Positions 1 to 37,083 of a stretch of 37,083 bases of DNA are shown piece by piece. Position 1 is the first letter of the stretch; each line of letters begins with the position of its first letter. The translations under genes were made by a program, and so were the position numbers. The notes under the pieces are model-generated. The model was not told the origin of the DNA and ran no database searches. It saw nothing but the letters and a program-made list of their open reading frames with translations. The stretch comes from a virus. The stretch is taken from the IMG/VR virus record IMGVR_UViG_3300030108_002677, positions 1 to 37,083 of that record; one strand, given 5' to 3'.

Positions 1-560
1 GCGTTAAGGTCGCTTTCCATGGCGTTTACATACCCAGCATTTTCTAAATCCTCATAGCTGTCGAAGATTCGTGCATGGCGATCCGTTGCGTAATCTATCA
101 TGTCATCTCGTGTGCCGCCTTCGCTGAATATGATATCGTAGTTGTCAGGAATATCAACACCAATGAATAGAGGGATAGACTTCGTATAAGAGTAGAACTT
201 TACACCTGGCAACCTTTTGGCTATTTCTATCCACTTAGCTAGGTATTCTTTCGAATAGTAATCGCCTGAATCATGAACCCTGAGTATATCTACTTTCTTT
301 TTCTTTATTTCTGCAATCATATCATCTACAAAGTCGTTTGACTTAGTAGCTAGATATCTAAACTGGAAAGCTGGTTTGACATTGCTCCAAGAGTATGCAC
401 CTTTCTGAGCATAGCAAAACTTTGCACAGCTCCCTGCAAATGGACAGGTGCGCTTACCGTTCTCATCTTCAAAGGCAGGTATCCCGAAGTTGAATACTCG
501 CAGTCCGATTAGCTCACTAGTCTTTTTTAGTTTACTGTTTTGTGTTATTAAATGCGGCAT
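1..560 (-). CDS. GP88-like phage protein, 3' end cut by window edge
   Basis: The frame opens at an ATG (558-560) preceded directly by an in-frame TGA and stays open to the window edge, giving 186 visible residues. Near residue 39 there is a cysteine cluster, CPFAGSCAKFCYAQKG (C39, C45, C49), followed by HDSGDYYSKEY and a FYSYTKS segment. This order (Cys-rich segment, FVDDMI, HDSGDYYS, aromatic-rich strand) matches what I recall of the phage GP88 family, named after a mycobacteriophage gene product of unknown function. The three cysteines suggest metal or Fe-S binding, which is inference. It overlaps the upstream gene by 29 bases, so the two are probably co-translated. The C-terminus lies outside the window. 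Confidence 0.72.
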   Translation of the reverse strand, partial: MPHLITQNSKLKKTSELIGLRVFNFGIPAFEDENGKRTCPFAGSCAKFCYAQKGAYSWSNVKPAFQFRYLATKSNDFVDDMIAEIKKKKVDILRVHDSGDYYSKEYLAKWIEIAKRLPGVKFYSYTKSIPLFIGVDIPDNYDIIFSEGGTRDDMIDYATDRHARIFDSYEDLENAGYVNAMESDLN

Positions 561-744
561 CTTTCAATTGGTTTATTATCGGTTCATTTTTATATCCGTA
601 TGCAGATATCTCTCCTTTATTAAATTTTCTTACAAGCTGTTTATACACTTTAGTTCTAGTTGGAGATTTACAATCCTTAATTGCGTGTATATATTCTATT
701 GAATACTTATCGTTTAGTTTGTAGTAAAAAGTAGTTTTAAACAT
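532..744 (-). CDS. small hypothetical protein, 70 aa
   Basis: A 70-codon frame, rich in Lys, Asn and Tyr, with no motif I recognise and no membrane segment or signal peptide. Support comes from its setting: its start overlaps the end of the gene upstream (737-892) by 8 bases and its end overlaps the GP88-like gene by 29 bases, the tight packing of a phage early operon. The sequence between residues 14 and 50 looks like a compact basic helical segment, so nucleic-acid binding is possible but unproven. Confidence 0.6.
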   Translation of the reverse strand: MFKTTFYYKLNDKYSIEYIHAIKDCKSPTRTKVYKQLVRKFNKGEISAYGYKNEPIINQLKDAAFNNTKQ

Positions 745-892
745 TTGATTTATATTTTACTGGTTGAATTACTACGTCATCGTAACCTTTTTCTTGCCAT
801 TCGAATTGTTCTATAATCGCATCGTGAAAGCAATCAAATTCGTTACATACTCCTCCTATCCACACTAAGTATTTTATTCCTTGTGATTCCAT
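737..892 (-). CDS. small conserved-type phage protein, 51 aa
   Basis: ATG at 890-892 opens a 51-codon frame ending in TAA at 737-739. The protein starts MESQGIKYLVWIGGV and ends GYDDVVIQPVKYKSNV. The pattern of a short strand YLVWIGGV, an acidic or aromatic helix, and then EKGYDDVVI resembles small phage proteins of unknown function I have seen; this is recognition by eye only. Its stop overlaps the start of the next gene by 8 bases. It is easily missed because it is so short. Confidence 0.6.
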   Translation of the reverse strand: MESQGIKYLVWIGGVCNEFDCFHDAIIEQFEWQEKGYDDVVIQPVKYKSNV

Positions 893-901
893 GTGTTTTT
901 T

Positions 902-1204
902 TTAAAATGATACCCTACCATCTTTGTGTAGGACGTACTCGAAGTCTTCACCTGCATCGTTATCAATTGGTAGTATACCCCAACCCGTGTGTTTGCTATC
1001 GTCTAGACCATACTTTTCTGCATCTCTAGCACTACTTCGTAGCAATTGGGCTATCTTATATTCTGCGTCATTACCTCTATTTTTAGCAAAGTCTTCATTG
1101 AAATTTTGTAGCCATTCTAGTGTAGCTTCTGGGTATCCGTCCCAATGCTTATAAACTTTTACTGAGTCGATACCTTCGACTTTAATTGTGCATCTTGTTG
1201 CCAT
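902..1204 (-). CDS. conserved phage hypothetical protein, 100 aa
   Basis: A 100-residue protein beginning MATRCTIKVEG and carrying YKHWDGYPEATLEWLQNF, then YKIAQLLRSSARDAEKYG and DDSKHTGWGILP. These three blocks recur in small proteins of phages and some bacteria, always without assigned function. No catalytic motif is evident. The start is the first ATG and is preceded by a leader containing AAAACCAATAA, a sequence also found before the start at 1406, which may act as the translation-initiation context in this block. It ends 9 bases before the next downstream start. Confidence 0.75.
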   Translation of the reverse strand: MATRCTIKVEGIDSVKVYKHWDGYPEATLEWLQNFNEDFAKNRGNDAEYKIAQLLRSSARDAEKYGLDDSKHTGWGILPIDNDAGEDFEYVLHKDGRVSF

Positions 1205-1217
1205 GATATTATTGGTT

Positions 1218-1406
1218 TTAATATTCGTATTCCTTTAATTCAATTTCGTACCATTGTTCAAAGCTTCTTAACCCAGTCCTAGCGTACAGAATACTATTGA
1301 GTGTGTCTATGCTACGCCCGTTGATATTAAATAATAAGCAAATTTCATCTTCAGTAGCTACGTTGTAGTCTACTAGATAGTCGTAAATTTCATCGATTCT
1401 ATCCAT
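1218..1406 (-). CDS. small hypothetical protein, 62 aa
   Basis: A 62-residue acidic protein, MDRIDEIYDYLVDYNVATED, continuing into EICLLFNINGRSIDTLNSILYARTGLRSFEQW. The arrangement of an acidic helix, a short linker and then a helix with NGRSIDTLNSILYARTG resembles small helical phage proteins, possibly with a helix-turn-helix-like core. The leader (TAAAAACCAATAAAG just before the ATG) matches that of the next gene, supporting the start. It lies downstream of the candidate structured RNA at 1424-1511, which would be in its 5' untranslated region if transcription enters from the right. Confidence 0.65.
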   Translation of the reverse strand: MDRIDEIYDYLVDYNVATEDEICLLFNINGRSIDTLNSILYARTGLRSFEQWYEIELKEYEY

Positions 1407-1423
1407 CTTTATTGGTTTTTAGT

Positions 1424-1511
1424 AAAAATAACAAGGCTTAGCACAGTATCGTGTACTCCTTGCACTCTGCTCCAAGTTTCCGTCCGCTTGTGCGTTCGCC
1501 TTGTTATTTCG
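1424..1511. ncRNA. candidate structured RNA with 12-bp closing stem
   Basis: Positions 1426-1437 (AAATAACAAGGC) are perfectly complementary to 1498-1509 (GCCTTGTTATTT), closing a 60-base interior. Inside, read on the minus strand, GCA/TGC plus CAAG/CTTG form one arm, and AGTACA/TGTGCT (6 pairs with one G-U, six-base loop) form a second, giving a three-way-junction shape. The interior is more GC-rich than its surroundings and no reading frame of note crosses it. On the minus strand the closing stem is followed by TTTTTACT, so it could also end transcription. It sits between a micro-ORF and the 62-residue gene. I do not recognise a known riboswitch, ribozyme core or tRNA in it; strand is uncertain. 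Confidence 0.5.
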
Positions 1512-1584
1512 TTACCATACACAACAGCATAGTAACATAATTATAACTAGTAGCGTCATTTCTACAACGCTAGGTTTGTCGACA

Positions 1585-1689
1585 TTATTGTACATCATCA
1601 AAATTAATGAGGTCGAACTCCACTCCCATATCTAGAAGCGCCTGTTGCAGTGCTAAATCTTGCACGTTTGGTAATTGGTTTTTATTCAT
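1585..1689 (-). CDS. micro-ORF, 34 aa
   Basis: ATG (1687-1689) to TAA (1585-1587) encodes MNKNQLPNVQDLALQQ followed by ALLDMGVEFDLINFDDVQ, an acidic amphipathic peptide. It starts 14 bases after the stop of the next micro-ORF upstream and shares with it a 25-base start context (see the repeat at 1685-1709 and 1815-1839). No function is recognised. The clean helix-like composition and its place in a head-to-tail series support it being translated. Confidence 0.5.
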   Translation of the reverse strand: MNKNQLPNVQDLALQQALLDMGVEFDLINFDDVQ

Positions 1690-1839
1690 CATTGAAAAGG
1701 TTTTACTTGGGTTTACGATTTAACTTATTTTTAATAGCTTTTACTAGTTGTTTTTGTCGATATTCCTCCCACAACCAAGGGCATAAGATTTTGTTTCGGT
1801 AGCTCGTTTTTGGGTTCATCATTAAAAAGGTTTTACTTG
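1685..1839. repeat. 25-base direct repeat around two micro-ORF starts
   Basis: Positions 1685-1709 and 1815-1839 are identical at 24 of 25 bases. Read on the minus strand each copy runs from the last codons and stop of one micro-ORF, through AAAACCTTTT, to AATGATGAA with the start codon of the next. The repeat therefore duplicates a stop-spacer-start junction and not coding content. It suggests a shared translation-initiation signal or modular gene insertion by recombination at short homologies. Confidence 0.7.
1703..1819 (-). CDS. micro-ORF, 38 aa
   Basis: ATG (1817-1819) to TAA (1703-1705) encodes a basic 38-residue peptide starting MNPKTSYRNKILCPWLWEEY and ending in a Lys/Arg-rich tail with KNKLNRKPK. 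The CPWLWEEYRQKQLVKAIKNK section looks like an amphipathic helix with positive charge. It begins 14 bases after the previous stop, in the same duplicated start context as the next micro-ORF. No family is recognised. Confidence 0.5.
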   Translation of the reverse strand: MNPKTSYRNKILCPWLWEEYRQKQLVKAIKNKLNRKPK

Positions 1840-1943
1840 TTGAATAGTGTACTCAATACGATTTTAATCTCGTGTACGTCTGATAGTTCTGCGTAATCCT
1901 TATCAAATAAGTCCTGCGCTATGTTGTTAAGTATTTCTAACAT
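1833..1943 (-). CDS. micro-ORF, 36 aa
   Basis: ATG (1941-1943) to TAA (1833-1835) encodes MLEILNNIAQDLFDKDYAEL and then SDVHEIKIVLSTLFNK, a mostly helical acidic peptide. The stop of the upstream micro-ORF ends at 1945, one base before this start, so translation is probably coupled. No homologue is recognised by eye. Confidence 0.5.
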   Translation of the reverse strand: MLEILNNIAQDLFDKDYAELSDVHEIKIVLSTLFNK

Positions 1944-1944
1944 A

Positions 1945-2043
1945 TCAAAATAGTTGTTTTATTAGTTGTACTTTTTCTGAGTCTGTTAACTCATCGCTAT
2001 CTAGTATGTTGATTAGGTAGCATTCAAATTCTTCTGAATTCAT
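1945..2043 (-). CDS. micro-ORF, 32 aa
   Basis: ATG (2041-2043) to TGA (1945-1947) encodes an acidic 32-residue peptide, MNSEEFECYLINILDSDELT followed by DSEKVQLIKQLF. It is the first of four tandem micro-ORFs and lies right after a hairpin (2061-2082) that could act as an attenuator. The helix-turn-helix-like spacing is suggestive but too short to call. Confidence 0.5.
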   Translation of the reverse strand: MNSEEFECYLINILDSDELTDSEKVQLIKQLF

Positions 2044-2060
2044 AATATATAAAAATTTTA

Positions 2061-2082
2061 GGCACGGCTTTACACCGTGTCC
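2061..2082 (-). terminator. hairpin followed by A/T run, possible attenuator
   Basis: Read on the minus strand, GGACACGG pairs with CCGTGCC (seven pairs, one bulged A) around a seven-base loop, followed by TAAAATTTTT. This is the shape of a weak intrinsic terminator. It stands between the 71-residue gene and the first micro-ORF, 18 bases before that start codon, so it could limit read-through into the micro-ORF block. Confidence 0.45.
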
Positions 2083-2105
2083 GTTGTTATCGTGTGGTCT
2101 CCACT

Positions 2106-2127
2106 AGCCAATATATTTCAATTGGCT
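2106..2127. repeat. 7-bp perfect inverted repeat
   Basis: AGCCAAT (2106-2112) and ATTGGCT (2121-2127) are perfect complements around an eight-base spacer. Together with the hairpin at 2061-2082 it fills the 100-base gap between two leftward genes. It may be a second RNA hairpin or a protein-binding site; nothing in the sequence decides between these. Confidence 0.4.
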
Positions 2128-2143
2128 CGTATGTAATCGGCGC

Positions 2144-2359
2144 TTATGCTCTCGCTCTGCGTCTGTTGTTGCGTTGTTCGTCTGCTCGCTCAATGCGGTC
2201 AGATATCGCTACAACTTTGCGGTCAGTCGTTGCCGTTGCTCGGTTTGACTTTTGCGCCCTTGTGTTGCTGTAAGTCTTGTTAGAGTACTCACGGCGGTAG
2301 CGTCCGTCTTGCTCTGCCCGTTTGGGGTTGTCCTTGTTTATGCTTGTTAAGTATCTCAT
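2144..2359 (-). CDS. basic Arg/Asn-rich small protein, 71 aa
   Basis: A 71-residue, strongly basic protein: MRYLTSINKDNPKRAEQDGR at the start and DEQRNNRRRARA at the end. No known fold is evident; the composition suggests nucleic-acid binding. It is the first gene after the leftward promoter at 2382-2413, with a predicted leader of about 17 bases, which makes it the likely first product of the leftward block. Its GC content is higher than that of its neighbours because of CGN arginine codons. It could be spurious, but the promoter placement favours a real gene. Confidence 0.5.
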   Translation of the reverse strand: MRYLTSINKDNPKRAEQDGRYRREYSNKTYSNTRAQKSNRATATTDRKVVAISDRIERADEQRNNRRRARA

Positions 2360-2381
2360 TTCTTTGATTTGTTTCTTGGTA

Positions 2382-2413
2382 CTAATATACGTCAGTCACT
2401 TCGATAAATGCAA
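2382..2413 (-). promoter_or_regulatory. leftward Bacteroidota-type promoter
   Basis: Read on the minus strand, TTG (2411-2413) is followed after 21 bases by TATATTAG (2382-2389), one mismatch from the Bacteroidota -7 consensus TAnnTTTG with a -33 TTG. Transcription would start near 2377, about 17 bases before the start codon at 2359. It would drive the whole leftward block. A perfect inverted repeat overlaps its -33 element. Confidence 0.55.
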
Positions 2414-2423
2414 GTATTATCGA
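2401..2423. promoter_or_regulatory. candidate operator: 7-bp inverted repeat over the leftward promoter
   Basis: TCGATAA (2401-2407) and TTATCGA (2417-2423) are perfect complements separated by nine bases. The spacer contains the -33 TTG of the leftward promoter. Half-sites centred 16 bases apart are a reasonable spacing for a dimeric repressor. The winged-helix-like protein encoded at 6975-7406 is a candidate partner, which is inference. Confidence 0.5.
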
Positions 2424-2856
2424 CACTTTAACAGTATTTTAACATATTAGGAGATATATAGCGATATGACGTTAATAGATGTTAATAGCCTTGCATATGT
2501 CAAAAAAAAGTTGTATAAAGGACGAAATGCAAAGACTTGTTAAATAGTTGCATATGTTCTGAATGTTTTGTATAGCGTACCCCGTTGGGGGTTCCTTGGT
2601 GCGTTGCCTGTGTTCGTGGTGGGGATTGTCACAGACTTTTTTGTGTTGACGTTTGTTAACAGAATAAACTTGCAGAAGTTGCTGTAAATTTGTATAGGCA
2701 AAAAGCTGAAATTTTTTGCAGGTTGTCAGCAATGTAAAAGGCGGTGGGGTTGCAGATGCGTTTGGGTTTGCGTGCGTCAACGGCTGTATGTATGTATAAT
2801 CCCCAGGATCTGTATAGCTCACATTTTTTTTAACACTTAGGAGGCGTTGTTTTCAC

Positions 2857-2864
2857 TAAATTTG
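2857..2864 (+). promoter_or_regulatory. -7 element TAAATTTG
   Basis: TAAATTTG matches TAnnTTTG. Transcription would start about 2869, 16 bases before the 25-codon gene. There is no TTG at the ideal -33 distance; TTA at 2837-2839 is the closest. An AGGAGG at 2839-2844 lies upstream of the predicted start site and so cannot act as its ribosome-binding site. Confidence 0.5.
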
Positions 2865-2884
2865 CATATACTAATTCAATAGAT

Positions 2885-2962
2885 ATGACAGCTTTAATTG
2901 TATTTTCTGTTTATGCAATACTTGCTATAGGTATGACATTATGGTGTGGCGAAGAATCGTAG
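2885..2962 (+). CDS. 25-residue hydrophobic peptide
   Basis: ATG (2885-2887) to TAG (2960-2962) encodes MTALIVFSVYAILAIGMTLW followed by CGEES: one hydrophobic segment long enough to span a membrane, then a short polar acidic tail. It is bracketed by its own -7 promoter and a strong terminator whose stem begins inside the last codons, giving a transcript of only about 140 bases. This resembles the layout of type I toxin-like or holin-like micro-proteins, but no family is recognised. The transcript may instead act as an RNA. Confidence 0.45.
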   Translation: MTALIVFSVYAILAIGMTLWCGEES

Positions 2963-3006
2963 TGGAGGCACCTAAAACGTGCCGACCACGTAGATTCTTT
3001 TTTTTT
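2954..3006 (+). terminator. strong intrinsic terminator
   Basis: GAATC...GTGG (2954-2965) pairs with CCAC...GATTC (2986-2997) across a 3x3 internal mismatch, and GGCAC pairs with GTGCC further in around a CTAAAAC loop. The stem is followed by nine T's. It closes the tiny unit above and insulates it from the promoter at 3011. Confidence 0.75.
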
Positions 3007-3010
3007 GGGC

Positions 3011-3041
3011 TTGACTTTTTAAATTTTTTGTAGTAACTTTG
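3011..3041 (+). promoter_or_regulatory. Bacteroidota promoter with -33 and -7 elements
   Basis: TTG (3011-3013) and TAACTTTG (3034-3041) are separated by 20 bases, a full match to the TTG / TAnnTTTG consensus. It is the clearest complete promoter in the window. Transcription should start near 3046 and include the structured leader before the gene at 3221. Confidence 0.75.
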
Positions 3042-3220
3042 CTACGACTTTAGTCACAACCATACGGCCAAAGGTCTTGAGGACTTTGACCTGGGTTGTT
3101 CAGAGGGAGGTTGCGTAAGTAACTTACAGGTCCTCCTACTACCGATTAGAGTTTACTATTACTTGTCTAGTATATGATAAGTAGTGACTAGGGCTAGCTA
3201 TATACTTAAATTAAATACAT
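3042..3220 (+). ncRNA. structured 5' leader with three hairpins
   Basis: About 175 bases lie between the promoter and the first start codon, far longer than other leaders here. Hairpin 1: ACAACC (3056-3061) with GGTTGT (3094-3099), enclosing AGGTC/GACCT (3072-3076 and 3088-3092). Hairpin 2: GGAGG (3106-3110) with CCTCC (3132-3136), enclosing the near-palindrome GTAAGT-A-ACTTAC (3115-3127). Hairpin 3: ACTTGTC (3161-3167) with GATAAGT (3176-3182), one G-U pair. No known riboswitch is recognised. It could control the four genes that follow. Confidence 0.5.
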
Positions 3221-3499
3221 ATGAATAAATACTTACTAGAGATCCTAGAAGACAATGAATGCCTTGTCGCCACTGGGTTTGATGAAGCCATCATAGGTTT
3301 CAGTTATGGGTTAGAAACTAGAGCTGTCTATGATATAGATCAGGTTTTAGATATCCTTCAAAGAGATGATGGGATGACTCGTGAAGATGCCATGGAGCAT
3401 TTTGATTATAACATTGCTGGGAGTTATGTAGGACCAAAGACACCAATCTTTGTTTACTGCACTGATTCAGCATTTACAATAGAGGGTAGCGATGAGTGA
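3221..3499 (+). CDS. conserved phage hypothetical protein, 92 aa
   Basis: A 92-residue acidic protein, rich in Asp and Glu. The block DGMTREDAMEHFDYNIAGSY followed by VGPKTPIFVY recurs in small phage proteins of unknown role that I recognise by pattern only. The start is well placed after the A/T-rich leader end AAATACAT. The frame overlaps the next gene by eight bases. First gene of a four-gene set (3221-4157) driven by the promoter at 3011. Confidence 0.7.
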   Translation: MNKYLLEILEDNECLVATGFDEAIIGFSYGLETRAVYDIDQVLDILQRDDGMTREDAMEHFDYNIAGSYVGPKTPIFVYCTDSAFTIEGSDE

Positions 3500-3674
3500 T
3501 CAAGAGTTTAAACTAAAAAACGTTTTACAAAAAGATCAGATCAAAGCGTTACTGAAGGCACATACGAAAAGTCAGCTCTTAGAAAAAGCTATCGCTTGGG
3601 AAATCATGGCTGAACAATACAAAAAACAATTAGATGAGTTACAAAACGAACAAGACAACAAAAAAGAGGATTGA
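3492..3674 (+). CDS. small coiled-coil-like protein, 60 aa
   Basis: Sixty residues, almost entirely helical by composition, with charged heptad-like spacing from residue 27 on (EKAIAWEIMAEQYKKQLDEL) and a Lys/Glu-rich tail. Overlaps the previous gene by eight bases and the next by 41. No enzymatic motif is seen. A small oligomerising or regulatory protein is possible. Confidence 0.55.
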   Translation: MSDQEFKLKNVLQKDQIKALLKAHTKSQLLEKAIAWEIMAEQYKKQLDELQNEQDNKKED

Positions 3675-3837
3675 TTCTTTGCTTTCTAAGAATGCATCAT
3701 ACCAGGCAGCTAATGTTTGTGTGACAAACTCTAAGACAAAAAGGAAAGAGATCAATAGATATTGTAGGGTAAACTTTATAAACCCTATAAAAGATATCGA
3801 CGAAGAATTTTACTCACGTATTAAAGAATCATACTAA
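3634..3837 (+). CDS. small basic protein, 67 aa
   Basis: A basic 67-residue protein with two cysteines (NVCVTN and NRYCRVNF) spaced 14 apart. It overlaps the previous gene by 41 bases, which is long; the only alternative starts downstream in frame are ATT or TTG, so the ATG is kept. Its stop overlaps the next start as TAATG at 3837, a sign of coupled translation. Function unknown. Confidence 0.5.
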   Translation: MSYKTNKTTKKRIDSLLSKNASYQAANVCVTNSKTKRKEINRYCRVNFINPIKDIDEEFYSRIKESY

Positions 3838-4157
3838 TGCCAGGAATCAAACCAAAAAGTATTAAGGATACTATTTCTGCTCTTCGCAACGGAAAGAGAG
3901 TGCGCCATATAGATCTTCAGACGTCATACTTAAATATGAGTGACACTGAGAGAAAGCTTCTAAAGTCACTAGTACAAAATAGAAGGAGAGAGCTGTTGCT
4001 TTTATTTGCGGAAACTAACGCTAACTCATTATGGAGGCAGATCTCTTTACTCGATAAGTTTATGTATCTCTTTACAAAAAATGAAGTGTATAATATAAAT
4101 GAATATTTTACCATTCATGGTGATTACGTGTCTGGTCATATCTATTCTCCACAATAA
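3837..4157 (+). CDS. basic hypothetical protein, 106 aa
   Basis: A 106-residue protein with a basic N-terminal half (SIKDTISALRNGKRVRH, then ERKLLKSLVQNRRRELLLLF) and an aromatic C-terminal half. The N-terminal part could be a small helical nucleic-acid-binding unit. It starts at the TAATG junction with the gene before it and is the last of the set; transcription then meets the next promoter at 4169. No family recognised. Confidence 0.6.
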   Translation: MPGIKPKSIKDTISALRNGKRVRHIDLQTSYLNMSDTERKLLKSLVQNRRRELLLLFAETNANSLWRQISLLDKFMYLFTKNEVYNINEYFTIHGDYVSGHIYSPQ

Positions 4158-4168
4158 AATTATATCAT

Positions 4169-4176
4169 TATATTTG
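4169..4176 (+). promoter_or_regulatory. -7 element TATATTTG, leaderless start likely
   Basis: TATATTTG ends at 4176 and the GTG start of the next gene is at 4181, where transcription itself should begin. The message would therefore carry little or no leader. No TTG is present at the -33 position. Confidence 0.6.
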
Positions 4177-4180
4177 CGAT

Positions 4181-4654
4181 GTGGGTAAAAGAAAACAGCC
4201 ATATCGACTAGGTTTCCCTGAAAGATATTTTACACAGGGCGATGATAGTGCTGGTTCTGATGAAACACACGCAAGAAAAATGAGAGCACGAAAAAAAGCA
4301 TACGAAGAGGGTAGGAAGATAGACCTAAAAAAGGTAGCCAAGCTAGGCATGAAGGTAAGTAAGTCTCCTGCACAGCAGGCAGCTATAGCTATTTCTAAAA
4401 AAGAAAAGGCTGGGGAAATGAAGAAGGGCGGTAAAGTTTCACGTAAAGCTTTAAGTGCTTCAGTAAAGAAAACTTTAAGAGCTAAAGCTAAAAAGTCAGG
4501 TAAATCATACGGTACTTTAGCAAAAGTATACCGCAGGGGCCAAGGAGCTTGGATGTCTGGCGGTAGCAGAAAAGGTATACCTATGGCTGCTTGGGCTATG
4601 GGTAGAGTGAATAGCTTTATTCGAGGATCTAAAAAACACGATACAGACCTATAA
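4181..4654 (+). CDS. basic phage protein with DUF5824-like C-terminal domain, 157 aa
   Basis: Start is GTG at 4181; the ATG two bases earlier is in another frame and soon stops. The protein is very basic. A middle segment carries VSKSPAQQAAIAISKKEKAG. The C-terminal part reads KKSGKSYGTLAKVYRRGQGA, then GIPMAAWAMGRVNSFI, the pattern I associate with the DUF5824 family found in many marine phages (a Lys-rich helix, a YRRG turn, then an AWAMGRVNSF helix). Its role is unknown; the charge suggests DNA or RNA contact, possibly inside the head. The family name is from memory and of medium certainty. Confidence 0.65.
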   Translation: MGKRKQPYRLGFPERYFTQGDDSAGSDETHARKMRARKKAYEEGRKIDLKKVAKLGMKVSKSPAQQAAIAISKKEKAGEMKKGGKVSRKALSASVKKTLRAKAKKSGKSYGTLAKVYRRGQGAWMSGGSRKGIPMAAWAMGRVNSFIRGSKKHDTDL

Positions 4655-4655
4655 T

Positions 4656-5888
4656 ATGAAACACGGAAAATTAATGCCAGGTGGTGGACACCTAAAAATG
4701 CCAGGTGGAGGACGTCTTTACGAGATTTTGAAAAAAGGCGGTAAGCTAAAGATGGTAAAAAATGATAAGGGTGAAATGGTTCCCTTTTATGCTGCAGACG
4801 GTATTGGAAAAATGGAGTATGGAGGTAAGACTATGGGACATGGAGGTATGATGGAGGATGGTCCTATGCTTGTTATCAAACTAGGTAAGGATGGTATGAA
4901 GTATATGCAAGAGGGAGGTAAAAATGAAGACGAAGGGTTTGGTGAAAACGATCCGTTTGAAGGAAGAGCTAAAGGTACTAGAGATAACGAGTTAGTCAAT
5001 GATGACGGAAAGACTATGTTTAACTCAGGGATTGAAGGTTTTAATCCTAAAACATTAGGAGAATTTTCAAATAGATTTTTTGTTCGTGATAATAATGAAG
5101 AGGGCAGCACAGATGGTCGATTTGATGCAGCTGTAAAGCTTGATGACGGCAGAATCGTACCTATATCCAAAGAACAGTTTCTTTTTATGAATGAACAATT
5201 CAGAAGTAATGATTACGGTAAGACTATGGAAGCAGGATCTCCTGAAACTCAAAAAAGAAGTCTTATGTTTTATTTACCTGAATTTAATCCTAACTATGAC
5301 GAGTCTGGAACTGAAATTATAAGTAGTAGCAGTAGAGAGTCTAGAAATACAGGTAAATTTAATAGAAGGTTTGATAAAGAACTTGATAAATTTTATGATA
5401 CTGAAGCGTTTGATGTAAGAGCTGCGGCAATGGCGACAGATGAAGAGAAAGAAAGGTTGGGACTTGTATCGGGTGGATCGGCTTTAGCTGATGAAGAAAA
5501 GATACAAAAAGAACTAGCCATAAATGCTAACGTAAACCCATTTAAAAGACAAGAAGCTCATCGGCTTGGACAAAATTTTGCTGCTAAAACATTTTTTGAA
5601 GGATCAGGAGATGCTAAAGGTATAGAAGCTGTACAGGGCAAAGCTACTAGATTTAGATCGCAAATAGAAGGAACTGGAGAAGAAAAAGAAAAAGAAGTAG
5701 AAACATCTGGTGCAGGTATGGATACTCCAGGCATGCAACGTATTCAAGCTCCTGATTTTAGTACACCAATCCCAAGTTCATTAAGACAAGAGACTGCATC
5801 AGCGATGAATTTTGGGGGTAGACTTCGTATGGCTAATCAAGGAGCAAAGATGGCTAGACGTACTGTTTTTAGATTCCCAAGATCATAA
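4656..5888 (+). CDS. Gly/Met-rich phage protein, 410 aa
   Basis: The first 95 residues are made of short glycine-methionine-lysine repeats (MPGGGHLKMPGGGRLYE, EYGGKTMGHGGMMEDG). The rest is charged and mainly helical with few hydrophobic stretches, ending in a basic tail (ARRTVFRFPRS). No signal peptide or membrane segment. Begins two bases after the previous gene, so the two form one unit ending at the terminator at 5893. Similar GGG-rich starts occur in virion or ejection proteins of marine phages, but no function can be assigned. Confidence 0.6.
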   Translation: MKHGKLMPGGGHLKMPGGGRLYEILKKGGKLKMVKNDKGEMVPFYAADGIGKMEYGGKTMGHGGMMEDGPMLVIKLGKDGMKYMQEGGKNEDEGFGENDPFEGRAKGTRDNELVNDDGKTMFNSGIEGFNPKTLGEFSNRFFVRDNNEEGSTDGRFDAAVKLDDGRIVPISKEQFLFMNEQFRSNDYGKTMEAGSPETQKRSLMFYLPEFNPNYDESGTEIISSSSRESRNTGKFNRRFDKELDKFYDTEAFDVRAAAMATDEEKERLGLVSGGSALADEEKIQKELAINANVNPFKRQEAHRLGQNFAAKTFFEGSGDAKGIEAVQGKATRFRSQIEGTGEEKEKEVETSGAGMDTPGMQRIQAPDFSTPIPSSLRQETASAMNFGGRLRMANQGAKMARRTVFRFPRS

Positions 5889-5892
5889 TAAA

Positions 5893-5917
5893 AAAAGAGG
5901 GGTATAACCCCTCTTTT
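5893..5917. terminator. bidirectional intrinsic terminator
   Basis: AAAAGAGGGG (5893-5902) pairs perfectly with CCCCTCTTTT (5908-5917) around a five-base TATAA loop. The A-run before and T-run after let it work in both directions. It sits between the rightward gene ending at 5888 and the leftward gene ending at 5922, the expected place for shared termination. Confidence 0.85.
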
Positions 5918-5921
5918 ATAT

Positions 5922-6398
5922 TTATAAAGTTGTGTAAGTAAAGTAAGCGTTTTCATCTAAAATTTGAAAACTTCTTGTTGTTTCAAGCACTCCGTCTTTA
6001 TTGATTTTTGTTTTACCATTGTCTTTGTATGTATTCACCCAATCATCGCTAATTACCAAGGTAGTGGCAATATTCATAGGCGTTTCGTCATACATGTGAC
6101 CTTCTATTAGATATACTCCTGGTCTATCAAAGTAAACTTTCATTTGACTCTTTCCGTATTTAATCTTGTAAAGACCTAGCTGGATATCTTCATCACTTAA
6201 ATCTGGTTTAGCAAAAAAACTTCGTACACTATCTAAATCATTTGCATCGACTGTAGATAATTTCCATATCCATACCTCGTCAGGTACTACGCTACCTTTC
6301 TCGATATTGATGTACTGAATAAATGGTTCTGATAAAAATTCTTGACAGAAAAGTGTGCCGCTAAATACTAGGGCGAGTGTTAAAAATAAATTCTTCAT
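5922..6398 (-). CDS. exported protein with N-terminal signal peptide, 158 aa
   Basis: The N-terminus MKNLFLTLALVFSGTLFCQ is a classic Bacteroidota signal peptide, with predicted cleavage before or after the Gln that follows LFC; the LFC does not fit a lipobox well. The mature part is about 138 residues of beta-rich, aromatic sequence with WIWKLSTVDA, YFDRPGVYLIEGHM and SFQILDENAYF, consistent with an Ig- or PKD-like sandwich, which is a guess. It is the only gene of a leftward island inside rightward genes and shares the terminator at 5893. TATACTTG upstream (one mismatch from the -7 consensus) may be its own promoter. The layout suggests an added accessory gene acting in the host envelope. 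Confidence 0.65.
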   Translation of the reverse strand: MKNLFLTLALVFSGTLFCQEFLSEPFIQYINIEKGSVVPDEVWIWKLSTVDANDLDSVRSFFAKPDLSDEDIQLGLYKIKYGKSQMKVYFDRPGVYLIEGHMYDETPMNIATTLVISDDWVNTYKDNGKTKINKDGVLETTRSFQILDENAYFTYTTL

Positions 6399-6482
6399 AG
6401 CTTTTATATATTTGTTGTTTGATTCAAGTATATAATTTTTATTCGATACAAGTCAAGTTTTTTCAACTTTTTAACAAATAAC

Positions 6483-6782
6483 ATGAGGGCAGGTAAGAAG
6501 CGTGATCCAAAAGTAGGTACGGGTAAAAAGCCTAAAGGCTCGGATAGACGCTTGTATACAGACGAAAACCCCAAGGATACAGTAGGTATTAAGTTTGCTA
6601 CAGTACAAGATGCAAAGGATACAGTAGCTAAGGTGATGCGTATCAACAAACCGTTTGCTAGAAAGATACAGATACTTACAGTAGGAGAACAAAGATCTAG
6701 ATATTCTAAGCCTAAGAAAGTAAAGCAGATGAATATATTTAAAAAAGCAAAAGAAGCGTTACGCAAAAAACACAACAAATGA
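6483..6782 (+). CDS. basic conserved phage protein, 99 aa
   Basis: A very basic protein starting MRAGKKRDPKVGTGKKPKGS, then RRLYTDENPKDTVGIKFATV, then a helical stretch DAKDTVAKVMRINKPFARKIQ. This three-part order (Gly/Lys N-terminus, YTDENPKDTV, an xFAxxxDAxxTV helix) is shared with small phage proteins I have seen in virion gene neighbourhoods. No function is known to me. The stop overlaps the next ATG by four bases (ATGA). Confidence 0.65.
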   Translation: MRAGKKRDPKVGTGKKPKGSDRRLYTDENPKDTVGIKFATVQDAKDTVAKVMRINKPFARKIQILTVGEQRSRYSKPKKVKQMNIFKKAKEALRKKHNK

Positions 6783-6982
6783 GATACGGTAAAAAAAGAA
6801 AACTAAAGGAAGGTGGTAAGTTAACTATGACAAACAAAAGTGTTAAGGTAGATCCACCAAAGGGATATCACTGGATGGAAGAGTCAGGAAGATTCTACCT
6901 TATGGAAGGAGATTACCAACCACATGACGGAGCTGTAGAAAGAGCTAAGTTCACAGTTGTAACTCACCCAAAAGCTAAATAA
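6779..6982 (+). CDS. conserved phage hypothetical protein, 67 aa
   Basis: A 67-residue protein: basic start (MRYGKKRKLKEGGKLTM) then a compact block DPPKGYHWMEESGRFYLMEG followed by DYQPHDGAVERAKFTV. The PPKGYHWM-x-FYLM pattern recurs in small phage proteins of unknown function. It starts at an ATGA overlap with the gene before it. It converges on the leftward regulator, overlapping its end by eight bases, without a visible terminator between them. Confidence 0.65.
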   Translation: MRYGKKRKLKEGGKLTMTNKSVKVDPPKGYHWMEESGRFYLMEGDYQPHDGAVERAKFTVVTHPKAK

Positions 6983-7406
6983 CAATCTGCTCTAAACCTT
7001 CTAGTTTTCTGTAAAACTTTTGTATCGTTAGTCTAGCACGTTGTGTTATAGTGTATCTATTTTTATAGTTTTTCCTTTCGTGGAATAGAGCTTCAGAAAA
7101 AGACATCTCGTTGACTTTAGTTCTGTCGAAGGCTTTTTCTATCCACCCACGTTTCTGTAAAGGATACAGAACTTTTTGTTTGAACTTACGTGGGCTCTGA
7201 TATAATGCATCAGCCATATGGTCGGCTGTAAAAAACTCGTAGTCGTACATAAATATTAAGACGTTGATCTCGTTCATGGTAAGATCTGTACTATTAGATA
7301 TGTCACGTATAGAGTGCTTATAGTACTTCATATAGTTCTTCTTGACATACCTATCATTAAGATAACTGAACTCTCGTATCTTACGTCCTTTATGATATCT
7401 ACTCAT
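6975..7406 (-). CDS. winged-helix-like transcriptional regulator, 143 aa
   Basis: The start chosen is ATG at 7406 (MSRYHKGRKIREFSYLNDRY); the frame runs open further right to 7514, but that part would overlap the promoter and start of the gene at 7436. Residues about 42-90 read LTMNEINVLIFMYDYEFFTA, then MADALYQSPRKFKQKVLYPL and QKRGWIEKA, the order of a winged-helix domain (helix, HTH, then a wing) in the style of MarR-type proteins. YTITQRARLTIQKFYRKLEG near the end matches the closing strand and helix of that fold. Its start lies inside the promoter region of the rightward fibre gene, so it may control that promoter or the operator at 2401. No inducer site is recognised. Confidence 0.6.
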   Translation of the reverse strand: MSRYHKGRKIREFSYLNDRYVKKNYMKYYKHSIRDISNSTDLTMNEINVLIFMYDYEFFTADHMADALYQSPRKFKQKVLYPLQKRGWIEKAFDRTKVNEMSFSEALFHERKNYKNRYTITQRARLTIQKFYRKLEGLEQIVI

Positions 7407-7411
7407 TTGAT

Positions 7412-7419
7412 TATATTTG
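7412..7419 (+). promoter_or_regulatory. -7 element TATATTTG
   Basis: TATATTTG, 16 bases before the start at 7436; transcription should begin about 7424, leaving a short leader of roughly 12 bases. It lies just outside the leftward regulator gene, whose start codon is at 7406. Confidence 0.6.
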
Positions 7420-7435
7420 CTGTAAAAATAAGAAC

Positions 7436-8308
7436 ATGGGAACTCTTTCTGGAAATGCAATAAAAAATACTTATCAGGGTTTGCTGAAGACCTCTGATGC
7501 AGCTGCTCTAACATCCTCGTTAAAGGTTATAGAAGATGGTACTGGAGTAGATAGCGCCTTATCACTTTCTACCACTACCGTCAAAGCAGAGTCTTTACAA
7601 ATAAATACTGTAGCTGATGGATCATCTAGCACTGTTCTTGTTTGGGATAGTTCTAGTAAAACAGTTTCCAAAAGAGCCCTCCCAATATTTGATCCCATAA
7701 CAGCAACTGTTTCAGGTGCAACAAATCCTACTTTAAGAATATCTGATAGTGCAAGTAATAGCTCTTCATTTACATTTTCTGGAGGAACTGGAATTGAAGT
7801 TTCACAAGCTACTAATACAATAACGTTTTCCTCTAAAAACAAAACAACCAACACTATTACAGGGGCAACTACTTTAACAGCTGCTGATTCTGGTAAGGTT
7901 CATCTGTTAGATGCAAATGCAATAAACGGTGATACAATAACATTACCTACATGCGCAGATGGATTATACTTTAAGTTTTTATTTATTACAACAAAAGGAA
8001 CAGAGTTTAATATCGTTACAGCCAATGCTGCAGCATCGGGAACAGTAGAAAGATTTATAGGTAAGGTTGTTGTTCAGAGCACTACTGATGATCAAATAGC
8101 TGTTCAGCGTGTAACCAATACAGGTAATACATTTGACAACGATACGTTGTCTCTTGATGGAGATTCTGCAACAAGTGGTGGAGTGGAAGGTGATATAATA
8201 GAAATTTATGGGTGTACTATTTCTAGTGTAGCGACATGGGTTGTTAATGCAAGACTAACCACAACAAATGCTAACCCATCTAGTATTGCAGTAATAGGTG
8301 CTTCATAA
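7436..8308 (+). CDS. fibre-like virion protein, 290 aa
   Basis: Low-complexity Ser/Thr/Ala/Gly-rich protein. The N-terminus (MGTLSGNAIKNTYQGLLKTS) resembles starts of fibre proteins in uncultured marine phages. Residues about 70-135 are beta-repeat-like. The C-terminal half, from ITGATTLTAADSGKVHLLDA on, matches in order of elements the C-terminal domain of the protein at 25926-26744 (VTGQTNVLTAAQSGTIFTVN): a T-x-x-AxxSG start, a TLTLP strand, a FxFLFxxT-type strand and a closing strand ending in a W-V segment. It is probably a trimeric fibre or capsid-decoration module. The stop overlaps the next ATG by one base. Confidence 0.6.
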   Translation: MGTLSGNAIKNTYQGLLKTSDAAALTSSLKVIEDGTGVDSALSLSTTTVKAESLQINTVADGSSSTVLVWDSSSKTVSKRALPIFDPITATVSGATNPTLRISDSASNSSSFTFSGGTGIEVSQATNTITFSSKNKTTNTITGATTLTAADSGKVHLLDANAINGDTITLPTCADGLYFKFLFITTKGTEFNIVTANAAASGTVERFIGKVVVQSTTDDQIAVQRVTNTGNTFDNDTLSLDGDSATSGGVEGDIIEIYGCTISSVATWVVNARLTTTNANPSSIAVIGAS

Positions 8309-8586
8309 TGAGTAGCAAGCACGACGCCATAGAAGAGATAGCTGAAGTATTAGATACATTAAATAATATTATATCTAAGTACGAACTAGAAGATGAGTTT
8401 GCATACGTCTTCTGTTGCGCTGTACCTTTAGGCGTTAATGTTTTTGAAACAGAATACACAGCAGGATACTCTTGGAGCACGCAAGGTAAAAAAGAGTTTG
8501 ATGCTATACTTACTATATTAGAAAACGCTTACCACAAACGTGATGACGGAAAGTGGGAGCTATTAAATAACATATCACTAAATTAA
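8308..8586 (+). CDS. hypothetical protein, 92 aa
   Basis: A 92-residue protein starting at the TAATG junction with the preceding gene. The first 30 residues form an acidic helix (DAIEEIAEVLDTLNNIISKY), followed by a hydrophobic, cysteine-containing strand (FAYVFCCAVPLGVNVFE) and a second helical region. No motif is recognised. Its position suggests a small accessory or assembly role, but this is only context. Confidence 0.55.
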   Translation: MSSKHDAIEEIAEVLDTLNNIISKYELEDEFAYVFCCAVPLGVNVFETEYTAGYSWSTQGKKEFDAILTILENAYHKRDDGKWELLNNISLN

Positions 8587-8598
8587 AATTAATTACAT

Positions 8599-8838
8599 AT
8601 GGCAAACATTATCAGAAAGATAGTTGTTGGCCCCAATCCCAAAGACGCAATGGCTTACTATTTAGGTATGCGTGCAGGAGACGGAAGGGTTTCAGCTATC
8701 ATGGAAAACGAAAGGTCTTTATACAAATTCAATGTTCGTAGATACGAAGTCTACATAGAAGATCAAGATTCTACTTACCTTTGGAAAACGGTTGAGAATC
8801 AACCAGTATTAATTGAATATGATTGTAAATTTGAATAG
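8599..8838 (+). CDS. conserved phage hypothetical protein, 79 aa
   Basis: A 79-residue protein, MANIIRKIVVGPNPKDAMAY followed by YLGMRAGDGRVSAI, with a beta-rich remainder (RYEVYIEDQDSTYLWKTV, then VLIEYDC). The opening KIVVGPNPKDAMAYYLGMRA recurs, to my recollection, in small proteins of Bacteroidota phages. The start follows AATTAATTACAT, similar to the context before 3221. Two bases separate it from the next gene. Confidence 0.65.
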   Translation: MANIIRKIVVGPNPKDAMAYYLGMRAGDGRVSAIMENERSLYKFNVRRYEVYIEDQDSTYLWKTVENQPVLIEYDCKFE

Positions 8839-8840
8839 AG

Positions 8841-9446
8841 ATGCAGGGCGTATATCATTTTATTGTAAGTGTACCAAAGAAATTTGAGGACACTTTAAAG
8901 CTTGGGGATAAAGAGATATTCTTAGAAAGTAAGTTTAACGAGTTTGAGCATAGGATCTCTTATGGAGAGATTATAGCTACACCTATGAAACATCCAGATT
9001 TAGAGTGTAAGCCTGGTGACACTCTTATATTTCACCATCATGTAACAACAAATCCAGCATTGAACTTAGGGGACAAAAGACATCTTGTTCTTTACGATGC
9101 AGAAAATGGAAGGATGAGTCAAGCGATAGCATATAGAGATAAAGATTCTGGAGAGTTGCATATGCTTTCTGACTGGCTGTTCGTTTTACCTGTAGACGAA
9201 AGAGAAGATGAGGTTTCTGAAAGCGGTATTATAACAGAGCTTGCTACACAAAAAGAACTCGCTGATGAGGCAAAAATATATATGCCTCATCCAGAGTTAG
9301 AAGCTCAAGGTGTAAAGCCAGGAGATGTTGTAGGTTTTGATAAAAACTCTGACTATAAGATAAAGCTAGATAATGGCGATGTTGTTTATAGAATGAGAGT
9401 AGACGATATAAGCTATGTCAAAGTTCACGACGGAGAGTGCAGCTAA
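8841..9446 (+). CDS. tandem GroES-like (Cpn10) protein, 201 aa
   Basis: Two successive segments have the layout of a GroES co-chaperonin. The first (about residues 36-120) has SYGEIIATP, then KPGDTLIFHHHV, matching the GroES strand GxVxxVG and the KxGDxVLF strand. The second (about 126-196) has SGIITEL, then VKPGDVVGFDKNSDYKIKLD and VYRMRVDDISYVK, which parallels GroES YAGTEVKLDGxxYxxLxxDDIxAV closely. Phage co-chaperonins such as T4 Gp31 cap the host GroEL to fold the capsid protein. Bacterial GroES has about 95 residues, so this one is double length. Its place just before the terminase fits a head-assembly role. Confidence 0.62.
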   Translation: MQGVYHFIVSVPKKFEDTLKLGDKEIFLESKFNEFEHRISYGEIIATPMKHPDLECKPGDTLIFHHHVTTNPALNLGDKRHLVLYDAENGRMSQAIAYRDKDSGELHMLSDWLFVLPVDEREDEVSESGIITELATQKELADEAKIYMPHPELEAQGVKPGDVVGFDKNSDYKIKLDNGDVVYRMRVDDISYVKVHDGECS

Positions 9447-9699
9447 AAGGCTTATGTCTTCTATGGAGCAGGCCATAGACAATATGATTAGTGAAATTAA
9501 AAAACCTGTTGATCAAGAAATTAATGGTAGCGCACGTAAAGCTGAGTTGCAGTCTATAAAGCAAACTGCTATTGATTGCAAAGAGCTTCTTATAGAACGT
9601 CAGAAGTTAGAGCAGATGTTAAAAGATCTTTCTAGTAACGGACAAATAGAAGAAGAGGCTGATTACAGTAGCGGTTTTGCAGAACGTTTTTCTAAATAA
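9415..9699 (+). CDS. helical protein before terminase, possible small subunit, 94 aa
   Basis: A 94-residue, almost entirely helical protein with a coiled-coil-like core, KAELQSIKQTAIDCKELLIE, then RQKLEQMLKDL. It overlaps the GroES-like gene by 32 bases and its stop overlaps the terminase start by one base (TAATG at 9699). Position suggests a terminase small subunit or a terminase partner, but no helix-turn-helix is visible, so the role is not assigned. Confidence 0.55.
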   Translation: MSKFTTESAAKRLMSSMEQAIDNMISEIKKPVDQEINGSARKAELQSIKQTAIDCKELLIERQKLEQMLKDLSSNGQIEEEADYSSGFAERFSK

Positions 9700-11837
9700 T
9701 GCTTATCGATGTTAATGAATATGATGAGCAAGCTGTTGGCATATGCCCCGATGGTACGCAGGGTAAAGTTATCACGATTAGTGGTCTACACATTATGCTT
9801 CCCAAACAACCAGCCGATTCCGATATTGCCTTCTACGACCTTCCGCAGGAGGAGCAATATTGGAGGCGTCAAGAACTACCCAAAGAGTTGCTTAGGATTC
9901 GCAGTATGGACGAGTGGATGGAGGCGCCGAGCGAGTTTAGAAAAAGGTTTCGTCCGTATATCGAAGAAGAATTTAGACGTAGGCGTCAGGGTTTTTGGTT
10001 TTATAATAACGGCACACCTGTCTATATATCGGGGCGTCATTACATGTTCCTACAATGGTCCAGAATAGATATAGGCTATCCGTCGTATCTTTCTTACCAA
10101 CGTGAAATCTATCTACACATGGCTGCGTGCGAGTCTGATCCTCGCTGTATCGGTCAGCTATATACTAAGTGTCGTCGCTCTGGCTATACCAATATCTGTG
10201 CTTCTGTTCTTGTGGATGAAGCTACACAGGTTAAAGATAAGCTTTTGGGTATACAGTCGAAAACTGGTAAAGACGCTCAGGAAAATATCTTTATGAAAAA
10301 GGTGGTCCCGATTTTTAAATCGTACCCTTTCTTTTTTAAACCTATACAAGACGGTACTACAAACCCTCGTATGGAGCTGGCTTTCCGAGAGCCCTCGAAA
10401 CGTATCACAAAAAACAACAAAACCTCTGCAAAAGGTGAAGCGTTAAATACAATCATCAATTGGAAAAACACCACTAATAATGCGTATGACGGAGAGAAGC
10501 TGCATCTACTGTATCTCGATGAGGCAGGTAAATGGGAAAAGCCAACCGATATAAAGGAGGCATGGAGGATACAAAGGACTTGCCTTATTGTAGGTAGGAG
10601 GATAGTAGGGAAGTCTTTGGTTGGTAGCACAGTAAATCCTATGGACAAAGGTGGTAAGCAGTATAAAAAGTTATGGGAAGATTCTGATCCGTGTATGCGT
10701 AACGCCAACGGAAGAACTGTATCTGGATTGTACAGATTGTTTATACCAGCTTACGATGCGTTAGAGGGGTTCTTTGATATTCATGGAGATCCTGTTATAG
10801 AAGATCCTAAGTCTCCAGTGGAAGGTATCGATGGAGAGGTTGTAGCTTTTGGATCTAAAACGTTTTTAAAAAACGAAAGGTCTGCTATGAAGACCGACGC
10901 TAGAGAACTCAATGAGTTTATACGTCAGTTCCCGTTTTCTCCTGAAGAAGCTTTTAGAGATAGTATAGAGGGTAGTCTTTTTAATATAGGAAAGATCTAT
11001 GAGCAGATAGAACACAATGATGGGTTGTACCCTAATCCTATAGTTCAAGGAAACTTTGTATGGGTAGGCGGAAAGCGTGACGGTAACGTAGCTTTTAGAC
11101 CTATGGCTGACGGAAGGTGGAGGGTAGCATGGATGCCTCCAGCGGAAATGCAAAACAAAAGAGTTTTAGAAAGGGGTAAGCTTATAGCACCAAACGCTTC
11201 ATTTGGTTGTGGGGGTGTCGACTCTTACGATCTTGATGCTACAGTTGACGGTAGAGGATCTAAGGGTGCATGCCATTTATTTAACAAGTTTAATATGGTG
11301 CATCCTTCTAACATGTTTGTTGCAGAATATGTAAGCCGCCCTCCTATGGCTAAAATCTTTTATGAGGATATACTTATGGCTTCTTTCTTTTATGGGTATC
11401 CATTACTTATAGAGAATAATAAATACGGGATTGTTAGATATTTTGAAGAACGGGGGTATGACGGTTATGTGTTGGATAGACCAGATCACTTAAAATCATC
11501 TAGTTACAGTAGCAACGTAAAAACAAAAGGTATCCCGTCTAACTCACAAGACGTACTCCAAGCGCATGCTCAAGCTGTAGAAGACTATATCCATCAACAT
11601 GTGGGGTATAATGAAGATGGAGATATAGGAAGAATGTATTTTAATCGCACATTAGAAGACTGGATAGGTTTTAAAATAAATGATAGAACAAAGTATGACC
11701 TTACGATAAGTTCTGGCCTGGCTTTGCTAGCATCTCAAAAGGTAGACAAGAAAATAAAAAACAGTAATTTTAAGGAGAAAACTTTTTTCAGAAAATACAA
11801 ATACAACTCTTCGGGCCCCTCAATTCTAAAAAAGTGA
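9699..11837 (+). CDS. terL: terminase large subunit, 712 aa
   Basis: Cuts and pumps phage DNA into the prohead. The ATPase part has an unusual Walker A-like segment, KCRRSGYTN (residues 157-165), and a standard Walker B, LHLLYLDEAGKW, with D274 and E275. The C-terminal nuclease part starts at GCGGVDSYDLDATVDG with D508 in the RNase H-like first strand, and continues with FVAEYVSRP and the RYFEERGYDGYVLDRP region. Length is at the long end for this family, as seen in some Bacteroidota phages. It starts at the TAATG overlap with the helical gene and is followed by the portal. The codons around 9840-10300 use more C and G than the rest, which may reflect a mosaic origin. Confidence 0.85.
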   Translation: MLIDVNEYDEQAVGICPDGTQGKVITISGLHIMLPKQPADSDIAFYDLPQEEQYWRRQELPKELLRIRSMDEWMEAPSEFRKRFRPYIEEEFRRRRQGFWFYNNGTPVYISGRHYMFLQWSRIDIGYPSYLSYQREIYLHMAACESDPRCIGQLYTKCRRSGYTNICASVLVDEATQVKDKLLGIQSKTGKDAQENIFMKKVVPIFKSYPFFFKPIQDGTTNPRMELAFREPSKRITKNNKTSAKGEALNTIINWKNTTNNAYDGEKLHLLYLDEAGKWEKPTDIKEAWRIQRTCLIVGRRIVGKSLVGSTVNPMDKGGKQYKKLWEDSDPCMRNANGRTVSGLYRLFIPAYDALEGFFDIHGDPVIEDPKSPVEGIDGEVVAFGSKTFLKNERSAMKTDARELNEFIRQFPFSPEEAFRDSIEGSLFNIGKIYEQIEHNDGLYPNPIVQGNFVWVGGKRDGNVAFRPMADGRWRVAWMPPAEMQNKRVLERGKLIAPNASFGCGGVDSYDLDATVDGRGSKGACHLFNKFNMVHPSNMFVAEYVSRPPMAKIFYEDILMASFFYGYPLLIENNKYGIVRYFEERGYDGYVLDRPDHLKSSSYSSNVKTKGIPSNSQDVLQAHAQAVEDYIHQHVGYNEDGDIGRMYFNRTLEDWIGFKINDRTKYDLTISSGLALLASQKVDKKIKNSNFKEKTFFRKYKYNSSGPSILKK

Positions 11838-11844
11838 AAAACAG

Positions 11845-11852
11845 TATATTTG
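11845..11852 (+). promoter_or_regulatory. -7 element TATATTTG before portal
   Basis: TATATTTG lies eight bases after the terminase stop. Transcription should begin near 11857, at or next to the ATG of the five-codon frame at 11858. It would let the portal and fibre genes be made independently of the terminase. Confidence 0.6.
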
Positions 11853-11857
11853 CAGAT

Positions 11858-11875
11858 ATGACAACTGAAGCATAA
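11858..11875 (+). CDS. five-codon leader ORF (MTTEA) coupled to portal
   Basis: ATG ACA ACT GAA GCA TAA: a five-codon frame whose TAA shares its last base with the portal ATG (TAATG at 11873-11877). The first ATG is about where the transcript is predicted to begin, so ribosomes could load on a leaderless start and reinitiate at the portal. It may also be chance; nothing shows the peptide itself has a function. Confidence 0.35.
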   Translation: MTTEA

Positions 11876-14325
11876 TGGAGTACGGACAAAGTAAAGGAAC
11901 ATACGGCAACTTCCCAGATCCATTTGCAAGTCCCATAGAAAAGGCTTCAAATGAATACGGACTAAAATACGCTAAAGCTATCCACGGTCAGTGGGGCTCT
12001 GGCGAAGACTCTTCATCTCTACTAAATCGTAGGATGTATGAGTTTGAAAAAAATAGAGACTACGCTAACGGAACGCAGGATACCTCTATTTATAAACAGA
12101 TACTTAACTCTCTCGATCCCAACAATGGTGACGGGACGTTACTTAATATAGACTGGTCCCCTGTACCTATCGTGCCTAAGTTCGTAAAGGTCGTTGTAAA
12201 CAGAATACTTTCTCGTAAGCCTTATCCTGCTGTCGAAGCTATAGATCCAATATCTAAGCAAGAAAAAGAAATGCAGAAAGCTAAGATAAACTCTACGATA
12301 AAAAACAAAAAAGAGTTTACAGAGGCTAAGCAGTTAGGATTGACTATGGAGCTTGATCCAGAAAGTGTACCAGACACTACTGAGGAAGCGGAAATATTCT
12401 TAGACGAAAACATAAAGACTAGCGCAGAGATGGCAGCACAGCTAGCTACATCTCTTACTTTGGATTGGAATGATTTCGATGAGCATATATATAGGCGCTC
12501 TGTCAATGATCTTGTTACATGTGGTATAGGCGTTGTAAAAAGAAACAACGATCCCAACTACGGTATTACTGAAGAGTATGTAGATCCTTCATTCTTCGTA
12601 CATAGCTATACTGAAGATCCTAATATGAATGACATCGTTTACGCAGGTCATGTAAAGCGTATGTCTATTATGGATCTCAAGCGTATGGCTGGAGATGAGT
12701 TTACAGAAAAGGAGTACGAAGAAATGGCTAGAAAGGTTATGCATAAAAGCTATAACGATTCTGGTAAGTTCGCTAGCGGAGGTTACGATAGGAGTGGCAG
12801 AAAGATGACGTATGGATATGATGACTATCTCATCGATGTATTACAGTTTGAGTTTAAAAGCGTAGACGAAGTTTTCTATGAAAGTAAAGAATCTCAGTTT
12901 GGTAATGTAGGATTCTATTTTAAAGGTAGCGAGTACAAGCCAGTTACTGATTCTGTATACGAAAGGCAGCCATACAAGATGGATGTAGAGACAGTATATG
13001 GAGGTTGTTATATTGTAGATAGCGGTAGGTTATTTAACTACGGTCAACAAAAGAACATACCAAAAAATGTTCATGATATATCTAAGTGTACACTTTCTTA
13101 TAGTATAGCCTGCACAAATATTAGAAGAATGATGCCTAAGTCTTTGGTAGGTAGCGTTACTGGATTTGCTGATCAACTACAATTAACACACTGCAAGATC
13201 CAACAAGCTATTGCTAAAGCTAAGCCAGATGGATTGATCATAGACATAGAGGGTTTAGAAAACGTCCAGCTAGGTAGGGGTGGTGAGCTTAGTCCTTTAG
13301 AGATTCAGGACATATACGAGCAGACAGGTATTATGTACTATCGTTCTAAGAATCCAGAGGGAGGTTTTCAAAATCCACCGATACGTTCTATAGAAAATCA
13401 GATAAGAAACATAAACTCTTTTATTAGTCTATACAATCACTACCTACGTATGATTCGTGACGCTACTGGCGTTAATGAAGTTATGGATGCTTCTACTCCA
13501 AAAGGCGACGCTCTTGTGGGTGTTCAGCAACAGGCTATCGCTGCAGGTAATAATGCATTGTACGATATTACTAATGCCTCTCTTGTTTTATACAAGAAGG
13601 TGTGCTCTGATATTGTTAAGTGCCTACAAATAATCCCAGAGGATTCTATACTTTATAGCGTGTATGAAAAGGCTATAGGTAAACACAGTATGGAGATCCT
13701 TACGTCATTTAAAGATCTCCCTATGTACAACTTTGGAGTGAGGGTTGTTAAAACGATGTCAGATGATGACCGCATCTTCTTAGAGCAAAACCTTCAAGCT
13801 TCTTTAGCTCAGAAAGAAATAGATCTAGAAGATGCTATGGCTGTACGTCAGCTGAAAGATATCGATCAAGCTCAAAAACTTCTTATCGTAAGAAGGAAGA
13901 GAAGGATAAAGATGCTTCAACAGCAGCAGCAGCAAAATATTCAGGCTCAGTCTCAAGCCAACGCTCAAGCAGCTCAAGCTGCTTCTCAAGCTAAGCAGCA
14001 AGAAATGCAGATGGAAGCTCAGCTCGAAGCACAAAAAATACAGCTCAAAGGTCAAGTAGACGTTCAGGTAGCTCAGGCTATGCATCAGATGAGTATGCAG
14101 CTAGAGCAGCTAAAAGCTCAGATTGCTGGAGGAACTCGTTCTGGAGAACAGATGTTTAGAGAGAAACTCGAAACAATGAAGGACGATAGAAAAGACCAGA
14201 GGGTAAAGAAGCAAGCTGTAGAGCAGTCTAAACTTATCTCTCAAAGAAAAGGTGAGCGTGCTCCCTTAGCAGATGTAGAGTCTGACAATCAAGATATACA
14301 AAACTTTTTACAATCAATGATATGA
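11875..14325 (+). CDS. portal protein, 816 aa
   Basis: Forms the dodecameric ring at the head vertex through which DNA passes. Supported by position right after the terminase, length, and order of elements: an N-terminal segment with WSPVPIVPKFVKVVVNRILS, a CGIGVVKRNNDPNYG wing-like strand pair with YVDPSFFVHSYTEDPN, and a long helical region (RNINSFISLYNHYLRMIRDA then TGVNEVMDASTPKGDALVG) typical of the portal stem and barrel start. The last 150 residues are a Gln/Ala-rich coiled coil (MLQQQQQQNIQAQSQANAQ) beginning at CAG/CAA repeats near 13918. Its stop overlaps the next gene by four bases (ATGA). Confidence 0.8.
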   Translation: MEYGQSKGTYGNFPDPFASPIEKASNEYGLKYAKAIHGQWGSGEDSSSLLNRRMYEFEKNRDYANGTQDTSIYKQILNSLDPNNGDGTLLNIDWSPVPIVPKFVKVVVNRILSRKPYPAVEAIDPISKQEKEMQKAKINSTIKNKKEFTEAKQLGLTMELDPESVPDTTEEAEIFLDENIKTSAEMAAQLATSLTLDWNDFDEHIYRRSVNDLVTCGIGVVKRNNDPNYGITEEYVDPSFFVHSYTEDPNMNDIVYAGHVKRMSIMDLKRMAGDEFTEKEYEEMARKVMHKSYNDSGKFASGGYDRSGRKMTYGYDDYLIDVLQFEFKSVDEVFYESKESQFGNVGFYFKGSEYKPVTDSVYERQPYKMDVETVYGGCYIVDSGRLFNYGQQKNIPKNVHDISKCTLSYSIACTNIRRMMPKSLVGSVTGFADQLQLTHCKIQQAIAKAKPDGLIIDIEGLENVQLGRGGELSPLEIQDIYEQTGIMYYRSKNPEGGFQNPPIRSIENQIRNINSFISLYNHYLRMIRDATGVNEVMDASTPKGDALVGVQQQAIAAGNNALYDITNASLVLYKKVCSDIVKCLQIIPEDSILYSVYEKAIGKHSMEILTSFKDLPMYNFGVRVVKTMSDDDRIFLEQNLQASLAQKEIDLEDAMAVRQLKDIDQAQKLLIVRRKRRIKMLQQQQQQNIQAQSQANAQAAQAASQAKQQEMQMEAQLEAQKIQLKGQVDVQVAQAMHQMSMQLEQLKAQIAGGTRSGEQMFREKLETMKDDRKDQRVKKQAVEQSKLISQRKGERAPLADVESDNQDIQNFLQSMI

Positions 14326-14681
14326 GTTCAGTAGTAAACCTCGATGTATCCAAAAGATTAGATATTACCTGCAGAAAGGGCGATACGTTTAATCTTGTTA
14401 TAAATGTTACTGACGCTGCTGGCGCAGTAGTAGATCTTACTACATACTCTTTTAAAATGGAGGTGCGTGCTACAGATACTTCTGAGGATTCTGTTATAAC
14501 AAATGATCAGTTAACCATTACTGGAACATCTGGCGGTGTTATTACGATTACTATACCAGCAAACATCATGGCTGGTATTACTAGCGGATTGTACACGTAC
14601 GATCTACAAACGATAGTATCTGGTGTAACTCAAACATGGCTTCAGGGCGTGTTGCAAGTAAATGAGGATGTTACAGTATGA
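14322..14681 (+). CDS. Ig-like/BppU-N-like structural protein, 119 aa
   Basis: A 119-residue beta-rich protein: [20 protein letters not shown], then [20 protein letters not shown] and a final [15 protein letters not shown]. The opening KGDTFxLxxNVxDxxGxxxDLTxYxFKMEVR is the pattern of the N-terminal domain of BppU-type baseplate proteins, which anchors other receptor-binding components. It is wedged between portal and collagen-like fibre with ATGA overlaps on both sides, so it may be the adaptor for that fibre. The family match is by eye. Confidence 0.65.
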
Positions 14682-16396
14682 GCGATATAAACTTAAGCAT
14701 ATCGACAGGCACTAATGTGCTTACACAGGCTGTAGGCAGTGATGAAGTAAACTTAGCTTTATCTAGCACAACCAATGTGCATACTACATCTATACAAAAC
14801 CAGAATACTTTATCTGTAGATGTCGGTATTGGCCCACAAGGCCCACAGGGACCTCAAGGAGATACTGGAGCCACTGGACCTCAAGGACCCCAAGGACCTC
14901 AAGGAGCTCAAGGACCTCAAGGACCTCAAGGAGACACTGGTGCTACTGGAGCTACTGGAGCTACTGGAGCTACTGGTGCTACTGGAGCTCAAGGTCCTGC
15001 TGGGGCAGCAGGTGCTGATGGCACTACATTTACAGCTGGTGATGGCTTAGACTTAACAGGAGGCACTTTATCTGCTGACTTAAAATCTAACGGAGGTCTA
15101 GTTATAGAATCAAGTAAGTTAGCTGTTGATCTTGGAGCTTCTTCTATTACTGGAACTTTAGCTATTGGTGATGGAGGTACGGGCAGCACTTCTACAACAT
15201 ATTGTAATTTAACATCTAATGTAACAGGAACGCTGCCTGTTGCCAATGGAGGCACAGGCGCTACAAGTTTTACAGCTAATGAATTACTTTTTGGTAATGG
15301 AACAAGCGCAATACAAAGTTCAAGCAACTTAACATATAATGGTTCAATACTTTCTATTATAGATAGTGATAGCTTTCAGCCTGTGTTACAATTAGAAAAC
15401 ACTAAAAATAACGCACTTTCAGGAAACATAATATTTGCAAAAAGTAGAGATTCAGGAACTTCTGCCGATGGAGATAAAATTGGACAGATTTATTTTATTG
15501 GTCATGATGACGCTGGTAATACAGGACAACAGTATGGTTTAATAGAGTGTGCTTCTAAAGAAACTGGTAGCGGTCAAGAGGGTGGAAAAATATTAATGCA
15601 AGTTGCCTCTCATGATGGAAGCGCAGTTACTGGATTTACAATAGAAGATGGAGATGCAAGTGGTGAGGTAGATGTTACAATAGGAGCAGGTGCTGCTTCA
15701 ACAACTACTATAGCTGGTACTCTTACTATGGGTAGTACAGCATTTGTAAACAATAGTGGTGTAATACAAGTAGCTACTCAAGGCACTATTGATCATGATT
15801 CATTAGCAAACTTTTCTGCAGATGAACACTTTACTCAAGCAAATATTGTTGCTACTGGCGCTTTGAATAGCGGAAGCATAACTTCTGGTTTTGGTAATAT
15901 AGATATAGGTTCTAGTACGCTTGATACCACAGGAGATGTGTCAACTGGGCAGCTTTCAGCTAGATCAGTAATTCACTCAATTAGCGGTAATAGTGCTGGT
16001 GATTTTGGAACTGGCGCTGAAATATTAACGGGCATAAGTAATGATAGCGTTACTGCTGGAGCCATATATGTTTTAAGAAATGGTGTATGGACATTAATAG
16101 ATGCTGATGCAGAGACTACTGTAAATCAAATAGTTGGTGTTGCAACAGCTGCTGCAGGAAGCGGAAACTCTTCAAATGGTATGATTATAAAAGGATGTGT
16201 AACATTAAATTCTACATATACCGCAGGTACTGACAGTGAAGGAGCAATAGTATATGCATCGGCAACGGCTGGGGAAGCTACACTTACAGCTCCATCTTCT
16301 TCTGGTCAATTTGTTAGAATACTTGGACACTCTCTTAATGTAAGCGACAAAAAAATGTTCCTTAACCCAGATAACACATTCGTAAAAATAGCGTAA
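14678..16396 (+). CDS. collagen-like tail fibre, 572 aa
   Basis: An N-terminal segment of about 51 residues is followed by 21 uninterrupted Gly-X-Y triplets (residues 52-114, mostly GPQ and GAT), then a long Ser/Thr/Gly/Ala beta-rich shaft with GDGGTGST and [20 protein letters not shown], motifs common in marine phage fibres. The final part ([20 protein letters not shown]) looks like a small capping domain. The triplet block should form a trimeric collagen helix as in other phage fibres. Likely function is host recognition. It starts in an ATGA overlap with the adaptor-like gene and its stop overlaps the methyltransferase ATG by one base. Confidence 0.75.
14831..15019 (+). repeat. collagen-type Gly-X-Y coding repeat
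   Basis: 189 bases encoding 21 Gly-X-Y triplets, built from two nine-base-type units (GGACCTCAA and ACTGGAGCT variants). The near-identical units make slippage and length change likely, a common way for fibre length to vary. Confidence 0.85.
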
Positions 16397-16962
16397 TGGG
16401 TTATATAGACGAAACATTGATATTTGAGTCTGACAGGATATATTATACAGATGAGGCATTTGGAGGGGAAATGCAGGTCATGATGTCTTGGGAAGATCCT
16501 ATAATGAAAGCATCTGCTAATTATGTGTGTGAAGGAGGTGGAGATATATTAGAAATAGGATTTGGTATGGGAATATCTGCTGAACATATTCAGTCTAACT
16601 CTATATCATCCCACACCATAGTAGAAAACCACCCTCAAGTTATAGAGAAAGCTAAAGCTTGGGCTGCAGGTAAGCCTAATGTCACCATAGTAGAAGGAGG
16701 TTGGTATGAAGTAAAAGATTCTTTATCTACTTACGATGGAGTGTTTTACGATACATGGGGAGAAGATGACTGGACTTTATTTAGTACTACTATAGCATCA
16801 TTATGTAAGCCTGGAGCAAAAGTTACATGGTGGAACGCAAATGCTTATGCTAATACTATTCATAACATAGAAGGTGTTTCATATGAAGCTATTTCTGTAA
16901 ATCCTAAGTCTAATATGTATTTTAATTCGACTACATATTACCTCCCTAAAAAAGTATTTTAA
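16396..16962 (+). CDS. GAMT/RMT2-like SAM-dependent methyltransferase, 188 aa
   Basis: Contains VMMSWEDPIMKA (residues 28-39) followed by GGDILEIGFGMGISAEHIQ (48-66), which matches the family of guanidinoacetate N-methyltransferase and fungal RMT2 (arginine delta-N methyltransferase): ExWETPxMxA then GGxVLEVGFGMxI. E53 starts the SAM-binding GFGMG loop, E77 sits in the IVEN acidic position for the SAM ribose, GGWYEV (101-106) parallels GLWEDV, and YDGVFYDTW (113-121) carries D119, the counterpart of the GAMT catalytic Asp; E33 is the counterpart of the catalytic Glu. At 188 residues it lacks part of the GAMT C-terminus. It lies in a chain of overlapping fibre genes, so a structural protein could be the substrate; the true substrate is unknown. 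Confidence 0.78.
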   Translation: MGYIDETLIFESDRIYYTDEAFGGEMQVMMSWEDPIMKASANYVCEGGGDILEIGFGMGISAEHIQSNSISSHTIVENHPQVIEKAKAWAAGKPNVTIVEGGWYEVKDSLSTYDGVFYDTWGEDDWTLFSTTIASLCKPGAKVTWWNANAYANTIHNIEGVSYEAISVNPKSNMYFNSTTYYLPKKVF

Positions 16963-17640
16963 ATGCCTACTATAAACTTAAATAAAGGTGGTAGGATTAT
17001 AGGTACAGTTGATACAACTCAAGCAGCAGCTAGAGATGAAGCTTCTGGCACATCCACAGCACAAGGCACAGCTCAAGATAGTGCTGTTCAATACTTTAAA
17101 AGCGCAGGTAGAGGTGGAGGTACATTTAGATATATAAGATCTTTTTTACAATTTGATTCATCATCTATTACATCTGCAGTAGGTACTGCTGTTTTAAATA
17201 TAGAGAGTCAAGGTATATCTAGTACTGCTGATGTTATAGTTTGTGCAAGTGACGCTTTTGGTGGGGCAAGTGATGATCTTATAAATGACGATTTTAATAA
17301 TGTAGATTTTAGTACTGCATATTCAAGCGAACTTTCTACTTGGAATGCTAATGGAGCAAATAATGCTATTACATTAAATGCGGCAGCTCGTACAGCTATT
17401 CAAAATAATAATAGTTTTATATGTGCTATTGTAGATCATGATAGTGATTTCCAAGACACTGACAATCTTTCTGGTGTATCAAACGGAAGCCAAACTGTAG
17501 GTATAGATTTTTCTGGGACAATAACTTTAGTGGTTACGTTAGCAGGATATGCTAATGACGTTAATCTTGTAGCTAGTGCTAACATAGGTGAGGTTAATGG
17601 TGTAGCCAGTGGTGATATAGACAAAATAATAGGTGTGTAA
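16963..17640 (+). CDS. fibre/adhesin-like virion protein, 225 aa
   Basis: Starts immediately after the methyltransferase stop. Residues about 55-95 read RYIRSFLQFDSSSITSAVGT then AVLNIESQG, resembling the jelly-roll domains of carbohydrate-binding adhesins (FLQFD...AVLNI). The last 25 residues (VASANIGEVNGVASGDIDKI then IGV) form a short repeated motif that I recognise at the ends of other marine phage structural proteins. No signal peptide. Likely part of the receptor-binding apparatus. Confidence 0.6.
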   Translation: MPTINLNKGGRIIGTVDTTQAAARDEASGTSTAQGTAQDSAVQYFKSAGRGGGTFRYIRSFLQFDSSSITSAVGTAVLNIESQGISSTADVIVCASDAFGGASDDLINDDFNNVDFSTAYSSELSTWNANGANNAITLNAAARTAIQNNNSFICAIVDHDSDFQDTDNLSGVSNGSQTVGIDFSGTITLVVTLAGYANDVNLVASANIGEVNGVASGDIDKIIGV

Positions 17641-17646
17641 ATAAAT

Positions 17647-17654
17647 TATATTTG
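17647..17654 (+). promoter_or_regulatory. -7 element TATATTTG, leaderless start likely
   Basis: TATATTTG ends only four bases before the ATG at 17659, so transcription would start at the start codon itself. It gives the T9SS cargo gene a promoter of its own, separate from the fibre genes upstream. Confidence 0.65.
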
Positions 17655-17658
17655 TAAT

Positions 17659-20145
17659 ATGAAAAATAAATCTTACTTATTGGTTTTTTTATTTTGGGTG
17701 ATAGCATCATGTGTATTAGGACAACCTAGCAACGACAGTATACCTCCTATTTGCTCTGGTGTTCAAAATCTTCAAGGGCAAATTGATTGCTTTCCTTTTG
17801 CGCCAAATCAAGGTCAACTACAAGTCATGTGGACTATACCTGAACCTGGATGTAATCCAGTTGGATTTTATAGGGGTGATGACTTAGATAATTTACAATT
17901 TGTGCCATACGGTCAATGGTTTGATGGTAGTTTTTACGGTGGTGTGCCGTCTTCACCTGTGTCAAATGATGAATACTATTTTATAGTAGAGTCTCCTGGT
18001 GGCATTATGGATACACTAATCGTTGAAAATCCAAACTGCGGTATTGGCTGTTTAGATTCTTTAGCGACAAACTATAATCCTTTTGCTGGTATAGAGAGTG
18101 AATTTGGGGAGTCTTGTCAGTATGGTGAAGTATCAGAGTGTGGTAATATATTTACCCAAAAAGTATATGTAAGTATAACCGCAGATACATATTCTCAGTG
18201 GGAAACAAGTTGGGAGATAGTCACAACAGATAGTATCCCGATAGTATTGGCTAGTGAAGATATAGGTTTTTATCAAACAGAGGGACTTACTGTAACAACA
18301 GAATACTGCATACCTCTTGGAGTTGAGTTTACTTTTAACATATACGATACGTTTGGAGATGGACTTGCAGGATCTACAACAGGTGGATTTACAGATGGAG
18401 ACGTTCTTGTGTATACAGAGTGTGGTAATACTATATACAGCATACTGCCGTTTGAAGGACAGAATCCTGACTACGGATATGAAGCGATTAGTGAACCTAA
18501 TTTACTAAACCCATGCCCTCCAGACAATCCGCCATTTGGTTGCTTAGATCCAGAATACTTAGAGTTTAACTCCCTTGCTACAAACAATGATTCTAGTTTA
18601 TGTGTAACTCCTGCTGTTCCAGGATGCCTTAACGAGAATGCATTTAACTACGATCCAGAGGCAAATATCATGGATTACATTCCTGAGTGTGAATACACGC
18701 TTATGTTATTTGACGGAGGTGGTGACGGCTGGGATGGATCTTATTTAGGTGTTGTGCAGGACGGCGAACCTATTGGTGCGTTTACATGCACAGAGGAGCA
18801 AGCCTTCTATGATATAACAGTAAGCTCTCAAACACATGTAGAGTTTAAGTTTTACGAAGTAGAGTTTGGCAGTTTCTTTGGTGAAGGTGGTACGAGCACT
18901 GATGTATCACAATGTGGATTCAAATTAATAAGTCCTAATGGAAATATAGTCTTTGAGAAGGGAACTAATCCATGGTTAGATCCAATAGATCCTGATCAGG
19001 TATATACACCATATTTAAGATGCGGTAATTACTGTGAGTCATATACATATGGATGCACAGATGAATCTGCACAGAACTACAATAGTGATGTTAACACAGA
19101 AGATGGTAGTTGCTATTATCAAGCTGGCTGCGCACAAGCTGGTTATCTAGAATATTACACTCAGGGGTACGAGGCTGATTTTGATGACGGCAGTTGCCAA
19201 ACGGTAGCTGTTTTTGGCTGTATGGATCCTGATGCTTTTAACTACAACGAAGAAGCAAATGTTGACAACGAAGGTTGCATTCCTGTTGTGCTGGGTTGCA
19301 TGAATCCTTTGGCCTATAACTATCTACCATCTGCTAACGTAGACGATAACAGCTGTATACCTTATATATATGGCTGTATGGATCCATCGGCTTACAACTA
19401 CAATGAAAATGCAAACATTGATGATGGAGAGTGTGAGCCTTTTGTATACGGATGCACTGACAACAGTATGTTTAATTACAATCCTGCAGCAAATGCTGAA
19501 TACGATCCATCGAACTGCGAGCCTTATATTTATGGTTGTACAGATCCTAGCATGCTTAACTATGATGCCTCTGCTAATACAGAAGACTTTAGTTGCATAC
19601 CTTACATTTATGGTTGCACTGATCCTGAAGCTCTCAACTATGATGAACTTGCTAACACAGACAACGGCTCTTGTATCGATGTACTAGTTGACTGCATGGA
19701 TCCTGATGCATACAATTATAATGAATTAGCAAATACGCCAGATGAAGATGCATGTCTATATGACGCAGGGTGCATAGGTGGTCCTGGTGAACCCTACTGG
19801 TTAAACGATGGCTGTTACGCTTGGATTATCGATATAGATCCTTACTGCTGCGAAGTTGCTTGGGATGAAGCATGTGTAGATCTATACTCTTACTGTGAGC
19901 AAGGCTGGCCACAAGGAGTCCTAGAAACAACGAGAGATATAAGTGTATATCCCAATCCTGTAACAGACATTTTAAATATTAAAGCACCATCAATAGATAT
20001 GGTATCTTTGTATAACTATTTAGGTCAAGTTGTTATACAGACTTCTGATAAAACAATAGACCTTTCACACCTTTCAAACGGTGTGTATGAGGTTGTTATA
20101 CAATACAACTCTAGAATTATTAAAAAGAAAATTATTAAATCATGA
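17659..20145 (+). CDS. T9SS type A sorted, Cys-repeat secreted protein, 828 aa
   Basis: N-terminal signal peptide (MKNKSYLLVFLFWVIASC...LGQ): cleavage after LG or GQ fits signal peptidase I; IASC also resembles a lipobox, so anchoring by lipid is possible. Two modules with FNIYDTFGDGL (near residue 229) and LMLFDGGGDGWDG (near 350) are of a kind frequent in secreted Bacteroidota proteins. Then nine tandem units of about 26 residues (465-699) with the pattern GC(T/M)DPxAxNYNxxANxDDGSC, plus three or four looser earlier copies, and a Cys-rich unit with DPYCCEVAWDEACVDLYSYC. Residues 760-828 (DISVYPNPVTDILNI to NGVYEVVIQ and KKKIIKS) are a textbook T9SS type A sorting domain. The protein should leave the cell through the host's type IX system and be fixed at or released from the surface. 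Role in the phage cycle is unknown. Confidence 0.85.
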   Translation: MKNKSYLLVFLFWVIASCVLGQPSNDSIPPICSGVQNLQGQIDCFPFAPNQGQLQVMWTIPEPGCNPVGFYRGDDLDNLQFVPYGQWFDGSFYGGVPSSPVSNDEYYFIVESPGGIMDTLIVENPNCGIGCLDSLATNYNPFAGIESEFGESCQYGEVSECGNIFTQKVYVSITADTYSQWETSWEIVTTDSIPIVLASEDIGFYQTEGLTVTTEYCIPLGVEFTFNIYDTFGDGLAGSTTGGFTDGDVLVYTECGNTIYSILPFEGQNPDYGYEAISEPNLLNPCPPDNPPFGCLDPEYLEFNSLATNNDSSLCVTPAVPGCLNENAFNYDPEANIMDYIPECEYTLMLFDGGGDGWDGSYLGVVQDGEPIGAFTCTEEQAFYDITVSSQTHVEFKFYEVEFGSFFGEGGTSTDVSQCGFKLISPNGNIVFEKGTNPWLDPIDPDQVYTPYLRCGNYCESYTYGCTDESAQNYNSDVNTEDGSCYYQAGCAQAGYLEYYTQGYEADFDDGSCQTVAVFGCMDPDAFNYNEEANVDNEGCIPVVLGCMNPLAYNYLPSANVDDNSCIPYIYGCMDPSAYNYNENANIDDGECEPFVYGCTDNSMFNYNPAANAEYDPSNCEPYIYGCTDPSMLNYDASANTEDFSCIPYIYGCTDPEALNYDELANTDNGSCIDVLVDCMDPDAYNYNELANTPDEDACLYDAGCIGGPGEPYWLNDGCYAWIIDIDPYCCEVAWDEACVDLYSYCEQGWPQGVLETTRDISVYPNPVTDILNIKAPSIDMVSLYNYLGQVVIQTSDKTIDLSHLSNGVYEVVIQYNSRIIKKKIIKS
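19051..19755 (+). repeat. nine tandem Cys-repeat units in coding sequence
   Basis: Nine units of 75-90 bases encode GC-x2-P/S-A-x-NYN-x3-AN-x-DDGSC. Each unit has one cysteine near its start and one near its end, which would form a small disulphide loop with many Asp and Asn side chains, suitable for calcium binding (inference). Nucleotide identity between units is moderate, so the array is not recent. Confidence 0.75.
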
Positions 20146-20291
20146 ACATTAATTGGATTAATAGCTGGAACGCTAACAACAAAAAAGAAAAGTATCATTT
20201 AGAGTGGAGATTAGGAACAATCACTATCCTAGAAATACGTTACGCAAAAAAGTTTAGATTTATGGTTTTAAATGTAGGATTTGAATTGTGA
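20142..20291 (+). CDS. small basic protein, 49 aa
   Basis: ATG (20142-20144) overlaps the stop of the T9SS gene (ATGA) and the TGA at 20289-20291 overlaps the ATG of the next gene (TGATG). The 49 residues start MNINWINSWNANNKKEKYHL and end in a beta-like segment with RFMVLNVGFEL. The double overlap shows it is part of a coupled chain. No family or function is recognised. Confidence 0.6.
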   Translation: MNINWINSWNANNKKEKYHLEWRLGTITILEIRYAKKFRFMVLNVGFEL

Positions 20292-21388
20292 TGTCATCAG
20301 AAAAACTAAATAACTGCCGTAAGTATAAAAGGTTACAGTTTTTTCTTTACATGGCAATAATGCTTGTCGTGTTTATTCTTGGTGCGTCTTTAGATGCAAA
20401 AGGACAAACGTTGAAAAAAACATTTAAGTTCGCAACTTTTTATGCAGCTGTTAGCGGTGGTAATTCTGTGGCTGACGATAATATTTATTCTGTAACAAAT
20501 GGATTGCAAACCGATGTTGTAGAAACACCTTTTGATTACTCTATGACTTTGGGTGTAAGAAAGATTGCTAGGTTTGGATATGAAAATAGAGCGAATACTT
20601 TTTACAACGGTACTGAAAGATCGTATAGTGATGCAGCAAACATCGGTAAGGTAAAAGGATTTGAGTTTTTATTTGAAGCTGACTGGCGAAGGCAGCAGGG
20701 TAGAAACTTTTTAGATCAAGATTATTTTCTTCGTTACGTTGCAAAAAACTGGATCGCTAAAGCTGAGTATCTACAAGATGGTTTTGCTGATGTCGAATAC
20801 TTTGAGGGTTCTCAACGTTTACGTTTAAACGTCAATAGTAAGTTTAGTTTTAACGTAGGTATAGCTCAGCGTATATCAGAGCCATATGGTTACAATCCAC
20901 TAGACGAGTGGGTGCTACCTAACGGTAGCTTGCACTACACAAGTTTAGCTATACAAGAAGGGTATAGTGTTGACGTTCAGTCAGAAGAGTACTTTACTCC
21001 TAATGGAGAACTTATTGCAAATAGTTCTGACGTATGGGAGCAGGTTGTTATTCCTGAAGTTATCGGTGACTACGTAGATCGTAAGCGTAGTGAGCTGCCT
21101 AATCAATGGAATTATTCTCTTGTTCTGGGTTATGACTATTATCACTTTACAAAAGATTACTGGCTGCACTCTTGGGTTAGTGTTATGCCATATCATTTAA
21201 AGACAGAGGGTGAGTACTCTTACTTTGAAACTACTGATGGAGCTCAATGGATCGATTACGGTGCAGGCCTTATCTTTGGGTGGAGATTAAATAAAAGTCT
21301 TGGTGTTTTCTTAGAAGGTAAATACAATAAGTATTGGAATAGAGAATGGCATGACTTTACTGTAGGACTTAATTATGTAATAATATAA
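20291..21388 (+). CDS. candidate outer-membrane beta-barrel protein, 365 aa
   Basis: The ATG at 20291 overlaps the previous stop; a GTG one codon earlier is possible. The N-terminus has a basic region then FFLYMAIMLVVFILGASLDA before KGQ, a long signal peptide ending in a typical Bacteroidota GQ junction. The mature part is rich in aromatic residues alternating with polar ones (e.g. WNYSLVLGYDYYHF, WIDYGAGLIFGWRLN) and ends GLNYVII, fitting the last strand of an outer-membrane barrel. Such proteins in phages can act in superinfection exclusion or as virion parts; I cannot decide. I have the impression that related proteins occur in other marine Bacteroidota phages, from memory only. Stop overlaps the next start by one base. 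Confidence 0.6.
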   Translation: MSSEKLNNCRKYKRLQFFLYMAIMLVVFILGASLDAKGQTLKKTFKFATFYAAVSGGNSVADDNIYSVTNGLQTDVVETPFDYSMTLGVRKIARFGYENRANTFYNGTERSYSDAANIGKVKGFEFLFEADWRRQQGRNFLDQDYFLRYVAKNWIAKAEYLQDGFADVEYFEGSQRLRLNVNSKFSFNVGIAQRISEPYGYNPLDEWVLPNGSLHYTSLAIQEGYSVDVQSEEYFTPNGELIANSSDVWEQVVIPEVIGDYVDRKRSELPNQWNYSLVLGYDYYHFTKDYWLHSWVSVMPYHLKTEGEYSYFETTDGAQWIDYGAGLIFGWRLNKSLGVFLEGKYNKYWNREWHDFTVGLNYVII

Positions 21389-21672
21389 TGGCAAAAGAAA
21401 TTGGAGAGGATACTAAAGTAACACTAGACCTAAAAACAATAGGTATGGGTGCAGCAGGGTTAGCAGCCCTTATTGGAATGTGGTTTGCTCTTCAAGCAGA
21501 CATAGCATTAGCTAAAGAACTGCCTGAGCCGTTACCTGCAGAAGTTACTCGTATGGAATTTGACATGAAAGATCAACTGATCCGTCAAACGATAATGACA
21601 ACACAAGAAGATGTGTCAGAACTTAAAGAAGATCTTGACCGCATCGAAGAAAAGATAGATAAATTACAATGA
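21388..21672 (+). CDS. membrane-anchored coiled-coil protein, 94 aa
   Basis: Residues about 18-40 (IGMGAAGLAALIGMWFALQA) form one hydrophobic segment, followed by a proline-rich hinge (KELPEPLPAEV) and a charged coiled coil ending EDLDRIEEKIDKLQ. The layout of one membrane segment plus a coiled coil is what inner-membrane spanins and some holins look like. With no endolysin nearby, lysis is only one option; a membrane partner for the neighbouring envelope proteins is another. Confidence 0.55.
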   Translation: MAKEIGEDTKVTLDLKTIGMGAAGLAALIGMWFALQADIALAKELPEPLPAEVTRMEFDMKDQLIRQTIMTTQEDVSELKEDLDRIEEKIDKLQ

Positions 21673-21678
21673 TGAAAA

Positions 21679-22047
21679 ATGAAAACTGTTCTAGTATCTG
21701 TATTATCGCTTCTATCGTTATTAATGGTGGCGCATGTATCTCCTCTGGAGAGTGCCCCAGAAATTAGTAAAGACGGCATATGTGTTGCAGAGTTCAACGC
21801 TTCGTTCAACTCTCAAAACAGTGTGCCATGGATAGAAAAGCTAAACGACTGCACAACAACCCGTGTAGACATTGCCGATGCTCCAGAGTTACAGGCGGAG
21901 CACAAAATCGTCGTGGTCCCTACAATCGTTGTATTCAACAACGGAGAAGAGGTGGACCGCTTCCAGGCAAACATCATGATGACAATGGAGGCAAGCAAGA
22001 GTGATGTACAAGATGCTATTGATGAAATTATAATGAGCGACTTCTAA
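21679..22047 (+). CDS. exported thioredoxin-fold protein without CxxC, 122 aa
   Basis: A signal peptide or membrane anchor (MKTVLVSVLSLLSLLMVAHV) is followed by a thioredoxin-like order: CVAEFNASF strand (residues 35-43), a helix, CTTTRVDIADAPELQ, and VVVPTIVVFNNGEEVDRF with the conserved cis-proline segment VPT. The usual CxxC active site, expected just after the first strand, is replaced by FNSQNS, so disulphide exchange of the normal kind is not expected. C35 and C58 could pair. It should lie in the periplasm or at the membrane. Its stop overlaps the next ATG by one base. Confidence 0.65.
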   Translation: MKTVLVSVLSLLSLLMVAHVSPLESAPEISKDGICVAEFNASFNSQNSVPWIEKLNDCTTTRVDIADAPELQAEHKIVVVPTIVVFNNGEEVDRFQANIMMTMEASKSDVQDAIDEIIMSDF

Positions 22048-22370
22048 TGGCTATAAAAGACAAGTTAAAAAAGCTTGGGCTTAAAGGAGTTAACAAACCA
22101 AAGCTCACAAGAAACCACCCTACTAAAAAAGCTGTGGTTCTTTCTACGATTGGCCCTGGACAAGAGAAGGGTGTTGTCGTACGTTTTGGTGATCAGAAGA
22201 TGGGGAACAACTACAGCCCCGAAGCACGAAAAGCTTTCAAAAGTAGACATGCAAAAAATATTAAACGTAAAGGTAGTGCCGCATATTGGGCTAACAGATT
22301 TTTATGGAAAGCAGGAGGGCACAGTAAGCGTCCACCGAAAGGTCAAAAGAAGACATACGGTAAAAAATAA
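22047..22370 (+). CDS. basic conserved phage protein, 107 aa
   Basis: Very basic protein with MAIKDKLKKLGLKGVNKPKL, then VVRFGDQKMG, RKAFKSRHAKNIKR and SAAYWANRFLW. The order RFG, then a basic RxxFKxRHxxN helix, then a YWAxxxxW segment recurs in a small phage protein family of unknown function; histidines and aromatic residues around it suggest a compact metal or nucleic-acid-binding unit, which is a guess. It closes the chain of overlapping genes that begins with the T9SS gene, just before the head-operon promoter. Confidence 0.65.
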   Translation: MAIKDKLKKLGLKGVNKPKLTRNHPTKKAVVLSTIGPGQEKGVVVRFGDQKMGNNYSPEARKAFKSRHAKNIKRKGSAAYWANRFLWKAGGHSKRPPKGQKKTYGKK

Positions 22371-22386
22371 GATTTCCTAGATTCCC

Positions 22387-22394
22387 TATATTTG
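22387..22394 (+). promoter_or_regulatory. -7 element TATATTTG, head operon promoter
   Basis: TATATTTG 17 bases after the previous stop and 29 bases before the ATG at 22424. Transcription should start about 22399 with a leader of some 25 A-rich bases. It precedes the block with scaffold and major capsid protein, which ends at the terminator at 26763. Confidence 0.65.
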
Positions 22395-22423
22395 CACTAT
22401 ATAAAAGAAGAAATTAAAATAAG

Positions 22424-22789
22424 ATGGCGACATTAACACCGACTTTATCATTTTCAAGTTCAGATACTTCATCAGATACTCTGAGTTTTTCTGTTACTAC
22501 TGGTTTAACTGTAACACAGCCTATGATCGATATAGCTAGAATTTCTATAAGTCAAAGTGCTGCTACAGAAATCATAACAACATCTCAAGCTTTAAGAACT
22601 TATGTGTATATAAAAAATACAGATACTACGAATTTTGTTAAAGTTTCAACTGCAGGCGGTACAACTTTTGGAGTTTTAAATCCTGCAGAGTTTATGTTCT
22701 TTCCATTATTTCCTGATACAGGGTTTGAACTTCAGGCAGATACAGCAGCTTGCGTAGTAGAATACGGGTATTGGACTAAGCCTGCATAA
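22424..22789 (+). CDS. small structural protein, likely decoration-type, 121 aa
   Basis: A 121-residue Ser/Thr-rich, beta-rich protein (TPTLSFSSSDTSSDTLSFSV) with TYVYIKNTDTTNFVKVST and a hydrophobic PAEFMFFPLF segment. The TYVYIKN-x-FVKV strand pair is frequent in small head or fibre proteins of marine phages. It opens the head operon, two genes before the scaffold. Precise role unknown. Confidence 0.55.
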   Translation: MATLTPTLSFSSSDTSSDTLSFSVTTGLTVTQPMIDIARISISQSAATEIITTSQALRTYVYIKNTDTTNFVKVSTAGGTTFGVLNPAEFMFFPLFPDTGFELQADTAACVVEYGYWTKPA

Positions 22790-22822
22790 ATAAATCAATT
22801 AAAGGATAATAATTAAGAAAAT

Positions 22823-23326
22823 ATGGCATACTCACTTATAAAATTAACACCAACAATTGTAGCTGCTGAATTAGCTCTTAATGATGTATTATTTGATTCA
22901 ACAGAAGTTGTACTTCCAGCTCACACATGTAAGCTAGTTAGCGCTACAATAGTAGATTATCAAAACAAACTTACAGCTGAAGATGTTGCTCTTATATTTC
23001 ATCACGATAATGCTGGGGGAAGTTTTGGTACTTCAGCTGATGCAGAAAGTTTAAGTAGCGCTAACGCTGTATTAAATCAGCCTATTGCTGCTGTTAGATG
23101 TAATCACGAGACAGAAGGTACTGGCACGAATTTTAATATTTTAACTAGCTATAGCATAACTGGGAGTGCTGCACCAGTATCCTCTCCAGTAATTTTATCT
23201 AAAGACAAGTCTGATGACAAACTATTTGTTATGGGTAAAATTGTTGTTTTAAGTACCGCTGGCACTTTAGATGATACAAATGCTGATGGAGGCGACTTAG
23301 CTGTGTACTTGGGTTTCGAGTACTAA
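22823..23326 (+). CDS. structural protein, likely head-associated, 167 aa
   Basis: A 167-residue beta-rich protein (KLTPTIVAAELALNDVLFDS, later VMGKIVVLSTAGTLDD and a final LAVYLGFEY). No lysine-rich or membrane region. Set between another small beta protein and the scaffold, it is probably a decoration or head-stabilising protein. The leader has AAAGGATAA, a weak ribosome-binding site, which is rare in this AT-rich genome. Confidence 0.55.
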   Translation: MAYSLIKLTPTIVAAELALNDVLFDSTEVVLPAHTCKLVSATIVDYQNKLTAEDVALIFHHDNAGGSFGTSADAESLSSANAVLNQPIAAVRCNHETEGTGTNFNILTSYSITGSAAPVSSPVILSKDKSDDKLFVMGKIVVLSTAGTLDDTNADGGDLAVYLGFEY

Positions 23327-23353
23327 AACGTATATAAATAAATTTAATGTAAT

Positions 23354-24436
23354 ATGAATAAAGACTTAGAAGAAGCAATGGCGTCAGCTGGCTTCGCTAT
23401 TACCGATGAGCCACCTACGCAAGAAGCTCCTACGCAGGAGCCACAAGAAACCGAGGTTCAGGCACAACCTGACGCCGAGGTTTCATCACCTACCCCAGAG
23501 CCTCAACCAGAAGTTCAACAGGTAGAAACTCCACAGGCCGAACAGCCTGTGCAACAGGAAGCGAAAGCAGAAGATATAAATGTAGACCAAGAGGTTCTTC
23601 AATTCCTAAGCGAAAGGCTGGGTAAAGACTTCGATAGTTTTGATTCTATTTCTGAAGCTATTTCTTATAAACCCGTAGAAATTGATGAGCGTGTAGCAGC
23701 GATCAACAAGTTCGTCGTAGAAACTGGTAGAACACCAGAGGAGTGGTATAGATACCAATCATTAGATCCATCCGAAATGGATGAGATGTCCTTAGTGCGT
23801 TTGCAAGTTTCCGCTGAAAATCCTAGTCTTACATCTGATGATGTAGCTCTGTTACTTAAAAACAAGTACAAGCTAGACCAGGATTATCACAGTGAAGACG
23901 AAATAAAGTTGTCTAAGCTTCAGCTTAAAATGGATGCGGAAAAAGCTCGTAAATCTATTACAGAATTAAGATCTTCATATGAAGCCCCTGTAGTAGAAAC
24001 GAGCGACATGGATAGTCCTATCGACGAGGATTGGGTTAAGAGTATGTCTGCTAGAACAAATAACTTCGGTTATCTAGAGTTTGATCTACCAGGAAACGAA
24101 ACGTTTAAGTTTGGTATTGACGACAACTACAGAAAGCAGCTTGTACAAAAAAACTCAAAGCTTGATGAGTACTTCAACGATTACGTAAATGATTCTGGAG
24201 ATTGGAACTTTGATAAGCTAAATGCACACAGGGCTCTTGTAGACAACATAGATACTATCGTATCGTCAATCTATAATCAAGGATTGAGTGATGGAAGAAA
24301 AGGTGTTGTAGCACAAGCAGCTAATGTTGACGCAAGCAGACCAAATATCAATCAACAACCAGATCAAAGAAATAAACTTGAAGAACAATTATTAAACGCA
24401 CTCGGAGGTGGTACTGGCATGACATTTAAAGTATAA
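23354..24436 (+). CDS. scaffold-like protein, 360 aa
   Basis: Residues about 15-75 are extremely rich in Pro, Gln and Glu (EPPTQEAPTQEPQETEVQAQ), the remainder is charged and mainly helical, and the final part (DQRNKLEEQLLNALGGGTGM) is a short amphipathic helix with a Gly-rich end. Acidic, disordered N-terminus, helical body and position directly before the major capsid gene are typical of phage scaffolding proteins, which shape the prohead and are then removed. No protease motif is evident in it. Confidence 0.7.
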   Translation: MNKDLEEAMASAGFAITDEPPTQEAPTQEPQETEVQAQPDAEVSSPTPEPQPEVQQVETPQAEQPVQQEAKAEDINVDQEVLQFLSERLGKDFDSFDSISEAISYKPVEIDERVAAINKFVVETGRTPEEWYRYQSLDPSEMDEMSLVRLQVSAENPSLTSDDVALLLKNKYKLDQDYHSEDEIKLSKLQLKMDAEKARKSITELRSSYEAPVVETSDMDSPIDEDWVKSMSARTNNFGYLEFDLPGNETFKFGIDDNYRKQLVQKNSKLDEYFNDYVNDSGDWNFDKLNAHRALVDNIDTIVSSIYNQGLSDGRKGVVAQAANVDASRPNINQQPDQRNKLEEQLLNALGGGTGMTFKV

Positions 24437-24454
24437 CTACAAAAATTGTAAATC

Positions 24455-25906
24455 ATGGCTATTACGCAAAATACAGGTACGTTTAGCTCTGCCCCTCAAG
24501 GGTTAAGTAACAACCTGTTTAGACCAACGGATCCAACGAAGTACACTTCGTTATTCGACTTCATTGATGAAGTAAACGCCCCAGACGTACGTGCTAAGCT
24601 ATCGAAAACTTTCGGTAATCAAGGCATTTCTGGATTTTTAAAAATGACTGGAGCTATCAAGTCAAATGGTACTGCTGATAATGTTCAGTACTACGAAGAA
24701 GCTCGTCTACACCAAACGCAATCTGCTGTTGTAGATTCTACAGTTTCAGCAGGCACATCAAATGAAGGTGTAATCACTTTTGATGGTGTAGTAGAAGTAG
24801 ACGGTGGTAGTTTTAATAACGCCACAAGCAAACAAAAAATTGTTCGTAACGGAGACATTCTTCTACTAAATGGAGTAGACAGACTTGTTGTAGTTAATGA
24901 AGATAGCGCTGGAGGTGGCGGTGGAGACTTTACTGCAATTCCTTTACTTACTGGTGGTTTGACTGTTGCTATTTCTGATGGTGATGTAGTAGAAATGCCT
25001 ATTATTGGTAACATGTTTGCTCAAGGTTCTGATCAGCCAGGTGAGTTCTTAGAGTCAAACGTTGTTAAGAGAACTAACCCTTACGCTATTGTAAAGGAGT
25101 CTTTCGAAGTTTCTGGATCACAAGCTACTAACATCGGCTATATCGATGTAGGTGGTGGTGACTACCGTTACTACATCAAGTCAGAGGCTGATACTCGTCA
25201 GCGCTTTATGGATAAGCGTGAGATGGTGATGCTTATGGGACAAGAGGTAACAAACACAAATGCATCTGTACCTTCTATTGATGGTACTGAAGGTTACTTC
25301 ACTGCTTTAGAAAATCGTGGTATGGTAACTTCAGACCTTATCGGTTCTGCTGGTCTTACTGACCTTGACGCTCTAATTAAGGAGATGGATAAAAACGGAT
25401 GTCCTGCTGAATACGCTGTTTACTCAGCTACTCGCCAAGACCTTCTTCTTGATGATATGATTGCTGGTGCTGGTGCTGGTGGTAACGTTACTGCAGGTGT
25501 TGCTGCAAGCTTCGGAGCTTTCCAAAACGACAGAGACATGGCTCTAAATCTTGGGTTTAAGTCTTTCTCTCGTGGCGGATACACGTTCCACAAGAACAGC
25601 TTCAAGCTTCTTAACGATCCAACACTTCTTGGTAGCGACGATGTTCACAACAGACTAGCTGCTGGTGTGATGATTCCTCTTTCTAACGTAGTAGATCCAC
25701 GTTCAGGTGAAAGAGCTCCTGCTCTAGAAATGAACTTTAAGGCTGCTGGCGGTTACAACCGTGAGATGGAGCACTGGGTAACTGGTGGTGGCGTTCTTGG
25801 TTTCACTAACGATACTCAAGACGTTGCTAAGTTCCACTACCGTTCAGAATGTTGTCTAGTAACAAGAGCTGCTAACCAGCACGTTCTTATTCAAGGAACT
25901 GTTTAA
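24455..25906 (+). CDS. major capsid protein, 483 aa
   Basis: Builds the icosahedral head. Called by context (directly after the scaffold, before decoration and connector genes), length, and layout: flexible N-terminus (MAITQNTGTFSSAPQGLSNN), a long helix-forming KYTSLFDFIDEVNAPDVRAK region, a GGYTFHKNSFKLL strand and a late ERAPALEMNFKAAGG loop, consistent with an HK97-type fold. Codon choice differs from the neighbours, with many AAC, TTC, TAC and CGT codons in place of A/T-ending ones, as expected of the most highly expressed gene. Confidence 0.75.
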   Translation: MAITQNTGTFSSAPQGLSNNLFRPTDPTKYTSLFDFIDEVNAPDVRAKLSKTFGNQGISGFLKMTGAIKSNGTADNVQYYEEARLHQTQSAVVDSTVSAGTSNEGVITFDGVVEVDGGSFNNATSKQKIVRNGDILLLNGVDRLVVVNEDSAGGGGGDFTAIPLLTGGLTVAISDGDVVEMPIIGNMFAQGSDQPGEFLESNVVKRTNPYAIVKESFEVSGSQATNIGYIDVGGGDYRYYIKSEADTRQRFMDKREMVMLMGQEVTNTNASVPSIDGTEGYFTALENRGMVTSDLIGSAGLTDLDALIKEMDKNGCPAEYAVYSATRQDLLLDDMIAGAGAGGNVTAGVAASFGAFQNDRDMALNLGFKSFSRGGYTFHKNSFKLLNDPTLLGSDDVHNRLAAGVMIPLSNVVDPRSGERAPALEMNFKAAGGYNREMEHWVTGGGVLGFTNDTQDVAKFHYRSECCLVTRAANQHVLIQGTV

Positions 25907-25925
25907 TTTTTAACAAATAGAAAAA

Positions 25926-26744
25926 ATGGAAAAATATTTATATTTTAACGCTGACGCCGACGACGCTGTTACTCTTCCGCTGTCAGCCCTAAAGTCAATG
26001 AGCCACAACGGTGGTAACACTGTTGTATTTGAGTTCCTTACTGACAGTGTAAATGGTAATATTGCTATTACTATTACTACTGCTGATAATAAAGAGAAGG
26101 AGTTTATGGATGATATCTCTACTCGTATTGCAAAGAGTCGTGATCCTTTTATCGAAATCGCTAACGATGAAGATAAGAGATACGCTTCTAGCAACGTAGG
26201 AACTTCAGGTTCTGTTGTTGCTGCTATTGGTAGAGACGTAGGCCCTCGTAGAAAAGTAGAGGATGTAACTGGACAGACTAATGTTTTGACTGCTGCTCAG
26301 TCTGGAACAATCTTTACAGTTAACGTTGCTTCTAACGCTGCGACTACTTTGACTCTTCCTGCAATTTCAGCTACTAATATTGGTACTTACTATGAGTTCT
26401 TTGTTGGTACAGAAAATACTGGAGGTATCGATATCTTAACTGCAAGCACAGACGACACAACTGGTGATGTATTCGTAGGAGCTCTTGGTATTGGAATCAA
26501 TGCTGCATGGGGTGCTGGTACAGCACAAGATGGAGGAGTTTTCTATTTAGTTCCTGGAGCTGATGACAACCAGATTAACTTAACTGGTGCAGAACAAAAT
26601 GGTGCTGGTGAAGTAGGATCTTACGTACGTTGCGTTGCTGTTAAGCATGATGGTTCAGGCCATAGCGAATGGCAAGTAACTGGATGGATTGGAACTGACG
26701 ATCCTAACGGAGACGGTACTGCTATCTTTGTTGACAGAGACTAA
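25926..26744 (+). CDS. head-associated protein with fibre-type domain, 272 aa
   Basis: Residues 1-90 are a compact head domain (MEKYLYFNADADDAVTLPLS, with LKSMSHNGGNTVVFEFLTDS). From about residue 115 the second domain, VTGQTNVLTAAQSGTIFTVN, follows the same order of elements as the C-terminal half of the fibre-like protein at 7436-8308, ending in a SEWQVTGWIGT strand. Second gene after scaffold in this operon and codon-biased like the capsid gene, so probably abundant: a decoration or second capsid protein. Ends just before the terminator. Confidence 0.6.
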   Translation: MEKYLYFNADADDAVTLPLSALKSMSHNGGNTVVFEFLTDSVNGNIAITITTADNKEKEFMDDISTRIAKSRDPFIEIANDEDKRYASSNVGTSGSVVAAIGRDVGPRRKVEDVTGQTNVLTAAQSGTIFTVNVASNAATTLTLPAISATNIGTYYEFFVGTENTGGIDILTASTDDTTGDVFVGALGIGINAAWGAGTAQDGGVFYLVPGADDNQINLTGAEQNGAGEVGSYVRCVAVKHDGSGHSEWQVTGWIGTDDPNGDGTAIFVDRD

Positions 26745-26762
26745 TACTGTTTTACTATATAA

Positions 26763-26799
26763 GAAAGGGGGAGGGAATGGCTCTCCCCACTTTCCTTTT
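26763..26799 (+). terminator. intrinsic terminator of head operon
   Basis: GAAAG (26763-26767) pairs with CTTTC (26790-26794) and GGGGAG (26768-26773) with CTCCCC (26783-26788), one bulged A between, nine-base loop, then CTTTT. It lies 19 bases after the head-operon stop. Confidence 0.75.
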
Positions 26800-26818
26800 A
26801 ATTTAATACGATTTAATT

Positions 26819-27673
26819 ATGACACAAGAAAAAACTACGGTACAGCGAGGCCGTCCTATAGCTCGCAAAGAGACTAGCCCTGCTCCAGAGGCAGCGCCAA
26901 AAAAAGCTGTAAAAGCTAAGAGGTCTACTGTAAAAAGAAACTTACCAGACACATCAAAACTCCCAAAGCTATATGAAACTATGGGAGGTAGAGGCGGTGT
27001 GTTTTATAAACTAAGAGGCAATAAACTTACTGTATATGATGAAGAAACTGGTCGCAGAAGAGCAATTAGATACTGTCCAGGAGAGCCATCTATTTATGTA
27101 GATGAGCAATCAGATCAAGCTGTTAGAGAGCATGTAATCTTTAGAAACAAAAGTCTTTTAGTTAGATATGATCAACCTACATTAAAAGAGTATTTAGACA
27201 AACATCCAGATAATGTCGCAAATGGTGGTGGAGCTTTTAAGTTAATAGACAATGATCAAAGCTTTCAAGAAGAAGTAGATAATGAGTTCTTAGTACACGA
27301 TGCTATATCACTTATTAAAGCTAGACCTATAGAAGAACTGCTACCCGTAGCTATGTCTTTGAAAATCAATACGAATCAAAAAGACTTACAGGTAAAAAGA
27401 GCTTTGGTATTATATGCTAAGAAAAAGCCACAAACTTTTATTGAGATGTTCGACAATCCACTTGTTCACGCACGAACTAGCGTAATGCAAGCTTTGGACT
27501 TCCAGATCATATCAGAAAAAAAGGGAGTAATTGTTTGGTCAGATACAGGAAAACTCGTAGTTTCGGTCCCTGTAGGACAGGATGCAATTGATACCATGAC
27601 ACGCTTTTGTTTAACAGACAAGGGCTCATCTGTTCTTAATGAAATAAACAGGCAACTCGAAGAGATTGCTTAA
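26819..27673 (+). CDS. hypothetical virion-region protein with basic AT-hook-like N-terminus, 284 aa
   Basis: The N-terminal 45 residues are basic and disordered and include QRGRPIARK, which resembles an AT-hook core (RGRP). The body (from about residue 47) has YETMGGRGGVFYKLRGNKLT and a predicted beta-strand region with ETGRRRAIRYCPGEPSIYVD, then a helical half ending in ISEKKGVIVWSDTGKLVVSV. It has a terminator on each side and no clear -7 element directly upstream. It may be a head-completion or DNA-contact protein, by position only. Confidence 0.55.
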   Translation: MTQEKTTVQRGRPIARKETSPAPEAAPKKAVKAKRSTVKRNLPDTSKLPKLYETMGGRGGVFYKLRGNKLTVYDEETGRRRAIRYCPGEPSIYVDEQSDQAVREHVIFRNKSLLVRYDQPTLKEYLDKHPDNVANGGGAFKLIDNDQSFQEEVDNEFLVHDAISLIKARPIEELLPVAMSLKINTNQKDLQVKRALVLYAKKKPQTFIEMFDNPLVHARTSVMQALDFQIISEKKGVIVWSDTGKLVVSVPVGQDAIDTMTRFCLTDKGSSVLNEINRQLEEIA

Positions 27674-27702
27674 ATACATTTCATTTCTTCATAGCTAATG
27701 GG

Positions 27703-27726
27703 AAAAGGGGGCACTGCTCCCTTTTT
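27703..27726 (+). terminator. intrinsic terminator abutting a promoter
   Basis: AAAAGGGGG (27703-27711) pairs with CTCCCTTTT (27717-27725; one G-U pair) around a five-base loop, with a T-run overlapping the end of the stem. Only two bases separate it from the next -7 element. Confidence 0.75.
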
Positions 27727-27728
27727 CT

Positions 27729-27736
27729 TATATTTG
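27729..27736 (+). promoter_or_regulatory. -7 element TATATTTG, connector/tail operon
   Basis: TATATTTG directly after the terminator; the terminator hairpin occupies the place of the -33 element. Transcription should start about 27741 with a 15-base leader before the ATG at 27756. It would drive the connector, tail and ejection genes through the right edge. Confidence 0.65.
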
Positions 27737-27755
27737 CCATACAACTATAAATGTA

Positions 27756-28496
27756 ATGGCAAGCGTAAGAGAGGTATACAACGCATTAAGCGATTTAGCT
27801 AACAAAGATGAGCGAGGGTTTGTTACTCCTACGGAGTTCAACTCTTTTGCTCCTATAGCACAACAGAATATTTTTAACAGGCTGTTTCAAGAGCTTACCA
27901 ATGTAGAGGCTCTACGTAAAAGAAACGTAGATCCTGCGAGGGATAAGTCTAGAAGCAAACAGATCAAAGAAGATCTTGCTGTCTTTTCTGTACAGACAAA
28001 CATCACGAAAGCAAGTGGATCGTTTGCTAAGCCTGACGACTTCGCTAGACTAATTAGCCTTAAGACGTTTGGTGATGTCCTTCTCGACGTAACAAACTCT
28101 GTTATGATAGACTCAGTATACGATGAAGAGAAGATTGACAGAATACTTTTAAGTACCCTCTCTGCCCCTACTAAGTCAAAGCCTGTTGCGCTTGTAAGGG
28201 ATACAATCACTGTATTCCCGACAAGCGTAAACAGAGTTACTATGCGTTACTACAAGCAACCAGAAGGTTTAGATCCTACAACTGGAGCAAGAACTGTTGC
28301 TCTACCGACATTTGGTTTTTTAATTCAAAACGGTAAAGAAGCTTACAACGCATCATCTTCAGTAGACTTTGAGCTACCAGAACACTATACCTCTGAGTTA
28401 GTTTTAGAGATGGGTAAACTTATAGGAGTAAACCTTCGTGATAGAGATGTATATGCATACGCTACAGGAGGACAGCAAACACAACAAAGACGATAA
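27756..28496 (+). CDS. connector-like protein, 246 aa
   Basis: N-terminal helical block with VREVYNALSDLANKDERGFV, TPTEFNSFAPIAQQNIFNRL, followed by a beta region with DTITVFPTSVNRVTMRYYK and a C-terminal helix ending LVLEMGKLIGVNLRDRD. Helical ends around a beta core, position after the head genes and before a second connector-like gene fit a head-tail adaptor ring of the podovirus type. No sequence signature settles it. Confidence 0.55.
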   Translation: MASVREVYNALSDLANKDERGFVTPTEFNSFAPIAQQNIFNRLFQELTNVEALRKRNVDPARDKSRSKQIKEDLAVFSVQTNITKASGSFAKPDDFARLISLKTFGDVLLDVTNSVMIDSVYDEEKIDRILLSTLSAPTKSKPVALVRDTITVFPTSVNRVTMRYYKQPEGLDPTTGARTVALPTFGFLIQNGKEAYNASSSVDFELPEHYTSELVLEMGKLIGVNLRDRDVYAYATGGQQTQQRR

Positions 28497-28499
28497 GAG

Positions 28500-29309
28500 A
28501 TGGCAAGAAATTTAGTTACAGTAGATCAAGTAGTCAATGACTTTGTTCTTACACTAGAGGGTGACGATTACGCAAACAACGCTTCAGATACTCTTATTCA
28601 CAACTATGCTTTGCGTGGTATTAGAGAAATGGGTTTTGATTTACTTCAAAGGGTACGCTCTATAAAACTTTCAGCAGGAACTAACAATACTGTTGATTTA
28701 CCTGACGACTTTGTAAGTTTAGTAAAGGTAGGTATCGTAGGTAGCGACGGACTTGTACATGTGTTTGGTGAAAATAAAAACATAAACTACTCTCAAGCTT
28801 ATAGCACTAATTCAGCAGGCAATCCTATTGATAGCGATGGAGACGGAGTATTTGATAGAGTAGATTCTAAAGGAAGCATAGCTGTTGGGGGTGTATTCGG
28901 TGCTGACGACTTTATCGTATTTTCTAATTATATATACCAAAACAATATAGGTCAAATCTACGGTTTAGGGGGAGGGTTTTACGAGGGGGAGTATAGACTC
29001 AACCTTGATCAAAACAGAATAGAGTTTTCTTCTAACAGTAGTGTTAATGAAATTGTTATAGAATATATTGCTGACGAAGCTAGATCTGTAAACCCTACTG
29101 TACATATAGAGGCAGAAGAGGCTTTACGATCATATATATACTACAAGATTATAGAAAGAAAAAGCAGTGTCCCCATGGCTGAAAAGGCTAGGGCACGCTC
29201 AGAGTACTATAACGAGCGTAGAAAAGCTAACGCTAGACTGAAAGCATTTAGCAAAGAGGAAGCTCTTAAAACTATCCGTAAAAACTTTAAACAAGCACCT
29301 AAGTATTAA
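28500..29309 (+). CDS. second connector-like protein (tail tubular A-like), 269 aa
   Basis: Has VDLPDDFVSLVKVGIVGSDG, a beta domain with RLNLDQNRIEFSSNSSVNEI, then VIEYIADEA, and a helical end with EEALRSYIYYKIIERKSSVP and a basic tail. The DLPDDFVSLVKVG / IEFSS / EEALRSYIYYKIIER order resembles tail-tube-A or adaptor proteins of short-tailed Bacteroidota phages, by pattern memory. Begins three bases after the previous gene and overlaps the next by one base. Confidence 0.6.
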   Translation: MARNLVTVDQVVNDFVLTLEGDDYANNASDTLIHNYALRGIREMGFDLLQRVRSIKLSAGTNNTVDLPDDFVSLVKVGIVGSDGLVHVFGENKNINYSQAYSTNSAGNPIDSDGDGVFDRVDSKGSIAVGGVFGADDFIVFSNYIYQNNIGQIYGLGGGFYEGEYRLNLDQNRIEFSSNSSVNEIVIEYIADEARSVNPTVHIEAEEALRSYIYYKIIERKSSVPMAEKARARSEYYNERRKANARLKAFSKEEALKTIRKNFKQAPKY

Positions 29310-32300
29310 TGGCTATTGATAAACTCATACCGCAGTATCTCAATAAAGATGAGGACGCTAGGCTTATTAAGGGAGTAGAAATGTCAGATGCACTTAACGT
29401 GCGTGTATCTCAAGAGCCTGATGGAGATAGAGGTATTATAAAAAACGTTCTTGGTAATACTGCTATAGCAGCTTCAGGTCTTAGCGAAGAATACCCTACT
29501 GGCACAAATAGTGTATTGGGATCAGTTGCATCAGAAGCTGGTAAATGTATTTACTTTTTTTTATACAACTCAAATGGAAATCACGGTATATATCACTATA
29601 GCCATGCTACAAATACATATATTAAGATATATGAAAATAGTGCGTTAAACTTTTCTTTAAGCAGCTTCATCAAAGCTGATGTGGTTATAAATCAGTTTGG
29701 GGAACACCTTCTGTATTTCACGGATAACAGAAACGAGCCACGAAAAATAAATGCTACCAAAGCTTTAGAAAACAACTATGATGCAGGCATCGATAATGCT
29801 GCTACAGCAGACAATTATTTAACTGTATGTAAAGCTGCTCCGCAAACTCCTATTACGTTTGAGTTTTTAAGTATAGAAGGTATTTCTTCTAACGCTTTAA
29901 AAAACAACTGCTTTCAGTTTGCATATCAATATGTGTATGATGATGGAGAGGTAAGTGCTTTATCACAATACTCAGAGCTTACTGTTAGTAGAACTAACAT
30001 GGCTCACAACATTACAACGCAAAACTTTTTTGAAGATCAGAATAATACGTTAAGACTTACTCTTACTGGATTACAAGCCCCAATAGAAAAAATTAGAGTT
30101 TTTGCTAGACGTAATAATGAGGGTGCATTTTTTAGAATTGATGAGGTAGATCATATAGTTGGTACTCAAACTATAGATTTTGCCAATGATGGGATATACA
30201 CTTTCTTAGCTGATCAAGAGGCTAATAAATTATTTGACTCTGTTCCTAGAAAAGCTTTTGCACAAGCGATAAGTAACAATAGATTGTTTTATGGGAATTA
30301 TTTAGAGGGCTTTGATAATATAGAAACTAGGGTTGATATAAATCCTTTTTATAATATTACACCAAAAGACTTTAGTATTAGTGCAGATGAAGCCTTGCTC
30401 TTAGAAAGTTTTGGCCCAGTCGATAGTATCGATTTTATTCAAGTATATAAGTATTTTGCAGGCCTTACTGGTCAAGCGGGTTTGGCATTTACTTCTAATA
30501 CTTTTTCTCAATTTTTATCAACGCCAAATGCAGACAATAGCGCTCTTACATCTTCTGCATCTACAACTGCCCCAGTTACAGTTGATATAGACATAAGCGA
30601 ATTTTCTGATTTAAATATAATACCAGAAGGTAATTTTGTTTGTAGTCTAAATGTAACTTGCGATGCTTTAGCTATGGGAATGTTTACTAGTACAGGTTTT
30701 ACGGCTACAGCAAATTTTCTTACTGAAGATGGCGATAACCCAGGAAGTATTGAAACTTTAAGTGGGTATGAAAATCTGCCAAGCACATTTGAGTTTTTTT
30801 TTCTTGAGAAGTACAATCCAGATAGCACTAGAGAAAATAGATCTATAAATAACTTATTTCCTGAAAGCAGTATATCTTTTGAAACACTATCTTCTTTTAC
30901 ACAAACTTCATCTGGAGAAGGAAATAGTGCAATAGAAAATTTTGCTAACAAAATAGCAAACTCTTTAAATGGTCTTACAACTGTTGCAATTTTTGGAGGT
31001 GCAGAAATAAATGCAAGAGGTTTTACTGACGACTTACCACCAGAAGTTGTTGCTAACACTAATTTGCAATTTCAAGACGTAGACTTAAATATAGGCGGAC
31101 CTATTACATTTGAGCTTTATCAAGGACATTACCTTAATGATAATGGAGTTGATAAAGTTAGATTTCACTTGAGAGTTATTGAAAGTAATCTTACTATCAA
31201 TAGCATTAGTTTACCAGGAAATATTTTTTCTGAATCAGTTCTTGAGGAAGATCAAAATATTCTTGATGCCTTTCTTGAGTTTTTTTCTTTTGGGAGTATA
31301 TCAACATCATTTGATGCAGATGCTATTTTACAAACAGCAGAGCCACTAAGTCAATTTTATGATAATCTTCAATTTGTTCCAATCAATATAGGAAGTCAAA
31401 ACTTTGCTGCACCTACTGGTCATACCTTAATAGATAGTTTTTCGGATGGTATAGTAACAGGATATGAAGGTTTTCGTGTATCATCTTCTAGTATAGATTA
31501 TGTTACAGAAGACTCAACTTCAGGACCTTCATTTAAGGCAGGTGCAGATCATGAATTTGGCATAGTTTATTATGATGAAAAGAATAGACCGTCAGCAGTT
31601 CAAAAATTAAATAGCGTTAGTGTATCACATTTTGGAAAAGAAGACAGGTTTGGCAATAACGGAATAACGCATATAGATATAAAAATACTTCACGATCCTC
31701 CTTACTGGGCTAGCAAATGGGCGCCTGTATATTCAAAAAATACAACGTATGAAAAAATACTTCATACGTCAATTATGGAGGCGGCTTTGGGTAAAACAGA
31801 AACATACTCTGATCCACTAGCCCCACAGCAAGGAGAGTCTGCTGCTCTTACTAGGCCTATAGAATCTGCTTTAGCTGGCGCTACTCAAGGAACAATCTAT
31901 CTTTCTATGAGGGCTTTGGAGGGAAAAAATAATTCTCATAAAGAATCGAAAGGATCTTTGCTTTCTTATGAATATAAAGAGGGCGATATGTTGCGTGTTT
32001 TGCAGTGTTTAGATAATGAGTTAAATATAATTAGACCTCTAGCAGAGTTTCCTATAAGTTTCTACAGGTACTTCCCTGATGATGAAACAAACCCAATAAC
32101 TTTGTCGGCAAGCAGTACTTTGCCAAACGAAAATAATTATAGAAGAACAGGATGGTATTTAGGTATACGAGATGAGGGGATTGATAATTTTAATGTTTCT
32201 TCTGTAGCAGGAGGTACAGATTTTTTTCATAACGATTGTATTGTAGAAATTTATAGACCTAAGTCTCAAGTAGAAAATCAAATCTTTTATGAGGTAGGAA

Positions 32301-34537
32301 AAGCGTTTGATATAGTAGAAGTAAATGGTGTAAGAACACACGCAGGAGATAGGCCGAACACAAGCCCTGATCCGTTCCCTTTAACTGTGGACTCAGGTAA
32401 TACATTTTTTAGCAATCAAAGGTTATATGTAGGAGATGAAGTTTTTTTTCAACAAATAGGCACTCAAAATGTTTTTGTTACTCAGGTTCTCCCTGTTGAG
32501 GGCGGAGGTTTTACATACAGCTTCCAACCAAATTTACCACAAACACTGGTGTCTTTGATAGGTCAATCTATACCTCAGAATAGTGCTACTGGAATGTTTT
32601 TTGGAGCTATCACTTTAACTTTTGGGGATGTATATTTTAGAAAAAGAAGTCTTTTATCTAATCCCAAAGATTCTGATATTAACGGCCAACCAAACCCTGC
32701 AAAACCTTCAGAACAATTTTATAAAAGGTATTACATTGAAGACGAGTCCGTTAGTGACTTCTTTGATTCAAAAGCTGTTGCTATCGGTAGGCCCCATATA
32801 GAAATGCCAGAACAAGCTGAGATACAAAGAACGTCTTCTGTTACGTATAGCGATGCATTTGCTTTAGATTCTAGTAGACTAAACCTATCGTCTTTTAACC
32901 CATCTTTATTTCCATTTAAAGATTACAATAGTCGTGATGGAGATATATGCTTTATGCTAGACAACAGTGAAACTCTAATGGTAATGCAAGAAAACAAAGT
33001 TTCTAGCACACCTATAGGGCGTACACTTATTGAAGATGCTGGCGGAGGACAGCTTGTAACATCTATAAATGTTATGGGTACAGAAACTTTTTATGGTGGT
33101 GACTACGGTCCAGGAAAACAGCCAGAAAGCGTAGTGGAGCGTTTTGGTAAAATATACTTTTGCGATGTAGCAAAGGGTGCTGTTGTAGAAATAAGTGGTA
33201 AAGGAATTAAACTTATAAGCGCAATTAATATGGATTCTTATTTCGGAACTAAATTTTCTGATATAAACTCTGTAACCCAAACTGCAAAAATTCCTTGCGG
33301 ATTAGATCCAGACAATGATGAGTATATCGTTACTGTACAAGCTATAGACACACGTAGAATCGATGTGCCCTCAGTTAATGGAGGAACTTTAAGTAATGTT
33401 TCGAAGTCTAGCACCACTACTTTTAATGATGCTTTATGCGATATTATTTTTAAAGATGGAGGAAACAGCACTTGGGAAAAACTTTCAGATAATTTCCAAT
33501 TAGAAGATCAAGAGTGGGATAACTCTGGTAATGGCGTTATTATTTTAGATAAACTAGCTGATAGAGGTAGCTGTATCGTTGATAGTGCTCTAAGAACTTC
33601 TACAAGTAGTATTAATGTAAAACTTACTACAAGCAATAGCAGTTTGGGTGGTACGGCTACAGTTTCTTTAAAAGACAGTAGTGTTGATTTACCAGCATCT
33701 GTAACAAAACAATCTGACGGATCTTCTATATCCTTGACGTTAACATCGACAAGTGGTCATGTAACAGCAGAAACTATAGCTTATTCTACAACAAAAGAGT
33801 TTTGGTTGACGTTTTACTCTTTTCAACCAGAAATGTATGAGAAACTTCATGATAGATTTTTCTCTTTTCTTGGTGGTGTTATGCACAGGCACAATGTTAA
33901 CGAAACTAGAAACAATTTCTATGGAGTTCAAAACAATTCTACACTTACGGTGGTGTCTAGAGCTAATCCTAGTGATATAAAAGTATATGACGCTATGAGT
34001 TTAGAAGGTAATTTTTCTTGGGATGCTATAGTTTCTAACACAAATCAAACTACAGGTACTATGGCTAACAGCGAGTTTGAGCAAAGAGAAGGTTTGTTTT
34101 ACAGGCAAATAGAAAAAGACGCTACATCAAACTCTACTACCAATACATCTCATAAAGTTGTGTTAGGTCAGGTTGCTTCTGTTAGTGGATCTACTATAAC
34201 ATTTACTTCAAAAATTAGTAACTTGCCGTTTGGAATTGGAGACAGCTTGTTTAAATTAGAAAGTTCATCAGAAACAAATCTTAGTGTTACAATTTCTTCT
34301 GTGTCTGGAAGAAAAGAAATTACCGCTAGTGGTACTGTTTCTGGTCTTTCAGCAGGAGATACGGTTATGGCTGTATCATCAGCAAGTATTAATGGAGATA
34401 AAATGAGAGACTATCATGCTCAAGTTGCTTTGACGAATTCAGCTACTACACCAGTAGAGTTGTTTGCTGTAAACATGGTGTACAAATCTTCTCCGTTGCA
34501 TAACAACTCATCAATTCCATCACAAAATAAAAAATAA
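29309..34537 (+). CDS. giant tail tube/nozzle-type protein, 1742 aa
   Basis: The longest gene in the window. It opens MAIDKLIPQYLNKDEDARLI and has LYFTDNRNEPRKINATKAL near residue 130, a segment I associate with tail tubular B or stabilisation proteins of crAss-like and marine podoviruses. The rest is beta-rich, Ser/Asn/Thr-rich, with DDGEVSALSQYSELTV (propeller-type) and, late, STLTVVSRANPSDIKVYDAM and a Ser/Thr-rich C-terminus (from about residue 1600). Known T7-type tubular B proteins are about 800 residues; this one is more than double, so it may be fused to an added receptor-contact part. No enzymatic motif is seen. Confidence 0.55.
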   Translation: MAIDKLIPQYLNKDEDARLIKGVEMSDALNVRVSQEPDGDRGIIKNVLGNTAIAASGLSEEYPTGTNSVLGSVASEAGKCIYFFLYNSNGNHGIYHYSHATNTYIKIYENSALNFSLSSFIKADVVINQFGEHLLYFTDNRNEPRKINATKALENNYDAGIDNAATADNYLTVCKAAPQTPITFEFLSIEGISSNALKNNCFQFAYQYVYDDGEVSALSQYSELTVSRTNMAHNITTQNFFEDQNNTLRLTLTGLQAPIEKIRVFARRNNEGAFFRIDEVDHIVGTQTIDFANDGIYTFLADQEANKLFDSVPRKAFAQAISNNRLFYGNYLEGFDNIETRVDINPFYNITPKDFSISADEALLLESFGPVDSIDFIQVYKYFAGLTGQAGLAFTSNTFSQFLSTPNADNSALTSSASTTAPVTVDIDISEFSDLNIIPEGNFVCSLNVTCDALAMGMFTSTGFTATANFLTEDGDNPGSIETLSGYENLPSTFEFFFLEKYNPDSTRENRSINNLFPESSISFETLSSFTQTSSGEGNSAIENFANKIANSLNGLTTVAIFGGAEINARGFTDDLPPEVVANTNLQFQDVDLNIGGPITFELYQGHYLNDNGVDKVRFHLRVIESNLTINSISLPGNIFSESVLEEDQNILDAFLEFFSFGSISTSFDADAILQTAEPLSQFYDNLQFVPINIGSQNFAAPTGHTLIDSFSDGIVTGYEGFRVSSSSIDYVTEDSTSGPSFKAGADHEFGIVYYDEKNRPSAVQKLNSVSVSHFGKEDRFGNNGITHIDIKILHDPPYWASKWAPVYSKNTTYEKILHTSIMEAALGKTETYSDPLAPQQGESAALTRPIESALAGATQGTIYLSMRALEGKNNSHKESKGSLLSYEYKEGDMLRVLQCLDNELNIIRPLAEFPISFYRYFPDDETNPITLSASSTLPNENNYRRTGWYLGIRDEGIDNFNVSSVAGGTDFFHNDCIVEIYRPKSQVENQIFYEVGKAFDIVEVNGVRTHAGDRPNTSPDPFPLTVDSGNTFFSNQRLYVGDEVFFQQIGTQNVFVTQVLPVEGGGFTYSFQPNLPQTLVSLIGQSIPQNSATGMFFGAITLTFGDVYFRKRSLLSNPKDSDINGQPNPAKPSEQFYKRYYIEDESVSDFFDSKAVAIGRPHIEMPEQAEIQRTSSVTYSDAFALDSSRLNLSSFNPSLFPFKDYNSRDGDICFMLDNSETLMVMQENKVSSTPIGRTLIEDAGGGQLVTSINVMGTETFYGGDYGPGKQPESVVERFGKIYFCDVAKGAVVEISGKGIKLISAINMDSYFGTKFSDINSVTQTAKIPCGLDPDNDEYIVTVQAIDTRRIDVPSVNGGTLSNVSKSSTTTFNDALCDIIFKDGGNSTWEKLSDNFQLEDQEWDNSGNGVIILDKLADRGSCIVDSALRTSTSSINVKLTTSNSSLGGTATVSLKDSSVDLPASVTKQSDGSSISLTLTSTSGHVTAETIAYSTTKEFWLTFYSFQPEMYEKLHDRFFSFLGGVMHRHNVNETRNNFYGVQNNSTLTVVSRANPSDIKVYDAMSLEGNFSWDAIVSNTNQTTGTMANSEFEQREGLFYRQIEKDATSNSTTNTSHKVVLGQVASVSGSTITFTSKISNLPFGIGDSLFKLESSSETNLSVTISSVSGRKEITASGTVSGLSAGDTVMAVSSASINGDKMRDYHAQVALTNSATTPVELFAVNMVYKSSPLHNNSSIPSQNKK

Positions 34538-34540
34538 ATT

Positions 34541-35410
34541 ATGTCAAACGGACCATTATCAGTAGGACAAGCTCAAGCATTAGGCACAGCAGCAGGTGGC
34601 GTAGGCCAACTTGTAGGTGGTATTGTTGGTATGTTAAATCAAGAGGAGCTAGAAGAAACAGCATCAGCAAATTTAGATACTGCTTTGCAAGAGTTAGCAG
34701 ACCTTAGAGCTTCACAACCATCTTTATCTACACCGTCAGCATATTACGAGGGTGTTAAAGGAGCATATGATCAAAGGCTTTTGCAGATGAGGATGGATGA
34801 TATAAACAGATCTTTAGCTACCACAGCGCAAGCCGCTACACAGTTTGGTGCTAGAGGGCTTGGTGCTTTAGCTGGAGCTACAGCACAAGCTCAAAGGGCG
34901 CAAAGGGAAGAGGCTCTTACTCAACAAAGGCTTCAGTCTGAAGCTCTTATGCAGTTAGGTGCTGCTGAAGAAAGAAGCACTCAGTTGCAAGAGGCTCGTA
35001 GCACAAGAGATATAGAATTTGCATATGATGCTAAAGGTTTAGCAGAGGCTCAGGTAGCGAAAGCTGAGCAGCAAAGAATCCAAAACTTTGCTAATATAGC
35101 TGGAGGTATTGCAGGGCTTGCTGGAGGTACTATCGGAGCTTTGATGGAAGATGGAGGTATGGTAGGTTACAGAGTAGGTGGTAAAACTAAAGAAGCTCCG
35201 TTTGTTACAGAAGGCGAGTTCGATCACGGCACAAACAAAAAAGCTGTTATTGATGAAGAAAGTGGTGTAAAAGAAGCGGAGCTTACTGGAGGAGAATATG
35301 TATTTAACCCAGAGCAGTCTGAAACATTATTTAAGTTAGCAAAGGAAGGTGATACTCCACTGCATAAATATTTATTAAAATTATTACTAAGATTCGAGAG
35401 AGATGTCTGA
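34541..35410 (+). CDS. internal virion (ejection-type) protein, 289 aa
   Basis: Gly/Ala-rich N-terminus (GTAAGGVGQLVGGIVGMLNQ), a long Gln/Ala/Glu-rich coiled coil (QAQRAQREEALTQQRLQSEA), a second Gly-rich stretch, and then a C-terminal block with EAPFVTEGEFDHGTNKKAVI and TGGEYVFNPEQSETLF. The G-E-F-x-H-x-T-N and GGEYVFNPEQ signatures recur in ejection or internal virion proteins of many phages. With Gly-rich membrane-like segments it may insert into the host envelope during DNA entry. The stop overlaps the next ATG by eight bases. Confidence 0.6.
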   Translation: MSNGPLSVGQAQALGTAAGGVGQLVGGIVGMLNQEELEETASANLDTALQELADLRASQPSLSTPSAYYEGVKGAYDQRLLQMRMDDINRSLATTAQAATQFGARGLGALAGATAQAQRAQREEALTQQRLQSEALMQLGAAEERSTQLQEARSTRDIEFAYDAKGLAEAQVAKAEQQRIQNFANIAGGIAGLAGGTIGALMEDGGMVGYRVGGKTKEAPFVTEGEFDHGTNKKAVIDEESGVKEAELTGGEYVFNPEQSETLFKLAKEGDTPLHKYLLKLLLRFERDV

Positions 35411-37083
35411 ACAAGGTACACGATTTAAAACAGGGTTTTTAGCACCCAACATAGACTACGGTGCTATTGGAAGAAATGTTGCAGAGCAATTTGCCAACCC
35501 TATCCTTGCTGTAGCTCAAGAAAGATCTGCACAAAGGGATGCTAAGATGAAAGCTCTAAACCCTCAAGCTGCTGCAGGGGAGGCTGTACCAGGACAGATC
35601 AATCAAAAGTATCAGGGTGCAGCACAAATGGCTTTGGATATCTATCAGGAAGCTGCTACACGATTTGAGTTAGATCCTAGCGGTGCTAACGAAGCTGCTT
35701 TTGTACAGGCTAAAAATCAATATTTAAGTATCGTTCAAGATGCTAAGTTTGGGACAGAGTTTATAGCTAAAAAAACTGCTGAAATAAGAGGTAATACAGA
35801 GCTTGCTGAGTCAGGGCTCTTAGAGGCTAACATACAAGCTATTAATGAGTACGCTATGCCTCCTATATACACAAAGCAGGGTAACGTTGTTATGGTTGGA
35901 CAAGGTGCCAACGCAATAGATTACTTTAACTCTGGAATTACCGCATCAAATGCAGACAATCTGTTTTACGAAACAGGATCTATAGTAGGTGACTATAAGT
36001 TTTTAGGTAGTAAAGTAGGCGCTGACGTTTTTGATTCTCAGATAGCTCCTAAAGCAAACTTAAGCACAGCACAAGGTGGGTATTATGAGACTCAGCTTGT
36101 TGGTAATCAATCTGTTAAGGTAGGGTTTGACGAAAAAAATTTTTCTGAAGATCTAGCAAACCAGTATAATGTTTTTGCAAATAACAATAAAACAATGTGG
36201 AACGCTGCTTCTTTAGAAGGGTATAAGAGTTTGCATGCTGTAAATAGAGATTTGCAGTCTGGGGATCTAGAGTCTATAAACAATACAATGCACCCAGAGC
36301 TTTTTGCTGTAACAGATGAAAATGATGTTTCTATATCTGAGGTTACAGGCTTTGAAGCTGACGGTACTCCAATCTATGCTGTTGAAATAGAAGATTTAAA
36401 GAATTTAAAGAATGTTCCAGAAGGAATAAGTCTTAATGACATAAAGAAGTTTAGGGAAGGAGAAACTATCCATGCAAGAAATTACTACAATACCATAAGT
36501 GCACAGTTCCCTCGCCCAGATGAAGACGCTGTAGCGGAAATGCTTAAAGAAGTAACGACAGGTCCTACTGATCCTACTGATCTTACTAGGACAATATTTA
36601 CAGCGTATGATGGTAAAAAACCAGCTGCAGATCCTACTTTGACTAGTGAATATCCAAACATGAGTGTAGGCAGTGTAGCTAGTGGCGGAAACTTTAAAGA
36701 TGTAACAGTAAGTAATGTTGGTATAGAGGTAGAAAAAGCTATTATAGATTTATCCACTGGACAAGTAATAGGTTATAAGATCGCTAAGAATCAAGAGCTT
36801 ATAGAAAAATTATCAGCCATAACAAACCTTAATCAAGTTGAAACAGATATATTAAATCTTCTTACAGAAGAGGCTGATATATACGTAAACTCTTCAACAC
36901 ATCCTAATGCCTTTACTAATATACAGCAGCAGCTAGAGGGGCAAGAAAAAACTGGTAAAGCTTCTACATACAACACTCTACTATCTCAAGCTATGATTCA
37001 GCTTGGATCGCCTACTCAAGGTCAAGGTCAAAGTCAAGACGAAGAAATAGATCCTGACGTAAATAACTTAAGACAAAAAGTTG
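35403..37083 (+). CDS. internal virion protein, 5' part, 560 aa visible
   Basis: ATG at 35403 starts MSEQGTRFKTGFLAPNIDYG and the frame stays open to the edge, giving 560 residues so far. Composition is Ala/Gln/Asn/Glu-rich and largely helical in the first 150 residues (AQMALDIYQEAATRFELD), with no transmembrane segment, signal peptide or catalytic motif visible. It overlaps the ejection-type gene by eight bases. Large helical proteins in this place are usually internal virion proteins ejected with DNA. The C-terminus is missing, and any enzyme domain there cannot be judged. Confidence 0.6.
   Translation, partial: MSEQGTRFKTGFLAPNIDYGAIGRNVAEQFANPILAVAQERSAQRDAKMKALNPQAAAGEAVPGQINQKYQGAAQMALDIYQEAATRFELDPSGANEAAFVQAKNQYLSIVQDAKFGTEFIAKKTAEIRGNTELAESGLLEANIQAINEYAMPPIYTKQGNVVMVGQGANAIDYFNSGITASNADNLFYETGSIVGDYKFLGSKVGADVFDSQIAPKANLSTAQGGYYETQLVGNQSVKVGFDEKNFSEDLANQYNVFANNNKTMWNAASLEGYKSLHAVNRDLQSGDLESINNTMHPELFAVTDENDVSISEVTGFEADGTPIYAVEIEDLKNLKNVPEGISLNDIKKFREGETIHARNYYNTISAQFPRPDEDAVAEMLKEVTTGPTDPTDLTRTIFTAYDGKKPAADPTLTSEYPNMSVGSVASGGNFKDVTVSNVGIEVEKAIIDLSTGQVIGYKIAKNQELIEKLSAITNLNQVETDILNLLTEEADIYVNSSTHPNAFTNIQQQLEGQEKTGKASTYNTLLSQAMIQLGSPTQGQGQSQDEEIDPDVNNLRQKV

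Follow-up and report, generated by a model that had tools for sequence, protein, structure and literature searches.

The stretch of DNA analysed here (the window, 37,083 nt at its full length) is a virus record that carries a terminase large subunit, the nearest cultured relatives of which belong to Flavobacterium and Cellulophaga phages at no more than 48% identity; the window phage is a marine Flavobacteriia-type phage. Small genes occupy the minus strand from position 1 to ~2360; beyond them lie the structural genes, on the plus strand. The left end of the window truncates a GP88 family gene (PF17338), which was identified in the copy of the related phage L270 (98% identical to the window copy). 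Among the small genes, a structured element (class I) lies between a 27-aa frame and a 62-aa gene (Table 1). The frame belongs to an early block (1507-1708) that retains 87-93% identity across seven relatives, and a search of viral contigs for relatives of the 62-aa protein found none. AAAACC or AAAACCAATAA boxes recur in the window and in the early operons of its relatives; such a box stands within 25 nt 5' of the start codon of 23 of the 111 ORFs of at least 40 aa in these operons, versus 3.5% of random positions, and is perhaps a translation or recombination signal.

Table 1. Features of the class I locus, its surroundings and related loci. Positions are those of the window unless another record is named.
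Feature	Position	Strand	Basis or remark
GP88 family gene (PF17338), cut by left end	1-560	-	
AAAACC or AAAACCAATAA box	1209-1219	-	
62-aa gene downstream of element	1218-1406	-	no family match; in no other phage searched
AAAACCAATAA box ahead of 62-aa gene ATG	1409-1419	-	other genes of these operons have such a box too
U run UUUUU (last three P1 bases and next two)	1424-1428	-	identical in L270 and L187 (alignment)
P1 closing stem, 3' arm, RNA GCCUUGUUAUUU	1426-1437	-	perfect inverted repeat
P3, 3' side (GUGCU)	1440-1444	-	three-locus alignment
P3, 5' side (AGUAC), partner 1440-1444	1453-1457	-	two double changes in L187
P2, 3' side (GUGC)	1462-1465	-	three-locus alignment
P2b inner stem, 3' side	1469-1470	-	three-locus alignment
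P2b inner stem, 5' side, partner 1469-1470	1486-1487	-	G-C to C-G double change in L187; 2 bp, weak
P2, 5' side (GCAC), partner 1462-1465	1490-1493	-	G-C to A-U double change in L187
P1 closing stem, 5' arm, RNA AAAUAACAAGGC	1498-1509	-	perfect inverted repeat
27-aa frame MYNNVDKPSVVEMTLLVIIMLLCCCVW	1512-1595	-	read from sequence; in conserved early block
AAAACC or AAAACCAATAA box	1672-1682	-	
Third RNA, three hairpins	2047-2153	-	between 71-aa gene and next small ORF
Ordinary two-way terminator	5893-5917		between converging genes; 11-bp stem, 3-nt loop
Class II RNA	L268 8559-8642		
Class II RNA	L270 8053-8136		
Class II RNA	L225 241-322		
Class II RNA, further copies	L279, L280, L282, L283, L284, L288, L290, L291		
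Direct repeats (17-21 bp) around class II RNA	L268 8541-8661; L270 ~8035-8155		
Long-stem element	L269 6271-6355		z -8.9; in place of third hairpin of 2047-2153-type RNA
Long-stem element after 36-aa gene stop	L274 6403-6487		none at that joint in the window
tRNA T arm/acceptor end-like piece (GGCGAGGTTCGAATCCTCGGCTTGCT)	L225 ~206-249	-	right behind divergent class II copy

The sequence-only reading had described a perfect 12-base inverted repeat that encloses two further stems, and this was confirmed at 1426-1509, where the 12-nt arms AAATAACAAGGC (1426-1437) and GCCTTGTTATTT (1498-1509) are separated by a 60-nt spacer. The locus had also been called a gene-free spot, which holds for larger ORFs only: a 27-aa frame at 1595-1512 on the minus strand stops 2 nt short of the stem, and the 62-aa gene, also minus, starts 19 nt past the element. 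The inverted repeat alone is not significant and lies within chance, as perfect 12-bp repeats with spacers of 20-150 nt arise 0.63 times per shuffled 37-kb window and were present in 42 of 100 shuffles. The whole fold, unlike the arms alone, is beyond chance; its energy is -28.4 kcal/mol (z -4.5) as plus-strand RNA and -32 kcal/mol (z -5.2) as minus-strand RNA, and no shuffle reached either value. The three-way junction described here is the consensus of three homologous loci, and single-sequence minimum-energy folds keep the closing stem while pairing the interior partly differently.

No known family accounts for the element. Rfam 15 gave no match in the window at the curated gathering threshold, and at E values up to 10 it returned only CRISPR-DR22 beside the element, with 14.2 bits against the 50 required, so that the earlier description of the RNA as unassigned stands. 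ARAGORN found no tRNA or tmRNA within the window. We rejected an integron attC site, for which invariant AAC/GTT triplets are required, since L270 has AGC/GCT; the element shares with attC sites imperfect or perfect terminal repeats of the form AAC...GTT right after a stop codon, but its stem lacks a spacer or extrahelical bases and no integrase is known near it. A simple terminator scan makes no call at the core CAAGGC/GCCUUG followed by UUAUUUUUA, which is kept in all three phages, because the loop limit of the scan is 8 nt.

A strict pattern on the shared part of the element, run against 2.9 million viral contigs, recovered two relatives and zero chance hits. These are L270 (IMGVR_UViG_3300030433_001688) and L187/L072 (IMGVR_UViG_3300030090_003512). 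A covariance model built from the three sequences found no copy beyond L187 and L270 in 49 viral records, a stricter pattern was without a match in 84,980 bacterial and archaeal genomes, and blastn against cultured phages returned just 20-25 nt pieces. Each genome has a single copy in the records searched. Matches of the pattern AACAAGGC..GCCTTGTT in viral contigs were mostly chance, many of them within coding sequence. L110 and L266 were also set aside: L110 has the same arms around an unrelated interior and was picked for those arms, which makes its model score circular, and L266 is a chance match within a 272-aa gene. The class I element is thus rare, and the case for it is built on three sequences, of which two are closely similar.

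RNAalifold, applied to these three sequences, yields the same three-way junction. Across its 23 named pairs, 67 of 67 cells pair and 5 pairs are changed on both sides, an outcome matched by 1 of 500 shuffles, while slid controls had 0-1 such pairs; part of this covariation excess is expected, however, because the alignment tested also served to derive the structure, and the sample is three sequences of which two are nearly identical. The cleanest evidence for the structure is provided by the comparison of the window with L270, in which the 84-nt element has exactly three differences, all within P1 and always with pairing kept: one A-U pair has become G-C through changes on both sides, and one G-C pair has become a G.U wobble. 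Random changes in the P1 arms would preserve pairing in 1.3% of trials (P 0.013). L187 adds a U-A to U.G wobble in P1; its P3 is shorter, and P2b (2 bp) and the L187 P3 (3 bp) support the fold weakly. Pairs retained through two-sided changes identify a structured RNA maintained in evolution. The three-way junction proposed from a single sequence is therefore borne out, with compensating changes in three aligned loci and no loss of complementarity.

The RNA is the minus strand, the operon's own message, because the wobbles would be A.C mismatches on the plus strand: all cells pair as minus-strand RNA, whereas the plus strand loses 1, 2 and 2 pairs. The interior carries a further signal: 0 of its 60 positions are changed between the window and L270, whereas the coding block next to it differs at 8.1% (P 0.006), and an identical interior suggests a function beyond the ending of a transcript. 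The interior of L187 is strongly diverged.

The gene neighbourhood differs among the three phages. In each of them a start codon follows 19-21 nt behind the element, the start of which lies at distances of 2, 2 and -2 nt from a stop codon; behind the stem all three share UUUUUA and then an AAAACC box, and the sequence beyond UUUUUA differs. The window and L270 have the same 27-aa frame before the element and different genes after it, the L270 gene encoding 57-67 aa (MTQLEKASFV...). In L187 the 27-aa frame has no element behind it; the element stands instead between a 99-aa gene and a 90-aa gene (MDIKKELIEN...). A relative of the 99-aa gene is present in L270, where the gene behind it is another one and the joint lacks the element. 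Relatives retain the upstream block, and the genes behind the element are different ones in each of the three phages. An element tied to neither neighbour argues against a gene-specific leader, and the suggestion that it might be a regulatory leader for the 62-residue gene failed on the unrelated downstream genes of L270 and L187.

The operons of these phages contain other RNAs. A second type, class II, has a closing stem and two hairpins; the loops UAGGCGAAACCA and CUAUAUGGCGUG are invariant and the stems covary strongly, with 14 of 20 pairs changed on both sides (40 such cells, reached by 0 of 500 shuffles). It was found in 14 viral contigs, with one copy each in 7 of 15 records, and most copies with a visible upstream ORF lie ~2-11 nt from its stop codon. 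Class II is absent from Rfam, and its model gave a single 27-bit hit in 108 genomes of one order. Class II is a candidate new RNA family, better supported than the class I element. L270 carries both classes; its class II copy lies ~50 nt past the point that matches the left end of the window (98% identity), just outside the matching region, and the window phage may therefore carry class II too. The direct repeats around the class II copies of L268 and L270 score 19 and 16, respectively, against shuffled maxima of 12 and 11. They duplicate the 3'-terminal part of the gene upstream and resemble target-site duplications; an empty site for either copy was sought and none was found. ARAGORN made no call on the tRNA-like piece of L225. 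The first stem of the third RNA in the window covaries in ten relatives.

We tentatively favour, while granting it somewhat less than an even share of our belief, an intercistronic RNA module that would act as an attenuator or form the mRNA 3' end where the conserved early core borders on the swapped accessory genes. The comparison of loci establishes the junction and the strand, and it shows that the element sits right after a stop codon and is independent of the neighbouring genes. It probably serves as a portable unit (an mRNA end, a spacer or a small RNA) rather than as a switch dedicated to one gene. A cis-acting 3' end, attenuator or insulator is favoured because of the stop-codon place, the kept U run and the neighbour independence. 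Just past the stop codon, the minus-strand early transcript folds into the 12-bp P1 and the branches P2 and P3, followed by the U run. P1 and the U run could then make the mRNA 3' end in a fraction of transcripts, either by attenuated termination or by presenting a barrier or processing point to RNases. In that case the core genes ahead of the element would be expressed at higher levels than the accessory genes exchanged behind it, and the branched interior may add strength or bind a factor. In favour of this reading we also count L269, in which the long-stem element stands where relatives have a hairpin and then AU-rich sequence. Against it we count the 60-nt branched interior, which exceeds what a terminator needs, and the class II RNAs, which occupy similar places mostly without a U run.

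Known systems resemble the element in part. Like intrinsic (rho-independent) terminators, it has a stem right after a stop codon that is kept by compensating changes, with A-rich sequence before it and a U run after it; unlike them, it has a 60-nt branched interior with conserved sequence, the lower half of its stem is A-U rich, and the terminator scan makes no call. RNase III processing sites occur between phage early genes, as in T7. These likewise have a long stem at gene borders within an early polycistronic transcript, but the 12 bp of the element are near the lower limit and its three-way junction sets it apart. Class II RNAs share the closing stem with two hairpins, the position right behind stop codons and the occurrence of one per genome; they differ in sequence, in their invariant loops, in mostly lacking a U run and in their wider distribution.

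The closest competitor, for which we hold about a third of our belief, is a gene for a trans-acting small RNA within the early operon: P1 would be cut (e.g., by RNase III, as in pre-rRNA) or would end the transcript, and the resulting stable Y-shaped RNA would hit a host target. We place it close behind the cis-acting module because of the interior conservation and the class II parallel, as RNAs with invariant loops occupy the same kind of place. The interior sequence is kept while the stem covaries, and a single copy per genome in the records searched, together with movement between gene joints, fits such a gene; the strongly diverged L187 interior, however, does not, and a promoter of its own is not evident. 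With AAGGAG in its interior, the RNA has one candidate target in the concealed anti-Shine-Dalgarno tail of the host 16S rRNA. GGAG occurs 2-3 times per 51-60 nt versus 3.1 per kb in these operons, and AAGGAG once in both versions versus 0.39 per kb, at alignment positions that differ. Bacteroidia ribosomes sequester the anti-Shine-Dalgarno sequence (PMC9976891), and AAGGAG motifs would be odd in hosts whose ribosomes hide it; these purine motifs were noticed after the fact and constitute a lead, not a result.

Movement between joints also invites the improbable explanation of a small mobile element whose insertion sites would lie behind stop codons and whose RNA fold would be the substrate for transposition. 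The same joint is filled in the window and L270 and empty in L187, L267, L272, L273 and L276, L187 carries the element at another joint, and the class II copies of L268 and L270 have their flanking repeats; class I, when examined, has no flanking direct repeats, there are no second copies in the records searched and no recombinase tied to the element, and gene exchange through recombination explains the pattern too. More speculative by a shade is a combination of the two ideas, in which portable RNA genes behind early-operon stop codons (class I, class II, and the single L269 and L274 cases), some copies flanked by target duplications, would be mobile as RNA-coding elements and would target the host in trans, e.g., at the sequestered anti-Shine-Dalgarno of Bacteroidia ribosomes. 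Least likely of all, and by our estimate very doubtful, is a riboswitch-type leader of the downstream gene or a coding stretch. The distance of 19-21 nt to a start codon in all three phages and one minus-strand frame open through the element in the window and L270 speak for it, but three unrelated downstream genes, belonging to no single family, speak against a leader. A conserved reading frame through the region was looked for and is absent: the open frame has no shared start codon, begins after a stop in L187, where the peptide is unlike the others, and has 2 replacement changes and 1 silent change between the window and its close relative L270.

Non-coding RNAs of Bacteroidota phages are little described, and the class I element is absent from Rfam. 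Class II members are numerous enough to support a proper family entry and biochemical tests. Should such elements set transcript levels where core genes meet accessory ones, this would explain how these phages take up new genes without upsetting early expression. The compensating changes show that part of the intergenic space in these gene-dense early operons is kept as RNA structure.
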